From: Pelagibacteraceae bacterium AG-365-D07
Lineage (GTDB): Bacteria > Pseudomonadota > Alphaproteobacteria > Pelagibacterales > Pelagibacteraceae
Assembly (NCBI GenBank): GCA_003280005.1
Contig: QCGH01000005.1
Coordinates: 1-64,000, forward strand
Length of the DNA stretch: 64,000 nucleotides
Direction: 5' to 3'
The translations under genes and the position numbers were made by a program. Below the pieces are notes generated by a model. The model did no database searches and was not told the origin of the DNA. It was given only the letters and a program-made list of their open reading frames with translations. Within the stretch, counting starts at the first letter, position 1; every line of letters begins with the position of its first letter. Positions 1-64,000 of the stretch are shown here, in pieces.

Positions 1-23
1 TTTTTTTTTATTTTCAACTTTAT

Positions 24-1193
24 TTACTTATTAAAAATATCAGCTTTATCTGTTTTTTCCCACGAAAATGCACCATTTTTCTCTGGATCTCTTCCAAAAT
101 GACCATAAGCAGCTGTTTTCTCATAAATAGCTTTATTTAAACCTAACATTTCTCTAATACCTCTTGGGCTTAAATCAAAATTTTCATTTATTAATTTTTT
201 AATATGTGTATTTTTTTCTTCGTTATTTTCAAAAAGATCTACGTAAATTGATAATGGTTTTGAAACTCCAATCGCATATGCTAGTTGAATTAAACATTTA
301 TCTGCAATTTTTGAAGCAACTACATTTTTAGCTAAGTATCTGGACGCATATGCTGCTGATCTGTCTACTTTTGTTGGATCCTTGCCTGAAAATGCACCAC
401 CACCATGTGGAGCTGCACCACCGTATGTATCAACAATAATTTTTCTTCCAGTTAATCCACTATCACCATCAGGTCCACCAATTACAAAATTACCAGTTGG
501 ATTTACATAAATTTCTTTTTCATCTAAGCCAACTAAAAGTGCTTTTGGAATTGCTTTCTCTATATATGGTTTTACTAATTCTCTAACCTGAGATTGGTTA
601 ACTTCTGGTGAATGCTGTGTTGAAATTACCACCGATTTGACATTTGACGGTAAACCATCTTTATATTGAATAGTTATTTGGCTTTTTGAGTCAGGTTCTA
701 TGTTTTTTAATTTTCCTGATTTTCTATCCTCAGCCATAAGTCGTAAAATTTTATGAGAATAATGTATTGGTGCAGGCATTAAAACATCAGTTTCACGACA
801 AGCATATCCAAACATAATTCCTTGATCACCCGCACCTTCGTCCTTATTGCCTGATGCGTCTACACCCATTGCAATATCAGCAGATTGCGAATGAAGATGA
901 CTTTCTATTTTTGTTGCTTCTTTCCAAGTAAAGCCCTCTTGATCATAGCCAATATCCTTAATACATTCTCTTACTTTTTGAATTAAATTATCTTTTTTAA
1001 TTTCAGGTCCTCTAACTTCTCCAGCTAGAACAACTTTATTTGTGGTAGTTAAAGTTTCACAGGCAACTCTTGATTGAGGTTCTGCGCTAAGATAAGAATC
1101 TACTACCATATCTGAAATTCTATCACATACTTTATCTGGGTGACCTTCAGATACTGACTCGCTAGTAAAAAGGTAGTTTTTTAAATTATTCAT
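24..1193 (-). CDS. metK: S-adenosylmethionine synthetase
   Basis: Makes S-adenosylmethionine from methionine and ATP in the cytoplasm, supplying methyl groups to methylases such as MiaB, RsmI and RsmG encoded in this window. The 389-residue length is normal. Visible motifs are GHPDK at residues 17-21, a GAGDQG segment near 120, and the glycine-rich phosphate-binding segment [19 protein letters not shown] near 265-283. It is the last gene of the leftward operon starting with tsaB, and its ATG overlaps the lnt stop by 8 bases. No leader is available for a SAM riboswitch, because the upstream DNA is lnt coding sequence. Identification is secure. Confidence 0.98.
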
Positions 1194-2736
1194 TTTTAAG
1201 TTTTGTAAATGAAAAAATTAAAAAAATAAATAATAAAATTATTAAAAAATAAATTTTATTTTCAAATGTGGAAAAAAACGTTTTATCAACACTTACAGTT
1301 TCCTTAATTGATATTATGCCCTCATTTTTTATATCTAATTTTTCCACTACTAGACCTGTGGGATCTATGATTGCTGATATACCGTTATTTGCTGACCTAA
1401 AGGTATATTTGCCATATTCAACAGATCTAAAAATACTATGAGCAAAATGTTGATATGGCCCTATAGAGTCTCCAAACCATCCATCTTCGGAAATATTGAC
1501 GATAAAATTATAATTTTTTTTATTTGACAACTTACCTGAATAAATTATTTCATAACAAATTAATGGTAAAATACTAATTTTTGAATTTTGGCTTACTTTA
1601 AAGATATTTCTCTCTGAACTAGCTGTATAGGATTGATAATTGTTTGTTAAATTTTTTAAACCTATTTTTTTAAGAATTTTTTCAAAAGGAAGAAATTCTC
1701 CAAATGGAACCAGGTTATTCTTATGATATTTATAAATAATGTTGGCCTTGCTATCAATTATAGATAAAGAATTATAAAAATATTTTTTTTCTCTTTTTAA
1801 TTCTATATCATTTATACCTAATATTATTTTATGTTTTTCTGAAAAGAATCTTGTGAATAAAAAATCATATTCACTTTTCAATAATTTCAAATTTGTATTT
1901 GGAATAATACCCTCTGGCCAAATAAAAATAGTGTCTTCATTTTTACTTGGTTTACTTAATTCAATTAATTTAAATAAAATTCCTTCATTATCTATACTAG
2001 AATAAAATCTCTCTATCGGTATCTTTGTTGATAAAATTCTAATTTCTGCATCTAGAGGTTCTGCTTTTAAGTTCTTAAAATTATTTATTTTAAATACTCC
2101 ATATCCATAAACTAGTATTGCAATTGTTATAGTTATTAATAATCCGAGTAGCTCATTCTTTTTTCTACTCAGATATAAAATCGAAGGGACTGAAAATATA
2201 GTTATTAAAATTGTATTAAATGAATAAATGCCAATTAATGATACGATTTGAATAAAAGCTATACTTTCAGAAAATGCGTAAGCAAAAAGATTCCATGGAA
2301 ACCCAGAAAAAATATTACCTCTAATAAAATCAAAAAATCCTAATACTAAGGAAAAAACTAAAATATTTACGAAGACCTTTTCTGGTTTAAGATATAACTT
2401 GAATACAAAAAAAGCTATTGAATAAAAAAGACCTAGAAAAGCTGGTATTAGAATTAGACTAAATGGAATTAATACCTTAAAGTTTTGGTCATGTAAAAGA
2501 GCTATAGGTATCCAATACAAACTTGAAACAAAATATCCAAAACCAAAGATAAATCCATAAAGTAAGAATAACTTTGGATTATTATTTTTATTTTTTATTA
2601 AAAAAATTATTAACAAACTAAAAGTTAAAAAATTTATTATCCAAAAATTATAGGGTGGTAAACCAAAAGAAGACAATACGCCTAAAAAAAATATATAAAT
2701 ATTTTCGATATAAATTTTATATTTTTTAGGTATCAA
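1186..2736 (-). CDS. lnt: Apolipoprotein N-acyltransferase
   Basis: Inner-membrane enzyme adding the third acyl chain to the N-terminal cysteine of lipoproteins. An N-terminal block of several hydrophobic helices (roughly the first 220 residues) precedes a nitrilase-like domain with the Glu-Lys-Cys triad in context: WPEG, then [14 protein letters not shown], then ICYE. I place the start at the TTG at 2734-2736, one base after the ybeY stop and preceded by AAAGGA. A TTG at 2770-2772 is in frame but would overlap ybeY by 35 bases. The CorC-type gene that often lies between ybeY and lnt in Alphaproteobacteria is absent. The substrates would include the lipoproteins predicted in this window. Confidence 0.93.
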
Positions 2737-2737
2737 A

Positions 2738-3196
2738 TTATCCTTTAATTTTTCTAAAAATTTTATTTTCAATAGAATTCATTATTGCATAATCCTTATC
2801 TGATTTATGATCATAGTTTAATAAATGTAAAAACCCATGGATAAATATTTTTATAAAGCCATTTTCATAGTCATTTCTATTCTTTTTTAAAAATTCCTCG
2901 TAACCAATCACAATGTCACCTAAGTAAAAATTTTTGTTTTTAATATTTTTATTAAAATTTTTTTTGTCAAAAAAAGGAAATGATAAAATATCAGTTGGTT
3001 TATTTTTATTTCTAAACTTCTTGTTTAGAAATTTAATCTTTTGATTATTTGTTAATAAAATAGAAATTTGTGCTTTTTTATAAAGAAACTTATATTGACT
3101 TGGGAATTTTTTTATAATTTTTAATATTTGAGATCTTGGATTTTGAATAATTTTTTTCCATTTTTTATTTTCAACCAAAACATCTGCCTCAATCAT
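2738..3196 (-). CDS. ybeY: Endoribonuclease YbeY
   Basis: Single-strand-specific, zinc-dependent endoribonuclease involved in 16S rRNA 3-prime maturation and ribosome quality control. The zinc-binding signature is near the C terminus as HGFLHLLNYDH, matching the family H-x3-H-x5-H pattern. The upstream segment NKKFRNKNKPTDILSFPF is also typical. The start is set at the ATG at 3194-3196, giving MIEADVLVENKKW and an 8-base overlap with phoH; a start 30 bases earlier would lengthen that overlap without adding conserved sequence. About 152 residues is a normal length. It is coupled to phoH, its common neighbour in proteobacteria. Confidence 0.93.
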   Translation of the reverse strand: MIEADVLVENKKWKKIIQNPRSQILKIIKKFPSQYKFLYKKAQISILLTNNQKIKFLNKKFRNKNKPTDILSFPFFDKKNFNKNIKNKNFYLGDIVIGYEEFLKKNRNDYENGFIKIFIHGFLHLLNYDHKSDKDYAIMNSIENKIFRKIKG

Positions 3197-4196
3197 TATT
3201 ATTTTTTTCTGAATAGGCTTTAACAATTTTAGATACCAATGGATGTCTTACTACATCTCTATGATCAAAATCTACAATCGAAATTTCATCTAAGTGACCA
3301 AGCAATTTTTTTGATCTATTAAGACCTGATAGATTTTTGTTGGGTAAGTCAATTTGAGAAGGGTCGCCATTTATAACTATCTTTGAATTTTCCCCAATTC
3401 GCGTTAGAAACATCTTAATCTGTGTATCCGTAGCATTTTGTGCTTCGTCTAATATTGCAAAAGAGTTTTTTAAAGTTCTGCCTCTCATAAATGCTAATGG
3501 AGCAATTTCAATATCCCCTATTTCAATTTTTTTTTGAATTTTTTCAAAGTCTAGTAAATCATATAATGAGTCATATAAGGGTCTTAAATATGGATCAACT
3601 TTTTCTCTCATATCACCTGGCAAAAAACCTAATCTTTCTCCAGCTTCAACTGCAGGCCTAGACAAAATAATCCTTTCAATTTTTTTATCAAGCAACATCG
3701 TTAAAGCGACTGCAACGGCTAGGAAAGTTTTTCCAGTACCTGCTGGTCCACACGATATCACTACATCGCTAGTTCTAAGAGCTTTTACATAGTTTTTTTG
3801 TTTTTCTGATCTTGGAATTACAGATTTTTTAGGTGTTTTAATTATATAATTAATGTTTTCTTGTAAATTATTTTTTTCATCAATCATAAATTTATTAATA
3901 GATGAAATTATATCTTTTTTTTCAATTGTTCCATTTATAATATATTGATCATACAAAAAACTGATAGCATTTTTTACTATTTCGTTTTTATTATGATCAT
4001 TTTTTAAGATTATTGAATTACCTCTTGAATAAATTGATGTATTAGTAATTTTTTCTAGTTCTTTAATATTATTATTAAACTCTCCTGAAACTCCTAACAA
4101 ATCCTCGTTTTTAGAAAAAATAATACTTATTGTATTGTTTTCTGAGTAAACAAATTTTAAATCAGTTTTTTTAGTTTTAGTAACAATATTATTCAA
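3189..4196 (-). CDS. phoH: PhoH-like ATPase (YbeZ type)
   Basis: Cytoplasmic P-loop NTPase of the PhoH family, whose YbeZ branch works with YbeY in rRNA metabolism. An N-terminal region of about 130 residues precedes the ATPase core with Walker A GPAGTGKT near residues 153-160 and a Walker B-like segment FAILDEAQN near 245. Length 335 is normal. Its start lies one base after the miaB stop and its end overlaps ybeY, so the three are very likely co-translated. The name phoH is a family label; phosphate regulation is not supported by anything visible here. Confidence 0.94.
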   Translation of the reverse strand: MNNIVTKTKKTDLKFVYSENNTISIIFSKNEDLLGVSGEFNNNIKELEKITNTSIYSRGNSIILKNDHNKNEIVKNAISFLYDQYIINGTIEKKDIISSINKFMIDEKNNLQENINYIIKTPKKSVIPRSEKQKNYVKALRTSDVVISCGPAGTGKTFLAVAVALTMLLDKKIERIILSRPAVEAGERLGFLPGDMREKVDPYLRPLYDSLYDLLDFEKIQKKIEIGDIEIAPLAFMRGRTLKNSFAILDEAQNATDTQIKMFLTRIGENSKIVINGDPSQIDLPNKNLSGLNRSKKLLGHLDEISIVDFDHRDVVRHPLVSKIVKAYSEKNNND

Positions 4197-4197
4197 G

Positions 4198-5529
4198 CTA
4201 TGCTGCTTTCATTTTGTTTTCAATTTTTCCAAAAAGTGTATTTTGGTTACTATTTTTTATAATTACTTTGACTGTTTTTCCAATGTCTTTATCCTCAGCA
4301 TCAAATATTACTGAATTAAAATATTCATTACGTCCAAAAAATTTATTTTGATCTTCGATTCTATTCTCTACGAGTACCGAGATTTTTTTATTTTCTAACG
4401 ACTTATTGTGGTCAATTTGGTTTTGAAATAATAAAGATTGGAGTTCTATCAATCTTTTTTTAGAAAATTTTTCATTAACTTGACTTAAAGTTGAAGCTTT
4501 TGTACCAGGACGTGAACTAAAAATAAATGAAAAAGAATTTATAAACTTAATTTCTTTTACAAGTTCTAGTGTTTTTTCAAAATCAGATTTTTCCTCACCT
4601 GGGTAACCTATTATAAAATCACTAGAAAATTTAATTAAAGGATTAATTTTAAGCAGTTTTTCATAAATATTTATGTAATCTTCAACTTTGTGTTTTCTAT
4701 TCATAAGTTTTAAAATTTTATCTGAACCAGACTGAATTGGTAAATGAATAAATGGCATCAATTTTTTATTTGTGGAATAACATTCGATTAAATCATCTGT
4801 CATGTCAACTGGATGGGATGTTGTGTACCTAATTCTCTCTAATTCTGAGTATTTTTCTAATTCATTTATCAAATTTGAAATCCTTAGTTCTTTATTATTC
4901 TCATAATAGCTGTAGGCATTAACATTTTGACCTAAAAGCGTAATTTCTTTTGCTCCATTTTTAATAAGATCCTCAGCTTCACTTAAAATATTTTTAAATG
5001 GCCTTGAACACTCGGGGCCTCTTGTATAAGGAACTACACAAAAATGACAAAATTTATCACAACCCTCTTGAATTGTTAAAAAAGATGAAACTTTGCTATC
5101 TGAATTTTTCACCTTATCCAAAAAGTCAAATTTAGAAATTGTATCAAATTCTGTTTCATCTTTTTTTTTGTTTTTTTGGAAGTTATCTAATATTTGATTA
5201 ATTTTGTGATAAGATTGAGGTCCTATAACGACATCTAAAAAAGGTTCTCTTTTTAACATCTCCTCATTTTCTGCCTGCGCTACACATCCTGCAATTACCA
5301 TTATAGGTTTTTTTTTGTTTGAATATATTTTTTTTACTCTGCCGACTTCATGAAAAACTTTTTCTTTAGCTTTATCTCTTATATGGCAGGTATTTATAAT
5401 ATAGCAGTCTGCATTTTCTTGATTTTCTGTTTTTTTGTATCCAATTTTCTCAACTACATCAAAAATTCTGTTGCTATCATATTCATTCATTTGACAGCCA
5501 AATGTTTTGATAAAAATTTTTTTGCTCAC
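4198..5529 (-). CDS. miaB: tRNA-2-methylthio-N6-dimethylallyladenosine synthase
   Basis: Radical-SAM methylthiotransferase that adds a methylthio group to isopentenyl-adenosine 37 of tRNAs reading UNN codons. The N-terminal domain carries the auxiliary-cluster cysteines C12, C48 and C82. The radical-SAM cluster is C157-x3-C161-x2-C164 (GCDKFCHFC), followed by VVPYTRGPE. A TRAM-like RNA-binding segment forms the C terminus. The 443-residue length matches MiaB rather than the RimO relative, and the context (fur upstream, phoH downstream) is the usual alphaproteobacterial one. The start overlaps the fur stop by 4 bases. Confidence 0.96.
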   Translation of the reverse strand: MSKKIFIKTFGCQMNEYDSNRIFDVVEKIGYKKTENQENADCYIINTCHIRDKAKEKVFHEVGRVKKIYSNKKKPIMVIAGCVAQAENEEMLKREPFLDVVIGPQSYHKINQILDNFQKNKKKDETEFDTISKFDFLDKVKNSDSKVSSFLTIQEGCDKFCHFCVVPYTRGPECSRPFKNILSEAEDLIKNGAKEITLLGQNVNAYSYYENNKELRISNLINELEKYSELERIRYTTSHPVDMTDDLIECYSTNKKLMPFIHLPIQSGSDKILKLMNRKHKVEDYINIYEKLLKINPLIKFSSDFIIGYPGEEKSDFEKTLELVKEIKFINSFSFIFSSRPGTKASTLSQVNEKFSKKRLIELQSLLFQNQIDHNKSLENKKISVLVENRIEDQNKFFGRNEYFNSVIFDAEDKDIGKTVKVIIKNSNQNTLFGKIENKMKAA

Positions 5530-5936
5530 TTATTTTTTTTTACCCCATAGAGCTCAAGTTTATGATCAACCAGTTCATATCCATATTTATCTGCGACTTT
5601 TTTTTGAAGTTTCTCAATTTCATCATCTACAAATTCTATTATTTCACCAGTCTTTACGTCTATTAAATGATCATGATGACTTTCACTTAATTCTTCATAT
5701 CTGGCTTTTCCACCTTTGAAATCATGCTTAGCCACTATTCCAGACTCCTCAAATAGCTTTACAGTTCTATAAACAGTAGCAATACTTATTTTGGAATCAA
5801 TTCTTGAAACGCGTTTATATAATTCGTCTACATCTGGATGATCTGTGGCATCAGACATTACTTTGGCGATTATTTTTCTTTGCTCAGTAAGTTTTACACC
5901 TTTGGCAATACATTTTTTTTCTATAGTTTCAGTCAT
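5526..5936 (-). CDS. fur: Fur-family metal-responsive transcriptional regulator
   Basis: DNA-binding regulator of the Fur superfamily, 136 residues. The winged-helix region covers about residues 10-80 and contains the recognition segment SIATVYRTVKLFEESGIV. The dimerisation and metal domain contains SESHHDHLIDVKTGEIIEF. The C-terminal CxxC pairs that bind structural zinc in many Fur proteins are absent; the tail ends LELYGVKKNK. In Alphaproteobacteria this miaB-adjacent member can be iron- or manganese-responsive (Fur or Mur), and I cannot decide which from sequence. It lies second in an operon with tsaB and miaB. Confidence 0.9.
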   Translation of the reverse strand: MTETIEKKCIAKGVKLTEQRKIIAKVMSDATDHPDVDELYKRVSRIDSKISIATVYRTVKLFEESGIVAKHDFKGGKARYEELSESHHDHLIDVKTGEIIEFVDDEIEKLQKKVADKYGYELVDHKLELYGVKKNK

Positions 5937-5945
5937 AATAAAATG

Positions 5946-6323
5946 TTAATTTAAATATTTTGGTTGAATAAAATCTTTTGTCAACCTCCCTTCTTCCAAT
6001 AACTTAATTAAAATATTGTAGTTATTGTTGATTATTTGAGATGAATAATAACCATATATATTAATTTTTTTTGAAATTTTAAGAGCTTTTACAATACTGA
6101 TTGCAGATCTTATGCTTGTATATTTGCCTGGGCCCTGATTGATGAATACATTATCAATATTTATTAAATCAACTCGATTTTCCTTTAAAAAATCAAAAAC
6201 TAAGATCACGAGTTCATCAAAATTTTCTCTACAGTTATTATGCTGAATACTATATTCTTTACCTTTAAAAATGATTTTTAAAAATATTTCCTTGCCAGCA
6301 GTATCTATAATTAAACTGTTCAT
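5946..6323 (-). CDS. tsaB: TsaB-like tRNA threonylcarbamoyladenosine biosynthesis protein, short form
   Basis: TsaB partners TsaD and TsaE in forming the t6A37 modification of ANN-decoding tRNAs. The N-terminal ASKHA-type strand MNSLIIDTAGKE and the motif GPGKYTSIRSAI (residues 64-75, family GPGSFTGLR) support the call, and the C terminus IQPKYLN resembles the usual PxYLR ending. At 125 residues it is far shorter than the usual 200 or more: the second half is collapsed to a short linker while both ends remain. No rimI lies between it and fur. It heads the leftward operon. Its 5-prime end overlaps the divergent deacetylase gene. Confidence 0.72.
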   Translation of the reverse strand: MNSLIIDTAGKEIFLKIIFKGKEYSIQHNNCRENFDELVILVFDFLKENRVDLINIDNVFINQGPGKYTSIRSAISIVKALKISKKINIYGYYSSQIINNNYNILIKLLEEGRLTKDFIQPKYLN

Positions 6324-7335
6324 ATTGGTTATAATAAATTCTCAATTAGCATATTCAGAAGAAAGTTATAAGAAATATTTTAGTGGTGAGAAGGGAATTG
6401 TTTCAATTATGTATCATAGATTCAACCAAGATAATTATCCTTCAACAAATATACAAATGGATGTTTTTAAAAAACATATTTATAGCATTCAAGATTCAGG
6501 ACATAAATTTCTAAACCCTAATATATTTAATCAAATATTTTTTACTGAAAAATTAGAGAAAAAATTTTTATTAACTATAGATGATGGCTATGAATCGTTT
6601 TACAAACATGCGTGGCCATACTTAAGAGAAAATAAAATACCTTTTTTAATTTTTATTTCTACACAGGCGGTTGGTAAAAGAGGTTATATGAGTTGGGATC
6701 AAATTAAAGAAATCGAAAAATATGATTTTGTAAATATTGGAAATCATTCTCACTCACATGACTATTTAGTAAACTTTACATTCGATGAATTTAAAAAAGA
6801 TATTAAAAAATCGATTGAGATATTCGAAAGTGAATTAGGATATAATCCAAAATTTTTTTCTTATCCTTTTGGAGAATGGAGTTTAAGGCAAAAAAAATTT
6901 ATTAGCGAATATTTTGATTTTGCATTTGGACAACACTCAGGTGTAATAGACTTAAATAAAGATAAACATGAATTACCAAGATTTCCGATAAATGAAAAAT
7001 ATGGTGAACTAGAAAGATTTGATTTCATAGTTAATCTTTTGCCATTCCAATACGTAAATATTTTTCCGGAGGAAAAAATTGTGACTAATAATAACCCACC
7101 TGATTTTAAAGTAGAATTTTTCCACGAGCAAAAAATAAGCAATATTAATTGTTTTTCTAACGAAGGAAGTGGTTGGGATAAATCAAAATTAGAAATAGAA
7201 AATAATATTCTAAAAATCATCTTTCGTGATCAATTTAATGTAAGAAGAGGTAGAATAAATTGTTCAATTAAAGACAGTGAAGGATGGAGATGGTTTGGAG
7301 TTCAATTTGTTCTTAAAAATATCAAAGATAATTAA
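6271..7335 (+). CDS. Secreted polysaccharide deacetylase family protein (NodB homology domain)
   Basis: Predicted metal-dependent carbohydrate deacetylase of the CE4/NodB type. A hydrophobic N-terminal stretch (about residues 11-28, ending QLAYS) looks like a signal peptide. The NodB motifs are clear: TIDDG with D104-D105, the metal ligands in NHSHSH (159-163), and FSYPFGEW near 195. A C-terminal extension of about 100 residues has no family I recognise. The ATG start overlaps tsaB by 53 bases; a TTG at 6292 would still encode a plausible signal peptide with less overlap. The substrate (peptidoglycan, surface glycan or other) is unknown. Its 3-prime end overlaps the convergent glucosaminidase gene by 4 bases. 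Confidence 0.83.
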   Translation: MIFKNISLPAVSIIKLFILVIINSQLAYSEESYKKYFSGEKGIVSIMYHRFNQDNYPSTNIQMDVFKKHIYSIQDSGHKFLNPNIFNQIFFTEKLEKKFLLTIDDGYESFYKHAWPYLRENKIPFLIFISTQAVGKRGYMSWDQIKEIEKYDFVNIGNHSHSHDYLVNFTFDEFKKDIKKSIEIFESELGYNPKFFSYPFGEWSLRQKKFISEYFDFAFGQHSGVIDLNKDKHELPRFPINEKYGELERFDFIVNLLPFQYVNIFPEEKIVTNNNPPDFKVEFFHEQKISNINCFSNEGSGWDKSKLEIENNILKIIFRDQFNVRRGRINCSIKDSEGWRWFGVQFVLKNIKDN

Positions 7336-8510
7336 ATCAAATTCTTTACCGCTTCACTGTTGGGAAGGATCTTTACATCATCAAAGTCAATTAAATTATT
7401 TTGATCAATAATTTTTTTTAAAATAATAGTATATTCTTTACCTGTTTCAGCATACTGGTCTAAATAATTTACTAGCTCAATGCTATTTAATTTGCCAATA
7501 TTGTCTCTCTGTATTGCTCTAATAAATCTCATTTTTTTATAGGACTTGTGGGTATTCAAGTTTCTAGCGTATGCTCTTACTGAAGACTTTAATACGTTAA
7601 ACATCATAACTTTATGCTTAGTGCCAGCATCTGCGGCTGCTGGTTTTATTCCTTTCTCAGAATATGTCCATTGTCCAAATAAAGCATTGCCTTCAAGAGC
7701 AAATCTAGATGTTCCCCAGCCTGTTTCTTTTGCAGCTTGGGCTATAGCCATAGAAGGTGGAATTATATCCATTCTTCGTTTCAAGGTAGGTATATCTTTC
7801 TTTAAAACCCCGTACTGCTTAAATTTTTTGTTTAGCCATGCATTATCAGATTCTGAGTTATTATTTTTATTTAAAATTGCAAAAAGTTTTTTTCTATCCA
7901 AGAGAATTTTATTATTTTCCTCAAGTATGAGTGGTAAAACTATTTGTATAAATAACTCTTTTCTTTTTTTTGTATTTTGTATTTCTCTTAGTTCATATGG
8001 TAGTTTTCCAATTTCAACAGGTTTAGCCACTTTATTATTTCTTACGTCTTTTAGTTTATAATTTGTATCTTCAAAAAGTTGATATAAAACTGACGCCTTT
8101 AACCTAACCCCGCTTTCAAGGGAGTCTTCTTCTGTTACCTCGCCATAAAGTTCTTGGTATACTAAATCTTGATCCGTATTATTTGAATTTTCATCAAAAT
8201 ATTCATCATCCAAACTTCCACCTTCCAGAACTATTGTTAATTTTTTATTAGAAGAATTTTCTATTTCTAAATTAGGTTTAAGAGCTTTTGATATATAGTT
8301 ATACGAGGGCGGCAAAACATAGAAGAAAGATATTATTATTAAAGAGGCAAATGAAATTTTATAAAGATTTTGTAAACTGTTTTTAGTTTTAACAAATGGT
8401 TTTTTAGATAGTAAAAATCCTTTTTTAAGAAGAACCTTTCTTAATGATTTAATATCCATTAATCTCAATGATTTGATATCCATTAAATTAATAATATCAT
8501 TCTTTTTCAT
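7332..8510 (-). CDS. Bax-like glucosaminidase-domain protein, membrane anchored
   Basis: Predicted peptidoglycan hydrolase of the Bax/glucosaminidase family. A transmembrane segment lies at about residues 53-70 (ISFASLIIISFFYVLPP). A poorly conserved stalk leads to the catalytic domain, which holds SMAIAQAAKETGWGTSRFA and GNALFGQW; the glutamate in AKETGWG is the expected catalytic acid. The C terminus continues with SVRAYARNLNTHKSYKKMR, also typical of Bax. The N terminus contains two copies of LMDIKSLR (residues 9-16 and 17-24) from a 24-base tandem duplication, so translation may begin at any of three methionines. Likely periplasmic, acting in cell-wall turnover. Confidence 0.82.
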   Translation of the reverse strand: MKKNDIINLMDIKSLRLMDIKSLRKVLLKKGFLLSKKPFVKTKNSLQNLYKISFASLIIISFFYVLPPSYNYISKALKPNLEIENSSNKKLTIVLEGGSLDDEYFDENSNNTDQDLVYQELYGEVTEEDSLESGVRLKASVLYQLFEDTNYKLKDVRNNKVAKPVEIGKLPYELREIQNTKKRKELFIQIVLPLILEENNKILLDRKKLFAILNKNNNSESDNAWLNKKFKQYGVLKKDIPTLKRRMDIIPPSMAIAQAAKETGWGTSRFALEGNALFGQWTYSEKGIKPAAADAGTKHKVMMFNVLKSSVRAYARNLNTHKSYKKMRFIRAIQRDNIGKLNSIELVNYLDQYAETGKEYTIILKKIIDQNNLIDFDDVKILPNSEAVKNLI

Positions 8511-8522
8511 TTTAGATAATTA

Positions 8523-9062
8523 TTAAACAGGGATAACTTCCTTTACTTCAGGAATATAATGTTTGAGTAGATTTTCTACACCTTTTTTTAACGTCATAGT
8601 TGAACTTGGGCATCCGGAGCAGCTACCTTGCATTTCAACTTTAACCTTACCATCTTTAAATTCCTTAAATTTTATATCTCCACCATCTCTTGCTACAGCT
8701 GGTCTTATTTTTGTCTCTAAAATTTTAATAATTTTTCTTTCAATTTCGCCTAAGTTATCGTCATCTTTTTTGGTGGAAATGTCATAAACAAATTTATTTC
8801 CTTCAGCATAATAATCGTTAATGAAAGAGATAATAATATGTTTTATGTCTTCCCAATTTTTTTCGGTGTTCTTATTTACCGACAAAAAATCTTCTGATAA
8901 AAATATTCCACTTACTCCATTTATAGACATTATATTTCTAATAAGTTCATTTTTTGTTTCGGTTTTATCTGTAAATTCTATTGGCCCAGATAAGGATACT
9001 TTTTCGCCTGGCAAAAACTTAAGCGAGTTAGGATTTGGTGTATTTAAAGTTTGTACAAACAT
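8523..9062 (-). CDS. Nfu-type iron-sulfur cluster carrier protein
   Basis: Iron-sulfur scaffold or carrier delivering clusters to target proteins. It has the two-domain form common in Alphaproteobacteria and mitochondria: an Nfu N-terminal domain (starting MFVQTLNTPNPNSLKFLPG) and a C-terminal NifU-like domain (from about residue 105). The cluster-binding CxxC is C148-x2-C151 in GSCSGCPSS. The length of 179 is usual. Likely clients in this window include MiaB and perhaps Nth. It sits between the Bax-like gene and trpS on the same strand, with short gaps of 12 and 47 bases. Confidence 0.92.
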   Translation of the reverse strand: MFVQTLNTPNPNSLKFLPGEKVSLSGPIEFTDKTETKNELIRNIMSINGVSGIFLSEDFLSVNKNTEKNWEDIKHIIISFINDYYAEGNKFVYDISTKKDDDNLGEIERKIIKILETKIRPAVARDGGDIKFKEFKDGKVKVEMQGSCSGCPSSTMTLKKGVENLLKHYIPEVKEVIPV

Positions 9063-9109
9063 ATTCTTTATATAAATATATAATTTTTTTTTTAAAGATC
9101 TTATAACTA

Positions 9110-10111
9110 TTAAAAACCAACGATTTTCTTCAAATTTTTAATTTTTTCAGTTGCAATTTTATTTGCCTTTTGAGAACCTTCAATCAATATTTTATCTATA
9201 AAATTTTCGTCCTTTAATATCTTATTAATTTCTAATGATATTGGTGAAATTTTATCAACGACTAAATTTGCTAATTTATCTTTAAACTCAGAAAAATTTT
9301 TTCCTGAAAACTCATTAATGGTATCGATTAATGATTGATCACTTAAACTTGAATATATGCCCAAGAGATTTTCAGCCTCTGGTCGTGAGGACAAATTTTT
9401 TTCATTATCAGGCAATGGCTCGGAGTCTGTTTTTGCTTTTTTAATTTTGTTATAGATTTCATCGCTACTGTCATTTAAATTTACTCTACTCAATTCAGAA
9501 GGATCAGATTTACTCATTTTTTTATTTCCATCTTTTAAACTCATTATTCTTGCAAATTTTTTTTGAATTAAGGGTTCTGGGGCTATTAAAAAATTAGGTG
9601 CGTTAAAATCTAAATTAAACTTATTCGCAATATCTCTTGAGAGTTCCAAATGTTGTTTTTGGTCCTCACCAACCGGAACATGGGTTGCATCATATAAAAG
9701 AATATCTGCAGCCATAAGAATTGGATATATATAAAGTCCAACGCTTGCTTTTTCTTTATCCTTGCCAGCTTTTTCTTTAAATTGTGTCATTCTATTTAAC
9801 CAACCCATTCTAGCAACACAACTCAAAATCCATGATCCTTCTGCATGTGCGGGAACAGATGATTGATTAAAAATTATACTTTTTTTATAGTCAAGACCGC
9901 TAGCTATAAATGCTGCCGCTGTTTCTCTTATATTTTTCTTTAACTCTTTAGGATCTTGTTTTACTGTAGTAGCATGAAGATCAACCACGCAATATATACA
10001 AAAGTTATTTGGGTCATTTTGTAAATTTACAAAATTTTTTATTGCACCAATATAATTACCTAAATGAAGATTGCCAGTTGGTTGGACACCTGAAAAAATT
10101 TTTTTAGTCAT
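9110..10111 (-). CDS. trpS: Tryptophanyl-tRNA synthetase
   Basis: Class Ic aminoacyl-tRNA synthetase charging tRNA-Trp. The ATP-binding HIGH-type motif appears as [13 protein letters not shown] at residues 11-23, and the KMSKS loop appears as [11 protein letters not shown] near residue 200. The 333-residue length is standard for bacterial TrpS. It follows murJ with a 4-base gap, the same pairing seen in many Alphaproteobacteria. Nothing in the 47-base gap downstream resembles a terminator. Confidence 0.97.
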
Positions 10112-10115
10112 ATTT

Positions 10116-11645
10116 TTAATACCTTAATTTAATATCAGAATATTTAAAAGTTTTAGTTATAATTGAAATTAAAATATAGATTAAAATAGTTATAAGAACT
10201 AACAAAATGATGGTAAATAATTTCAATTCACTATCATAAAGCAGATTATTTTTACATAAATTAATTAAATAACTAAAAAAGTAAGTAGTAATTATTGATA
10301 TAGATAAAATCTTAAAATTTGTGAAGTTAATTATATTTGATAGTCTAAAATAATTGTTAGTATATAATTTTAAAAAGAGTAGCAAAGCATTAACCCAAGA
10401 TGATATGCTTGTGGCAATTGGAATAATTATAAATCCTACTTTACTAAAAAAAATAATACTAATTGAAATATTTACTAACACAGATATCAATGAATAATAA
10501 AAAGGAGTTTTCGTATTATTTCTAGCAAATAGAAAAGTTGAAAAAACCTTTATAATTGCAAATGCCGGTAAACCTAAAGCAAAGTAAAATAAAGCTTTAG
10601 CTGAATTAGAAACGCTTGAAACCTTAAACTCACCATAACCGAATAAAGCTGACGTAATTTCCTCGGATCCGACTATTAAAGCCATAGAGGCGGGTAAGCT
10701 TAAAAATAAACATAATTCGAATGCTTTATTTTGAATAAAATTAATTTTTTTATGATTTCCTGTTTTGATATGTCTACTCAGATTTGGCAATATTACTGTT
10801 CCAATTGCAATTCCGGCTATAGCAAGATTAATTTGATAAATTCTGTCGGCATAATACAAATATGATACTGCACTTGCTTGAAATGATGCAATAATTGTTC
10901 CAACAAGTATATTTATTTGAGTAACCCCTGAAGAAAAAATTCCAGGTAAAAACTTATTAAAAAAAAATTTTATTTTACTTGTGATTTTTAATTTAAAATT
11001 TAATTTTGGTTTAAAATATTTCTTTGCAAAAAAATAAATAAAAACTAATTGCACAAATCCTGCTAAGGATATCCCATAAGACAAATATAATGCAAGATTA
11101 CCATTAGAATTTTTTTCAAAAAAAATTATTAAAATTAAAATTATGTTTAAAATAATTGGTGATGCAGCTGCTGCACCAAATTTATTGTGAGAATTTAATA
11201 TAGCAGAAAAAAAAGAGGCCAAACTTATAAAAAGTAAAAACGGAAATGTAATACGAGTTAATAAAATAGTTAGTTCTAACTTGCTCTCATCTTCATAAAA
11301 GCCTGGTGCAATTAAGTAAATGAAGCCAGGCATAAAAATTTCGATAATTATGACTAAGATCAAAAGTCCTAACATTAAAAAATTGAAAACATCATTTGCA
11401 AAATTTTTAGCTTTATAATTTCCTTTTATTAACTCTGATGAATAACTAGGTACAAATGCAGCATTGAATGATCCCTCCGCAAAAAGTCTTCTGAATGTAT
11501 TTGGTATTCTAAAAGCTACAAAAAATGCGTCTGCGATTGGTCCGGAGCCTAAAAAAATTGCAATTAAAACGTCTCTTAAATATCCCAAAAGTCTACTAAT
11601 GATTATAAAGAAACTAAATGTACCTGTTGACTTAATTAAGTTCAT
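10116..11645 (-). CDS. murJ: Lipid II flippase MurJ (MviN family)
   Basis: Polytopic inner-membrane protein that flips lipid II for peptidoglycan synthesis. The 509 residues contain about 13-14 hydrophobic helices. N-terminal family features are visible: [20 protein letters not shown] followed by [20 protein letters not shown] and [12 protein letters not shown]. It is upstream of trpS and divergent from the malic enzyme gene, leaving a 50-base shared promoter region. Assignment is firm from the N-terminal signature and topology. Confidence 0.95.
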
Positions 11646-11695
11646 AAATCATATTAGTCTTAATTTGGCTCTATTTGTATATCTAATTAAATCAA

Positions 11696-13981
11696 ATGAA
11701 AAAAAATAAGATTGAACATTACACAACTAAAGAGGCTTTAGATTTCCATTCTTCAGGAAAACCAGGAAAAATTGAGATTACACCTTCAAAACCAATGACA
11801 ACTAAACGAGATTTGGCTTTAGCGTATTCTCCAGGAGTGGCTTCTCCTGTTCTAGAGATAAGCAAAAATCCAAATCTGGCTTATGATTATACATCAAAAG
11901 GAAATTTAGTTGCTGTTATAAGTAACGGATCTGCAATTTTAGGCTTAGGAAATCTTGGCGCGGCAGCCTCTAAACCTGTTATGGAAGGTAAAGCAGTTCT
12001 TTTTAAAAGATTTGCGGATATTGACTCGATTGACATAGAGGTAGATAGCAAAAACAATGAAGAAATAATTAATACAATAAAAAATATATCTTCAACATTT
12101 GGGGGAATTAACCTTGAAGATATAGCTGCACCTGACTGTTTTATTATTGAAAAAAAATTAAAAGAAATTGTTGATATACCTATATTCCATGATGACCAAC
12201 ATGGGACTGCAATTATAACTACAGCAGCTTTGATTAATGCTTTAGATATAACTGGTAAGTCAATTAAAAAAGTTAAAGTAGTTGTTAACGGTGCGGGAGC
12301 TTCTGCCTTAGCCTGTACCGAACTTTTTAAAAAGACTGGTGTTAAAGATGAAAATTTAATTATGTGTGACCGAAAAGGAGTAATTTATAAAGGCAGAGAA
12401 AAAGTAGATCAATGGAAAGCTAAACACGCAATTAAAACAAATTTTAGATCTTTATCAGAGGCTATTAAAGGAGCAGATGTATTTTTGGGACTGTCAGCAA
12501 AAAATGCTCTAACTAAAGAAATGGTAAAATCTATGGCAAAAAATCCTATAATTTTTGCATGTGCAAATCCTGACCCAGAAATTACTCCAGAAAAAGTTGA
12601 AGAGGTTAGGAAGGATGCTATTGTAGCAACTGGAAGGTCAGACTACGCAAACCAAGTAAACAACCTTATAGGATTTCCATACATTTTTAGAGGAGCTTTA
12701 GATGTTAGAGCAAAAACAATTAATGAGGAAATGAAGGTGGCAGCCGCTCATGCAATTGCCAGTCTTGCAAAAAAAAGAGTTCCTGATGAGGTAGCATCAG
12801 TAATGGGAGGTGTTAGACCAACATATGGAAAAGATTATATTATTCCTTCAACTTTTGATCCAAGACTCATCAGTGTTATACCTGTAGCTGTTGCCAAAGC
12901 TGCTATGAAGACAGGTGTTGCTAGAAAAAAAATAAACGATTTTGAACTTTATGCAGACCAACTCAAAAATAGACTTGATCCGTCTGTAACAGTAATGCAA
13001 GGAATAAACTCCTTGATTAGGAAAAAACAAAAAAAAGTTGTTTTTGCAGATGGTGAAGATGAAAATAACTTAAAAGCAGCTATTGCTTTTAAAAATAGTG
13101 GTTTAGGCATTCCAATATTAGTTGCAAAAAAAGAATTAGTTAAAAAGAAGTTAAAAGAAATCGGTTATAACGAAAATCTGAATATAGAAATAGTTAATTC
13201 AACAGATAATAAAAAACGAGAAAAATATACAAAGTATTTATTTAAAAAATTACAAAGGGAGCAGGGATTGTTAGAAAGAGATTGTGACAAACTTGTTAGA
13301 AATGATCGAGTTATATGGTCTACATGCATGGTGTCATGTGGAGATGCTGATGCAATGGTAACTGGGAATACTAGGAGATACTCAGCTTCTTTGGAAAAAG
13401 TCTCAAAAGTAGTAAATGCAAGACAAGGTGAAATAATCTTTGGTCTTAACTTAGTTGTCAATAGGGGAAAAACTGTTTTAATCGCTGATACTGCTGTAAA
13501 TGAATGGCCAAATTCAGAACAGTTAGCAAACATCGCAATATCTTCAGCTAGGATAGCAAAGTTATTTGGTATGGATCCAAGAGTTGCTTTCCTATCTCAT
13601 TCAACATTCGGTCAACCAACAACGGAGAGAACTTTGAAAGTTAAAGAAGCCGTAGAAATTTTAGATAAAAAAAAAGTAGATTTTAAATATGATGGAGAGA
13701 TGCAGCCAGATGTGGCTCTTGAAGAAATTTTTAAAGAACTTTATCCTTTTTCTGAAATTGTTGGGAATGCAAATATATTAATTATGCCAGGACTTCATGC
13801 GTCAGCTATTTCTTTTAAACTAATTAAATCGATGAGCAGAGCAAAAGTTATAGGACCATTGCTAATTGGACTGGCTGAACCAATTGAAATTGCCCCTTTA
13901 AGAACATCAACCTCAGAAATATTAAATCTTGCATCTGTTGCAGCTTACTCCGCTGAAATTATTGATTATAAAAAAAAGTAA
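11696..13981 (+). CDS. maeB: NADP-dependent malic enzyme with phosphotransacetylase-like C-terminal domain
   Basis: Decarboxylates malate to pyruvate, yielding NADPH. The N-terminal half (about residues 1-430) is the malic enzyme with YSPGVASP, a nucleotide-binding segment VVNGAGASALAC and FACANPDPEI. The C-terminal half (about 440-755) resembles phosphate acetyltransferase, with MVTGN and HASAISFKL segments; in this fused class it is generally regulatory rather than a working transacetylase. Length 761 fits the fused class. A single gene divergent from murJ, it ends one base before the stop of the convergent BON-domain frame. It links the TCA cycle to pyruvate and reducing power. Confidence 0.95.
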   Translation: MKKNKIEHYTTKEALDFHSSGKPGKIEITPSKPMTTKRDLALAYSPGVASPVLEISKNPNLAYDYTSKGNLVAVISNGSAILGLGNLGAAASKPVMEGKAVLFKRFADIDSIDIEVDSKNNEEIINTIKNISSTFGGINLEDIAAPDCFIIEKKLKEIVDIPIFHDDQHGTAIITTAALINALDITGKSIKKVKVVVNGAGASALACTELFKKTGVKDENLIMCDRKGVIYKGREKVDQWKAKHAIKTNFRSLSEAIKGADVFLGLSAKNALTKEMVKSMAKNPIIFACANPDPEITPEKVEEVRKDAIVATGRSDYANQVNNLIGFPYIFRGALDVRAKTINEEMKVAAAHAIASLAKKRVPDEVASVMGGVRPTYGKDYIIPSTFDPRLISVIPVAVAKAAMKTGVARKKINDFELYADQLKNRLDPSVTVMQGINSLIRKKQKKVVFADGEDENNLKAAIAFKNSGLGIPILVAKKELVKKKLKEIGYNENLNIEIVNSTDNKKREKYTKYLFKKLQREQGLLERDCDKLVRNDRVIWSTCMVSCGDADAMVTGNTRRYSASLEKVSKVVNARQGEIIFGLNLVVNRGKTVLIADTAVNEWPNSEQLANIAISSARIAKLFGMDPRVAFLSHSTFGQPTTERTLKVKEAVEILDKKKVDFKYDGEMQPDVALEEIFKELYPFSEIVGNANILIMPGLHASAISFKLIKSMSRAKVIGPLLIGLAEPIEIAPLRTSTSEILNLASVAAYSAEIIDYKKK

Positions 13982-14245
13982 TTAATTCTTTTGAATTCTT
14001 AAATCCTCAACCAATAAAATACTAGCTATCACGTCCTCTACATCTAATATCTCTTTTGCCTCACTAATCACCTCTTCTCGCTCTTCTGTAGTTTGAGCAA
14101 TTCCATAAACATAGATTTTCTTTTTATAGGTATCAATGTTGTAATTTACAGCCTTTGTTTTTTTATTAAATATTAAAGCTGATCTTAATTGAGATGTAAT
14201 AAGTAAATCTTTTGCAGATTGTTTAAAATTAAACTTATCTTTTAT
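13982..14245 (-). pseudogene. Second BON domain of the same lipoprotein, shifted out of frame
   Basis: Reading this strand one base off the upstream frame gives an open stretch of 80-odd codons, beginning around KDKFNFKQSAKDLLITSQLR and ending VEDLRIQKN before a TAA at 13982-13984. It contains a BON-like core (AVNYNIDTYKKKIYVYGIAQ). Removing one A from the A6 run joins both parts into a single 197-codon protein of normal two-BON length. It has no start codon or leader of its own, so it is the C-terminal half of the gene rather than a separate one. Whether the shift is a sequencing error, a true mutation or slippage cannot be told here. Confidence 0.75.
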
Positions 14246-14576
14246 TTTTTAGGTCATTTTTAACAGATCTTGCACCTTTAATTTCCCAAGCCATCTTCGT
14301 TATATTTAATTTCTCCTCTACTGTATCAACTTTCCCAGTAATGAATATTCTTCCATCAATAATTTTAGTTTTAACATTAAGTATGTAGGCTTTGTTTGTT
14401 GATAACAGTTTCGCATCTAAACTTTTATCCATGATTGAGTCATCTATTTGAGTTCCAAGTGTTCTTGGATCCATGGCTATTGTTACCCCCGTGCCAAAAA
14501 TTCCAGTCGATGATGTTCCCACACAAGAAGTTAAAAAAACTAAAATTATAATTGCGTGGAATAATTTATTTTTCAT
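14235..14576 (-). CDS. BON-domain lipoprotein, first part of a frameshifted gene
   Basis: Predicted envelope lipoprotein: a hydrophobic leader ends in the lipobox LTSC with C18, followed by a first BON domain (about residues 45-110, segment ILNVKTKIIDGRIFITGKVD). The frame stops after NDLKNKR at 14235, only 113 residues. BON lipoproteins of this type normally have two BON domains and about 190-200 residues, and the second domain is intact in the next frame downstream. The break is at a run of six T on the plus strand at 14245-14250. The start overlaps rsmI by 11 bases. BON domains are thought to associate with membranes; the exact role is unknown. Confidence 0.75.
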   Translation of the reverse strand: MKNKLFHAIIILVFLTSCVGTSSTGIFGTGVTIAMDPRTLGTQIDDSIMDKSLDAKLLSTNKAYILNVKTKIIDGRIFITGKVDTVEEKLNITKMAWEIKGARSVKNDLKNKR

Positions 14577-15417
14577 TTTTAATCAGAAGACAATAATTAT
14601 AAATTTTTGATTTTGAAATATTTTTTTCTTGTGAGAATATGCGAACTATATCTTTGACAGATTTATTTTGGATTAATTTTTTAATTTTTTCTTTGTCTGA
14701 TTCGTCAAGATCCTCCTGATCATCTTCAGATTTATGCGAAATAATAACAGTAACCTCCCCCTTTAAATTAAATTTAAAATTATTAACATCTGTGATTTTT
14801 CCTCTGTAAATACTTTCATGTAGTTTGGTTAATTCTCTACATATTATGAGCTCTCTTCCAAAAAAAAATTCTTTCAATAGTTCGAAATTCTTATTTAATT
14901 TATGTACTGAAACAAAAAAAATTATCGTGCATTTAAGATTTTTAAATTTCTCAAAATCCCTTTTAATTGAATTTTTTGTATCAGCTAAAAAACCATGAAA
15001 ATAAAATTGATCAGAAAATCCAGAAATTGAGAATGCAGTTGTTACAGCTGAGGGACCGGGCACAGGAACAATTTGAATACTTTGTTGTATACATTTGTTT
15101 ATGAGTATTCTTCCTGGATCTGATATAGTTGGTGTACCCGCATCTGAAATTAAAGATACCACCTTCCCATGCTTTAAAATATCTATTGTATTTTCTAATT
15201 TTTTTTTTTCATTAAATTTATGATAGGAAATAACTTTTTTAATTATTTTGTAATGAGATAATAATTTTTTTGAAACCCTTGTGTCTTCACAAAGTATTAG
15301 GTCGGATTTATTTAGTACATCTAAGGCCCTTAAAGTTATATCCTTAAGATTTCCAATGGGGGTTGAAACAATATATAGGCCGCTATTAATCTTATTTTTG
15401 TCTTCTTTAAGTGCCAT
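14566..15417 (-). CDS. rsmI: 16S rRNA (cytidine1402-2'-O)-methyltransferase
   Basis: SAM-dependent 2-prime-O-methylation of C1402 in 16S rRNA. The 283-residue protein shows tetrapyrrole-methylase-fold motifs: LYIVSTPIGNLKDITLRAL at about 14-32, CEDTR near 44, SDAGTPTISDPG near 95-106 and VPGPSAVTTA near 120. It is divergent from the LpoA-like gene, an arrangement conserved in Alphaproteobacteria, and overlaps the BON lipoprotein start by 11 bases. The C-terminal part is more variable, as is usual in the family. Confidence 0.95.
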   Translation of the reverse strand: MALKEDKNKINSGLYIVSTPIGNLKDITLRALDVLNKSDLILCEDTRVSKKLLSHYKIIKKVISYHKFNEKKKLENTIDILKHGKVVSLISDAGTPTISDPGRILINKCIQQSIQIVPVPGPSAVTTAFSISGFSDQFYFHGFLADTKNSIKRDFEKFKNLKCTIIFFVSVHKLNKNFELLKEFFFGRELIICRELTKLHESIYRGKITDVNNFKFNLKGEVTVIISHKSEDDQEDLDESDKEKIKKLIQNKSVKDIVRIFSQEKNISKSKIYNYCLLIKNEK

Positions 15418-15444
15418 ATCCTAGGCTATAATATTTACAATAAA

Positions 15445-16596
15445 ATGAAATATCTAATAAAATTTTATACATTGCTATTATTTTTATTAATAATCAGTTT
15501 CAAAACTTATGCTTTTGATAAAATCAAGATTGGATTAGTTATACCTCTTTCAGGTGAAAATAAAGAACTTGGCGAAACAGTATTAAATTCAGTTAGACTG
15601 GCTATTAACGATATAAATGATGATAATATCCAAATTGTACCAAGAGACAACTTTAACGATCCTGATCAAACATTGAAGGTATCTAAAGACCTTTACGAAG
15701 ATGGTATAAGAATAATTATCGGTCCAATTTTTAAAAAAAATACATCAAAATTGAATCAATTGAATAACGATTTAATATTTTTATCTTTTACTAATAAAAT
15801 TGATAAGGCTAGAAAAAATATTATAAGCGCAGGTGTAAACTCAATTTCCCAGTTTAATGCAATAAAAAAATTTCAAAATTTAAATGGTATAGAGAGAAGC
15901 TATTTATTTTCACCTAATACAAATATTCTTGAAGAAATAAAAATAGGAATTAAAAAATCAGAAATTAAATTAAAAGATAAATTTTTTTATGATCCTGATC
16001 CAACGGTGATAACAAAACAAATTGAAGATGTAACCAGGTATAGAATTAGAAAACAAAACTTAGCTGATGAAATTAAAAGAGTTGAAAACTCTAATGAAAA
16101 TAATAAGGAAAAAAAATTAGCTCAACTAGAAAAGCTTGATACGATTGGGGGAATAAATTTTGACTCTGTAATTATAGCTGATTTTGAAGAGGATTTAAAA
16201 AGTGTTGCCACTTCTCTTATTTATACTGACATCCCTCCTACAAGGGTAACTTATATTACATTAAATCAATGGTTTGATAAAAGTTTATTAAACGAAAGTA
16301 TGATTCAACCAATTTATTTCCCTTCTGTAAATTATGAAAACTATATTGAATATCTTAATAAGTTTAACAATAATTTCAAAACTAACTCTAATCAAATAGC
16401 TTTCTTAAGCTATGACTTAACCGGATTAGTTTACTACCTACTTTTCAAAAATAATTTTATTGTGGATAGTCAAATTTTTTATAAAAAAAATTCATTTAAA
16501 GGAAAAATAGGTATTTTTGAAATAGATAAAAATATAATAACTCATCAGCTTAATTTTTATGTAATTGAAAACAAAGAAATTAAAAAAATTTTTTAA
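15445..16596 (+). CDS. LpoA/LppC-like periplasmic-binding-fold protein (putative penicillin-binding protein activator)
   Basis: A signal peptide covers about residues 1-23 (ending KTYA). The rest resembles a type 1 periplasmic-binding fold, with IGLVIPLSGENKELGETVLNSV at the start and GIRIIIGPIFKKNT near 95. Position opposite rsmI supports the family called penicillin-binding protein activator, distantly related to LpoA; an amino-acid ABC-type binding protein is the alternative. There is no lipobox cysteine at the cleavage site, so it is probably soluble or differently anchored. Its last 17 bases overlap the convergent rdgB. No transporter genes adjoin it. Confidence 0.72.
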   Translation: MKYLIKFYTLLLFLLIISFKTYAFDKIKIGLVIPLSGENKELGETVLNSVRLAINDINDDNIQIVPRDNFNDPDQTLKVSKDLYEDGIRIIIGPIFKKNTSKLNQLNNDLIFLSFTNKIDKARKNIISAGVNSISQFNAIKKFQNLNGIERSYLFSPNTNILEEIKIGIKKSEIKLKDKFFYDPDPTVITKQIEDVTRYRIRKQNLADEIKRVENSNENNKEKKLAQLEKLDTIGGINFDSVIIADFEEDLKSVATSLIYTDIPPTRVTYITLNQWFDKSLLNESMIQPIYFPSVNYENYIEYLNKFNNNFKTNSNQIAFLSYDLTGLVYYLLFKNNFIVDSQIFYKKNSFKGKIGIFEIDKNIITHQLNFYVIENKEIKKIF

Positions 16597-17179
16597 TTTT
16601 TTTAAAAGCCATGAATCTGTGATCAATTTGAGATTTTTTTGAAAAAAGCATTTCGCCAAAAGTTAATTTATAACCATTAGGAATAAATATTGGATCATAT
16701 CCAAATCCCTTAGTTCCTTTTGGTGCACTTGATATTTTTCCTTTTATAATCCCTTCAGATTGATAATACTTTTTATTCGGCCAATAAATTGTTAATGCAC
16801 AAATAAATCTACATTTTATTTTTTTATTCCAATCAACTTCTTTTTTATTTATTTCTCTGTAAACTTTTTTGATAGCTTTTTTAAAATCCATTTTACGTCC
16901 CGCCCATCTTGCAGAATATATACCGGGTAATTTCCCCAAAATATCAATTTCTAAACCAGAGTCGTCTGCTAAACAAATTTCATCTGTTTTCTCTGAAAAG
17001 AATTTTGCTTTGATCAATGAATTTTCCTTAAAAGAAGAACCGGTCTCTTTTGGGCTCTTAAGATTTAACCTACTGGGTGTATATAACTTAATTTTTTTAG
17101 GTATTAACTTACTTATTTCTCTTACTTTTCCTTGGTTATTTGTCCCCAAAACTAATTTGTTGATTTTTTTTATATACAT
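16580..17179 (-). CDS. rdgB: Non-canonical purine NTP pyrophosphatase (RdgB/HAM1 family)
   Basis: House-cleaning enzyme hydrolysing dITP, XTP and ITP to monophosphates. The 199-residue protein carries the family motifs GTNNQGKVREI (12-22), ADDSGLEID near 72-80, GIYSARWAG near 89, and a C-terminal GFGYDPIFIP with SHR-like SQIDHRFMA. It is divergent from grpE with only 35 bases between starts. Commonly rph and hrcA lie nearby in Alphaproteobacteria, but neither is present here. Its 3-prime end overlaps the LpoA-like gene. Confidence 0.96.
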   Translation of the reverse strand: MYIKKINKLVLGTNNQGKVREISKLIPKKIKLYTPSRLNLKSPKETGSSFKENSLIKAKFFSEKTDEICLADDSGLEIDILGKLPGIYSARWAGRKMDFKKAIKKVYREINKKEVDWNKKIKCRFICALTIYWPNKKYYQSEGIIKGKISSAPKGTKGFGYDPIFIPNGYKLTFGEMLFSKKSQIDHRFMAFKKIKKFF

Positions 17180-17214
17180 CTGGAAATTTTGATTTTTCTA
17201 ACCATATATCTTTA

Positions 17215-17832
17215 ATGGAAAAAGAAAAGCAACAAGATCAGCAAAATATTGAAAATGAAAAAGCTACTAATGATGAAGATAACATTGAAGAAGAAATTGT
17301 AAATGGAAAGACAAATAACGAGGAAAAAAGTTCTGAAGATAAAATTAGTGAGTTAGAGGAAAAAATTGTAAGACAATTTGCTGAAATGGAAAACCAAAGG
17401 CGAAGGTATGAGAAGGAAAAAGAGGATGCCTTTGAATACGGTGGATTTTCATTTGCCAAAGAAACATTAAATTTAATTGATAATCTGGAAAGATCTAAAG
17501 CAGCCATTGAAAATGATCAAAGTTTAAAAAATTCTAATGGATTTAATAAAATTATAAATCATTTAGAAATTATCTATAAAGATATGATTTCAATACTTAA
17601 AAAAAATAATATTCAACCAATTGAGTCAATTGGAAAAAAACTTGACCCAAACCTGCATCAAGCAATGATGGAAATTGAGGATGAAAACAATGAAAATGGA
17701 ATAATTTTACAGGAAATCCAGAAAGGATTTATGATGAAGGATAGACTTTTAAGACCGTCGCTTGTTGGTGTGGCCAAAAAAGTAGTAAAAAAAGAGCAAA
17801 AAACAAGTGAAAACAAGGAAAATATTGATTAA
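17215..17832 (+). CDS. grpE: Nucleotide exchange factor GrpE
   Basis: Releases ADP from DnaK in the Hsp70 cycle. An acidic low-complexity N terminus of about 45 residues is followed by a coiled-coil helix (ISELEEKIVRQFAEMENQRRR) and the beta-rich C-terminal head with PNLHQAMMEIED and a GFMMKDRLLRPSLVGVAKK ending, all typical. Length 205 is normal. It opens the grpE-dnaK-dnaJ cluster. No hrcA repressor gene precedes it. A CATATAT box at 17203-17209 would put transcription start almost on the ATG, so the message may be nearly leaderless (inference). Confidence 0.95.
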   Translation: MEKEKQQDQQNIENEKATNDEDNIEEEIVNGKTNNEEKSSEDKISELEEKIVRQFAEMENQRRRYEKEKEDAFEYGGFSFAKETLNLIDNLERSKAAIENDQSLKNSNGFNKIINHLEIIYKDMISILKKNNIQPIESIGKKLDPNLHQAMMEIEDENNENGIILQEIQKGFMMKDRLLRPSLVGVAKKVVKKEQKTSENKENID

Positions 17833-17849
17833 AAAAAATAGATAAATCC

Positions 17850-17877
17850 CTTGTAGATAGAAGATTTAAACATATAT
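17850..17877 (+). promoter_or_regulatory. Possible heat-shock (sigma-32-like) promoter for dnaK
   Basis: CTTG at 17850-17853 and CATATAT at 17871-17877 are 17 bases apart. This fits the alphaproteobacterial sigma-32 pattern CTTG-N17/18-CYTATNT except for one position. It lies 17 bases before the dnaK ATG, so the leader would be short. A good ribosome-binding site, GGAG at 17883-17886, lies between. In AT-rich DNA such a match can arise by chance. Confidence 0.35.
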
Positions 17878-17894
17878 GAGATGGAGAATAAATT

Positions 17895-19814
17895 ATGAGT
17901 AAAGTAATCGGAATAGACCTAGGAACAACAAATTCTTGTGTGGCCATCATGGATGGTGCGCAGGCTAAAGTATTAGAAAATGCTGAAGGCGCAAGAACTA
18001 CACCATCTGTGGTAGCATTTACAGATGAAGAAGAAAAATTAGTTGGACAACCAGCAAAAAGACAAGCAGTTACAAATCCAGAAAATACTATCTTTGCAGT
18101 TAAAAGATTAATAGGTAGAAATTTTGAGGACCCAACTGTTAAAAAAGATATTGAGACAGCTCCTTATAAAATAATAAAAGCAGACAATAATGACGCTTGG
18201 ATAGAGGCTAAAGGAAATAAATATTCACCTTCACAAATTTCAGCTTTTGTACTGCAAAAAATGAAGGAGACAGCTGAAAAGTATTTAGGTCAAGCAGTAA
18301 GCAAAGCCGTTATCACAGTTCCAGCTTATTTTAACGATGCTCAAAGACAGGCAACCAAAGATGCTGGAAAGATTGCTGGACTTGAAGTTCTAAGAATTAT
18401 TAATGAACCCACAGCAGCATCACTTGCCTATGGACTTGATAAAAAAACAAATAAAAAAATCGCAGTCTATGATTTAGGGGGTGGAACTTTTGATGTATCG
18501 ATCCTAGAGTTAGGTGATGGAGTTTTTGAAGTTAAGTCTACAAACGGAGATACTTTTTTAGGTGGTGAAGATTTTGATAATTCAATTGTAAATTATTTGC
18601 TAAGTGAATTTAAAAAAGAGAGCGGTGTTGATTTAAAATCAGATAAGCTTGCATTACAAAGACTTAAGGAAGCTTCTGAAAAAGCAAAAATTGAACTTTC
18701 ATCGGCAACACAAACTGAAATTAATTTACCTTTTATAACGGCTGATAAAACTGGTCCTAAGCATATAAACTTAAAAATGACTAGAGCTAAGCTTGAAGCT
18801 TTAGTTGAAGACTTAATTTTAAGAACATTACCACCATGTAAGACTGCTCTAAAAGATGCTGGTTTATCTGCAAGTGAAATAGATGAAATAGTTCTTGTTG
18901 GAGGTATGACAAGAATGCCAAAAGTTATAGAAGAGGTAAAAAGCTTTTTTGGAAAAGATCCGAATAAATCTGTTAACCCAGATGAAGTTGTTGCAATGGG
19001 AGCGGCCATTCAAGCAGGAGTTTTGCAGGGTGATGTAAAGGATGTGCTCTTATTAGATGTAACTCCTTTATCCCTTGGAATCGAGACGTTAGGTGGTGTT
19101 TCTACTAAATTAATAGACAAAAACACGACAATACCAACAAAAAAAAGCCAAGTCTTTTCCACTGCTGAAGACAATCAACCAGCTGTATCAATTAGAGTTC
19201 TTCAGGGAGAAAGAGAGATGGCCTCTGATAATAAACTATTAGGAAATTTTGAACTAGTTGGAATAGCACCAGCTCCTAGAGGAGTTCCTCAAATTGAAGT
19301 GACATTTGATATTGACGCAAATGGAATTGTAAATGTATCAGCTAAAGATAAAGGTACAGGAAAAGAACAAAAGATACAGATACAAGCATCTGGTGGTTTA
19401 AGTGATGAAGAAATTAATAAAATGGTTAAAGAAGCTGAAGCAAATAAAGAGACTGATAAGAAAAAAAGAGAAGCAGTTGATTCAAGGAATCAAGCTGATA
19501 CACTTCTTCACTCAACTGAAAAGAATCTTAAAGAACATGGATCCAAAGTTTCAGATGCTGATAAAAAAGCAATCGAGGATGCATCAGCTAACCTAAGAAA
19601 TGCTTTAAAAGGAACTGACATTGAAGAAATTAAGAAAAAAACTCAAGATCTTGTTCAAGCATCAATGAAACTAGGCGAGGCAATTTATAAATCACAACAA
19701 GATGCTAAACCTGATGATAAAAACGATACAAAAAAAGAGGATAAAAAAGACGATAATGTTGTTGATGCTGATTTTGAGGAAGTAAAAGACGAAAACAAAG
19801 AGAAAAGCGCTTAA
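17895..19814 (+). CDS. dnaK: Chaperone DnaK (Hsp70)
   Basis: ATP-dependent chaperone central to protein folding and stress survival. The 639-residue protein has all signature blocks: [12 protein letters not shown] near the N terminus, [14 protein letters not shown] near residue 195, and the third Hsp70 signature [12 protein letters not shown] near 335-346. A substrate-binding domain follows, and an acidic, lysine-rich tail ends [16 protein letters not shown] lies 8 bases before the ATG, a stronger ribosome-binding site than most genes here show. It is in series with grpE and dnaJ. Confidence 0.99.
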
Positions 19815-19840
19815 AACAACTATTTGTCTATAAATAGTTT

Positions 19841-20968
19841 ATGGCAAAAAGAGATTATTACGAAGTTTTAGGCATTGGTAAGTCAGCTACAGCAGATCAA
19901 ATAAAATCAGCCTACAGAAAACTTGCAGTAAAATTCCATCCAGATAAAAATCCTGAAGACAAGGCTGCTGAAGAAAAATTTAAAGAAGCATCTGAGGCTT
20001 ATCACGTTCTATCAAATTCAGAAAGAAAACAAAGCTACGATAACTTTGGACATGCCGCATTTGAAAATGGAGGTAGAGGACAAGGAGGTTTTTCTAACTT
20101 TGACTTCTCTGAGCACTTTTCAGATATATTTGAAGATTTTTTTGGTGAGGGATTTGGTGGAGGTCGAAGAAGAGGAAGAAAAGCAAACTATCGGGGATCT
20201 GATTTAAGATATGATTTATCAATAACTTTAGAAGAAGCATACAAAGGAAAAAAACAGGATATTAAATTTTCTACATCTGAAAAATGTAATACTTGTAGCG
20301 GAAGTGGATCTAAACCAGGACATGATGCAGGATCTTGCTCAATGTGCGGTGGTAGAGGACAGGTAAGATCTAGCCAAGGTTTCTTTACAGTTCAACAAAC
20401 TTGCCCACAGTGTGGTGGCGCGGGTGAAGAAATAACTAACCCGTGTACAAGTTGTGGTGGACAAGGAAAAAAACAAGCAGCAAAAAGATTATCTGTGACT
20501 ATTCCTAAAGGTGTTGATGATGGCACAAGAATTAGACTTTCTGGAAAAGGTGAAGCTGGTTCAAGAGGTGCGGGAAGTGGAGATTTATATTTATTTATTA
20601 ATGTTCATTCACATGAATTATTTAAAAGATCTGACGAAAATTTATTTTTTGAATTTCCAGTATCAATTGCTGACGCAGCACTTGGAACATCAATCGAAAT
20701 TCCTACAATTGATGGCAGTAAAGCAAAAATTAAAATACCTGCGGGAACCCAATCAGGAAAACAGTTTAGGTTACGGGGAAAAGGAATGCCATATATGAGA
20801 GGTAGTGGTTATGGAGATCTTTATGTACAAGTAAATACAGAGGTTCCTATCAATTTAAATAGTCAACAAAAAGAGTTGCTTGAAAAATTCAGAGAAATTG
20901 AAAACGAAAAATCTAATCCAAGTATTAAAAAGTTTTTTGATAAAGCTAAAAGTTTCTGGAAAAACTAG
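19841..20968 (+). CDS. dnaJ: Chaperone DnaJ (Hsp40)
   Basis: Co-chaperone that stimulates DnaK ATPase and delivers substrates. Domain order is complete for a class A DnaJ: J domain with HPDKN near residues 33-37, a glycine/phenylalanine region (about 75-110), then four zinc motifs CNTCSGSG, CSMCGGRG, CPQCGGAG and CTSCGGQG between about 147 and 210, then the C-terminal substrate domain. Length 375 is normal. The 26-base gap after dnaK suggests one transcript. No clear terminator is visible in the 32 bases before the sulfotransferase genes. Confidence 0.98.
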   Translation: MAKRDYYEVLGIGKSATADQIKSAYRKLAVKFHPDKNPEDKAAEEKFKEASEAYHVLSNSERKQSYDNFGHAAFENGGRGQGGFSNFDFSEHFSDIFEDFFGEGFGGGRRRGRKANYRGSDLRYDLSITLEEAYKGKKQDIKFSTSEKCNTCSGSGSKPGHDAGSCSMCGGRGQVRSSQGFFTVQQTCPQCGGAGEEITNPCTSCGGQGKKQAAKRLSVTIPKGVDDGTRIRLSGKGEAGSRGAGSGDLYLFINVHSHELFKRSDENLFFEFPVSIADAALGTSIEIPTIDGSKAKIKIPAGTQSGKQFRLRGKGMPYMRGSGYGDLYVQVNTEVPINLNSQQKELLEKFREIENEKSNPSIKKFFDKAKSFWKN

Positions 20969-21000
20969 ATTGTTTCTAATTTATAGATTATAAAAAGAAA

Positions 21001-21099
21001 ATGATTATCTGGATCGCTTCTTATCCAAAAAGTGGAAATACTTGGGTTAGAGCTTTTTTAACATCCTATTATTTTACTGACGATGGGACTTTTGATCCA
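21001..21099 (+). repeat. Near-identical direct repeat, copy 1
   Basis: The first 33 codons of the first sulfotransferase gene. They match the first 33 codons of the second gene (21844-21942) at 97 of 99 bases, with both differences synonymous at third positions (tcc/tct and ggg/ggt). Past this point the two genes diverge quickly. Confidence 0.95.
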
Positions 21100-21843
21100 A
21101 ATCATCTTGAAAAAATACCTGACTATCCAAATAAAACACTTTTTGCAGAAAATCACAAAATTGGTCATGGAGAAATACATAAATTCTGGAGTCTCTCCCA
21201 AAGAAAGATTATCAAAAAACAAAAATTTAGATTTCTTAAAACACATAATGCATTATTAAAAGTTCACAATAAAGAGTTTACTACTCCAGAGTTTACCTTG
21301 GGTTTAATCTATATTGTCAGAGATCCTCGAAATGTAATTACATCACTTAAAAATTATTATAATTATGACTCATATGAAGAAGCTTTAAATTTTATGATGG
21401 ATGACGCAAATTATATTTGGGGAGAAAATAATGATTATGCTAAAAGTCAAATTATATCTTCATGGAAAATAAATTATATTTCTTGGGCTAAAAAAAATAA
21501 ATATAAAAAAATTCTTATTAAGTATGAAGATATGATTACCAATCCTGAAAAAACTTTTGAGAAATTAATAATATTTATAAATAATATAACAAATGTGAAA
21601 CATGCAGTTGATAGAAATAAACTTCAAAAAGCAATATTATCAACAAATTTTGAAAATATGAAAAAAATTGAAAAAGAGGGAAATTTTAAAGAAAAAATAT
21701 TATCAAGAGGCAATCAAGATACTAAACAGTTTTTTTATTTGGGACCTCAAAATAATTGGAAAAAAATGTTAGATAAAAATATAATTAATAAAATAAATCA
21801 AAATCTTCTAAGTGAGTTGGAAGAATTAAATTACGAAACCTAA
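21001..21843 (+). CDS. Sulfotransferase domain protein, copy 1
   Basis: Predicted PAPS-dependent sulfotransferase. The 5-prime-phosphosulfate loop is SYPKSGNTW (residues 7-15). The candidate catalytic histidine is H82 in KTHNAL, and the 3-prime-phosphate site is RDPRNVITS (107-115). Length 280 is typical of cytosolic-type sulfotransferases; no signal peptide or membrane segment is visible. Its TAA abuts the ATG of a paralogue, and the two share 33 identical N-terminal residues. The acceptor is unknown (lipid, glycan or small metabolite). It sits between core genes dnaJ and dapB, so it looks like an accessory insertion. Confidence 0.85.
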   Translation: MIIWIASYPKSGNTWVRAFLTSYYFTDDGTFDPNHLEKIPDYPNKTLFAENHKIGHGEIHKFWSLSQRKIIKKQKFRFLKTHNALLKVHNKEFTTPEFTLGLIYIVRDPRNVITSLKNYYNYDSYEEALNFMMDDANYIWGENNDYAKSQIISSWKINYISWAKKNKYKKILIKYEDMITNPEKTFEKLIIFINNITNVKHAVDRNKLQKAILSTNFENMKKIEKEGNFKEKILSRGNQDTKQFFYLGPQNNWKKMLDKNIINKINQNLLSELEELNYET

Positions 21844-21942
21844 ATGATTATCTGGATCGCTTCTTATCCAAAAAGTGGAAATACTTGGGTTAGAGCTTTT
21901 TTAACATCTTATTATTTTACTGACGATGGTACTTTTGATCCA
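21844..21942 (+). repeat. Near-identical direct repeat, copy 2
   Basis: Second copy of the 99-base segment described at 21001-21099, 843 bases downstream in the same orientation. Recombination between the two copies would delete one gene and leave a single intact chimera. Confidence 0.95.
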
Positions 21943-22680
21943 AAAAATTTAAAACAAATACCTGACTATCCTAATAAGCAAATAATTGGAAAGCAATCTT
22001 TACCTGAAAATACAATTCATCTTTACTGGAAAGATTCACAGGAAAAATTTATAAAAGATAATAAGGTTAGATTTTTAAAAACACATAATGCTCTGCTATC
22101 AATTGGTGATCATCATTTTACCACCTCAAAAACAACGATAGGGGTAATTTATGTTATTAGAGATCCACGAAATGTTATCACTTCTATAAAAAACCATATG
22201 GATCTAGAAAATTACGATGAAGCTTTCACTTATATGACCGACAGAAATAAAGTTGGACATAGAACAAAAAATAATAATGTTAGCAGTCAATTTATATCAT
22301 CTTGGAGAGTAAATTATATATCCTGGTTTAAATCAAAATTTAAAAAATTGATTATTAGATATGAAGATATGATAAATAAACCAGATGAAACCTTCAAAAA
22401 AATCGTTTTATTTGTGAATACTATTTCAAATCATGAGAAAATTGTTGATGAAAAAAAACTGAAGAAGGCAATAGCAACCACAAATTTTGAAAATATGAAA
22501 AAAAGTGAAGAAAAAGGAGATTTTAAAGAAAGTCTTTTTTCAGAGAAAAAAAAAGAGAAAATAAAATTTTTCTTTCTAGGTCCTAAAAATAATTGGAAGG
22601 AAAAATTAGATAGCAATCTTATAAATAAGATGAATTCATATTATAAAGCAGATTTATTTGATTTAGGATATGAAAATTAA
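21844..22680 (+). CDS. Sulfotransferase domain protein, copy 2
   Basis: Paralogue of the preceding gene, 278 residues. It carries SYPKSGNTW at 7-15, KTHNAL with H81, and RDPRNVITS at 106-114. Residues 1-33 are identical to copy 1. The rest shares motifs (for example TNFENMKK and a FFLGPKNNWK ending) but is clearly diverged. Translation starts directly after the upstream stop (TAA-ATG), suggesting coupling. The diverged middle and C terminus suggest a different acceptor. The stretch of near identity at the 5-prime end points to recent gene conversion or duplication confined to the cofactor-binding end. Confidence 0.85.
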   Translation: MIIWIASYPKSGNTWVRAFLTSYYFTDDGTFDPKNLKQIPDYPNKQIIGKQSLPENTIHLYWKDSQEKFIKDNKVRFLKTHNALLSIGDHHFTTSKTTIGVIYVIRDPRNVITSIKNHMDLENYDEAFTYMTDRNKVGHRTKNNNVSSQFISSWRVNYISWFKSKFKKLIIRYEDMINKPDETFKKIVLFVNTISNHEKIVDEKKLKKAIATTNFENMKKSEEKGDFKESLFSEKKKEKIKFFFLGPKNNWKEKLDSNLINKMNSYYKADLFDLGYEN

Positions 22681-22734
22681 AAAATTATTTAATATAAGTT
22701 TTAATTTACTATTTTTTATATTAGAAAATTATAA

Positions 22735-23514
22735 ATGACAAAAAAAATAAAATTAGCAATTACTGGATGTATGGGAAGAATGGGTCAGCAAATAATTAAA
22801 TCTGCTCAATCTGATAAGAATTTTGTAATTACAGCCGTTACTGAAAATAGACCTATTAATAAAAAAATTGACAAGATTAGTGTAGGCTTAAATAATGAAG
22901 AAACTTTTAAAAATACCGATATTATTATTGATTTTACTACTCCTAAGTGCACCTTAGATGTTTTAAAAATAGCATCTAAATTAAAAAAAAAAGTTGTTAT
23001 AGGAACGACTGGTTTTACTAAAAAAGAAGAAATCATTATTAAAAGTTATTCAAGAAAAATTCCTATTTTGAAAGCTGGAAATATGAGCTTAGGTATTAAC
23101 CTTTTAATGTACTTAACTGAGATCGCATCTGCTTCTTTAGGAAATAATTACTTGAGCAAGATTTTTGAAACTCACCATAAATACAAAAAAGATCATCCAT
23201 CTGGAACTGCATTGATGTTGGGGAAAGGTATTGCCGTTGGCAAAAATAAAGATTTTTATAAATTAATTGGTAAAAAATATTTAAACAGAAAATCTTTTCC
23301 TTATGGAAAGAAAATTAATTTTAATTCTATACGAAAAGGTGAAATTATTGGAGAACACGAAGTGAAATTTTCTAGTGGTAAAGAGATTATCACTCTCAAT
23401 CATGAAGCCTTCGACAGAGCTCTTTACTCTGAAGGTGCATTATCCGCTGCCAAATGGTTAAAAAATAAAAAACCTGGGCTTTATTCAATGCGAAATCTAT
23501 TGAATTTCAAATAA
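22735..23514 (+). CDS. dapB: 4-hydroxy-tetrahydrodipicolinate reductase
   Basis: NAD(P)H-dependent step of the diaminopimelate/lysine pathway. The N-terminal dinucleotide-binding motif is GCMGRMGQQI at residues 11-20. The catalytic signature THHKYKKDHPSGTA lies near 147-160 and the C terminus carries FDRALYSEGALSAAKWL. Length 259 is normal. The stop overlaps the nth start as TAATG, so the two are translationally coupled. In cell walls of this type the product also feeds peptidoglycan cross-links. Confidence 0.96.
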   Translation: MTKKIKLAITGCMGRMGQQIIKSAQSDKNFVITAVTENRPINKKIDKISVGLNNEETFKNTDIIIDFTTPKCTLDVLKIASKLKKKVVIGTTGFTKKEEIIIKSYSRKIPILKAGNMSLGINLLMYLTEIASASLGNNYLSKIFETHHKYKKDHPSGTALMLGKGIAVGKNKDFYKLIGKKYLNRKSFPYGKKINFNSIRKGEIIGEHEVKFSSGKEIITLNHEAFDRALYSEGALSAAKWLKNKKPGLYSMRNLLNFK

Positions 23515-24167
23515 TGAATGCAATTCAACGGTCTAGGATTGTTCTTAAAATCTTAAATAAATTTTACCCAAAAACTCCAATTCCTTTAAAACATAGAAAC
23601 ATATTTACTCTTTTAATATCTGTACTTTTGTCTGCTCAGTGTACTGACCTAAATGTTAATAATGTAACAAAAAATATTTACCCAAAATATAATAAACCAG
23701 AGCATTTTGTTAAACTTGGTAGAAAAAAAATTGAAAAATTAATTAAAAGTATTGGAATTTTCAGAATTAAAGCCAAAAGTGTTTATAATCTCTCAAAAAC
23801 CTTAGTAGAAAAATACAACGGTAAGGTACCAAAAACCTTTGAGCAATTAGAGCAGTTACCAGGTGTGGGACATAAAACAGCTAGTGTAGTGATGTCTCAA
23901 GGTTTTGGATATCCAGCTTTTCCAGTGGATACACATATTCATAGACTAGCACAGAGATGGGGTCTAACTAATGGAAAGAATGTTATTCAAACTGAGAAGG
24001 ACTTGAAGCTTTTATTCCCAAAAAAATACTGGAATAAACTGCATCTACAAATTATTTATTATGGAAGAGAATTCTGTAAAGCTAGGGATTGTTATGGAAT
24101 AACTTGTAAAATTTGCACCAGTTGTTATCCTAATAGAAAAAAACCTGTAAAAACAAAGAAAGCATAA
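23514..24167 (+). CDS. nth: Endonuclease III-family DNA glycosylase/AP lyase
   Basis: Base-excision repair enzyme removing oxidised pyrimidines. The helix-hairpin-helix segment is LPGVGHKTASVV, with K121 in the place of the catalytic lysine, and FPVDTHIHRL supplies D139 in the place of the catalytic aspartate. The C-terminal iron-sulfur region does not follow the usual C-x6-C-x2-C-x5-C. The cysteines are 188, 193, 198, 201 and 204, giving C-x4-C-x4-C-x2-C-x2-C. The cluster may be absent or bound differently. Length 217 is normal. It is co-translated with dapB. Confidence 0.94.
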   Translation: MNAIQRSRIVLKILNKFYPKTPIPLKHRNIFTLLISVLLSAQCTDLNVNNVTKNIYPKYNKPEHFVKLGRKKIEKLIKSIGIFRIKAKSVYNLSKTLVEKYNGKVPKTFEQLEQLPGVGHKTASVVMSQGFGYPAFPVDTHIHRLAQRWGLTNGKNVIQTEKDLKLLFPKKYWNKLHLQIIYYGREFCKARDCYGITCKICTSCYPNRKKPVKTKKA

Positions 24168-24169
24168 TT

Positions 24170-25099
24170 ATGAAAATCTTAGGAATAGGTAATGCTATTG
24201 TGGATGTTATTTGTAAAGTAGATGATAATTTTATTACAAAAAATAATCTTACAAAAAGTACTATGAAATTAATATTTGATCAAAGTGAATTCAAAAACTT
24301 ATTAAAAAATCTAAAAATTGAAAAAACTGTTTCGGGTGGATCAGTTGCAAATTCTATAGTTGGCGTGTCTCAGCTTGGTAATAAAGTAGGTTTCATAGGG
24401 AAAGTATCCGATGACGAATTTGGTAGTAAATATGAGGATGGATTAAAAAAAGAAAATGTTGAATACTTTTATTCTAAGAAAAAAGAAGAATTACCAACGG
24501 GAACATGCCTAATTTTAGTTACTCCAGATTCTGAAAGAACAATGTGTACGTTTCTAGGAACTGCAGGAAAAATAAATGAAAATGATGTTAACACTCATGC
24601 AATTCAAAAAAGTGAGATAATATTTTTAGAGGGATATCTCTGGGATGAAGGAGATCCAAAGAAAGCCTTTGATAAAGCAATTAAATTTTCAAACAAAGTA
24701 GCTATGTCACTTTCTGATCAATTTTGTGTTGATAGGCACAAAACCCATTTTTTAGAATTAGTAAAAAATAAACTGGATATCACTTTTGCTAACGAGCAGG
24801 AAATAACATCATTAATTGATGCTAAAAATTTTGAAGAGGTTATTAATTTTTCAAAACAACTCAATAAATTGATGGTTATTACTAGAGGTGAAAAGGGAGC
24901 TATTGCGATAAAAGGTGAAGATGTTATTGAATGTGGAATAGAAAAAAACCTTAAGATTTTAGATCTTACTGGTGCAGGAGATTTGTTTGCAGCCGGTTTT
25001 CTTCATGGCGTTGTTAATCAATTATCCATTAAAGAAAGTCTTGAGAAGGGTACCGAGATGTCCTCAAAAGTTATTCAACAAATCGGTGCAAGGTTATAG
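24170..25099 (+). CDS. PfkB-family carbohydrate/nucleoside kinase
   Basis: Ribokinase-type kinase of 309 residues. The N-terminal signature is ILGIGNAIVDVICKVDD, with a GGSVANSIVGVSQLG segment near 56-70. The C-terminal PfkB signature DLTGAGDLFAAGFLHG near 265 contains the catalytic aspartate. The layout resembles the adenosine kinase/sugar kinase branch common in Alphaproteobacteria, but the substrate cannot be fixed from sequence. It starts 2 bases after the nth stop. It is convergent with the ArfA-like ORF, whose stop is 3 bases past this gene's end. Confidence 0.87.
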   Translation: MKILGIGNAIVDVICKVDDNFITKNNLTKSTMKLIFDQSEFKNLLKNLKIEKTVSGGSVANSIVGVSQLGNKVGFIGKVSDDEFGSKYEDGLKKENVEYFYSKKKEELPTGTCLILVTPDSERTMCTFLGTAGKINENDVNTHAIQKSEIIFLEGYLWDEGDPKKAFDKAIKFSNKVAMSLSDQFCVDRHKTHFLELVKNKLDITFANEQEITSLIDAKNFEEVINFSKQLNKLMVITRGEKGAIAIKGEDVIECGIEKNLKILDLTGAGDLFAAGFLHGVVNQLSIKESLEKGTEMSSKVIQQIGARL

Positions 25100-25102
25100 A
25101 GA

Positions 25103-25210
25103 TTATTTTTTTTTTCTTTTGAAACTGCCCTTACCTTTTTTAGGTTTAACTTTTTTTTGCCTAAACCTAGTAGATAATAAGCTCTTTGCTATAAAATTTC
25201 TTTTTTTCAA
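25103..25210 (-). CDS. arfA: ArfA-like ribosome rescue factor, short ORF
   Basis: A 35-codon frame starting at a TTG (25208-25210) that overlaps the upstream TGA stop as TTGA, ending in TAA at 25103. The product includes FRQKKVKPKKGKGSFKRK. From memory, E. coli ArfA has FRQRVEKNKKGKGSYMRK with identical spacing, preceded by ALL where this has SLL. ArfA brings release factor RF2 to ribosomes stalled on messages lacking a stop codon. The protein ends in a lysine run encoded by ten consecutive A. An 8-bp inverted repeat (25140-25147 with 25161-25168) lies inside the frame. It is basic and very short; function is inferred from the motif. Confidence 0.62.
   Translation of the reverse strand: MKKRNFIAKSLLSTRFRQKKVKPKKGKGSFKRKKK
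25140..25168 (-). repeat. Inverted repeat inside the ArfA-like ORF
   Basis: TAGGTTTA and TAAACCTA form a perfect 8-bp stem with a 13-base loop rich in A (on the minus strand). No U-run follows on either strand, so it is a poor intrinsic terminator. In E. coli the arfA message carries a hairpin that makes it non-stop; this may be analogous, or chance. Confidence 0.5.
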
Positions 25211-25773
25211 TTTGATAATTTGTAACCTTTTTTATTATTTAATATAAAATCCTTATCTTTAAATTTTTCATTTATTTTTTTTCTCAATCTATAAATATGT
25301 GTTTCTACAGTGTGTGTTTCTACATCTGGAGAGTGTTTCCAAATATCTTTTTGCAAATCAAGAGAATTTTTTTCTATATCAGAATTCTTTAAGTATAATA
25401 TTAAATCAATTTCTTTTTCTGTAAGCTTGAGTTTAATTTCGTCTTTTATTAAAAATCTTGAATTAATATCAAGATAATATTTATTTATATTATATTTTGA
25501 TTGATTTTTAAATTTAGATTTTGAAAATGAAATATTAATATTTTCAATTAAGGTCTTAATTTTAATTGGTTTTCTTATTCTGATATTATTAAATTCACTA
25601 GTTAAATTTTCTGTTGTTAATATCAAAGTTTTGGGATTGTCGTTAACATATTTAATAAGATCTTTTTTTTCTTTAATAAGTTGTCCTATATTAAAATTAA
25701 GTTTTGCTTTTAATTCATGCAAAATATTGAACAAAGTTAAATTATTATATACTACTATATTTATATAATTCAT
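25207..25773 (-). CDS. Orphan OmpR-type winged-helix protein with degenerate receiver-like domain
   Basis: The C-terminal 80 residues form an OmpR/PhoB-type DNA-binding domain: a LTEKEIDLILYLK start, then VETHTVETHIYRLRKKI (recognition helix region) and a wing ending NNKKGYKLSN. The N-terminal 100 residues have receiver-like strand spacing (MNYINIVVYNN, KTLILTTEN) but lack the acidic pair and phospho-acceptor aspartate of true receivers. No sensor kinase adjoins. It is head to head with the YkuD gene (5 bases between starts) and coupled to the ArfA-like ORF downstream. It is probably a phosphorylation-independent regulator; targets are unknown. Confidence 0.75.
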   Translation of the reverse strand: MNYINIVVYNNLTLFNILHELKAKLNFNIGQLIKEKKDLIKYVNDNPKTLILTTENLTSEFNNIRIRKPIKIKTLIENINISFSKSKFKNQSKYNINKYYLDINSRFLIKDEIKLKLTEKEIDLILYLKNSDIEKNSLDLQKDIWKHSPDVETHTVETHIYRLRKKINEKFKDKDFILNNKKGYKLSN

Positions 25774-25778
25774 AATAG

Positions 25779-26276
25779 ATGATCATTAGATACAAAAAAA
25801 ATAATTTATATGTAGGTCAATTTAAACTAAAATGTTGCGTTGGGAAAGCTGGAATCAAAAAAAAAAAAATTGAAGGTGATAAATCAACGCCATCAGGTAT
25901 TTTTAGGTTGGGAAATCTATACTTAAGAAAAGATAGAATTAAAATTAATAAAACAAAATTGAAACAGATTAATATTAAGAAAAATATGGGATGGTGCGAT
26001 GATCCAAAATCTAAAAAATACAATAAGTTAGTGAAAATAAATAAGAAAATTAATTATTCATATGAAAAAATGTTTAGAAAAGATTATAAATATGATCTAC
26101 TAATCCCAATACTTTACAATTACTTTCATACAAAAAAAAATTACGGAAGTGCAATATTTATTCATCTTACTAGAAATTATTCACCTACGGTTGGATGTAT
26201 TGGCTTAATAGATAAGGATTTTAAAATACTACTTAAATTAATAAAAAAAAATTCAAGAATCAAAATTCAAAATTAG
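25779..26276 (+). CDS. L,D-transpeptidase catalytic-domain (YkuD) protein
   Basis: YkuD-fold protein, 165 residues. Near the N terminus it has GDKSTPSGIFRLG (33-45), and the catalytic region is FIHLTRNYSPTVGCIGL with H129 and C140, matching the family H...T.GC pattern. No signal peptide is evident, so periplasmic location is uncertain unless secretion is unconventional. L,D-transpeptidases cross-link peptidoglycan or attach proteins to it. It is divergent from the winged-helix regulator, with almost no intergenic DNA. The 3-prime end overlaps yggS by 4 bases. Confidence 0.82.
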   Translation: MIIRYKKNNLYVGQFKLKCCVGKAGIKKKKIEGDKSTPSGIFRLGNLYLRKDRIKINKTKLKQINIKKNMGWCDDPKSKKYNKLVKINKKINYSYEKMFRKDYKYDLLIPILYNYFHTKKNYGSAIFIHLTRNYSPTVGCIGLIDKDFKILLKLIKKNSRIKIQN

Positions 26277-26935
26277 GTGCGCTGACCAAATATTTTTGAA
26301 CCAATTCTAATGAAATTTGATTTAACCTCTACTGCTTGAAGATAATCATTACTCATGCCTAAACTTAAATAATTCAATTTTAATTCATCATTTTTATTTT
26401 TTACTACTTCAAAACATTTTTTAGGTTCATAATCTATTGGTGGTAGACACATTAATCCTACAACATCAAGTCCCAAATTAATGCATTCATTGTAAAGGTT
26501 GTTAACGTCTTTAACATTTACACCAGATTTGTTCGTTTCATTGCCGATATTTATTTGGATAAAGATTTTTGGTTTTTTTTTTATCTTCAATTGCTCATTC
26601 GAAATTTTGGATGCTAATTTCAAACTATCTACTGAATGTATAAAATCAAATAATTTTACAGCAAATTTAACTTTATTTGTCTGAAGCTTACCAATCATGT
26701 GAAGTTTTATTTCTTTATTTAGTTCTTTAATAGCAGACCATTTGTCTAATGCCTCTTGGACCTTGTTTTCTCCAAAATGTGTATGACCATAATCTAAGAG
26801 TGGTTTAATTTTGTCTATAGGAAAAGTTTTTGAAACAGCTATGATATTCGGATTATAGTTTTTTATTTCAAATTTAGAAATATGATTTAGTATTTCTGAT
26901 TTTAAATTTACTAAATTTTGAACTGACTCATGCAT
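26273..26935 (-). CDS. YggS-family pyridoxal-phosphate homeostasis protein
   Basis: PLP-binding TIM-barrel protein without known catalysis that buffers free pyridoxal phosphate. The PLP lysine is K36 in IIAVSKTFPIDKI. Further family segments are HFGENKVQEALDKW, HMIGKLQTNKVK, and a C-terminal LSLGMSNDYLQAV with RIGSKIFGQR. Length 220 is normal. Its ATG lies beside the ATG of the divergent ThiE-like gene (sequence CATGCAT), so its promoter must be within that gene's coding DNA. Confidence 0.93.
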   Translation of the reverse strand: MHESVQNLVNLKSEILNHISKFEIKNYNPNIIAVSKTFPIDKIKPLLDYGHTHFGENKVQEALDKWSAIKELNKEIKLHMIGKLQTNKVKFAVKLFDFIHSVDSLKLASKISNEQLKIKKKPKIFIQINIGNETNKSGVNVKDVNNLYNECINLGLDVVGLMCLPPIDYEPKKCFEVVKNKNDELKLNYLSLGMSNDYLQAVEVKSNFIRIGSKIFGQRT

Positions 26936-27460
26936 ATATCTAAACTAAAAAAATATTATTTTATTAACGAATTTAATTTTTCAAAGCTAATAAAACTAGA
27001 TAGAGATATATCTTTAATATGGAGAAGTAAACATATTGAAAAAGACAAAATAAGCATCATTCAAGCAGCTAAATTTTGCAAGAAATATAAGAGAAAATTC
27101 TTTGTTTCAAATGATTTTAAATTAGCAGTTAAATTGAATATAAATGGAGTATATATATCAGCATATAATAAGAATTTAAGACATAATAATTATAAATTTA
27201 AATCCAATTTTAAAATTATTGGCTCTGCGCACAATTACTGTGAAATTGTAATAAAAAAAATGCAAAATGTTGAAGAGATATTTATGTCTCCTATATTTAA
27301 ATATAAAAGCAGATCAGCTTTGGGACTATACAAAACTAAACTTATTTTTGATTTATTTAAGGGGCAAAAAATTGCACTCGGTGGAATAAATAAAAATAAT
27401 TTAAAACTTCTCTACCTTAATAAATATTCTGGTTTTGCTGGTATTGATTTTTTCTCGTAA
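26930..27460 (+). CDS. ThiE/TenI-like thiamine phosphate synthase family protein
   Basis: Short TIM-barrel protein, 176 residues, of the thiamine phosphate synthase/TenI family. Supporting segments are FVSNDFKLAVKLNINGVYIS (family INDR...GADGVHLG), MSPIFKYKSRSALGL (119-133, family GPIF...LG) and the phosphate-binding ALGGINKNN (149-157). It is shorter than ThiE (about 210), and the N-terminal strand carrying the pyrimidine site is weak, so it may be a TenI-like or degenerate member rather than an active ThiE. It starts head to head with yggS, overlapping it by 6 bases. Confidence 0.7.
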   Translation: MHISKLKKYYFINEFNFSKLIKLDRDISLIWRSKHIEKDKISIIQAAKFCKKYKRKFFVSNDFKLAVKLNINGVYISAYNKNLRHNNYKFKSNFKIIGSAHNYCEIVIKKMQNVEEIFMSPIFKYKSRSALGLYKTKLIFDLFKGQKIALGGINKNNLKLLYLNKYSGFAGIDFFS

Positions 27461-27489
27461 AAAAAAAGGCCCCGTAAAACGGGGCCTTT
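27459..27489 (-). terminator. Intrinsic terminator of the porin gene
   Basis: A perfect 10-bp stem, AAAGGCCCCG (27465-27474) and CGGGGCCTTT (27480-27489), with a 5-base loop. Read leftwards it is followed by a run of T, the complement of the A-run at 27459-27467. It is the strongest hairpin in the window and lies 25 bases past the porin stop. It could also stop rightward transcripts from the ThiE-like gene, though the T-run on that side is short. Confidence 0.93.
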
Positions 27490-27513
27490 AAATTATCATA
27501 TATTCTCAAATAA

Positions 27514-28428
27514 TTAGAATGAGAATGATACTGTTACACCTGCTGATGAGTTATTAGTTCCTGAAGCTCCAGCTGTGTTGTCAGTTTTGTTAGAAAAACC
27601 AGATACAGTCATCGAACCCATTGTGTATGATGCAGATACTCCTGAAGATTCTTCTTCAGCAGCTCCACCCATTTCAACATCTTGTCTACCAACTGATATT
27701 GATAGGTTTTCGTTTACTGCGAAAGATGCACCAACGTGAGTTGCATCTTCATCTGAAGTTCCTGCAGCATCGTAGTTAACTGTTGAGTCTTGGTAAGCTA
27801 CTGTTAAACCACCCATTGTATATTTTACGTACAATGTTTCGTTTTCTGAAGTAGTACCGTTATCAGCCATTCCATAACCTAGAGATAGACCATCAACCAT
27901 ATCAGATGCATCGTACTCTAAAGTCCATGAAGTGTCAGACTCTTTTGCTAATGAAGTGTGTCCAACTGATGCAGTTAAACCACCAAATGAGTTAGAAACC
28001 CAACCGATTTGGTTAGTTGAAGATACACCTGTTGATGCTAAACCATTATCATCTGCGTCAGTTACATCGTAAACTTCTTCAGATGCTGTAGGTACAACGT
28101 CACCAATTCTACCAATACCACCAGCTGTTAATGAGCTAGTAATTGATACAGTTCCCATAGTGTCAGAAGAAATAGCTATTTTTCTGTCATCCATAGTATT
28201 ACCATCTAATTCCATAGAAGTAGAAATAGACATACCACCGTCTAAATCACCACTTGCACTGAAAGTTAGAGAGTCACCGAATGAATATGGGTTAACTCCT
28301 GAGTCTGTTGAAACGTTAGTGTAACTGATAGAAGCGCCACCACTTATGCTCCAATCAGCAGCGTTTGCTGATGCAACAACCATAGTAGAAGCTAATGCAG
28401 TTAAACCAACTTTAGTTAGTTTATTCAT
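27514..28428 (-). CDS. Outer-membrane porin (gram-negative porin family)
   Basis: A classical signal peptide (residues 1-23, cleavage after ANA) is followed by alternating beta-strand sequence and a C-terminal strand ending in phenylalanine (VTVSFSF), the outer-membrane assembly signal. Length 304 fits a 16-strand general porin. Composition differs from its neighbours: glycine, serine, threonine and aspartate are high, lysine is low, and it is less AT-rich. The ribosome-binding site AAAGGAGT (28434-28441) is near consensus and rare in this window. Together with a strong terminator and a long leader, this suggests a highly expressed, separately regulated gene. Likely nutrient entry. Confidence 0.92.
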   Translation of the reverse strand: MNKLTKVGLTALASTMVVASANAADWSISGGASISYTNVSTDSGVNPYSFGDSLTFSASGDLDGGMSISTSMELDGNTMDDRKIAISSDTMGTVSITSSLTAGGIGRIGDVVPTASEEVYDVTDADDNGLASTGVSSTNQIGWVSNSFGGLTASVGHTSLAKESDTSWTLEYDASDMVDGLSLGYGMADNGTTSENETLYVKYTMGGLTVAYQDSTVNYDAAGTSDEDATHVGASFAVNENLSISVGRQDVEMGGAAEEESSGVSASYTMGSMTVSGFSNKTDNTAGASGTNNSSAGVTVSFSF

Positions 28429-28443
28429 AATATACTCCTTTGT

Positions 28444-28461
28444 TTTATAATTAATTATAAA
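28444..28461. promoter_or_regulatory. 18-bp perfect palindrome in the porin leader
   Basis: TTTATAATTAATTATAAA is a perfect palindrome just upstream of the porin ribosome-binding site, 16 bases before the ATG. It could be an operator for a dimeric regulator or an mRNA stem. Being pure A/T it could also be coincidental. Confidence 0.4.
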
Positions 28462-28625
28462 CTTCGGGATTTATAGCAAATATACTTACGTTTGTTAGTT
28501 TTCTGAGGGTCTTTGTAAAAGAAAACATTAATGTGTTGCTTTTATGCATCACCCAAAATCCCTTTATAATAAGCAATTTTTTAATATAAATACAAATAAT
28601 TTATAATATACAATATAATTTACCT
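28462..28625. promoter_or_regulatory. Divergent control region between porin and DUF3576 lipoprotein gene
   Basis: About 165 bases without a convincing ORF. This is one of the two longest non-coding stretches in a very compact window. It must hold the porin promoter and that of the DUF3576 gene. The A/T-rich side near 28580-28620 faces the lipoprotein gene. I could not choose a single -35/-10 pair with confidence. Confidence 0.5.
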
Positions 28626-29210
28626 ATGAAACCAATATTATACCTTTTTTTTATATTTCTACTAATTTTACAAAGTGGCTGTCAAGCGTTGAAATACAAA
28701 AAAGTTGATGCAAAAGAGTTTCCGCCCGATCCAAAAGAAAGAGTTAAAAAAAATCTTGAAGAAGGAAGAGGTTTCAGGCTTATGGGAAGCACCACTAAAG
28801 GAGGAACATTTGATTTTGCAAGTTCCAACCCTTTATGGAGAGCTTCACTAGATATGCTCGATTTTATGCCTTTAATTTCCGCCAATTATAGTGGGGGAAT
28901 TATAATAACAGATTGGTATAGTGAAAACGATAATCCAAATGAGTCTATCAAAATATCTGTAAGATTTCTTACCAACGAAATTAGATCAGATGCAATAGAT
29001 GTATCTGTATTTTTAAAACAGTGTTCGGGCAATCAGACAAATTGTTCGATCAGTCAAAATAATAATACATTAGTAACAGAAATTAAATCAAACATTTTGA
29101 AGAGAGCTGCAAGATACCAAAAAGATACAATTGAAAAAAACAAAAAAGAAAATCCTTATGTAGGAATTGAGTCAATTGGCGGGGATGCGCCAAAAGAAAA
29201 TAATAATTAA
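28626..29210 (+). CDS. DUF3576-type lipoprotein
   Basis: Predicted lipoprotein of 194 residues: hydrophobic leader then LLILQSGC with lipobox C19. The mature part contains NPLWRASLDMLDFMPLISANYSGG and ITDWYSENDNPNESIKI, which I recognise as the alphaproteobacterial DUF3576 family that commonly precedes leuS. Function is unknown, probably at the outer membrane. It is 18 bases from leuS and followed by another lipoprotein, lptE, in the same operon. Confidence 0.82.
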   Translation: MKPILYLFFIFLLILQSGCQALKYKKVDAKEFPPDPKERVKKNLEEGRGFRLMGSTTKGGTFDFASSNPLWRASLDMLDFMPLISANYSGGIIITDWYSENDNPNESIKISVRFLTNEIRSDAIDVSVFLKQCSGNQTNCSISQNNNTLVTEIKSNILKRAARYQKDTIEKNKKENPYVGIESIGGDAPKENNN

Positions 29211-29228
29211 GAAATTTTTTGTAGTTTT

Positions 29229-31763
29229 GTGGAAAGATATAATTTTAAATTAATTGAAGAAAAGTGGCAAAAGTACTGGGAAAAAAATAAGACCTTTAAA
29301 TCTAAAGTAGATAAATCAAAAGAAAAATATTATTGTCTCGAAATGTTTCCATACCCCTCTGGAAAAATTCATATGGGACATGTTAGGAATTATACAATAG
29401 GAGATGTATTATCAAGATTCAAAACTCTAAAAGGTTTTAATGTTTTGCATCCAATGGGTTGGGATTCTTTCGGAATGCCTGCGGAGAATGCAGCCAGACA
29501 AAATAAACAAGATCCAAAAGTCTGGACAGAAAATAATATTGAAACTATGAAGGCGCAACTAAAGCAGTTGGGTTTATCGATAGATTGGGATAGAGAAATA
29601 TCAACATGCACAAAGGAATATTATAAACATCAACAAAAATTTTTTATTGAAATGTTAAATAAAGGGTTAGTTTATAAGAAAGAGAATTATGTAAATTGGG
29701 ATCCAGTTGATGAAACAGTATTAGCTAATGAACAAGTAATTGATGGAAAGGGGTGGCGTTCTGGTGCGATAGTCGAGAGAAAGAAACTAAGTCAGTGGTT
29801 TTTTAATATATCAAAATTTGCGGACAACCTACAACAAGAGTTAGAAAATTTAGATGAATGGCCAAATAAGGTTAAGGTAATGCAACAAAATTGGATTGGT
29901 AAATCATTCGGTTGTGAAATAGACTTTGAAATTATTGGTGACCCAAATATCAAAAAGATTAAGTGTTTTACGACTAGGCCAGACACTCTTTTTGGCTTTT
30001 CGTTTCTAGCATTATCTATAGATCATCCTATTTCAAAATTATATGCAGATGACAAAGCGTTTAAACAATTTAAAGAAGAATGCTCTAAAACCGGAACCAC
30101 AGAAGAGTCTATTGCAAATGCAGAAAAAATTGGATTTAAGACAAAATTAATTGCAAAAAATCCATTAAACGAAAATCAAACTGTACCAGTTTATTTTGCG
30201 AATTTTGTTTTGATGGATTATGGATTTGGGGCTGTTTTTGGTTGCCCTGCGCATGATCAAAGAGATTTTGATTTTGCGAAGAAATATAATTTAAACATTA
30301 AAACAGTGGTAAAACCTTTAAATGAAGATGACAATTTTCAAGTTAAAGATGAAGCTTATACTGGATCAGGAATAATTATTAATTCTGATTATTTAAATAA
30401 TTTAAAAGTTCCTGAAGACTCAATTATTAAAACTATAGAAATTTTAGAGAAAAGAAAATTAGGTAAAAAAAAAATAAATTTTAGACTTAAAGATTGGGGA
30501 GTATCAAGACAAAGATACTGGGGTTGTCCAATACCAGTTTTGTACGATAATAAAGGTTCATTTATAACTGTACCTTTGGATCAATTACCAGTTACATTAC
30601 CTGAAAAAATAGATCTTAATTCAAAAGGAAATCCTTTAGCTTCTGTAGATGATTGGAGAAAAGTAAAAATAGATGGCAAAGATTATTACAGAGAAACTGA
30701 TACATTAGATACGTTTGTAGACTCATCGTGGTATTTTTTAAGATTCTGTTCTCCAAAAAATAATACTGACGCTTTCAATTACGAGGAAATCAACTACTGG
30801 ATGCCTGTAGATCAGTACATTGGAGGTGTAGAACATGCAATTTTACATTTATTGTATTCAAGGTTTTTTATGAGAGCAATTGGTTATTCAAATGATAAAT
30901 TTAAATTTAAAGAACCATTTAAAGGATTATTTACTCAAGGTATGGTTTGCCATGAGACTTATAAAGATAAAAATAATAACTGGAGAAGCCCCGATGAAGT
31001 AGAAACACTTGATGGCAAAAACTTTTTTTTAAAGTCAGATAAATCTAACAAAATTAATATTGGACCATCAGAGTCGATGTCAAAATCAAAGAAAAATACA
31101 ATTGATCCAGAAAAAATTATAAAGCTTTATGGAGCCGATGCTGTTAGATTATTTATTTTATCAGATAGCCCTCCAGAAAAAGATGTACAGTGGTCTGATC
31201 AGGGAATGCAAGCATCTTATAAGTTTGTTCAAAAACTATTTTTACAAAACCAAAAGATCCAATCTATAACTATCTTACAAAAAGAGAATGAGTCAATTGA
31301 GTTATCCAAGTTTGTGAATATCTACTTAATGAAAATTGAAAAAAACCTATCAAATTTTAATTATAATGTAATAATTGCAAATATTCACGAGGCTTACAGC
31401 TTTTTTAATCAGATTGTAAAAGAAAATAAAAATTACTCTAATTTACAAGAAGATTATATAAAATTTTTAATATCAATAACACCCGTTCTACCTCATTTAT
31501 CAAATGAATGTTTAAATATTTTTAAAATTAAAAATTATAAATGGCCGGAAATCAATAAGGAATTGTTAATTGAGGAGAAAGTAAATATAGTTGTACAAAT
31601 AAATGGAAAGAAAAGGGGAGCCATTTTTACAAAAAAAGATGTGAAAGAAGAGGATCTAATAAAAGAAATATTAAATGGTAAAAATTTTGATAAATTTTTA
31701 AAAGAGAATAATATAAAAAAACATTTTTATGTAAAAAATAGATTAATTAACTTTTTAACCTAA
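29229..31763 (+). CDS. leuS: Leucyl-tRNA synthetase
   Basis: Class Ia synthetase charging tRNA-Leu; 844 residues, normal length. The HIGH motif is [15 protein letters not shown] (HMGH at 48-51) and the KMSKS loop reads [10 protein letters not shown] near residue 617. An editing (CP1) domain lies between, with a threonine-rich TTRPDTLFG segment near 250 and [13 protein letters not shown] near 338. The C-terminal domain ends in VQINGKKRG and [13 protein letters not shown]. The start is GTG. lptE begins immediately after the stop (TAA-ATG). Confidence 0.98.
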
Positions 31764-32222
31764 ATGAAAGAAATTAAAAAAATTAGCATTGTAATTATAT
31801 TAATATTAATAACAGGTTGTGGTTATACGCCTTTAATTAATTCTGAAAATAATAACTTCAACATTGAACAAATAAATTTTGAGGGTGATAGAAAAATCAA
31901 TAACTTTATACAACAAAGATTGAATAAGTTTACAAATAACAACAAGGCTTCCGTAAACTATAAAGTTTTAGTAAATTCAAAATTTGAAAAGACAGTAATT
32001 AATAAAGATTCAGCTGGTAATCCCAAAAATTACAATATTCGGATAATATCTGAAATAGAGGTTTCTTATAATGAAAACAAATTAACTAATACCTTTATAA
32101 GAGATAATTCTTTAGCTGCTCAAAAAAAGAAAATTTCAGAAAAAGAGATGGAAAAAACATATACAAAAAATCTAGCAAATTTAATAGCTGAAGATATAAT
32201 TTTCTTTTTAACAAATAAATAG
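31764..32222 (+). CDS. lptE: LPS-assembly lipoprotein LptE
   Basis: Outer-membrane lipoprotein that plugs LptD during lipopolysaccharide insertion. The lipobox is LITGCGYTPL (C19), and GCGYxPL is characteristic of LptE. The mature part is only about 130 residues and poorly conserved, as is usual. Position between leuS and holA is the canonical proteobacterial one. It starts directly at the leuS stop and ends 3 bases before holA, implying one transcript. Presence implies an LPS-type outer membrane. Confidence 0.88.
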   Translation: MKEIKKISIVIILILITGCGYTPLINSENNNFNIEQINFEGDRKINNFIQQRLNKFTNNNKASVNYKVLVNSKFEKTVINKDSAGNPKNYNIRIISEIEVSYNENKLTNTFIRDNSLAAQKKKISEKEMEKTYTKNLANLIAEDIIFFLTNK

Positions 32223-32225
32223 CAA

Positions 32226-33221
32226 ATGATAATAAAGTCATTTAATTTGAATGAACTTAAAGTAAATAAATCAAATTTCTTACTATTCTATGGTGTAAAC
32301 GAAGGTCACAAAAACGAAGTTATTAACAACGTTTATTTAGATACATTTAAAGGTGAGATAATAAAATACGATGAAAGTCAAATTCTAGAGAATAAAGAAA
32401 GTTTCTTAGAGAACTGCTTTAATGAATCCTTATTCAGCGAGGAAAAAATAATTATAATAAATAGAGTTACTGCAAAAATGTTTGATATAACTAATCAATT
32501 AGTTGAAAGAGAATTAATAAATAAAAAAATAATATTTAAGGCAGGAATTTTAGATAAAAAATCGAAAATAAGAACATTATTTGAAAAAAATAAAAACTTA
32601 GTGTGTATTCCATTTTATGAGGATAACAATTCTACACTTTATAAAATTGCGTTTGAACTTTTCAAATTAAATAATATTTCAATATCTAGTGAAAATATTA
32701 ATCTTATAGTTGAAAGTTGCTCTAATGATAGAGAAAATCTTAAAAATGAAATGAATAAAATTTTAAATTTTTGTTACAAAAAAGATAAGATTAGTAGAGA
32801 AGAAATAATCAAACTAACTAACTTGCATGAAGATGAAAATTATTTTGAGTTGGTAGACAATTGTCTTGCAAAAAATCATAATAAAGTACGTAAGATTATT
32901 AATAGTAACTCTTTTACAAAGACAGAAACTATAATTATAATTAGGTCATTTCTTTCAAGAATTAAAAGATTAATTGGATTAAAAAAACAATCTCTGAAAA
33001 CTAAGAATATATCAGAGACAATTAATAATTTTAGACCTTTGATATTTTGGAAAGACAAAGATATTGTCGAGAAACAAATCAACAGCTGGACTATAAAAGA
33101 GGTTGATAAATTGCTCGAAGATTTATTAAAATTGGAAATAGATACTAAAAAAAACTACGATATATCAACAAATTTAATTTTTGACTTTATTTTAAATATA
33201 TCAACTAAAGCTAATAATTAG
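32226..33221 (+). CDS. holA: DNA polymerase III delta subunit
   Basis: Clamp-loader subunit that opens the sliding clamp. The 331 residues follow the delta layout: an N-terminal domain (LLFYGVNEGHKNEVINNVY in place of the usual LxYGxDxGL), a central AAA-like region without Walker motifs, and a helical C-terminal domain. Sequence conservation is low, so position after leuS-lptE is important support. The last 11 bases overlap the convergent parB. Confidence 0.86.
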   Translation: MIIKSFNLNELKVNKSNFLLFYGVNEGHKNEVINNVYLDTFKGEIIKYDESQILENKESFLENCFNESLFSEEKIIIINRVTAKMFDITNQLVERELINKKIIFKAGILDKKSKIRTLFEKNKNLVCIPFYEDNNSTLYKIAFELFKLNNISISSENINLIVESCSNDRENLKNEMNKILNFCYKKDKISREEIIKLTNLHEDENYFELVDNCLAKNHNKVRKIINSNSFTKTETIIIIRSFLSRIKRLIGLKKQSLKTKNISETINNFRPLIFWKDKDIVEKQINSWTIKEVDKLLEDLLKLEIDTKKNYDISTNLIFDFILNISTKANN

Positions 33222-34053
33222 CTTTTATTACCATAACTAATCTATCAAGCTGATCTGTATTACTGTACTCAAATGAAAGTGTACCTTTATTATTTTTCTT
33301 GTGATAAATCTTAGCTTGAAGTCCAGTTTTCTCTTGTAAGCTTTTCTCTAGAGCTTTGATATTGCTATCACTTGTGATTATTTTAAATTTTTTTGGAGAT
33401 TTATAAATTCTTACTAAATTTTCAGCTTGTCTAACCGATAATTTTTTATCTATAATTTTTTTTGCAATCGAATAACAATTTTCAAGACCAACTAATACTT
33501 TGGCATGTCCTTGGGATAATTTTTTGTTTTCTACAAATTTAAGTACCTCGTTTGGCAATGACAACAACCTTATACAGTTGGTTATATGTGCTCTACTTTT
33601 GCCAATAAATTTTGCAACTTTATCTTGATCATACTGGAATTCATTAATTAATCTTTTATAACCATTTGCTTCTTCAATGGGATTAAGATCATCCCTTTGA
33701 ACATTTTCCACAATTGCGAACTCCAAAGATTTTAAGTCGTCTGCTTCTACTTCAACAATTGGCACTTCATGCAAGCCTGCATTTTGTGCGGCCTGCCATC
33801 TTCTTTCACCAGCAATAATTTCGTATTTATCAGATTGTTTTCTGACTATAATCGGCTGAATAATACCCCTTTCTCTAATAGAGTTCGTTAGTTCATCCAA
33901 ATTTTCTTTATCAAAGTTTTTTCTTGGTTGATTTTTATTTCTAATAATTGAGCTAATTAAAACCTTATTTGATTTAGGAGACTCTTTATTATCTCCAATC
34001 AAAGAAGATAAACCCCTACCCAACCCCTTTTTTAATTTAATTGTATTTGTCAT
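33211..34053 (-). CDS. parB: Chromosome-partitioning protein ParB
   Basis: CTP-dependent DNA clamp that loads at parS near the replication origin. The N terminus KKGLGRGLSSLIGD is the usual ParA-contacting motif. Conserved boxes include RNKNQPRKNFD, the ParB motif AGERRWQAAQNAGL, and the helix-turn-helix VAKFIGKSRAHITNCIRLL. Length 280 is normal. It overlaps parA by 4 bases. A perfect parS site lies 1.4 kb away inside rsmG, in keeping with function here. Confidence 0.97.
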   Translation of the reverse strand: MTNTIKLKKGLGRGLSSLIGDNKESPKSNKVLISSIIRNKNQPRKNFDKENLDELTNSIRERGIIQPIIVRKQSDKYEIIAGERRWQAAQNAGLHEVPIVEVEADDLKSLEFAIVENVQRDDLNPIEEANGYKRLINEFQYDQDKVAKFIGKSRAHITNCIRLLSLPNEVLKFVENKKLSQGHAKVLVGLENCYSIAKKIIDKKLSVRQAENLVRIYKSPKKFKIITSDSNIKALEKSLQEKTGLQAKIYHKKNNKGTLSFEYSNTDQLDRLVMVIKANY

Positions 34054-34850
34054 GCTGCGCTTTCCATTATTTTTTCTTGATCAATAAATTCATTTGTAAA
34101 ACTTAAATATGATTTGCTGCCTGGGCAAGATTTGTCATAGAATAAAACAGGCATTCCATGCGAAGGTGCTTCTGACAATCTTACATTTCTTGGTACTACA
34201 GTTTGATACACTTTTTCTTTAAAATATTCCCTGGCTTCTTTTTCGACTTCAGCCGATAGTTTATTCCTTTTATCATACATAGTTAATAATATTCCTCTAA
34301 TTAACAGATCCGGGTTAAGATTATTTTTGATTCTCTCGATTGTTTTCATAAGTTGAGTAACGCCCTCTAATGCAAAAAATTCTGTTTGGAGAGGTACTAA
34401 AAGTGATTCAGAAGCAACCAGTGCCATAATTGTAAGTAGACTTAATGAGGGTGGACAATCAATCAATATATGACTGTATTGACCTCCAGAATCATTTAAA
34501 TAAGCCATTATTTGCTCATTTAGTATAAAAGCTCTTTTCGCATCACCAGCAGTCTCAACTTCTAAACCAGATAAATCTACATTTGAAGTTATTAGATCAA
34601 GATTTTCAAATTTTGTTATCTCTATAACTTCTGATAATTTTTTAGCACCGTTTAAAACACTATAAATAGATTTTTCTGAATTTTCTAAATTAGATAGTCC
34701 TAATCCTGTTGTGGCATTTCCTTGAGGGTCAAGATCAATCACTAAAACTTTTTTTCCTTGCATGCTTAGACCTGCAGCTAAATTTATTACTGTAGTTGTT
34801 TTTCCAACTCCTCCCTTTTGATTTATTATGGAAATTATTTTCTCTTTCAT
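34050..34850 (-). CDS. parA: Chromosome-partitioning ATPase ParA
   Basis: Walker-type ATPase that moves ParB-parS complexes during segregation. The deviant Walker A box is QKGGVGKTTT (residues 11-20), with DLDPQGNATTG near 39-49 and IDCPPSLSLLT near 130. Length 266 is standard for chromosomal ParA/Soj. It lies between rsmG and parB with 4-base overlaps on each side, giving rsmG-parA-parB in the classical origin-proximal order. Confidence 0.97.
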   Translation of the reverse strand: MKEKIISIINQKGGVGKTTTVINLAAGLSMQGKKVLVIDLDPQGNATTGLGLSNLENSEKSIYSVLNGAKKLSEVIEITKFENLDLITSNVDLSGLEVETAGDAKRAFILNEQIMAYLNDSGGQYSHILIDCPPSLSLLTIMALVASESLLVPLQTEFFALEGVTQLMKTIERIKNNLNPDLLIRGILLTMYDKRNKLSAEVEKEAREYFKEKVYQTVVPRNVRLSEAPSHGMPVLFYDKSCPGSKSYLSFTNEFIDQEKIMESAA

Positions 34851-35482
34851 TTTTTTTTAAGATTTTGAATTTTTATTATTGTTGAATTTATACTTGTTAT
34901 ACTTTTTTTTTCTTCGTACTCAAACTGCCATTCCTTCATGGCTTTTTTTAAAACTTCTTTTCCGTTTTTTCCTAAAAATAAAATTACCTCATGAAAAGAT
35001 TTGAAATTATTATATATAAGTTTTAAAATTATGGGTAACGGCTTGAAAGCTCTTGCCACAATGATATCTGAGAGCAAGTTTTTTTCTTCGAAAATATCTT
35101 TTTGCAATACTTGAACATTTAAATCAAATTTATTAGTAACATCTTTTAAGAATTTACTTTTATGGAAACTTTTTTCATAAAGTATAAACTTCATATCGGA
35201 CTTTTTATGTTTCATAATTATAGCTAGCACAATTCCTGGAAGACCTGGTCCAGATCCTAAATCTATGCATGTAGGCATATTAATATCAATTAAATCAATG
35301 ATTTGCGCACTATCAATTATATGTCTCTCTTTTGATATTTTTTCACTTTCTCTGCTAATTAAGTTAACTTCCTTATTTCTTTCTATAATAATTTTTCTGA
35401 ATGCCTCAAGATCTGGGAATGTTTCACGTGAAACATTTAGAGACTCCAAACAGGAATAATTTAAAATATTCGAATCAATCAA
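34847..35482 (-). CDS. rsmG: 16S rRNA (guanine527-N7)-methyltransferase
   Basis: Methylates G527 of 16S rRNA with SAM. The SAM-binding motif is [13 protein letters not shown] at residues 74-86, with NLISRESE near 40 (family NLT-type segment). Length 211 is normal. The segment NVSRETF (16-22) is encoded by a perfect parS site, a known dual use of this gene in many bacteria. It is flanked by mnmG and parA with 4-base overlaps. Confidence 0.95.
35420..35435. promoter_or_regulatory. parS centromere site inside rsmG
   Basis: TGTTTCACGTGAAACA, the canonical 16-bp parS palindrome, without mismatch. It encodes NVSRETF of RsmG in the leftward frame. ParB, encoded 1.4 kb away, should nucleate here. 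It is the only perfect copy I found in the window and is about 7 kb from the candidate origin. Confidence 0.97.
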
Positions 35483-37350
35483 GCTATATGCTTAATAGAC
35501 CTTCTTTTGACATGTGACAACAAAATATATACTGCGGCTGGTGTTATTCCATCAATTCTAAGCGCTTGACCCAAAGTTTTAGGTCGAATCTGCTCAAATT
35601 TTGACTTAACTTCGTTAGATAATCCAGATAAATCGCTATAATTTATATTATCTGGTATAATTAGGTTTTCGTCCCTTTTAAATGCTAAAATGTCTGCATT
35701 CTGCTTATTCAAATAACCTCTATAATGAGCATTTATTTCGACTTGATCGTCAATTTCCCTTGAAAATAGAGGGATTTCAGGCCATATTTCTCTAATTTTA
35801 CTCATATTTACCCCTTTCTGGCTTAAAATCTGACTTGCACTTCTAACAACGCCGTCTTTAGCAATATTTATGTTAAATTTTGATGCTTTTGAGGGGCTAA
35901 TTTTCAATTTATTTATCAACATATCCATTTTATTTAATTTTGAGGATTTATCAGTAAATATTCTTGATCTTTCATCGCTAACTAAACCAATTTTAATACC
36001 TTTATTAGTCAGTCTTAAATCAGCGTTATCAGCTCTTAAACTCAATCTATACTCAGCTCTAGAAGTAAACATTCGATATGGCTCAACAACACCTTTTGTT
36101 ACAAGATCATCTATCATTACGCCAATATAAGCTTCGGAGCGATTTAATATAAATGGCTCTGATCCCTTAACTGACAAAGCTGCATTAATTCCGGCAACCA
36201 ACCCCTGAGCAGCAGCTTCTTCATATCCTGTTGTTCCATTAATTTGTCCAGCGAGATAAAGATTTTTAATCTTCTTAGTCTCTAAAGTTAAAAAAAGTTC
36301 TCTTGGATCGATAAAATCATATTCTATGGCATATCCAGCTCTAATTATTTTTACATTCTCTAAACCATTGATTTTACAGCATATTTCTTGCTGCACATCA
36401 TAAGGCAGGGATGTCGATATACCATTAGGATATACGGTATAATCTTCTAGTCCTTCTGGCTCTAGAAAGATCTGATGTCTTTGTTTTTCTGAAAATTTGA
36501 CAATTTTATCCTCTATCGAAGGACAATACCTTGGACCTAGGCTTTTTATATTGCCAGAATACATGGCGCTTTTATTCAAATTTTTTGAAATTATTTTATG
36601 AACAGCTTCGTTCGTATAAGTCATCCTACATGAAACTTGTCTATTGCGATTTTTGGAAGTTAGGAATGAAAAGAAGTATGGCTCTTCGTCTGCAAACTGC
36701 TCTTCAAGATTTTCAAAATTGATAGTTCTAGAATCTAGCCTTGGTGGAGTACCTGTCTTGAGTCTACCCATTTTAAAATCAAAGTTTTTTAGTTGTTCAC
36801 TTAAACCTGTGGTGGGCTTTTCATTGTATCTACCAGCGGGCGTCTGATCATCACCAATGTGTATAACACCATTTAAAAAAGTACCTGTAGTAAGTATTAG
36901 CTTAGATGTTTTAATTTTTCTCCCATCCTTAGTTACTAATCCACTTATAACGTTTTTTGAAAATATAAACTCTATTACAGGATCAGAAAAAATCGTTAAA
37001 TTACAGTAGTTTACAAGTTTTTCTTGCATATATTTTTTATATAAAGATCTATCACTTTGCGTTCTAGGACCTCTTACAGCTGGTCCTCTACTTCGATTAA
37101 GTAGTCTAAATTGAATACCTGATTTATCTGCAACATCACCCATAACCCCATCTAAAGCATCTATCTCTCTAACTAGATGACCCTTTCCAAGTCCTCCTAT
37201 TGCAGGGTTGCAGGACATTTCTCCTATTGTTTCAAACTTATGAGTAAATAATGCAGTATTTATTCCTAACCTTGCGGAAGCTGCAGCGGCTTCACAACCG
37301 GCATGACCTCCACCTATAACTACGACATCAAATGATAATTCTTTTTTCAT
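35479..37350 (-). CDS. mnmG: tRNA uridine-5-carboxymethylaminomethyl modification protein MnmG (GidA)
   Basis: FAD-binding partner of MnmE in wobble-uridine modification. The FAD-binding motif is [13 protein letters not shown] at about residues 10-22. The signature [16 protein letters not shown] lies near 43-58, and [12 protein letters not shown] near 195. A glycine-rich [18 protein letters not shown] segment lies near 365. Length 623 is normal. It follows mnmE after 47 bases and overlaps rsmG, the usual origin-region arrangement. Confidence 0.98.
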
Positions 37351-37397
37351 ATATTTAATTTATTACCGATTTTGTATTTTACAAGCTGTGAGATTTC

Positions 37398-38729
37398 TTA
37401 TTTACCAATACAAAAATTCTCAAAGATGGACCCAAGTATTTCTTCTACATCAACTTTTCCTACAATTGCACCAAGATGTCGTATTGCTAATCTTAAATCT
37501 TCAGCCGCTAAATCAAATTCATTATTATCTTTCTTTTTTAAAAAAACTTCTAAATGTTTATAACATTCCTCTAAATGGGATCTGTGTCTTGATCTGGTTA
37601 TTAAAACATTATCTGATCTTAAAAATTGTTTTTTGAGTTTTGATTTTACAACTTCTATTAATTTATCTAAGTTGTTGTCTTCTTTAATAGAAATAGTAAG
37701 GGGTGTGGTTTTAAAATTTATACTTTTTAAATATTCTGTTCCTAAATCTGATTTGTTGATAACCAAAATAGATTTGTCTTCCATTTTTTCGTTAAAAAAC
37801 CCTTTAAAATCAAGGCTTTTGGGGTCTAGAAGAGTTATAATTAAATCTGCGTCTTCGGCTCTCTTTATCGCTAATTTTATACCCTTTGCTTCGATCTCGT
37901 CGCCCGAATCCCTTATACCGGCTGTATCAAAAATTATTACGGGTATTCCTTCTAAATCTAAGTGCACCTCTAATACATCACGAGTTGTCCCTGCCTTTTC
38001 TGAAACTATTGCAACTTCACGTTTTGAAAGATAATTGAGTAAACTGGACTTACCCACATTTGGTGGTCCTATTATTGCTATCCTAAAACCTTCTCTAATT
38101 ATTTCGCCAGTTTTATTATCGTCTAAGGTCCTTTTTATTTCATTTTTAATTGTAAAACATTTAGTCTTAATATTTACATGACCATTCTCTGGCAAATTCT
38201 CCTCTGGAAAATCTATTTTTGCTTCTATATCAGCTAAAGCTTTAATCAATTCTTCTCTCCACAAATTGAATTTTTTGGAACTATCTCCAGACATAATTCT
38301 TAAAGCTTGTTTTCTTTGAAGTTCAGTTTCTGCTGCAATCAAGTCTCCAATGCTTTCTGCTTTTAATAGATTTATTTTGTTATTTTGAAATGCGAGTTTT
38401 GTAAACTCACCTGGTTCAGCCAATCTACAATCCTCGAATTTTTCAAGTACATTTAATATTTCTTGCACTACAGCCTTGCTTCCATGTACATGGAATTCAG
38501 CCATGTCTTCCCCTGTATAACTATTTGGGCTTTTGAAGAATATTACAAGACCTTCGTCTATCAAATCACCACTTTTTGGATTAAAAATTTTTTTAAGTGT
38601 GGCAACCTTAACTTTGGGTGGACTGTCATTGATTAAACACGAAATTACTTTTTCTGTTTTAATCCCAGAAACTCTTATTACAGCTATACCCGAAATACCA
38701 GGTCCAGATGATAGTGCATAAATAGTCAT
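37398..38729 (-). CDS. mnmE: tRNA modification GTPase MnmE (TrmE)
   Basis: K+-activated GTPase acting with MnmG on wobble uridine 34. The N-terminal tetrahydrofolate-binding domain starts TIYALSSGPGISGIAVIRVSG. The inserted G domain has GPPNVGKSSLLN near 216-227, EKAGTTRDVLE, DTAGIRDS and NKSD. The C terminus ends in FCIGK, the conserved C-I-G-K catalytic cysteine motif. Length 443 is normal. It lies between rho and mnmG on the same strand. Confidence 0.98.
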   Translation of the reverse strand: MTIYALSSGPGISGIAVIRVSGIKTEKVISCLINDSPPKVKVATLKKIFNPKSGDLIDEGLVIFFKSPNSYTGEDMAEFHVHGSKAVVQEILNVLEKFEDCRLAEPGEFTKLAFQNNKINLLKAESIGDLIAAETELQRKQALRIMSGDSSKKFNLWREELIKALADIEAKIDFPEENLPENGHVNIKTKCFTIKNEIKRTLDDNKTGEIIREGFRIAIIGPPNVGKSSLLNYLSKREVAIVSEKAGTTRDVLEVHLDLEGIPVIIFDTAGIRDSGDEIEAKGIKLAIKRAEDADLIITLLDPKSLDFKGFFNEKMEDKSILVINKSDLGTEYLKSINFKTTPLTISIKEDNNLDKLIEVVKSKLKKQFLRSDNVLITRSRHRSHLEECYKHLEVFLKKKDNNEFDLAAEDLRLAIRHLGAIVGKVDVEEILGSIFENFCIGK

Positions 38730-38770
38730 AAATTTACTTTGACTATATCAGGAAAATTTAAAAATATACT

Positions 38771-40042
38771 CTAAGATGGTTTATTCATTGAATTGAAGAA
38801 ATCCGCGTTATTCTTGGTATTTTTCAATTTAGAATTAATAAATTCAATCGCATCCATAGAACCCATAGGAGCGATTATTCTTCTTAAAACATTCATCTTT
38901 TGTAAGTCGTTCTTATCAAATATTAATTCTTCTCTCCTCGTTCCAGACTTAGTAATATCAATTGCTGGAAATATCCTTTTTTCTGATATTTTTCTGTCCA
39001 AAATTGTTTCACTATTACCAGTTCCCTTAAATTCTTCAAAAATAACCTCATCCATTCTACTTCCTGTATCAATCAGCGCAGTTGCGATGATTGTCAGCGA
39101 TCCACCTTCTTCAATATTTCTAGCTGCTCCAAAAAATCTTTTCGGTCTTTGCAGTGCATTAGCATCCACCCCGCCAGTTAATACTTTACCAGAACTGGGA
39201 ACAACTGCATTATAAGCTCTGCCGAGTCTTGTTATTGAGTCTAATAAAATTACCACATCTTTTTTATGCTCTGTTAGTCTTTTTGCTTTCTCAATAACCA
39301 TTTCTGCTACTGCTACGTGCCTTTGTGCTGGTTCATCAAAAGTAGAGCTTATCACTTCTCCTTTAACAGTCCTTTGCATGTCTGTTACCTCTTCTGGCCT
39401 TTCATCTATTAGCAATACCATAAGGTAACACTCTGGATGGTTGGCTGTAATCGAATTAGCAATACTTTGTAAGATCATTGTTTTTCCAGCTTTGGGAGGG
39501 GAAATAATTAATGATCTTTGTCCTTTACCAATTGGACTAACAAGGTCGATTAATCTCGGGGTTAGATCTGGAGTTTTTTCTACTTTTGTTTTTTCTGACT
39601 CCATCACTAGCTGACTGTTTGGATATAAGGGTGTTAAATTATCAAATGCAATTTTGTGTCTAACTTTTTCGGGTTCCTCAAAATTAATTTTGCTAACTTG
39701 TAATAATGCAAAATACCTTTCTCCATCTTTAGGTGCTCTTACCTGGCCCTCGACTGAATCTCCAGTTCTTAAACCAAAACGTCTTATTTGACTTGGGCTA
39801 ACATATATATCGTCGGGTCCAGGAAGATAATTTGATTCCATTGCTCTCAGAAAACCAAAACCGTCTTGTAATAACTGCAAAACTCCACCGCCAGTAATTT
39901 CTTCTCCTTTTTCGGCATGCTTCTTTAATATTGCAAAGATAATTTCTTGTCTTCTTAACGTGCTAGCATTTTCTATGCCAAGTTTTTCAGCATCATTTAT
40001 CAACTGTTCAGAGGTTTTTCCTTTAAGTTCTTGAATGTTCAT
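38771..40042 (-). CDS. rho: Transcription termination factor Rho
   Basis: Hexameric RNA-dependent helicase ending transcription. The N-terminal domain (about 1-125) has a Rho helix bundle then a cold-shock-like RNA-binding fold ([35 protein letters not shown]). The ATPase core has [11 protein letters not shown] near residue 180, [14 protein letters not shown] and [11 protein letters not shown]. Length 423 is normal. With few intrinsic terminators visible here, Rho-dependent ends are probably common (inference). It sits between hemJ and mnmE. Confidence 0.98.
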
Positions 40043-40096
40043 GGGGATTAATATTTGGATGCTATGAATATAAACACATATTTATAAATTACAAGC

Positions 40097-40531
40097 CTAT
40101 AAAGGTTTAATAATAACAACAAATACAATCAATATAAGCAATACGGTAGGGACTTCGTTTATATAACGATAGAATTTAGATGTTTTAGTATTTGTTCTGT
40201 TTTTGAGGCTTAATAGACATTTCCCTAAGTATTCATGATAGCCAGTTAAAACAATTACGAGAGCAAGCTTAATTTGCATCCACAAATTAACCAAAACATC
40301 AAAACCGTTTAAATAAATTAATAGAATACCAAATATCCATGAAAAAAGCATTGCTGGTCTCATAATGTAATTATAAAGTTTTCTCTCCATGATTTCAAAA
40401 ATAAATGTGGTTTCTTTTTTTTCATAGTTTTCAACGTGGTATACGAAAATTCTGGGCAAATACAAAAGTCCAGCCATCCATGAAATTACAGCAATTAAAT
40501 GAAGGGCTTTTATAATTAGATATAGATTCAT
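40097..40531 (-). CDS. hemJ: Protoporphyrinogen oxidase HemJ
   Basis: Small membrane protein of 144 residues with four hydrophobic helices, of the HemJ/UPF0093 family that oxidises protoporphyrinogen IX. Family features include the N-terminal ALHLIAVISWMAGLLYLPRIFVYH (with the conserved histidine and WMAGL...R), and LWMQIKLALVIVLTGYH. It is co-encoded with hemH and hemE (1-base overlap with hemH), giving the last heme steps in one operon: HemE, HemJ, HemH. Confidence 0.93.
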   Translation of the reverse strand: MNLYLIIKALHLIAVISWMAGLLYLPRIFVYHVENYEKKETTFIFEIMERKLYNYIMRPAMLFSWIFGILLIYLNGFDVLVNLWMQIKLALVIVLTGYHEYLGKCLLSLKNRTNTKTSKFYRYINEVPTVLLILIVFVVIIKPL

Positions 40532-41526
40532 CAGCTTAGATTTTTCTTCACAAGATATTCTAGTAGATCAATATGATCCTGATTATCGTTAAGACATGGA
40601 ACAAACCCAAATTTTTCTCCACCAGACTTTTCGAAACTATCCCTGCCTTGAATTGAAATCTCTTCAAGAGTTTCAACACAATCAGATGCAAAACCTGGCG
40701 AAATAACTAAAACTTTTTTTATTCCTTCCTTGGGCAATCGCTCTAATGTCTTATCTGTATAAGGCTGAAGCCATTCTTCAGGACCAAATCTTGACTGAAA
40801 AGTCGTTATCAGTTTTACTCTTTCAAACCTTTCTGAAATAAGTCTTGTAGTTTTTTGACAGTAGCAATGATAAGGGTCACCCTTTTGAAAATATTTCTTT
40901 GGGATCCCATGATAAGATGCAACTATTAAATCTGGCGCCCAGTCTAGTTCATCTATTTTCTGGTTTATACTTTTAACAATAGCATTAATATATAATGGTT
41001 CAGACTCATAGTGTGGCACAACTTGAATTGCTGGCTGCCACCTCATTTTCATTAATACTCTAAACACTTCGTCACAAACTGTAGCGGTAGTTGGTGAAGC
41101 ATATTGGGGATATAATGGCAAAATAATTAATTTTTCACAGCCTTTTTCTTGCATAAACTTAATTTTACTATCGATGCTTGGATTTCCATATCTCATGGCA
41201 AAGTCTATTATCAAATTTTCATTATTGATTTTATCTCTGAGTTTTTGGGCTTGCATCTCTGTATAAAATCTTAATGGTGATTTATTAACATCTTTCATCC
41301 ATATTTCTTTGTAGGCCTTTGCGGTTTTAGATGGTCTGAAAGTTAATATGAATAAGTTTAAAATAATTTTCCAAATAAAAGGATTTACTTCAATAACTCT
41401 TCTATCTGATAAAAATTCTTTTAAATATTTTCTTATATCCCACCAACTCGTAGAGTCTGGAGTGCCCAAATTAATCAATATAACACCAGTTTTACCATAA
41501 TTAATCTTTGGATGACCCTCGTTCAT
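40531..41526 (-). CDS. hemH: Ferrochelatase
   Basis: Inserts ferrous iron into protoporphyrin IX. The 331-residue protein has GVILINLGTPDST at the start, LPLYPQYASPTTATV near 140, the catalytic-histidine segment VASYHGIPKKYF near 200, and the signature FQSRFGPEEWLQPYTD near 243-258. A VISPGFASDCVETLEE segment contains the conserved acidic residues. Placed between hemE and hemJ with short overlaps, so probably co-translated. Confidence 0.97.
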   Translation of the reverse strand: MNEGHPKINYGKTGVILINLGTPDSTSWWDIRKYLKEFLSDRRVIEVNPFIWKIILNLFILTFRPSKTAKAYKEIWMKDVNKSPLRFYTEMQAQKLRDKINNENLIIDFAMRYGNPSIDSKIKFMQEKGCEKLIILPLYPQYASPTTATVCDEVFRVLMKMRWQPAIQVVPHYESEPLYINAIVKSINQKIDELDWAPDLIVASYHGIPKKYFQKGDPYHCYCQKTTRLISERFERVKLITTFQSRFGPEEWLQPYTDKTLERLPKEGIKKVLVISPGFASDCVETLEEISIQGRDSFEKSGGEKFGFVPCLNDNQDHIDLLEYLVKKNLS

Positions 41527-42521
41527 TTGAATTCCTTAACAAAATCAACCAATATCTTTACACTATCGGGATTTGTTTCTGGAATCATGCCGTGTCCCAG
41601 ATTAAAAATATACTTGTGGTTTTTAAAAATTTCTAAATATTTTTTAGCATTTTTTAACATATCATTTTTCTCTAATAATAAACATTTCGGATCCATTCCC
41701 CCTTGTATGGGTATATCAATTGTTTCAGCAATTTTGATTGGGTCCACCTCATAATCTATACTAATTACATTGGGTTTTACTATATCACAAAAATCTTTAT
41801 AAGATTTTATTAACCTTGGAAAGCAAATTACTTCAACACCTAAACTTTTTGTATAATCCACAATTTCTTTAGTTGGTTCATAAATATATTTATGTTTTTT
41901 ATTCTTGTCTAAAAGTCCAGCCCAACTATCAAAGATTTGTATTATAGTGGCTCCACTCTCTACTTGTTTCTTAATGTGTAACTTTTGTGTATCTATAATT
42001 TTCCTGATGAGTTTTTCTTGATTTGGAAAGTTATAAATATCCTCATTTAAGTTTTTCGGAGACTCTTTGTTTATCATATAAACAAATAACGTCCAAGTTG
42101 CTCCTATAAAGCCTATTAAATCTTTTTGTCTTACTTTTTCATCTTTTGACGTATCTTCAATTAGTTTATATATTGGTCCTAATTTTGTAACAATATCCTC
42201 CTCTGAAAGTTCTAAAATAATATCTAAATTTAACTCACCTAATTTAGGTCCAAAATTTTTTTCAAATTCAACTTTTTGACCTAGAGCATATGGTATCATA
42301 AGAATATCTGAAAATATAATTGCTGCATCGATTGAAAACCTTTTTAAAGGCTGTAGAGTTATTTCTTTTGACAACTGTGGATTTAAACAAAGCTTTATAA
42401 AATCTACGTTTTTAGATCTAATTTCTCTAAATTCCGGTAAATATCTGCCTGCTTGTCTCATAAACCAAACTGGCGTCTCTTTTATATCCTTTGATCTAAT
42501 ACAGTCTTTAAGAATTCCCAT
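41523..42521 (-). CDS. hemE: Uroporphyrinogen decarboxylase
   Basis: Decarboxylates uroporphyrinogen III to coproporphyrinogen III. The N-terminal signature PVWFMRQAGRYLPEFREIR (about 18-36) contains the conserved arginine motif. IIFSDILMIPYALGQ near 73 contains the catalytic aspartate region. The C terminus carries IFNLGHGMIPETNPD. Length 332 is normal. It is the first gene of the leftward heme operon, and its upstream gap is the candidate replication origin, hemE being a classic origin neighbour in Alphaproteobacteria. Confidence 0.97.
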   Translation of the reverse strand: MGILKDCIRSKDIKETPVWFMRQAGRYLPEFREIRSKNVDFIKLCLNPQLSKEITLQPLKRFSIDAAIIFSDILMIPYALGQKVEFEKNFGPKLGELNLDIILELSEEDIVTKLGPIYKLIEDTSKDEKVRQKDLIGFIGATWTLFVYMINKESPKNLNEDIYNFPNQEKLIRKIIDTQKLHIKKQVESGATIIQIFDSWAGLLDKNKKHKYIYEPTKEIVDYTKSLGVEVICFPRLIKSYKDFCDIVKPNVISIDYEVDPIKIAETIDIPIQGGMDPKCLLLEKNDMLKNAKKYLEIFKNHKYIFNLGHGMIPETNPDSVKILVDFVKEFK

Positions 42522-42793
42522 AATTAAATTATAATAGTTTTTTATTGTTTTATATTATTAACCTGTGAATTAGTTTAATCAAACTTCATACAATGTTTTC
42601 AACATTTTTATCCACTATAATAATGTCCCAAATTTATTGATTTACTTTATTTCTATTAAAAATTAACAATTTTCCTAATTATTAATACATTTTTTTCATT
42701 TGTTTAAATGTGTTAATAAATAGTTATAAAAAATAACCATTTCGAGTTTTTGGACAAATAAGACAGAATTTTATAATAATAACAAATTTATAC
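42522..42793. other. Candidate chromosomal replication origin (oriC)
   Basis: The 272-base gap between divergent hemE and ppsR is the longest non-coding stretch here and is extremely AT-rich. One-mismatch matches to the DnaA box TTATNCACA occur at 42564-42572 (minus, TAATTCACA), 42608-42616 (plus, TTATCCACT) and 42711-42719 (minus, TTATTAACA). To its left, hemE back to parB (33211) are all leftward; to its right, ppsR through dnaQ (to 46200) are all rightward. hemE is an origin neighbour in Caulobacter and Rickettsia, and parAB with parS lie within 10 kb. No perfect DnaA box was found, so this rests mainly on context. Confidence 0.68.
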
Positions 42794-43618
42794 ATGAGTA
42801 ATACACATAATATTTACTTAATATCAGATTCAACAGGTGAAACACTTGATAGAATTTTTACTGCCTTAAAGGCACAGTTTGAAAAATTCGACCATAATTT
42901 ATTTCATTTTTCGTTTACACGAACAGAGAACCAATTGCTTAAAATTTTAGAGGATGCAAAAAGGAAAGAAGAATCAATTATACTATATACAATCGTTGAT
43001 AACAAACTTGCAAAGTTTTTATCTCAAGAAGCAAGCAAAAAAAATATACCATGTTTCGGGGTTCTTGGTGACTTGATATTGAATTTCTCTAAACTGTTAG
43101 ACCAAAAAGCCACAAATATTCCAAGTGGACAACACGCATTAAATGAGGAATATTATAACAGAATTGAAGCAATTCAATTTACGATGAATCATGATGATGG
43201 AAATTCTTTAAGCGATGTAGAAAAATCTGATATTATCTTATTAGGAGTTAGTAGAACAAGCAAAACCCCAACCTCAATCTACTTGGCAAATAGAGGATTT
43301 AAAACTTCAAATATACCATTAGTAAATGAGAATTCAGTACCAGAAAAATTGAAAGAGAACCCTAAAATATCTTGCATTATTGGTTTAGTTGCTGAGCCAT
43401 ATAGATTGCATGATGTTAGAAAAAATAGACTAACAACTATTAAAGAAAATGAAAATTTAAATTATACAAAAATAGAAACTATTCAGAACGAGATAGATAA
43501 TTCAAAAAAAACATTCCAAAAATATCAGTGGCCCATAATCGATGTAACAAGAAAGTCGGTTGAGGAAACCGCCGCATCAATAATAAAAATTCATGAAATA
43601 TACTCAAACAAAAAATGA
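42794..43618 (+). CDS. ppsR: Pyruvate,phosphate dikinase/PEP synthase regulatory kinase-phosphorylase (DUF299)
   Basis: Bifunctional ADP-dependent kinase and phosphorylase that switches PEP synthase or pyruvate phosphate dikinase on and off. The 274-residue protein has the N-terminal YLISDSTGETLDRI and a P-loop-like GVSRTSKTPTSIYLANRG near 152-169, both diagnostic. The sequence cannot tell whether the target is PpsA or PpdK. It is the first rightward gene beside the candidate origin and overlaps maf by 26 bases. Confidence 0.92.
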   Translation: MSNTHNIYLISDSTGETLDRIFTALKAQFEKFDHNLFHFSFTRTENQLLKILEDAKRKEESIILYTIVDNKLAKFLSQEASKKNIPCFGVLGDLILNFSKLLDQKATNIPSGQHALNEEYYNRIEAIQFTMNHDDGNSLSDVEKSDIILLGVSRTSKTPTSIYLANRGFKTSNIPLVNENSVPEKLKENPKISCIIGLVAEPYRLHDVRKNRLTTIKENENLNYTKIETIQNEIDNSKKTFQKYQWPIIDVTRKSVEETAASIIKIHEIYSNKK

Positions 43619-44195
43619 AATAATTTTAGCTTCTAAAAGCAAAGTAAGAAAAGAAATATTACAAAAATATAATATACAGTGCAAAGTAATTGCATCAAAT
43701 TTAGATGAAGAACCAATTAAGGAAAGTCTTGTAAAAGAGGGTGCCTCCCCAGAAATAGTTAGCAAAAATCTCGCAGAAATCAAAGCAACAAAGGTAAGTT
43801 CGCTAAATCAAAATTACATAGTATTAGGAGCTGATAGTGTAATTGATTTTGAAAATGAAATTATTTCTAAGCCTAGAAATAGAGACGAAGCTCTTACAAC
43901 TTTAAAAAAATTGAATGGTAAGGAGCACCATCTTATTAGTTCTGTTACAATAGCCATGAATGGATCAATGATTTGGAATTATACAGATAAAGCAAAATTA
44001 ACTATGAAAAGTTTTAGTATAGAAGATTTGAAAAAATATTTATCCAAAATTTCTGATAATGCTCTATATTCATATAACGTTTATCAAATAGAAGGAGAGG
44101 GAAAAAATTTGTTTTCAAAGATAGAGGGAGATAAAAATACTGTAATGGGTTTGCCGGTCCACAAAATTAAGGAGTATTTAAAAAGTTTAGCATGA
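43593..44195 (+). CDS. maf: Maf-family nucleotide pyrophosphatase
   Basis: Hydrolyses non-canonical or pyrimidine nucleoside triphosphates to monophosphates. The 200-residue protein starts IILASKSKVRKEILQ, matching the family LASxSPRR motif, with the catalytic VLGADSVIDFENEIISKP near 76-93. The usual SPRR is SKVR here. The start overlaps ppsR by 26 bases. This ppsR-maf-aroE-coaE-dnaQ order is conserved next to hemE in Alphaproteobacteria. Confidence 0.93.
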   Translation: MKYTQTKNEIILASKSKVRKEILQKYNIQCKVIASNLDEEPIKESLVKEGASPEIVSKNLAEIKATKVSSLNQNYIVLGADSVIDFENEIISKPRNRDEALTTLKKLNGKEHHLISSVTIAMNGSMIWNYTDKAKLTMKSFSIEDLKKYLSKISDNALYSYNVYQIEGEGKNLFSKIEGDKNTVMGLPVHKIKEYLKSLA

Positions 44196-44989
44196 AAAAA
44201 TATGTAGTTATAGGGAATCCAATCGAACACTCTTTATCACCTAAATTGCATAATTATTGGTTTAAAAAAAAGAATTTAATTGCAAATTATGAAAAAGAAA
44301 AACTTTCAGATAATCAGCTAGAAAATTTTGTAAAAAAAATAAAAGATAAACAAATAAATGGAGCGAATGTGACTGTTCCATTCAAAGAGAAAATCATTCC
44401 TTTTGTTGACGAATTATCGGAAGAAGCAAAAGAAGCAAATTCAGTAAATACGATTTATTTATCAGGAAGTAAAATTAAAGGTCATAACACTGATATTTTG
44501 GGATTTTACTTATCACTTAAAAACTCAGACACAAAATTCAGAAATAACTCTGCCCTAATTCTTGGAGCTGGCGGTGTAACAGCTTCAATAATAATTGCCT
44601 TAAAAAGACTTGGGTTAAAAAAGATTTTTATATGTAACAGAACAAAAGAAAAAGCTATTAAATTAAAAGATAGATTTAAATTTATAGAAATTCTGGATTG
44701 GGGAGAGGCCATTAAATCTGATATAATAATTAATTCTACAAGTTTAGGATTAAACAAAAACGATACTATTGATTTCAATTTGGATAATTTCGATAAAAGC
44801 AGTATTTTTTATGATGTTATTTATAAGCCTGATGAAACAAATTTTTTAAAAAATGCAAAAAGAAAAGGATGCGAGGTCCAAAACGGCTTGATGATGTTCA
44901 TATACCAGGCAGCAGAGTCATTTAAAATATGGCATAACATTGAGCCCGCAATTGACAAAGATGTAATAAACTTTCTAAAAAATGATTAG
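44192..44989 (+). CDS. aroE: Shikimate dehydrogenase
   Basis: NADPH-dependent reduction of 3-dehydroshikimate in aromatic amino-acid synthesis. Substrate-binding motifs SLSPKLHN (14-21) and NGANVTVPFKE (about 57-67, with the catalytic lysine) are present. The nucleotide motif is LGAGGVTAS near 127, with CNRTKEKA following. A C-terminal NGLMMFIYQAAESF is also typical. Length 265 is normal. It overlaps maf by 4 bases and coaE by 8. Confidence 0.96.
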   Translation: MKKYVVIGNPIEHSLSPKLHNYWFKKKNLIANYEKEKLSDNQLENFVKKIKDKQINGANVTVPFKEKIIPFVDELSEEAKEANSVNTIYLSGSKIKGHNTDILGFYLSLKNSDTKFRNNSALILGAGGVTASIIIALKRLGLKKIFICNRTKEKAIKLKDRFKFIEILDWGEAIKSDIIINSTSLGLNKNDTIDFNLDNFDKSSIFYDVIYKPDETNFLKNAKRKGCEVQNGLMMFIYQAAESFKIWHNIEPAIDKDVINFLKND

Positions 44990-45539
44990 AATAGCATTAA
45001 TAGGAGAAATAGGATCTGGAAAAACGTTTGTCTCTAAATGTTTTAAATATCCATTGTTTAATGCTGATGATGAAGTAAATAAAATTTACAAAAATAACAA
45101 GACCTGTTTTTATAAATTAAAAAGAATATTTCCAAACAATATTAAAAATTTTCCAATACTAAAATCTGAAATTAAACAAATTTTAAATAAAAAAAATATT
45201 AAACTTTTGTCAAAGGTTATACATCCATATGTAAGGCTAAATTTGAAAAAATTTTTAATTAAAAACAGAAAAAGTAAGTATGTAATTCTTGATATTCCAT
45301 TGCTAATTGAAAACAAGTTATATAAGAAAAATGATATAATTATTTTTATTAAAACGTCAAAAAAAAAAATAATAGAAAGATTAAAAAAAAGAGGAAGTTC
45401 GGATATAAATACAATAAATATTCTTAGGTCTATGCAATTAAATAATAAAAAAAAAATTAAATTTTCAAATTATGTAATAAATAATAACTTTGGAAAAGAA
45501 AAAATTTTAAAACAAATTAAACAAATAATAAATGATTGA
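44982..45539 (+). CDS. coaE: Dephospho-CoA kinase
   Basis: Last step of coenzyme A synthesis. The P-loop is GEIGSGKTFVS (8-18), with NADDEVNKIYK near 28-38 (family DAD motif) and VILDIPLLIENKLY near 96, all in family positions. At 185 residues it is slightly short, and it is unusually lysine-rich and AT-rich even for this genome. It overlaps both neighbours by 8 bases, so the operon is tightly coupled. Confidence 0.93.
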   Translation: MIRIALIGEIGSGKTFVSKCFKYPLFNADDEVNKIYKNNKTCFYKLKRIFPNNIKNFPILKSEIKQILNKKNIKLLSKVIHPYVRLNLKKFLIKNRKSKYVILDIPLLIENKLYKKNDIIIFIKTSKKKIIERLKKRGSSDINTINILRSMQLNNKKKIKFSNYVINNNFGKEKILKQIKQIIND

Positions 45540-46200
45540 AATAATTTTAGATACAGAAACAACCGGTTTATCTGTAACACAAGGACATAGAATAGTTGAA
45601 ATAGGATGTATAGAATTAAATGACTTAATGCCTACTAAAAGAAGTTTTCACTATTACATAAATCCAGAAAGAAAAGTCTCTGATGAAGCATTTAAGGTTC
45701 ATGGTTATAGTGATGAATTTTTATCTAAACAAAAAAAATTTGATGAAATTGTTGAAGAATTTCTTGATTTTATTAAAAACAAAAGACTAGTAATTCATAA
45801 TGCAGAATTTGATTTATCCCATCTAAATAATGAATTAACTTTAATTGGTAAGAATAAAATTGATCAAGATGTTGTTGATACGCTTAAATTAGCTAGGGAA
45901 AAATTTCCAGGCTCAGATGCAAGCTTAGATGCTTTATGTAAAAAATATAATATCGATAATTCGAAAAGAGAAAAACATACTGCGATTATCGATTGTGAAC
46001 TATTATCAAAAGTATATATCAATCTTCTTGATCAAAAAGAACCAAAGCTTGAGCTCAACACAGATAGAGATTTTAAGGATGAAAAAGAAGATTTAGCTAA
46101 TTACAAATATTCAAAAAAGATTATCAAACCAACTGATCTCGAGTTAAAACTTCATAAAGATTTTTTAAAAAAAGAAATTAAAAAAAATTATTTTAATTAA
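45532..46200 (+). CDS. dnaQ: DNA polymerase III epsilon subunit (proofreading exonuclease)
   Basis: 3-prime to 5-prime exonuclease of the replicative polymerase. DEDDh motifs are visible: ILDTETTGL (4-12), HNAEFDLSHLN near 94, and HTAIIDCELLSKVY near 152. Length 222 is typical. It is the last gene of the rightward run from the candidate origin and overlaps convergent secB by 8 bases at the 3-prime end. Confidence 0.95.
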   Translation: MIEIILDTETTGLSVTQGHRIVEIGCIELNDLMPTKRSFHYYINPERKVSDEAFKVHGYSDEFLSKQKKFDEIVEEFLDFIKNKRLVIHNAEFDLSHLNNELTLIGKNKIDQDVVDTLKLAREKFPGSDASLDALCKKYNIDNSKREKHTAIIDCELLSKVYINLLDQKEPKLELNTDRDFKDEKEDLANYKYSKKIIKPTDLELKLHKDFLKKEIKKNYFN

Positions 46201-46618
46201 ACTTATCACTATACATCTTCTCAAAATCAACTTCTTTATCAAATTTTACTTCTGGGTATCCAGCTTTTTTAATTAAATCTAAAAAAATATTTTGTACTTT
46301 TGGATATATGATTTTCTGTAGGTCACAAAGTACAATTTTGCTAATTTCTTTTTTTTCTACTATACCGCTATCAATCATAATTACCGTGGCATACTTGATT
46401 TCAAAAAAAGATTTATCTTTACGATCTTGTTTATCTTGTAATATTAATTTTGTAGTTATTTCAAGAGATTTATTTTTTAGCATTAGAGATGAAATATCAA
46501 TATCTAAATTATAATTTATCAAATTTTCTCTTACGTATAACAAAGTGCTTGCACTTGGAGTTTCGACTGAAAGATCTTTAATATATTCTAATATAATTTT
46601 AAATCTTTTTTCACTCAT
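46193..46618 (-). CDS. secB: Protein-export chaperone SecB
   Basis: Tetrameric chaperone passing unfolded preproteins to SecA. The 141 residues match SecB in length and pattern: YIKDLSVETPSASTL near the N terminus (family DLSFE.P), IKYATVIMIDSG in the middle, and a C-terminal SecA-contact region that is shorter and less acidic than in enteric SecB. It lies between fxsA and dnaQ as in other Alphaproteobacteria. Likely clients include the porin and other exported proteins here. Confidence 0.88.
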   Translation of the reverse strand: MSEKRFKIILEYIKDLSVETPSASTLLYVRENLINYNLDIDISSLMLKNKSLEITTKLILQDKQDRKDKSFFEIKYATVIMIDSGIVEKKEISKIVLCDLQKIIYPKVQNIFLDLIKKAGYPEVKFDKEVDFEKMYSDKFN

Positions 46619-47018
46619 CTAGGTCTTTATACTCTCCTTCAATATAATTTTTTTCTTTGATATCACCTTTTTTTTCCTTTTTAGAAAATATTTTAAAAAT
46701 AAGTTTTCTAGTTGGAGGAAAAATAATCAAAAATCCCAAAGTATCTGTAGCAAAACCAGGTAGTATTAAAAAAATAGCACCAATCGCTATTAAAGCACCA
46801 GAAATTAATTCATAAGCAGGCATTTCATTTTTAACCATTTTTTTAAGACCATGGTTTAGCGTATTTAAGCCTTCTGCTCGAGCGTAGTAAATTCCCACGA
46901 AAGCAGTAAAAAATATAAGCAAAACAGTGTTGAAAGCTCCGACTACCGCCCCAATTTTAATAAATAAATAAATCTCTATAGCGGGAATTAATACAATTAG
47001 TAATAAAAGTGAGTTCAT
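46611..47018 (-). CDS. fxsA: FxsA-family membrane protein
   Basis: Small inner-membrane protein of 135 residues of the FxsA family. Hydrophobic segments cover about residues 1-45 and 70-105. The N-terminal LLLIVLIPAIEIYLFIKIGAVVGAFNT and the ALIAIGAIFLILPGFATDTLGF segment are characteristic. The function is poorly known; E. coli FxsA affects phage exclusion when overexpressed. It is divergent from the Tim44-like gene with 74 bases between and overlaps secB by 8 bases. Confidence 0.9.
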   Translation of the reverse strand: MNSLLLLIVLIPAIEIYLFIKIGAVVGAFNTVLLIFFTAFVGIYYARAEGLNTLNHGLKKMVKNEMPAYELISGALIAIGAIFLILPGFATDTLGFLIIFPPTRKLIFKIFSKKEKKGDIKEKNYIEGEYKDLDE

Positions 47019-47092
47019 TTGTCTTTTTTTTTTATATTTAGGTCATTGAAAAAGACCGACATAGTAAATATTATAATTATATATAAATTACA

Positions 47093-47680
47093 ATGAATTA
47101 TAGTTTTGAATACATAGACATTATTTTGCTTGCAATGATAGCGGGTTTTATTTTTCTAAGATTAAGAGGAATTTTAGGGAAAAAAACTGGCCATGAAGAA
47201 GATATGACATCAAGCTTTGCTCATGATTTTGATTTTAAAAAATCGGTAATTAGAAAAGGAGTATATGAATTTGATGAAGAGGCAAAAAAAGAATTTTTAA
47301 AAGGTGCACAAATTGCATATGAAACAATAATTACTTCATTTGCTAGTGGAAAATTGAGTGAAATTAAATCATTGTTAAATAGAGATGTATATAATTCTTT
47401 TAATGAGGCAATCAAAGAAAGATCTACAAAAGAACTTAAAAATGAAACTACGTTTATTGGTATTAACTCAGCAGAAATCAAAAACCATAATCAAAGTAAT
47501 GATCTTTTGGAAGTTAGCGTTAATTTTATTAGTGAAATAATAACTTGCATTAAAGATAAAGATAATAAAATTATTTCAGGGGATCCTCAGAAAATTAAGA
47601 AAGTAAACGATACTTGGAAATTTTCTAGAAATATAAAGTCACAAAATCCTAATTGGCAATTGATCGAGACCGAAGTTTAA
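47093..47680 (+). CDS. Tim44/TimA-domain inner-membrane-associated protein
   Basis: One N-terminal transmembrane segment (about residues 9-24, IDIILLAMIAGFIFLRL) is followed by a short linker and a Tim44-like domain (FLKGAQIAYETIITSFASG and LLNRDVYNSFNEAIKER). Alphaproteobacterial TimA is homologous to the mitochondrial import component Tim44; its bacterial role is not settled. Its location next to fxsA-secB matches other Alphaproteobacteria. Length 195 is normal. The Smr gene follows immediately. Confidence 0.85.
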   Translation: MNYSFEYIDIILLAMIAGFIFLRLRGILGKKTGHEEDMTSSFAHDFDFKKSVIRKGVYEFDEEAKKEFLKGAQIAYETIITSFASGKLSEIKSLLNRDVYNSFNEAIKERSTKELKNETTFIGINSAEIKNHNQSNDLLEVSVNFISEIITCIKDKDNKIISGDPQKIKKVNDTWKFSRNIKSQNPNWQLIETEV

Positions 47681-48094
47681 TTGAATAAAAAAATATCAGA
47701 CAAGGATAAAAAGGCTTGGGATAAATTTATAAATTCAAATGATAGGCTCCACATCAAAGACAACCCAAGTATAAGTGGTCGACCTCCGAATTTAGAAAAA
47801 TCAATTGATCTTCATGGATATACATTGTTGGATGCAAATACGGAAATAGAAAAATTTTTATTTAAATGTTATGCAAATGGTGTAACAAAAGTTAATATAA
47901 TTACCGGCAAGGGTAGTAGATCAAAAAACAAAGATGATCCGTACCAAGCAAAAGATTTAAGTATACTTAAATACTCAGTACCTAATTTTATTAATGAAAA
48001 TAAACAACTTATGAAAATAATTTTAAAGATTGATTATGATTCAGTAAGCAGCCCTTCAAAAGGAAGTTTTTTAATTTATTTAAAAAAAAAATGA
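47681..48094 (+). CDS. Smr-domain protein
   Basis: The 137-residue protein has a C-terminal Smr (small MutS-related) domain with the motifs SIDLHGYTLLDA near 46-57 and ITGKGSRSKN near 87-96, where the nuclease-associated DLHG and TGxG elements are intact. Such stand-alone Smr proteins are putative endonucleases acting on DNA or mRNA; the substrate here is unknown. It begins with TTG directly after the Tim44-like stop, and overlaps the next gene as ATGA. Confidence 0.85.
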   Translation: MNKKISDKDKKAWDKFINSNDRLHIKDNPSISGRPPNLEKSIDLHGYTLLDANTEIEKFLFKCYANGVTKVNIITGKGSRSKNKDDPYQAKDLSILKYSVPNFINENKQLMKIILKIDYDSVSSPSKGSFLIYLKKK

Positions 48095-48648
48095 TTAAAG
48101 AAAAGTTATTTAAAGTTAGAGCTAAAGCAAGAATAAGAAAAAGCAAAGAAGAAATAAACAAAAATATAAAAAACTTTTTTGCTTGGATTAAAGGAGCAGA
48201 AATAATTGAACTAAAAGAGTGTGATACAAATAAGGACCCGGTAAGACCAGAATTAGATAACGAATTTAGAACGAGTTATGGGAGAAAAATTTATGGAGTT
48301 AAATATAAAAATGAAATTCATGCTGTCATGTGTTTTGCTTTTACAAATAAAATTCCAAAATCAGTTCATGAACTAGATCTCTTTAGCAGAGATGCTTTTT
48401 TACAAAGTGCCACCAGAGATCAAAATGTTGGAAAAATAGCAATTGCCTACACAGTTTGGTCTAACAAAAGAGGTGGAGGAAAGTTAATTGTTAAAGAAGT
48501 ATTTAAGATGATTAAAAAATCTAATCATTTAAATCGACTAGTTACGCTTTCACCGTTGACTGAAATGGCAAGAAATTTTCATTTAAAAAACGGAGCTGAA
48601 GAAGTCTCAGTTAATGAGGAGACTCAAAATTTTGAATATAAGTTATAA
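48091..48648 (+). CDS. GNAT-like protein of unknown substrate
   Basis: I do not recognise a named family. The C-terminal half (about residues 100-185) resembles a GNAT acetyltransferase fold: [21 protein letters not shown] would supply the acetyl-CoA pyrophosphate loop, and [14 protein letters not shown] is a typical closing strand/helix. The N-terminal third is basic, with [15 protein letters not shown]. The 185-residue protein is co-translated with the Smr gene through an ATGA overlap and ends overlapping convergent hslU by 6 bases. Confidence 0.55.
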
Positions 48649-50010
48649 AATAAACTTTGACAAATCGGTATCTTTTACAAGTTCACCGATATGTTTTTTT
48701 ATATATCCAGAGTCTACTGTAACAGTTTCACCCGATTTATCTGATGCAGTAAAACTAATTTCATCTAATATTCTTTCAATAATAGTATGAAGTCTTCTTG
48801 CACCTATATTTTCAACGGTGTTATTTACTTCACTTGCAATACTTGCAATAAGATCAATACCATCATCAGTAAATTCAAGTTCTACATTCTCAGTTTTAAG
48901 TAGGGCTTTATATTGCTTAATTAAACTATTGTCTGGCTCTTTAAGTATTCTTTTGAAGTCATCAGTATTTAATGCATCTAATTCAACCCTGATCGGTAAT
49001 CTTCCTTGTAGTTCAGGAAGAAGATCAGAGGGTTTGGCTAACTGAAAGGCTCCAGATGCAATAAATAAAATGTGATCTGTTTTGATAGGACCATATTTTG
49101 TATTAACCGTCGTTCCTTCGATTAAAGGAAGAAGGTCTCTTTGAACACCTTCTCTAGATACATCGCCACCCACTCTGTCAGTTCTTGCCGAAATTTTATC
49201 TATTTCATCAAGAAAAACTATTCCATTATTTTCAGTTGAGTGTTTTGCAGATTTTACAATTTTATCCTCTTCTATTAGTTTATCAGATTCTTCATTTATA
49301 AGAATTTCATGGGACTCTTTAACTGACATTTTCTTCTTTTTTGGTTTTTGACCAAGCGATTTACCCAAAGCATCTGAAATGTTTATCATTCCAATATTTG
49401 CGCCTGGCATTCCAGGAATTTCAAAAGATGGCGTTTGACCACTCTCACTAACTGCTATTTCGATTTCATTATCATCTAAATCACCACTTCTTAATCTTTT
49501 TCTAAAACTTTCTCTTGTAGCAACACTTGCATTATTACCAACCAATGCATCTAATACTCTTTCTTCGGCTAATTTTTGAGCTTTAGCATGTACTTCTTTT
49601 CTTTTTTTTGATCTTTCCATTGCTATAGCAATTTCAATTAAATCTCTTATTATCTGTTCCACATCTCTTCCAACATATCCAACTTCAGTAAATCTTGTTG
49701 CTTCAACTTTTACAAATGGCGCCTCAGCTAATTTAGATAGTCTTCTTGATATTTCTGTCTTACCAACTCCAGTTGGTCCCATCATAAGTATATTTTTAGG
49801 AAGAACCTCGTCTTTCATCTCACCTTCAATTGCCTGTCTTCTCCATCTATTTCTTAAAGCAATAGCTACAGCTCTTTTAGCTTTATCTTGTCCAACCACA
49901 AATCTATCCAATTCAGATACAATTTCTCTTGGAGATAATGAATCTGAAAGTGTATTAATTTTTTCCTTCTTATCTTTTGGTCTCAATGTTGTTACGTTTG
50001 ATTTATCCAT
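48643..50010 (-). CDS. hslU: HslU ATPase of the HslUV protease
   Basis: AAA+ unfoldase for the HslV peptidase. The N-terminal segment [21 protein letters not shown], Walker [15 protein letters not shown] near 64-77, and pore-loop [11 protein letters not shown] near 90 are present, with a long I-domain (about 110-225). Walker B is [12 protein letters not shown] near 259. The C terminus ends DTDLSKFIL, whose last residues dock into HslV. Length 455 is normal. It overlaps hslV by 1 base (TAATG). Confidence 0.97.
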
Positions 50011-50525
50011 TATATTTTTTCTATTGAAATATTGTTATTTGTAAAAACACAAATCTCTGCTGCAGTTTCAACAGCTTTTTTTGCTATTTCTTCAGCTGAC
50101 ATATTAGTGCCCATCAGCACTTTAGCGGCAGCTAAAGCGTAGTTTCCTCCAGACCCAATTCCAATCACATCCCCTTCTGGTTCTAACACGTCACCAGTGC
50201 CAGAAATTATAAAACTTTTTTCTTTATCAGCTACAGCCATTAAAGCCTCTAATCTTCTTAAATATTTATCTGTTCGCCAATCTTTTGCTAATTCAACAGC
50301 TGCTCTTGCAAGGTTACCAGCATGTTTTTCTAATTTAGATTCTAATCTTTCAAATAATGTTAAAGCATCTGCGGTAGAACCTGCAAATCCTGCAATCACA
50401 TTTCTTTTCTCAATTTTTCTAACTTTATTTGCGGTTTTCTTAATTACTGTATTTCCCATACTAACCTGGCCATCACTAGCTACCACTACTTGGTCTTTTT
50501 TTCTTACTAATGCTATTGTTGTCAT
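50010..50525 (-). CDS. hslV: HslV peptidase of the HslUV protease
   Basis: Proteasome-like threonine peptidase. The mature N terminus [21 protein letters not shown] follows the initiating methionine, giving the catalytic threonine at residue 2. It has conserved [22 protein letters not shown] and the calcium/sodium-binding region [11 protein letters not shown] near 128. Length 171 is normal. It is divergent from hisB across a 91-base gap, with hslU downstream in the same operon. Confidence 0.97.
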
Positions 50526-50616
50526 GACTCTTAGGTGGATACTAATTTTTATAGTTCAAGTGCCAAATCAGAAATATTGATATCCTTAAATAATCTATAT
50601 ATACGTATATTTTATA
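50526..50616. promoter_or_regulatory. Divergent promoter region hslV / hisB
   Basis: A 91-base gap serving two divergent operons. It contains a 12-bp palindrome ATATACGTATAT at 50599-50610, ending 7 bases before the hisB ATG. No consensus heat-shock box that I would defend was found on the hslV side. Confidence 0.45.
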
Positions 50617-51207
50617 ATGAAACGTGAAGCTAAAATTAGTCGAAAAACAAAAGAGACATCAATTAGCGTTGAAGTTAATATTGATGGAAAAGGTAAATAT
50701 AAAATTGACACAGGCATAGGATTTTTAAATCACATGCTCGAGCAATTATCCAAGCACTCTTTGATCGATTTAAACGTTAAGGCTAAAGGTGATACACACA
50801 TTGATCTGCATCACACTACCGAGGATGTAGGTATTGCTATTGGTGAGTGTATTAAAAAAGCATCTAACAAATTTAAAGGGATTAAAAGATATGCGCATGC
50901 CATGATTCCAATGGATGAAACTCTTTCAAGAGTCGCCATAGATGTATCAAATAGACCCTACTTAATTTGGAAAGTAAAATTAAAAGTTGAGAAGTTGGGA
51001 GAGATGGATACTGAATTATTTAAAGAATGGTTTCAGGCATTTTCTCAGTCAGCTGGTGTTACACTGCATATGGAGAATATATATGGAGATAACAGTCACC
51101 ATATAATTGAGTCATGCTTTAAAGGTTTGGCTAGAACTTTAAGAAGCGCTTTAGAAATAGATCCAAGAACAAAAAACGTTATACCATCTACTAAAGGCTC
51201 ATTATAA
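50617..51207 (+). CDS. hisB: Imidazoleglycerol-phosphate dehydratase
   Basis: Manganese enzyme of histidine biosynthesis. Monofunctional, 196 residues (no phosphatase domain). Metal-binding motifs are [13 protein letters not shown] near 36-48, [14 protein letters not shown] near 68-81, and [10 protein letters not shown] near 165. It is the first gene of a compact hisB-hisH-(small ORF)-hisA-hisF-hisE operon; hisG, hisD, hisC and hisI must be elsewhere. Confidence 0.97.
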
Positions 51208-51213
51208 ATTTTA

Positions 51214-51840
51214 ATGAATATTACAATTGTCGACTATAAATCGGGCAACATAAGCTCTGTTATTAACTCGTTTAACGAGGTTGCTAAAGATAAAGTAAAA
51301 ATAGAAGTCACTTCAGACATTAATAAAATCAAATCGAGCGATAAAGTTGTTTTACCTGGACAAGGTTCGTTCAAAAGTTGTGTTGATGGACTTAAAAATA
51401 TCAGTGGCTTAATTGATGCTCTAAATGAATTTGCAATTAATAATAAAAAACCTCTTCTTGGAATTTGTGTTGGGTTACAAATGTTTGCAGATATTGGTTA
51501 TGAAGAAACAGAAACAAAAGGCTTAGGTTGGATTTCGGGGAAAGTTTCAAAAATTGATAATCAAAATGGAAAATATAAACTTCCTCACATAGGTTGGAAT
51601 CAGATTAATATTGTTAAAGAAAGTACGATCTTTAAAAATATAGAAAATAATTCTCACATGTATTTTGTGCATAGTTATGAATTTATACCGAATGATAAAA
51701 ATGTTATTTCAGCAACTACTGATTATTCATCAAATATAGTTTGTGCAGTAGAGAAAGAAAATATATTTGGAACACAGTTTCATCCAGAGAAGAGTGATAA
51801 TATAGGACTTAAAATAATTGATAATTTTATAAGTTTATAA
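51214..51840 (+). CDS. hisH: Imidazole glycerol phosphate synthase, glutaminase subunit
   Basis: Class I glutamine amidotransferase feeding ammonia to HisF. N-terminal VDYKSGNISSV is typical. The nucleophile is C85 in LLGICVGLQMF, and the C-terminal histidine-glutamate pair lies in FGTQFHPEKSD near 187-197. Length 208 is normal. It is 6 bases after hisB and followed after 1 base by a small ORF. Confidence 0.97.
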   Translation: MNITIVDYKSGNISSVINSFNEVAKDKVKIEVTSDINKIKSSDKVVLPGQGSFKSCVDGLKNISGLIDALNEFAINNKKPLLGICVGLQMFADIGYEETETKGLGWISGKVSKIDNQNGKYKLPHIGWNQINIVKESTIFKNIENNSHMYFVHSYEFIPNDKNVISATTDYSSNIVCAVEKENIFGTQFHPEKSDNIGLKIIDNFISL

Positions 51841-51841
51841 A

Positions 51842-52036
51842 ATGATTTGTATTAAAACTGAAATACCAGAAGAATTAAACAAAATTGATGACGAGTTAAA
51901 AGCCATATATCACAGCAGTGATACAGTTTGTTTCTACATATTTAAAACAAGAGAGCTTCGAAATGAATTTCTAGAAAAAACAAAAGGTATGAATAAAAAA
52001 CAAAGAGAGCAAATATATCAAGAATACACAAAATGA
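51842..52036 (+). CDS. Small protein of unknown function inside the his operon
   Basis: A 64-residue acidic-basic protein between hisH and hisA. I do not recognise a family. It starts 1 base after hisH and its stop overlaps the hisA ATG by 4 bases, so it is positioned to be co-translated. The sequence has no hydrophobic segment or lipobox. It contains YHSSDTVCFYIFKTRELRNE and a helical C-terminal part, [17 protein letters not shown]. It could be a small stabilising or regulatory partner of the his enzymes or an unrelated streamlined insertion. Confidence 0.68.
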   Translation: MICIKTEIPEELNKIDDELKAIYHSSDTVCFYIFKTRELRNEFLEKTKGMNKKQREQIYQEYTK

Positions 52037-52752
52037 AAATTTTTCCAGCCATAGATATTAAAGATAAAAAATGTATAAGATTAGTCAAAGGAGACTTTGA
52101 TAGCAAAACAGAGTACGACATATCACCTGTTGAACAAGCTGGTAAATATAAAGATCATGGTTTCAAAAATTTACACGTTGTTGACTTAGATGGTGCGTTA
52201 ACAGGAGAAACAGTAAATTTAGATATTATTAAAATTATTGTTAGTAAATTCGATCTTAAAGTTGAGGTTGGTGGAGGTATAAGAAACTTTGAAAGCATAC
52301 AAAAATATATTGATGCAGGAGTTGAAAAAGTTATTTTAGGGAGTGCCGCAATAAAAGATAAAAATTTTCTGAAAGAGTCATGTCAAAAATTTCCAAACAA
52401 AATTGCTTTAGGTTTGGATGCTAAAGATGGATATTTATCAATATCTGGATGGAAAGAAAATTCTAATCAATTAACTTTAGATTATTTAAAAGAAGTTAAT
52501 GATTATGGTGTTAGTAGATTAATTTATACAGATATAAACAGAGATGGCATGAAACAAAGTCCTAATTTTGAAGAAACTCGGAAAGTAGCAGAAAATTCTA
52601 GTTGTCCAGTTGTTATATCAGGTGGTGTCTCATCAATTGATGATATTAAAAGATCAAAGAGTTACAAGAATATTGAAGGTATAATAGTTGGAAAAGCAAT
52701 TTACGATGGTGACATTAATTTAGAGGAATTGGTTAAAGAAATAGATGCTTAA
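52033..52752 (+). CDS. hisA: ProFAR isomerase
   Basis: Phosphoribosyl isomerase, a TIM barrel. The catalytic aspartate D8 lies in [18 protein letters not shown] (family PAIDLxxGxxVRLxxGD). [13 protein letters not shown] near 76-88 and the C-terminal [11 protein letters not shown] phosphate site are also present. Length 239 is normal. It overlaps the small ORF by 4 bases and hisF by 8. Confidence 0.97.
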
Positions 52753-53497
52753 AAATAGAATAATACCCTGCCTAGATGTTAAAAATGGTCGTGTTGTAAA
52801 AGGAATTAACTTTGTCGATCTAAAAGATGCAGGTGATCCTGTTGAGCAAGCAAAAATCTACAGTGATGGAGGTGCAGATGAGATTTGTTTTTTAGATATC
52901 ACAGCATCCAACGAAAATAGAGAAACTATTTATGAAGTTATAGAGAAAACTTCAAAAAAATGTTTTGTTCCCCTTACAGTTGGAGGAGGTGTGCGCAGCA
53001 TTGAAGACATAAACAAGTTGTTAAACTGTGGAGCAGATAAAGTTTCAATAAACACAGCAGCAGTTCAAAACCCAGAGGTAGTTATTGAAAGTTCCAAAAA
53101 ATTTGGGTCCCAGTGTATTGTTGTGGCTATAGATGCAAAGAAAAACGGAGATATTTGGGAAATATTTACTCATGGTGGAAGAAATAAAACAGGAATTAAT
53201 GCATTAGAATTTGCAAAAAAAATGGAAAAAAATGGGGCAGGAGAATTACTTGTTACTTCAATGGATAAAGATGGGACTCAGTCTGGTTATGATATTGAAC
53301 TTATGAAAAACATATCTTCATCAGTAAATATTCCAGTAATAGCTTCTGGTGGGGTTGGCACTTTAGATCATTTAGTTGATGGAATTAAATCAGGAGCGAA
53401 CGCAGTGCTTGCGGCATCTATTTTCCACTATGGAACTTTTTCTATAGAAGAAGCAAAGCAATATTTGGCATCCAAAGATATACCTGTTAGAATTTAA
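52745..53497 (+). CDS. hisF: Imidazole glycerol phosphate synthase, cyclase subunit
   Basis: TIM-barrel cyclase that pairs with HisH. The start [19 protein letters not shown] holds the catalytic D11; the second catalytic aspartate is near 130 in VVAIDAKK. Phosphate-binding [10 protein letters not shown] and a C-terminal [11 protein letters not shown] are present. Length 250 is normal. It ends 1 base before hisE. Confidence 0.97.
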
Positions 53498-53498
53498 A

Positions 53499-53771
53499 AT
53501 GTTAAAAATATTAGAAGATTTAATTTTATTAGCTAGAGAAAGAAAAAATAATCCTATTTCTGGATCTTACACTAATAAGTTATTAGACGATAAATCTTTG
53601 GCAAAAGAAAAAGTACTCGAAGAAGTTGGAGAACTTATTGAGGCTGTAGAGAAAGATACTAATAAAATTCATGAAGCGGCAGATGTAATGTATCATTTGA
53701 TTGTTTATCTGGAGGCTAATGGAATAAAAGTTGAAGAAATAATGACTGAATTATCAAGTAGAAAAAAATAA
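53499..53771 (+). CDS. hisE: Phosphoribosyl-ATP pyrophosphatase
   Basis: Second step of histidine biosynthesis, a MazG-like all-helical pyrophosphatase. The 90 residues contain KVLEEVGELIEAV and HEAADVMYHLIVYLEANG, the E-E-x-x-E/D metal-binding helices. It is stand-alone, not fused to HisI. It is the last gene of the operon; a weak hairpin follows within 25 bases. Confidence 0.94.
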   Translation: MLKILEDLILLARERKNNPISGSYTNKLLDDKSLAKEKVLEEVGELIEAVEKDTNKIHEAADVMYHLIVYLEANGIKVEEIMTELSSRKK

Positions 53772-53783
53772 TACCTACAAAAT

Positions 53784-53808
53784 ATACTTATAAAAAAGAT
53801 AAGTATTT
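53784..53808 (+). terminator. Weak hairpin after hisE
   Basis: ATACTTAT (53784-53791) and ATAAGTAT (53799-53806) form an 8-bp stem with a 7-base loop, followed only by TT then mixed A/T. The stem is mostly A/T, so termination would be poor; Rho dependence is an alternative. Confidence 0.3.
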
Positions 53809-53843
53809 AATAATTTCAATTAAATATATACTTCCTAAAAAAA

Positions 53844-54782
53844 ATGAGCCATAAGTTTTATAAACCTGCAAGATCAAGACTGCAAAGAAGTGAATTGGCA
53901 GTTCCAGGCTCATCGCCAAAGATGTTTGAGAAAGCTTTAAATTCGGAAGCGGATTATATTTTTTTAGATTTAGAAGATGCGGTTTCTCCAAATGATAAGG
54001 TTCCGGCGCGTGCAAATGTAATTAAAGCGCTTAATGAAATAAACTGGAGAGAAAAAGGAAAAACAATTTCTGTAAGAATAAACAGTCTTGATACACACTA
54101 TATGTACAGTGATTTAGTAGAAATTGTTGAGCAAGCGGGAGAGAATGTTGATACAATATTAGTACCAAAGGCTGGTACTGAAAGTGATGTATACATGGTT
54201 GATTGTATGCTTACTCAAATTGAAACGAATAAAAAATTAAAAAACAAAATTGGTATTGAGTGTTTAATTGAAACTGCTCTTGGAATGTCAAATATCAAAG
54301 AAATTGCAAAATCGAGCGAAAGATTAGAGGCGCTCCATTTTGGTGTTGCAGATTATGCTGCAAGTTTAAGAGCAAGAACTGTTGTGATAGGGGGATTGAA
54401 TCCTGATTATCCTGGTGATCAATGGCATCATGGACTGTCAGAATTGGTAATGACATGCAGAGCTTATGGACTTAGAGCTATCGATGGCCCCTTTGGAGAT
54501 TTCAATGATCCAGATGCGTACATTGCTGCAGCAAAAAGAGGAGCCGCAATTGGTATTGAAGGCAAATGGGCAATACATCCATCTCAAATAGAACTAGCAA
54601 ATAAAGTTTTTTCACCACCAGATACAGAAGTAAATAAAGCAAAAAGAATTTTAGAGGAATTAGATAAAGCTGCAAAAGAAGGCAAAGGAGCAGCACAATT
54701 AGATGGAAGAATGATTGATGCGGCATCAGCTAGAATGGCTGAAAATATTGTAAATATTGATAAATTAATAAATAAAAAATAA
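53844..54782 (+). CDS. mcl: CitE/HpcH-family malyl-CoA lyase
   Basis: Predicted to cleave L-malyl-CoA to acetyl-CoA and glyoxylate. The 312-residue TIM-barrel protein has RSELAVPGSSPKMFEKAL near 14-31 and YIFLDLEDAVSP near 38-49 (metal-binding glutamate/aspartate). ECLIETALGMSNI, HFGVADYAASL and DGPFGDF (near 218) follow, then KWAIHPSQIELAN near 243. Immediately downstream are the two subunits of a malate-CoA ligase-like enzyme, which favours malyl-CoA over citramalyl-CoA as substrate. Start: ATG preceded by an A-run; no clear ribosome-binding site. Confidence 0.85.
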   Translation: MSHKFYKPARSRLQRSELAVPGSSPKMFEKALNSEADYIFLDLEDAVSPNDKVPARANVIKALNEINWREKGKTISVRINSLDTHYMYSDLVEIVEQAGENVDTILVPKAGTESDVYMVDCMLTQIETNKKLKNKIGIECLIETALGMSNIKEIAKSSERLEALHFGVADYAASLRARTVVIGGLNPDYPGDQWHHGLSELVMTCRAYGLRAIDGPFGDFNDPDAYIAAAKRGAAIGIEGKWAIHPSQIELANKVFSPPDTEVNKAKRILEELDKAAKEGKGAAQLDGRMIDAASARMAENIVNIDKLINKK

Positions 54783-54784
54783 TT

Positions 54785-55945
54785 ATGGATATACACGAAT
54801 ATCAAGCAAAAGAAATTTTAGCAAGTTTTGGGGTTACAATTCCAAGAGGAGGTATCGTATATAGTCCTGAGACTGCAGAGAATAAAGCAAGAGAAATTGG
54901 AGGATCAAAGTGGGTTGTAAAAGCACAAATTCATTCTGGTGCAAGGGGAAAAGCTGGTGGAGTAATAGTTTGCAATTCTCCTCTCGAAGTTGCTCAAGCA
55001 ACAGATAAGCTTTTAGGAAAAAAATTAGTTACTAATCAAACAGGTCCTGAGGGCAAAATAGTAAATAGAATTTATATTGAAGAGGCAACAGATATTGAAA
55101 AAGAATTATATTTAGGTTTAGTTTTTGACAGAAGTTCTGAAAGTATTATGGTTGTTGCCTCAACGGAAGGTGGAATGAGTGTAGAGGAAATTGCTAAAGA
55201 AAAACCTGAATCAATTATTAGATCTAAAATAGAAGTTGCGGTCGGTATACAAAACTTTCAGGCACGAGAGCTTGCATTTGGTTTAGGAATAGAACCAGAA
55301 TTAATTAGAAGAGCATCTGAAACTATAATAGGTTGTGCTAAAGCTTTTAGTGAATTAGATGCAACAATGGTTGAGGTAAATCCATTAGTAATTTCAAAAC
55401 AAAAACAAATATTGGCGCTAGACTGCAAGATGAGCTTTGACAACAATGCAATGTTTAGAAGAGACAAGGTATCTGAATTAAGAGACAAAACACAAGAGGA
55501 TGAAAAAGAAGTTTACGCCTCAGATAGAGGTTTAAATTATGTTAGTTTAGACGGAAACATAGGAAATATAATTAATGGAGCTGGATTGGCAATGGCTTCG
55601 ATGGATATGATTAAACTTGCAGGTGGAGAGCCAGCTAACTTTCTAGACGTTGGAGGAGGAGCAACACCTGAAAAAATAGTAAAGGCATTCAGGCTAATTA
55701 CTATGGATAAAAAAGTAAAAGTAATTCTTGTTAATATTTTTGCTGGAATTAATAGATGTGATTGGGTGGCGGAGGGAATAGTTCAAGCATTAGAAAAAAT
55801 TGAAATAAAAGTACCGTTGGTAATAAGGTTGGCTGGAACAAATGTTGAAAAAGGAAATAAGATTCTTCAAGAAAGTAAGTTAAATTATATAGAGGCTAAC
55901 ACTCTGGAGGATGCAGCAAATAAAGCAGTTACAGCATTGAAATAA
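54785..55945 (+). CDS. mtkA: Malate-CoA ligase beta subunit (malate thiokinase), SucC family
   Basis: ATP-grasp subunit of an acid-thiol ligase. The start is MDIHEYQAKEILASFGV. The grasp region includes KAQIHSGARGKAGGV near 42-56, with VEVNPLVIS near 198 and ANFLDVGGGATPEKI and INRCDWVAEGIV in the C-terminal domain. Length 386. Succinyl-CoA synthetase beta is the alternative. From memory, sequences such as GPEGKIVNRIYIE and INRCDWVAEG match Methylobacterium MtkA closely, and the gene directly follows malyl-CoA lyase, so malate is the more likely substrate. Confidence 0.82.
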   Translation: MDIHEYQAKEILASFGVTIPRGGIVYSPETAENKAREIGGSKWVVKAQIHSGARGKAGGVIVCNSPLEVAQATDKLLGKKLVTNQTGPEGKIVNRIYIEEATDIEKELYLGLVFDRSSESIMVVASTEGGMSVEEIAKEKPESIIRSKIEVAVGIQNFQARELAFGLGIEPELIRRASETIIGCAKAFSELDATMVEVNPLVISKQKQILALDCKMSFDNNAMFRRDKVSELRDKTQEDEKEVYASDRGLNYVSLDGNIGNIINGAGLAMASMDMIKLAGGEPANFLDVGGGATPEKIVKAFRLITMDKKVKVILVNIFAGINRCDWVAEGIVQALEKIEIKVPLVIRLAGTNVEKGNKILQESKLNYIEANTLEDAANKAVTALK

Positions 55946-56833
55946 ATGGCAGTCATAATCGAAAAAAATACAAAAATATTAATTCAAGGTTTCACTGGAA
56001 AAATGGGAACTTTCCATGCTGAGGAAATGATAAAATATGGTTCAAATGTAGTAGCTGGAGTTACACCAGGGAAAGGTGGCCAAAAACATTTAGACAGGCC
56101 AGTGTTTAATACCGTTAAAGATGCAGTTAAACATACTGGTGCAACAGCATCAATATTATTTGTTCCACCAGCATTTGCAGCAGACTCAGCAATGGAAGCG
56201 GCTGACGCAGGAATTAAAACATGTGTTGCAATAGTTGATGGCATCCCATCCCACGATATGATTAGAATTAAAAGGTATATGAGAAGATATTCCAAATCTG
56301 ATAAAATGACTTTGGTTGGTCCTAATTGTGCGGGAATAATTAGCCCTGGTAAATCAATGCTAGGAATTATGCCTGGCCACATTTACAAAGAGGGAAGAGT
56401 TGGAATTATAAGTAGATCTGGCACTTTAGGTTACGAAGCGGCACAACAAATGAAAAATTTAGATATAGGCATATCAACTAGTGTTGGGATTGGTGGTGAT
56501 CCTATAAATGGAAGTTCATTTAGAGACATAATTGAAAAATTTGAAACTGATGATGAAACAGATGCAATTTTAATGATTGGTGAAATCGGAGGACCACAAG
56601 AAGTTGCCGCGGGTGAATTTGCAAAAGCAAATATGAAAAAACCAGTTATTGGATATATAGCAGGATTAACTGCCCCCAAAGGAAGAGTAATGGGGCATGC
56701 TGGTGCTATTGTTTCTGCATATGGTGAAAGTGCAATTGAAAAAGTTGAAATTTTAAAAGAATGTGGAGTAATTATATCAAAAAATCCTTCAGTTATGGGT
56801 GATACGGTCAAATCTGTTCTAGAAAAAATTTAA
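55946..56833 (+). CDS. mtkB: Malate-CoA ligase alpha subunit (malate thiokinase), SucD family
   Basis: CoA-binding subunit carrying the phosphohistidine. The 295 residues include LIQGFTGKMGTFHAEEMI near 13-30, GVTPGKGGQKH near 41-51, VGPNCAGIISPGKSMLGIMP near 126, and ISRSGTLGYEAAQQM near 155. The GHAGAIVSAYGESA segment near 250 has the active histidine. It begins at the base after the mtkA stop. With mtkA and mcl it can turn malate into acetyl-CoA and glyoxylate. Confidence 0.83.
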   Translation: MAVIIEKNTKILIQGFTGKMGTFHAEEMIKYGSNVVAGVTPGKGGQKHLDRPVFNTVKDAVKHTGATASILFVPPAFAADSAMEAADAGIKTCVAIVDGIPSHDMIRIKRYMRRYSKSDKMTLVGPNCAGIISPGKSMLGIMPGHIYKEGRVGIISRSGTLGYEAAQQMKNLDIGISTSVGIGGDPINGSSFRDIIEKFETDDETDAILMIGEIGGPQEVAAGEFAKANMKKPVIGYIAGLTAPKGRVMGHAGAIVSAYGESAIEKVEILKECGVIISKNPSVMGDTVKSVLEKI

Positions 56834-56834
56834 T

Positions 56835-57200
56835 ATGAAATACGATAATGAAAACATATTTGCTAAAATTCTTAGAGGGGAGATTCCTTGTAAGAAAATA
56901 TATGAAGATGAGTTTGTTTTATCTTTTCATGATATTAATCCGCAAAAAAAAATTCATGCTTTGGTTATCCCAAAAGGAAAATATATTGACTTAGATGATT
57001 TTAGTGAAAACGCATCTAATAGTGAAATAGTTGGTCTTATAAAAGGAATAAATACTGTAGCAAAAAAGTTAGCAATATCAGTTGATACAGGCAAAGGCTA
57101 TAGAGCTCTAGCAAATATTAGTGAAGATGGTGGTCAGGAGGTGCAACATTTACACTTTCACCTATTTGGAGGAGAAAAAGTTGGAAAGATGGTCCAATAA
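56835..57200 (+). CDS. HIT-family (HinT-like) hydrolase
   Basis: Histidine-triad nucleotide hydrolase of 121 residues. The C-terminal triad region is QHLHFHLFGG near 105-114 (H-x-H-x-H). N-terminal IFAKILRGEIPCKKIYEDE and HALVIPKGKY are also typical, matching purine nucleoside phosphoramidase HinT. It starts 1 base after mtkB; whether it belongs functionally with the malyl-CoA module is doubtful, more likely simple co-transcription. Confidence 0.92.
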   Translation: MKYDNENIFAKILRGEIPCKKIYEDEFVLSFHDINPQKKIHALVIPKGKYIDLDDFSENASNSEIVGLIKGINTVAKKLAISVDTGKGYRALANISEDGGQEVQHLHFHLFGGEKVGKMVQ

Positions 57201-57202
57201 TT

Positions 57203-57709
57203 TTGAGAGTAAATAGATATTATTTAGAAATTAATTCATTAACAAATTTAAATAAAGTCAATTGTCCTGATGACAATTTAATTTTAGAAAAAGTTGATCC
57301 ACCAGATATTGAATTAAATAAATTTTTTTATAAAAATATTGGAAAAAATCACAGATGGATTGATAGACTGGCATGGGACAACATAAAATGGATGAGATAT
57401 TTAGAAAATGAAAAAATAAATACTTATATATTAAAAAAATCTCAGGATTTAGTAGGATATTTCGAAGTTATAAAAGATGAACCAATTAAAAGTTCTGAGA
57501 TAGCATATTTTGGAATATTAGAAGACTATATAGGAAAAAAGTTTGGAGGCTACATGCTTTCTGAGGCTATTAAATTATGTTTTGAAAATAATTCAAAAAG
57601 AGCATGGGTACATACATGTACACTAGACCATGAAAATGCTCTGAAAAATTATATAAAAAGAGGGATGAAAATATTTAAAGAGGAAACAATCCACTTGAAT
57701 ATAGGCTAA
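57203..57709 (+). CDS. GNAT-family N-acetyltransferase
   Basis: A 168-residue acetyltransferase-like protein. The core has AYFGILEDYIGKKFGGYMLSEA near 114-135 (acetyl-CoA loop, family QxxGxG/A pattern as GKKFGG) and VHTCTLDHENALKNYIKRGM near 142-161. The start is TTG at 57203. The N-terminal part (RWIDRLAWDNIKW) resembles a subset of small-molecule acetyltransferases; substrate unknown. It is 2 bases after the HIT gene and overlaps lolA's end by 4 bases. Confidence 0.8.
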   Translation: MRVNRYYLEINSLTNLNKVNCPDDNLILEKVDPPDIELNKFFYKNIGKNHRWIDRLAWDNIKWMRYLENEKINTYILKKSQDLVGYFEVIKDEPIKSSEIAYFGILEDYIGKKFGGYMLSEAIKLCFENNSKRAWVHTCTLDHENALKNYIKRGMKIFKEETIHLNIG

Positions 57710-58257
57710 TTACTTTTTGGAAGAACAAATATTTTTTTGTTAATAACTTTGTTAATTGATGTTTCAAAAATATAAGTGACAGCTAAATTTTGATATATAT
57801 CTTCAACTTGCCAACCAATTATCTCATAATTCTTTTTGCTGAAAAAGATATTAATATTATTATTATTTTCATTTATTTGAATATAAAGATACTTGTCCTC
57901 AACTTCACTTAATTGAGAAGAATTAATTTTATTTAATAAAAATTCCTTATCTAAAATAAATTCAAAAGGGGTACTTTTAATTGGATAACGATAAAATTGA
58001 TTATTATTTTTTATCACTAAACTACGACCATTTGATACTAAAATCTTATTATTTCTTTTTTCGTATTCACAATATATTTTTTTAGGATATTTGATTACAC
58101 ACTTCCCTTTTTCATCCTTACCCCCAATTGTTTGAATAAATTTAAAACTTATATTATTTATTGTACTTAATTTTTTAATTATATTTTCTTTGTCAGAAGC
58201 AAAAATATTATTTTGTAAAAAAAAAAAAAATATTAAAATAAATATAGCTATTTTCAT
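57706..58257 (-). CDS. lolA: Outer-membrane lipoprotein carrier LolA
   Basis: Periplasmic chaperone taking lipoproteins from the inner to the outer membrane. A signal peptide covers residues 1-20 (cleavage after IFA). The mature domain is the LolA-type beta sheet: ISFKFIQTIGGKDEKGKC, KYPKKIYCEYEKRNNKILVSNGRSL, and FILDKEFLL. Length 183 is a little short. It is coupled to ftsK by a 4-base overlap, as is usual in proteobacteria. Lnt, LptE, BON and DUF3576 lipoproteins here make a carrier expected. Confidence 0.9.
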   Translation of the reverse strand: MKIAIFILIFFFFLQNNIFASDKENIIKKLSTINNISFKFIQTIGGKDEKGKCVIKYPKKIYCEYEKRNNKILVSNGRSLVIKNNNQFYRYPIKSTPFEFILDKEFLLNKINSSQLSEVEDKYLYIQINENNNNINIFFSKKNYEIIGWQVEDIYQNLAVTYIFETSINKVINKKIFVLPKSN

Positions 58258-60338
58258 TTTAAAATCTCTCTTTTTCCAACATGATTAGCCTTGCTAACAA
58301 TCCCATTCGATTCCATCATATCAATTATTCTTGCTGCTCTGTTGTATCCTATTTGTAATTTTCTTTGTAGAAAAGAAGTTGATGCTTTTCCTTCACCCCT
58401 TACTAATTCAAGAGCTGTTTGATAAAGTTCATCTTTATCGTTAATATTAGCTTGATCTACAACATCATCTTCTGTTTCAGAAAATTCTAAAATTTCCTCA
58501 ACATAATCTGGTTCTGCTTGTGATCTCAAAAAATTGTTTACTTTTTCAATTTCATCTTCAGTCACAAATGGCGCATGTATTCTTGTTATTTTATTTGCAG
58601 ATGACATAAATAGCATATCTCCTTTGCCTAATAATTGCTCAGCACCTTGTTCACCGAGAATCGTTCTACTATCTATTTTTGATGAGACTTGAAAAGATAT
58701 CCGTGTTGGAAAATTAGCCTTTATTGTACCTGTAATAACATCAACGCTAGGTCTTTGTGTTGCCATAATAATATGAATTCCCGCAGCTCTGGCCATTTGA
58801 GAAAGTTTTTGAATGTAATTTTCAATATCTTTACCAGAAACTAACATTAGATCTGACATTTCATCTACTATTACTACTATATAAGGCATAAAAATTTTAT
58901 GCTTAGAGTTGTAACCATCGATGTTTCTAACCCCAACTTTTGTCATTAATTTATATCTATTCTCCATTTCTCTAACAACCCAACCTAAAACAGATGCTGC
59001 TTTTTTTGGTTCAGTGATAACTGGACATAGTAAATTTGGAATACCTTCGTAGGTTGATAATTCCAACATCTTTGGATCGATAAGAATGAATTTACATTTA
59101 TCTGGTGTATGTCTATATAAAAGAGATAAAATTATAGTATTTATACATACTGACTTTCCAGAACCTGTTGTACCTGCGATTAACAAATGTGGCATCGTAC
59201 TTAAATCACCAATAATAGGATTTCCTGAGATACTTTTTCCTAAAGCAATTGGCAACTTAATATCTTTTTTCTTAAATTGATTGTCACTTATAACTTCACT
59301 TAGGTAAACATTCTCTCTTGTTATGTTTGGAAGCTCGATTCCTATTGTGTTACTACCAGGTATAATTGCAATTCTTGCAGAGTCAGAACTTGTGTTCCTA
59401 GCAATATCTTCCGATAAATTAATAATCTTTGAAACTTTAACGCCAGCCGCAGGTTCAAATTCATTTAATGTGACCACAGGTCCATAGTTAATCTTTTTAA
59501 TTTTACCCTCTACCCCGAAATCCATTAATACTTTTTCAAGAAAGTCTTCATCTATATCCTCATTATTTTTTGCAACTTTTTCATTTTTAGAAGGAGATTT
59601 GAGAAGTTTTAAATTTGGTAAAATAAATTTTTTGGTATTTGATTCTAGTTTCTGATCGAAAGGTAGACTTTCTTGAATTTTTATACTTTCATCATTAGTA
59701 GTTAATCCTTTTTCTTTTTGTACAAAGGTTTCTTCTTGATATAATCCCTTCTTTTTTGATCTTAATAAGTTTTTCATTTGATTTAAAACTTTAATTACTT
59801 CACGAAATTTTATTTTTGTACTTATTAAAAAAAATAATATCGTTAACAGAATTAAAAAATAATAAGAAATACTTATATTAATTTCTAAAATGGATGATAA
59901 AAATGTATTTTTTATAAAGCTCCCAACAAAACCGCCATTTCCATTAATTACTAAAAAGAAAGATTGATCTTTAAAATATGATAAAAATAAGGATCCAAAA
60001 ACTATGTACAAAATACAAAAGAATAGACTGTCGATAATAACAATTTGTTTTTTATATATGAGCATGTTTAAGCTTGAGAAAAATAAAGTAAAAGGTACTA
60101 AGTAAGCAACTAATCCAACTGACTGGAACAAAAAATCCGATACAATACTTCCTCTATATCCTAAAAAATTTTGTATCTCTGAAGTATTATCGATAATAAA
60201 GTTTGGATCATTAGGAGAATAGCTAAATAGTGAAATTAAAATAGAAAAAGAGGAAATCATCAACATCAGTGAAATCAATTCAGTTACTCTTTTGATTAAA
60301 AAATCTCTAGTTTTTATTAAGAATTGTTCAAATTTCAT
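58254..60338 (-). CDS. ftsK: DNA translocase FtsK
   Basis: Septum-located translocase that pumps DNA and resolves chromosome dimers. Four hydrophobic helices (about residues 20-175) form the N-terminal membrane domain, followed by a short linker. The RecA-like motor has AGTTGSGKSVCIN (P-loop) near 390, DPKMLELSTYEGIPNL and VDEMSDLM. The C-terminal gamma winged-helix domain ends with NRAARIIDMMESNGIV. At 694 residues it is on the short side because the linker is small. It is upstream of lolA and divergent from the UbiH-like gene. Confidence 0.97.
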   Translation of the reverse strand: MKFEQFLIKTRDFLIKRVTELISLMLMISSFSILISLFSYSPNDPNFIIDNTSEIQNFLGYRGSIVSDFLFQSVGLVAYLVPFTLFFSSLNMLIYKKQIVIIDSLFFCILYIVFGSLFLSYFKDQSFFLVINGNGGFVGSFIKNTFLSSILEINISISYYFLILLTILFFLISTKIKFREVIKVLNQMKNLLRSKKKGLYQEETFVQKEKGLTTNDESIKIQESLPFDQKLESNTKKFILPNLKLLKSPSKNEKVAKNNEDIDEDFLEKVLMDFGVEGKIKKINYGPVVTLNEFEPAAGVKVSKIINLSEDIARNTSSDSARIAIIPGSNTIGIELPNITRENVYLSEVISDNQFKKKDIKLPIALGKSISGNPIIGDLSTMPHLLIAGTTGSGKSVCINTIILSLLYRHTPDKCKFILIDPKMLELSTYEGIPNLLCPVITEPKKAASVLGWVVREMENRYKLMTKVGVRNIDGYNSKHKIFMPYIVVIVDEMSDLMLVSGKDIENYIQKLSQMARAAGIHIIMATQRPSVDVITGTIKANFPTRISFQVSSKIDSRTILGEQGAEQLLGKGDMLFMSSANKITRIHAPFVTEDEIEKVNNFLRSQAEPDYVEEILEFSETEDDVVDQANINDKDELYQTALELVRGEGKASTSFLQRKLQIGYNRAARIIDMMESNGIVSKANHVGKREILK

Positions 60339-60401
60339 ATTAGTGAATCAAATAAGTTGATTTGTACCATTTAATTATTATTGGTAAAATTAAAAAATTA
60401 T

Positions 60402-61502
60402 ATGAAAATTTGTTTAATTGGATACAATCTTACAAGCTTGATTTTAGCTCAAATTTTGTCAGAAAAAAAATTTCATATAGAAATTTACTCATCAAAATCC
60501 TTTAGATACAATTATAAAACAAGGTCATTGGGAATAACAAATTATAATACTAAATACCTTAGTTATTATTTTAAAAATATATCGAAAAAAATAAATCCTA
60601 TAAACGAAATTAAGGTTTCGATTAAAAATAACAAAATTAATGAAGAAATTATATTTAAAAAAAATACTAGTACACTATTTAATATGATTAAATATGATAA
60701 ATTAAATTCATTAATTATATCTAAAGTAACTTCCAACAAATATATACGAAATAAATATATTAAAAAAAATTCAGATTTACAGATGTTAATAGATGATAGA
60801 AAATATGATCTAATTTTAAACTGTGAAAGTTCAAACTTTCTTACTAAAAATTTTTTGAAAAGAGGAATATCCAAAAACTATTTAAATAAAGCGTTTACAA
60901 CTATTTTAACTCACAAAAAAATCAATAACAATAAAGCAATTCAGGTTTTTACAGAATTTGGCCCTATAGCTTTTTTGCCTTTATCAAATAAAATCACTTC
61001 AGTGGTTTTTTCATATGACTATAAAAAAAACCAAAAAATCACAGAGAATGAAATTAAAAACTTAATTAATAAATTTAATCCATTTTATAAAATTTTAAAT
61101 TTTGAAAAATTCGAAAATTTTAATTTGAACTTAAAATTACCCAAAAAATATTATTATAAAAATGTACTCTTTTTTGGTGACTCTATTCATTCAATACATC
61201 CTTTGGCAGGACAGGGTTTTAATATGTCAATTAGAGATATAATCCGGATAAATCAAATTATAGATAAAAAAATTAATTTGGGACTGAAGGTTGACAAAAA
61301 TATTTATAAAGAATTTGAATCACAATCAAAAAGCTATAATACAACCTTTTCATTTGGTGTCGATTTAATTCATGAGTTTTTTAAGTTTGAAAGAAATTTT
61401 TTACCCAAAAAAATTTCTGAAAATATTTATAGGATTATTAATAAAAACCAAAAAATTAAAGATATTGGAATTAAATTAGCAAACAAAGGTAGTATATTAT
61501 AA
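60402..61502 (+). CDS. UbiH/Coq6-family FAD-dependent monooxygenase-like protein
   Basis: Predicted flavin hydroxylase of the ubiquinone-biosynthesis family. The FAD/hydroxylase signature LFFGDSIHSIHPLAGQGFNMSIRDI in the C-terminal half is intact. The N-terminal dinucleotide motif is degenerate: KICLIGYNLTSLILAQIL lacks the second and third glycines of GxGxxG. The start is placed at the ATG at 60402, just before this strand; an in-frame TTG at 60381 is less likely. The protein (366 residues from this start) is unusually AT-rich and lysine/asparagine-rich. It could hydroxylate a quinone precursor; activity is uncertain because of the altered FAD motif. Confidence 0.75.
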   Translation: MKICLIGYNLTSLILAQILSEKKFHIEIYSSKSFRYNYKTRSLGITNYNTKYLSYYFKNISKKINPINEIKVSIKNNKINEEIIFKKNTSTLFNMIKYDKLNSLIISKVTSNKYIRNKYIKKNSDLQMLIDDRKYDLILNCESSNFLTKNFLKRGISKNYLNKAFTTILTHKKINNNKAIQVFTEFGPIAFLPLSNKITSVVFSYDYKKNQKITENEIKNLINKFNPFYKILNFEKFENFNLNLKLPKKYYYKNVLFFGDSIHSIHPLAGQGFNMSIRDIIRINQIIDKKINLGLKVDKNIYKEFESQSKSYNTTFSFGVDLIHEFFKFERNFLPKKISENIYRIINKNQKIKDIGIKLANKGSIL

Positions 61503-62162
61503 CTATTGTAAGGTTTTAGTATTGTAAAATTCCGAGCTATATGTGCTTAAGATTTGTTCAAATTTTTTTTTTCTTTCTTCTAAATTTTTTGTTTCCAAAA
61601 GAATCTGCTTTTCCACAATGGTAAAAGGTGAGGCCATAGATAGAGCTGATAAAGTTTGGTACACATTTTGCCCTTCTAAATCTTTCCAATTAATTTCATA
61701 TCCTCGTTTTCGGAATAATGATTTAAGTTCCTCCATTATTTTTTCTATTTTCTTGAATTCAAATTCTTCTTGTTCTGCATCCTTATCATTTTCATATAGT
61801 CTATAGTCTACGTTTAATTCCCTATAAATCTTATTATTTTCAACTTCATTTAGTATTTTGAATCTATTAATACCCTTAATAATTATTATGTATCTTCCAT
61901 CGTCAGTTTCATTAAAACTCACAATTCTACAAACACATCCAACATCAAAAAGATCAGGATTTCTTAAATCACCACTTTTTTTTGGTTGTATCATCCCAAT
62001 TAGTCTATTGCTTGCCATGGCGTCTTCTGTCATTTTTAGATATCTTGGTTCAAATATATTTAATGGAACAGTAGTATTTGGAAAAACAATAAAGTTTGAT
62101 AAAGGAAATACAGGGATTTTTGTTGAGAGATTATTTTTTAAATTAATTTTCTTATTTTCCAT
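61503..62162 (-). CDS. Lon N-terminal (LON substrate-binding) domain protein
   Basis: Stand-alone Lon N-terminal domain, 219 residues, without ATPase or protease parts. It starts with KIPVFPLSNFIVFPNTTVPLNIFEPRYLKM near 15-44, the family PLFPL..VFPG...PL.IFEPRYR pattern, with GCVCRIVSFNETDDGRY near 90. The role of such proteins in bacteria is unclear; they are common in Alphaproteobacteria. Its stop abuts the convergent UbiH-like stop with no gap. The C-terminal part includes a predicted helical region. Confidence 0.87.
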   Translation of the reverse strand: MENKKINLKNNLSTKIPVFPLSNFIVFPNTTVPLNIFEPRYLKMTEDAMASNRLIGMIQPKKSGDLRNPDLFDVGCVCRIVSFNETDDGRYIIIIKGINRFKILNEVENNKIYRELNVDYRLYENDKDAEQEEFEFKKIEKIMEELKSLFRKRGYEINWKDLEGQNVYQTLSALSMASPFTIVEKQILLETKNLEERKKKFEQILSTYSSEFYNTKTLQ

Positions 62163-62165
62163 TTT

Positions 62166-62597
62166 TTATTTTTTCCTAAATTTATTTAAAATTTGATTTA
62201 TTTTTGTAGATGAAGTTTTTTTCGTATAAGGCAAGTACACAATTTTTACTCCTAATTTTCTAAATTGTTTATCTAAAATTTTCCATTTTTTTGATGAATA
62301 CCAATCATCGCCGACAAATATAACATCATATTTTAATTTCTTGTAACTTTGAGTTTTATCTAATGTATTTTGGGGTATTACTAAGTCTACAAACTTTATA
62401 CTTTTTATTATTTCTACTCTCTCATTATATGGGATTATAGGTTTTTTATTTTTATACTTTTTTACAAGACCATTTGTTGATACACCAACAATTAATTTAT
62501 CGCATAAAGATTTAGCTTTTTTTAAAATTTTAACATGCCCAACATGAAATAGATCGAAAACACCAGTTGTATATCCAATAATTAATTTTTTTTTCAT
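62166..62597 (-). CDS. Glycerol-3-phosphate cytidylyltransferase-like nucleotidyltransferase
   Basis: Nucleotidylyltransferase of 143 residues with the CTP-binding HxGH motif in TTGVFDLFHVGHVKIL (10-25) and YNERVEIIKSIKFVD near 60-75. DVIFVGDDWYSSKKW near 93 is typical of TagD-like enzymes that make CDP-glycerol or CDP-alcohols. In other bacteria these supply cell-surface polymer synthesis. The next gene upstream (on the minus strand) is an asparagine-synthase-like gene, consistent with a surface-polysaccharide region. The exact substrate is not known. Confidence 0.84.
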   Translation of the reverse strand: MKKKLIIGYTTGVFDLFHVGHVKILKKAKSLCDKLIVGVSTNGLVKKYKNKKPIIPYNERVEIIKSIKFVDLVIPQNTLDKTQSYKKLKYDVIFVGDDWYSSKKWKILDKQFRKLGVKIVYLPYTKKTSSTKINQILNKFRKK

Positions 62598-62650
62598 GAG
62601 TTATTGTATCATTTTTACTTATTAAATTTAATTATGCAAAATAATTTTTT

Positions 62651-64000
62651 TCAATCGTGGTTTTTAAAAAAACTTTCGAGATTGAAACACATCCATAATT
62701 TTGCAGCAATACTGTCTTGGTAAATTCTTGAATCTCCAACAAATTTAGAAATTTTATTATTATCTAATTGTTTTTTTATAAAATCGTGATTGAAAATTCC
62801 TCTTCTTTTGCATTTTTTACTCAGTAGCGTAGAAAAAATTATTTTTCTTATATGTTTTTTTTTCATCCAATCATGAAGTGGTACAGGAAAACCTACTTTT
62901 TTTCTTTGTAATATTTCTTTTGGAATTTTATCTTTATATGTTTTTCTAAGAATATACTTGTTAATATCATTTATTTCGGATGTTTTATCTGAAGTCAAAC
63001 TTAGATCATTTTTTATTGTCTTAATTTTATATTTTAAAGGTAGGGATGCTGCAAACTCCACAATTCTATGGTCTAAAAATGGTACCCGCAACTCTACAGA
63101 GGCTGCCATTGATGAAATATCTTCTCTTTCAAGAATTCCAGTTAAATGAAATTTTTGAAAAAAAAATTGCATTTTATCTGAATAGTTGTCAGTCTTTATT
63201 TTACTAAAGATCGATTTAAAATAATTTTTTATATTCATATTTATTTTTTTATGATTAAATTTTTCACTTAGTATTTTCTCCTTTAAATTATTTTTTGTAT
63301 ATGGATAAATAGACAAAAAGTGATCTAGATTATTTTTGAAATTTATTTTTCCATATCTAGATTTTACATTATCTAAAAAAATTGCTTTCTGTTTTTTAGA
63401 AATTTTATTAATATCTTTAATTCTTTTATAATCGTCTACTGAAGAAAATATTCTTCCATAACCACAAAATAATTCATCTGCTCCACAGCCTGATAAAACA
63501 ACAGTCGCTTTTTTTTTGATTTCTCTACATAATTGAAACTGAGTCACTTCATTTGGTATAGTAAGAGGTTGATCTCTTAATTTGATCAATTTTTTCATAT
63601 CTTTAAAATATAATTCAGCCTTTGAATTAAAAACTTTGTGTTTCATATTAAGTTTTTTTGAAACTAACTTAGAATAAGCAAATTCGTTGTAACCTTTATT
63701 AGTGTATCCAATACTATAAGCTAAAAAATTTTTACCTATAATTTCATTGATTATTGATGAAATAATTGTTGAGTCTAATCCTCCAGATAACAAGGAAGCA
63801 ACTTTTACATCTGAAATTAATCGGAACTTAATAGAAGACTTTAAAAGTTCATTAATTCTTTTTACGTAAAATTTTTCACCTTTATCAATTTTGTTTTTTT
63901 TAAAAAATTTTTCTAGCTTCCAATATCGCTTAATTTTTATTTTTTTATTTTTAATTTCAATAAAACTACCGGGCTCTAAAGAAAATATATTATTAAATAA
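62651..64000 (-). CDS. asnB: Asparagine synthase family protein, partial (N terminus beyond the window)
   Basis: Glutamine-dependent asparagine synthase-type protein, cut by the right edge. The open frame continues past the ATP-pyrophosphatase motif SLLSGGLDST, preceded by RLISDVKVA, and to the left of it IFSLEPGSFIEIKNKKIK, with no stop to base 64000. About 449 codons are visible; the glutaminase domain with its N-terminal cysteine is outside. Downstream motifs include SGCGADELFCGYGR and SVELRVPFLDHRIVEFAA. In Proteobacteria such AsnB copies are often part of surface-glycan clusters, where they amidate sugars; a housekeeping AsnB is also possible. Confidence 0.9.
   Translation of the reverse strand, partial: LFNNIFSLEPGSFIEIKNKKIKIKRYWKLEKFFKKNKIDKGEKFYVKRINELLKSSIKFRLISDVKVASLLSGGLDSTIISSIINEIIGKNFLAYSIGYTNKGYNEFAYSKLVSKKLNMKHKVFNSKAELYFKDMKKLIKLRDQPLTIPNEVTQFQLCREIKKKATVVLSGCGADELFCGYGRIFSSVDDYKRIKDINKISKKQKAIFLDNVKSRYGKINFKNNLDHFLSIYPYTKNNLKEKILSEKFNHKKINMNIKNYFKSIFSKIKTDNYSDKMQFFFQKFHLTGILEREDISSMAASVELRVPFLDHRIVEFAASLPLKYKIKTIKNDLSLTSDKTSEINDINKYILRKTYKDKIPKEILQRKKVGFPVPLHDWMKKKHIRKIIFSTLLSKKCKRRGIFNHDFIKKQLDNNKISKFVGDSRIYQDSIAAKLWMCFNLESFFKNHD

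Follow-up and report, generated by a model that had tools for sequence, protein, structure and literature searches.

Genes and features around the hemE–ppsR gap

By the window we mean the whole stretch of 64,000 nucleotides analysed here. It is contig C5 of a SAR11 genome of 1.05 Mb that is fragmented into 31 contigs, and the named records closest to it come from Pelagibacteraceae, as single-cell genomes and MAGs. Positions 42522–42793 are exactly the space between the gene hemE (uroporphyrinogen decarboxylase, 41523..42521, minus strand, PF01208 (URO-D), E=1.2e-81) and the gene ppsR (COG1806, kinase-PPPase, 42794..43618, plus strand, PF03618, E=4e-88). An earlier note on this DNA had placed a replication origin in this gap, which it described as very AT-rich and as the longest non-coding stretch. 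Indeed, no ORF-free stretch of the window is longer than this gap of 272 bp (the runner-up has 253 bp), and the AT content of the gap is 83.1% compared to 71.2% for the window. A search of the gap for tRNA and Rfam matches returned none.

As had also been noted, the flanking genes point away from the gap: all genes at 33211–42521 are on the minus strand and all genes at 42794–46200 are on the plus strand. Leftward from the gap follow hemE, hemH, hemJ, rho, mnmE, mnmG, rsmG, parA, and parB, of which the genes from rsmG to hemH form the hemE-side origin cluster (34847..41526, minus strand; rsmG, mnmG, mnmE, and rho by Pfam). The genes maf, aroE, coaE, and dnaQ form the ppsR-side origin cluster (43593..46200, plus strand; maf and dnaQ by Pfam). 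The gene order of both clusters is the same in the relatives. Between mnmE and rho, the loci L226 (3807–6298) and L224 (6696–9890) carry 2.5–3.2 kb of extra DNA, which is missing at 38729–38771 of the window.

The proximity of parAB and parS, likewise claimed before, holds true. Pfam identifies parB (33211–34053, minus strand, ParB_N and HTH_ParB) and parA (34050–34850, minus strand, AAA_31), and a perfect 16-mer parS palindrome, TGTTTCACGTGAAACA, lies within the start of rsmG (35420..35435) as the sole match in the window. It is also the only parS in the genome to which the window belongs, and searches across all of G000, G012, and G082 gave one copy each. Its distance to the gap is ∼7 kb in the window and likewise ∼7 kb in two complete relatives with one parS each.

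DnaA boxes in the gap

The three DnaA boxes with one mismatch that had been reported are present in the gap, at 42564–42572, 42608–42616, and 42711–42719, but taken alone they are weak evidence: dinucleotide shuffles of the gap contain 0.85 such boxes (P=0.05), and in the whole window DnaA boxes are not enriched (93 compared to 102 expected). We therefore rejected the box count of the window as proof of an origin, the P value being marginal, and the case that had been built on three boxes and AT-richness was weaker than it sounded, reasonable but not conclusive.

The strong evidence for an origin is comparative and does not come from the window alone. The Pelagibacter gaps contain on average 4.77 boxes with at most one mismatch, compared to 0.81 in shuffles. 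The best-kept box of the gap is the anchor box TAATTCACA (42564..42572, minus strand), which has one mismatch in the window and is the perfect TTATTCACA in most relatives; among the aligned Pelagibacter gaps it has on average 0.15 mismatches, and at most one mismatch in 99% of them. To the right of the anchor box follow three weak direct boxes with a spacing of ∼11 bp in the relatives and of 12 bp in the window. At the place of the first of these, array box A, the window has a degenerate copy, the possible weak box TTCATACA (42585..42592, plus strand), and 64% of the relatives have a box with at most one mismatch. Array box B, TTTTCAACA (42596..42604, plus strand), has two mismatches in the window and at most one mismatch at the homologous position in 54% of the relatives. 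Array box C, TTATCCACT (42608..42616, plus strand), is one of the boxes with a single mismatch, and 91% of the relatives have at most two mismatches there. The right half of the gap harbors the box TTATTAACA (42711..42719, minus strand, one mismatch), which is kept with at most one mismatch in 72% of the relatives. In addition, domain IV of the SAR11 DnaA protein has the canonical motif RDHTTV/I, and most of 30 non-SAR11 alphaproteobacteria have box clusters upstream of hemE.

DnaA-trios and the putative unwinding element

The stretch between hemE and the anchor box (42522..42563), which the earlier note had not mentioned, has an AT content of 90.5% and carries DnaA-trios in the relatives. By analogy with the published work on the basal unwinding system (BUS), we suggest that it may act as the DNA-unwinding element. 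In the window the trio-like repeats TAT TAT TAA (42553..42561, plus strand, read 3′-AAT TAT TAT-5′) are separated from the anchor box by the spacer CC (42562–42563). The pattern was searched for in the published style, as a DnaA box, a spacer of at most 16 nt, and at least three trios in the correct strand geometry. The window gap contains it (TGTGAATTA, spacer CC, TAT TAT TAA), as do 3.8% of the shuffled gaps. Among 23 Pelagibacter representatives, defined as clusters at 80% identity, it is found in 96%, compared to 5.6% of the shuffles.

The same representatives reveal a strict three-base register of four triplets, the last of which stops 4 nt short of the box. In these triplets the first position is T at a frequency of 0.93 and the middle position A at 0.86, compared to 0.05–0.09 for a middle A in the other two registers. 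The observed register score of 1.793 exceeds the maximum of the letter permutations (1.163). The letters of the trios vary by lineage (TATTAGTATTAT, TAGTTGTAATAT, TAGTATTATTAG, and others) and the three-base register stays constant. A strict pattern of box and in-register trios, which was defined post hoc after inspection of the relatives, is found in 102 of 109 gaps, which are related loci and thus not independent events; outside the gaps, 3.2 Mb of strand sequence yielded a single occurrence.

It might be argued that the gap is indeed the origin but is opened without DnaA-trios, with melting elsewhere in the gap, for example in its T-rich middle. The trios of the window are degenerate, and with its 2-nt spacer the window copy fails a strict 4-nt search. 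Moreover, the full published-style pattern is found in only 17% of the g3-6 gaps and 14% of the gaps of the sister family f2, and a trio-dependent opening is so far read from sequence. On the other hand, the T-first register persists in the g3-6 and f2 gaps (four unanchored g3-6 loci excluded), and the strict register, the fixed distance to the anchor box, and the varied trio letters of the 23 representatives are difficult to reconcile with melting elsewhere. The order TAGTAGTTG-spacer-TGTGAATA[AT] is also found at the same place in 2 of the 30 non-SAR11 alphaproteobacteria. We consider an opening without trios unlikely and favor an opening by way of DnaA-box and DnaA-trios.

Conservation of the gap and natural rearrangements

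In 109 Pelagibacter loci having both hemE and ppsR the gap measures 261–286 bp, with flanking proteins that are mostly 56–62% (hemE) and 66–75% (ppsR) identical. Lack of conservation among close relatives, which had been named as a finding that would speak against an origin, is thus not seen.

A gap from which two genes diverge must contain their promoters, and the AT-richness could simply reflect a divergent promoter and regulatory region of hemE and ppsR, with the origin located elsewhere. AT-rich spacers also yield box-like words by chance, and boxes with two mismatches are indeed not significantly enriched in the window gap (11 compared to 7.9 expected, P=0.15). Two natural rearrangements bear on this explanation. 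The gene ppsR (COG1806) was found in no searched genome of the sister family f2 (L204–L217). In this family the gene opposite hemE is maf. The gap between the two measures 250–269 bp in all but one of 14 loci, the exception being a gap of 234 bp with one uncertain edge, and the f2 gaps are rich in boxes (2.57 per gap compared to 0.66 in shuffles). In the genus g2 (G101 and G107) it is hemE that has left: it is located 577–648 kb from ppsR (577 kb in G101), and the origin gap, with its boxes and trio-like stretch kept, now lies between rho and ppsR. The relocated hemE has no such gap upstream.

Thus, the gap persists without ppsR in f2 and without hemE in g2 and is not simply the promoter of a neighboring gene. 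The anchor box and the trio register are furthermore kept across lineages, and the skew described below maps to the gap. A region with promoter function only is therefore a very improbable explanation, and we retain the gap as the origin.

The relocated hemE genes of G101 and G107 (L218, L219, L221, and L222) are divergent (∼30–33% identity) and lie beside hemH. In another genome (G216:C1:358206–359185; L203, L220) hemE appears as two matches covering residues 12–225 and 228–331, suggesting a frameshift or an assembly error.

Position of the origin by GC skew

Within the window the minimum of the cumulative skew at 42–44 kb is only a local one, a lower minimum being found near 10 kb; this ambiguity means that the window alone is insufficient to settle the position of the origin. 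As the genome of the window is fragmented, we turned to complete relatives with genomes of 1.2–1.4 Mb, in which the skew was read from evenly spaced stretches. The raw skew of these genomes turns from negative to positive close to the gap, and it turns back far across the genome, in G082 near the antipode. Around the locus the raw cumulative skew forms a flat floor that is tens of kb wide. Because gene direction dominates the raw cumulative skew, it was replaced by a strand-corrected model of the third-position GC skew, with one term for the gene strand and another, of fixed sign, for the replichore.

With this model the skew origin lies at or near the gap in four complete relatives, and the possibility, raised beforehand, that the skew minimum lies elsewhere did not materialize. 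The best fit is at 905 kb in G082 (gap at 910.5 kb, thus within 5.5 kb; 2 of 288 grid positions are better than the gap), at 1270 kb in G012 (gap at 1262 kb, 8 kb away; 7 of 269 better), at 1190 kb in G105 (gap at 1155 kb, 35 kb off; 19 of 265 better), and at 140 kb in G101 (gap at 141.5 kb, 1.5 kb away; none of 243 better). In G101 the skew origin stays at the gap between rho and ppsR, and the relocated hemE, 577 kb away, is excluded as a marker of the origin. In f2, one contig (G102) was tested, and it showed no replichore skew that could be measured.

In many bacteria oriC adjoins dnaA, and this common arrangement raises the question whether the SAR11 origin is located at dnaA, ∼60 kb off on the hemE side, the gap between hemE and ppsR being a relic. 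In G012 and G082 dnaA is in fact ∼60 kb away and lies in or near the broad floor of the raw skew. Nevertheless, the skew intervals of 895–910 kb in G082 and 1245–1315 kb in G012 exclude dnaA, which is at 971 and 1199 kb, respectively, and the gap upstream of dnaA has zero, zero, and one box with at most one mismatch in G000, G012, and G082. An origin at dnaA is thus extremely improbable, the least probable of the alternatives.

Given the length of the gap, the conservation of its boxes and trios, and the strand-corrected skew of the relatives, we are highly confident that the whole gap (42522..42793) is the chromosomal oriC of SAR11 (Pelagibacteraceae) and that it is of the hemE/COG1806 type known from the Caulobacter Cori; it is probably opened by DnaA-box/DnaA-trio unwinding. 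The earlier placement of the origin at this gap is therefore upheld by the conservation in the relatives and by their skew.

Regulatory sites

CtrA sites of the form TTAA-N7-TTAA were searched for in the window gap and none was found; in the g1 relatives they occur near chance level (0.37 compared to 0.22) and in f2 they are absent. Each genome encodes four OmpR-type regulators. Those of G000 comprise one PhoB, two full-length proteins scoring below every curated cut-off, and one truncated protein, and none of the four approaches the CtrA cut-off. The gene ctrA has been reported as absent in Pelagibacter (PMC2877005). The protein encoded at 25207–25773 on the minus strand of the window (188 aa) has a C-terminal DNA-binding domain of the OmpR type, and a full receiver is not recognisable in it; G012 and G082 have frames of 189–190 aa with the same OmpR-type domain on the hemE side of the origin, at a distance of ∼17 kb.

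The IHF consensus WATCAN5WTR was not found on the plus strand of the window gap, and in the gaps of the relatives its frequency on either strand does not exceed chance; proteins of the HU/IHF family are present. A CcrM-type RAMA protein and GcrA were detected in all six genomes tested, and CcrM has been reported in SAR11 before (PMC3973325). The motif GANTC occurs only once in 36 representative SAR11 gaps (15 expected), compared to 87 occurrences (44 expected) in the regions upstream of hemE in 30 other alphaproteobacteria. SAR11 intergenic DNA is generally poor in GANTC (55 compared to 167 expected), so that a depletion specific to the origin, with one site seen and ∼5 expected, is only marginal.

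CtrA was not found and GANTC is nearly absent from the SAR11 origins, yet a CcrM-like protein and GcrA are encoded. On this basis it is conceivable that these origins are stripped versions of Cori which kept the core of DnaA-boxes and DnaA-trios and lost the cell-cycle gating of the origin, so that initiation would depend on DnaA only. We put this forward tentatively, being ourselves slightly inclined to doubt it.

Proposed initiation mechanism and significance

The arrangement of the sites might give a hint how initiation is realized. We suggest that DnaA binds the anchor box at 42564–42572 and in addition the helically phased, weaker boxes that follow on the right (∼42585–42616) as well as the box at 42711–42719. 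From the anchor box DnaA would polymerise leftward along the DnaA-trios in the AT-rich segment adjoining hemE; the region 42522–42563 would melt, so that the helicase could be loaded. ParB bound to the single parS site 7 kb off may then separate the new origins.

SAR11 bacteria are among the most abundant cell types of the ocean, and their growth is estimated from the read depth at origin and terminus. An origin that is fixed and defined by its sequence provides an anchor for such estimates. The V-shaped coverage of SAR11 in metagenomes points to one origin (PMC9589681). A search of the accessible literature for a paper mapping a SAR11 oriC found none; a database prediction (DoriC) may exist. 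Furthermore, the natural loss of either neighboring gene separates the origin proper from its neighborhood, and the divergent copies, in which the three-base register is kept while the letters vary, represent a natural mutagenesis set for the DnaA-trio model.

Comparison with known origins

The weak direct boxes beside a strong box, spaced by ∼11 bp and located on one helical face, resemble the low-affinity arrays of the E. coli oriC with their 2-bp spacing (PMC4451416). Unlike the E. coli arrays with four boxes each, SAR11 has three weak positions, which are spaced by 12 bp in the window, and we do not claim homology of the SAR11 gap to the E. coli oriC.

With the BUS of Bacillus subtilis and other bacteria (PMC8287927) the gap shares a box, a short spacer, and at least three trios in the same strand geometry. 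The published spacers peak at 10–13, unlike those of the SAR11 relatives, in which the trios end 4 nt from a near-perfect box. The SAR11 trios are of the form T[A/T]N and degenerate in the window, and the likeness to BUS is one of sequence.

In type, the gap resembles the origins of Caulobacter crescentus (Cori) and Rickettsia prowazekii. The earlier note had named hemE as an oriC neighbor in Alphaproteobacteria, and the origins of Caulobacter and Rickettsia are in fact located between hemE and COG1806 (PMC1914354). The SAR11 gap has the same flanking genes, is AT-rich compared to the window, contains DnaA boxes, above chance in the relatives, and coincides in the relatives with a skew switch; the parAB cluster near the gap in the genome of the window is a further likeness to this type. 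Unlike the Caulobacter Cori, the window gap is ∼270 bp long and has neither a CtrA site nor an IHF consensus site, and unlike other alphaproteobacterial origins, with about twice the expected number of GANTC, it has no GANTC. However, some origins of Ehrlichia, Wolbachia, and Anaplasma are listed with zero or few CtrA sites (PMC1914354), so that these sites are not strictly required of a Cori-type oriC. Its location, conservation, and anatomy support the gap between hemE and ppsR as an oriC of this known type.
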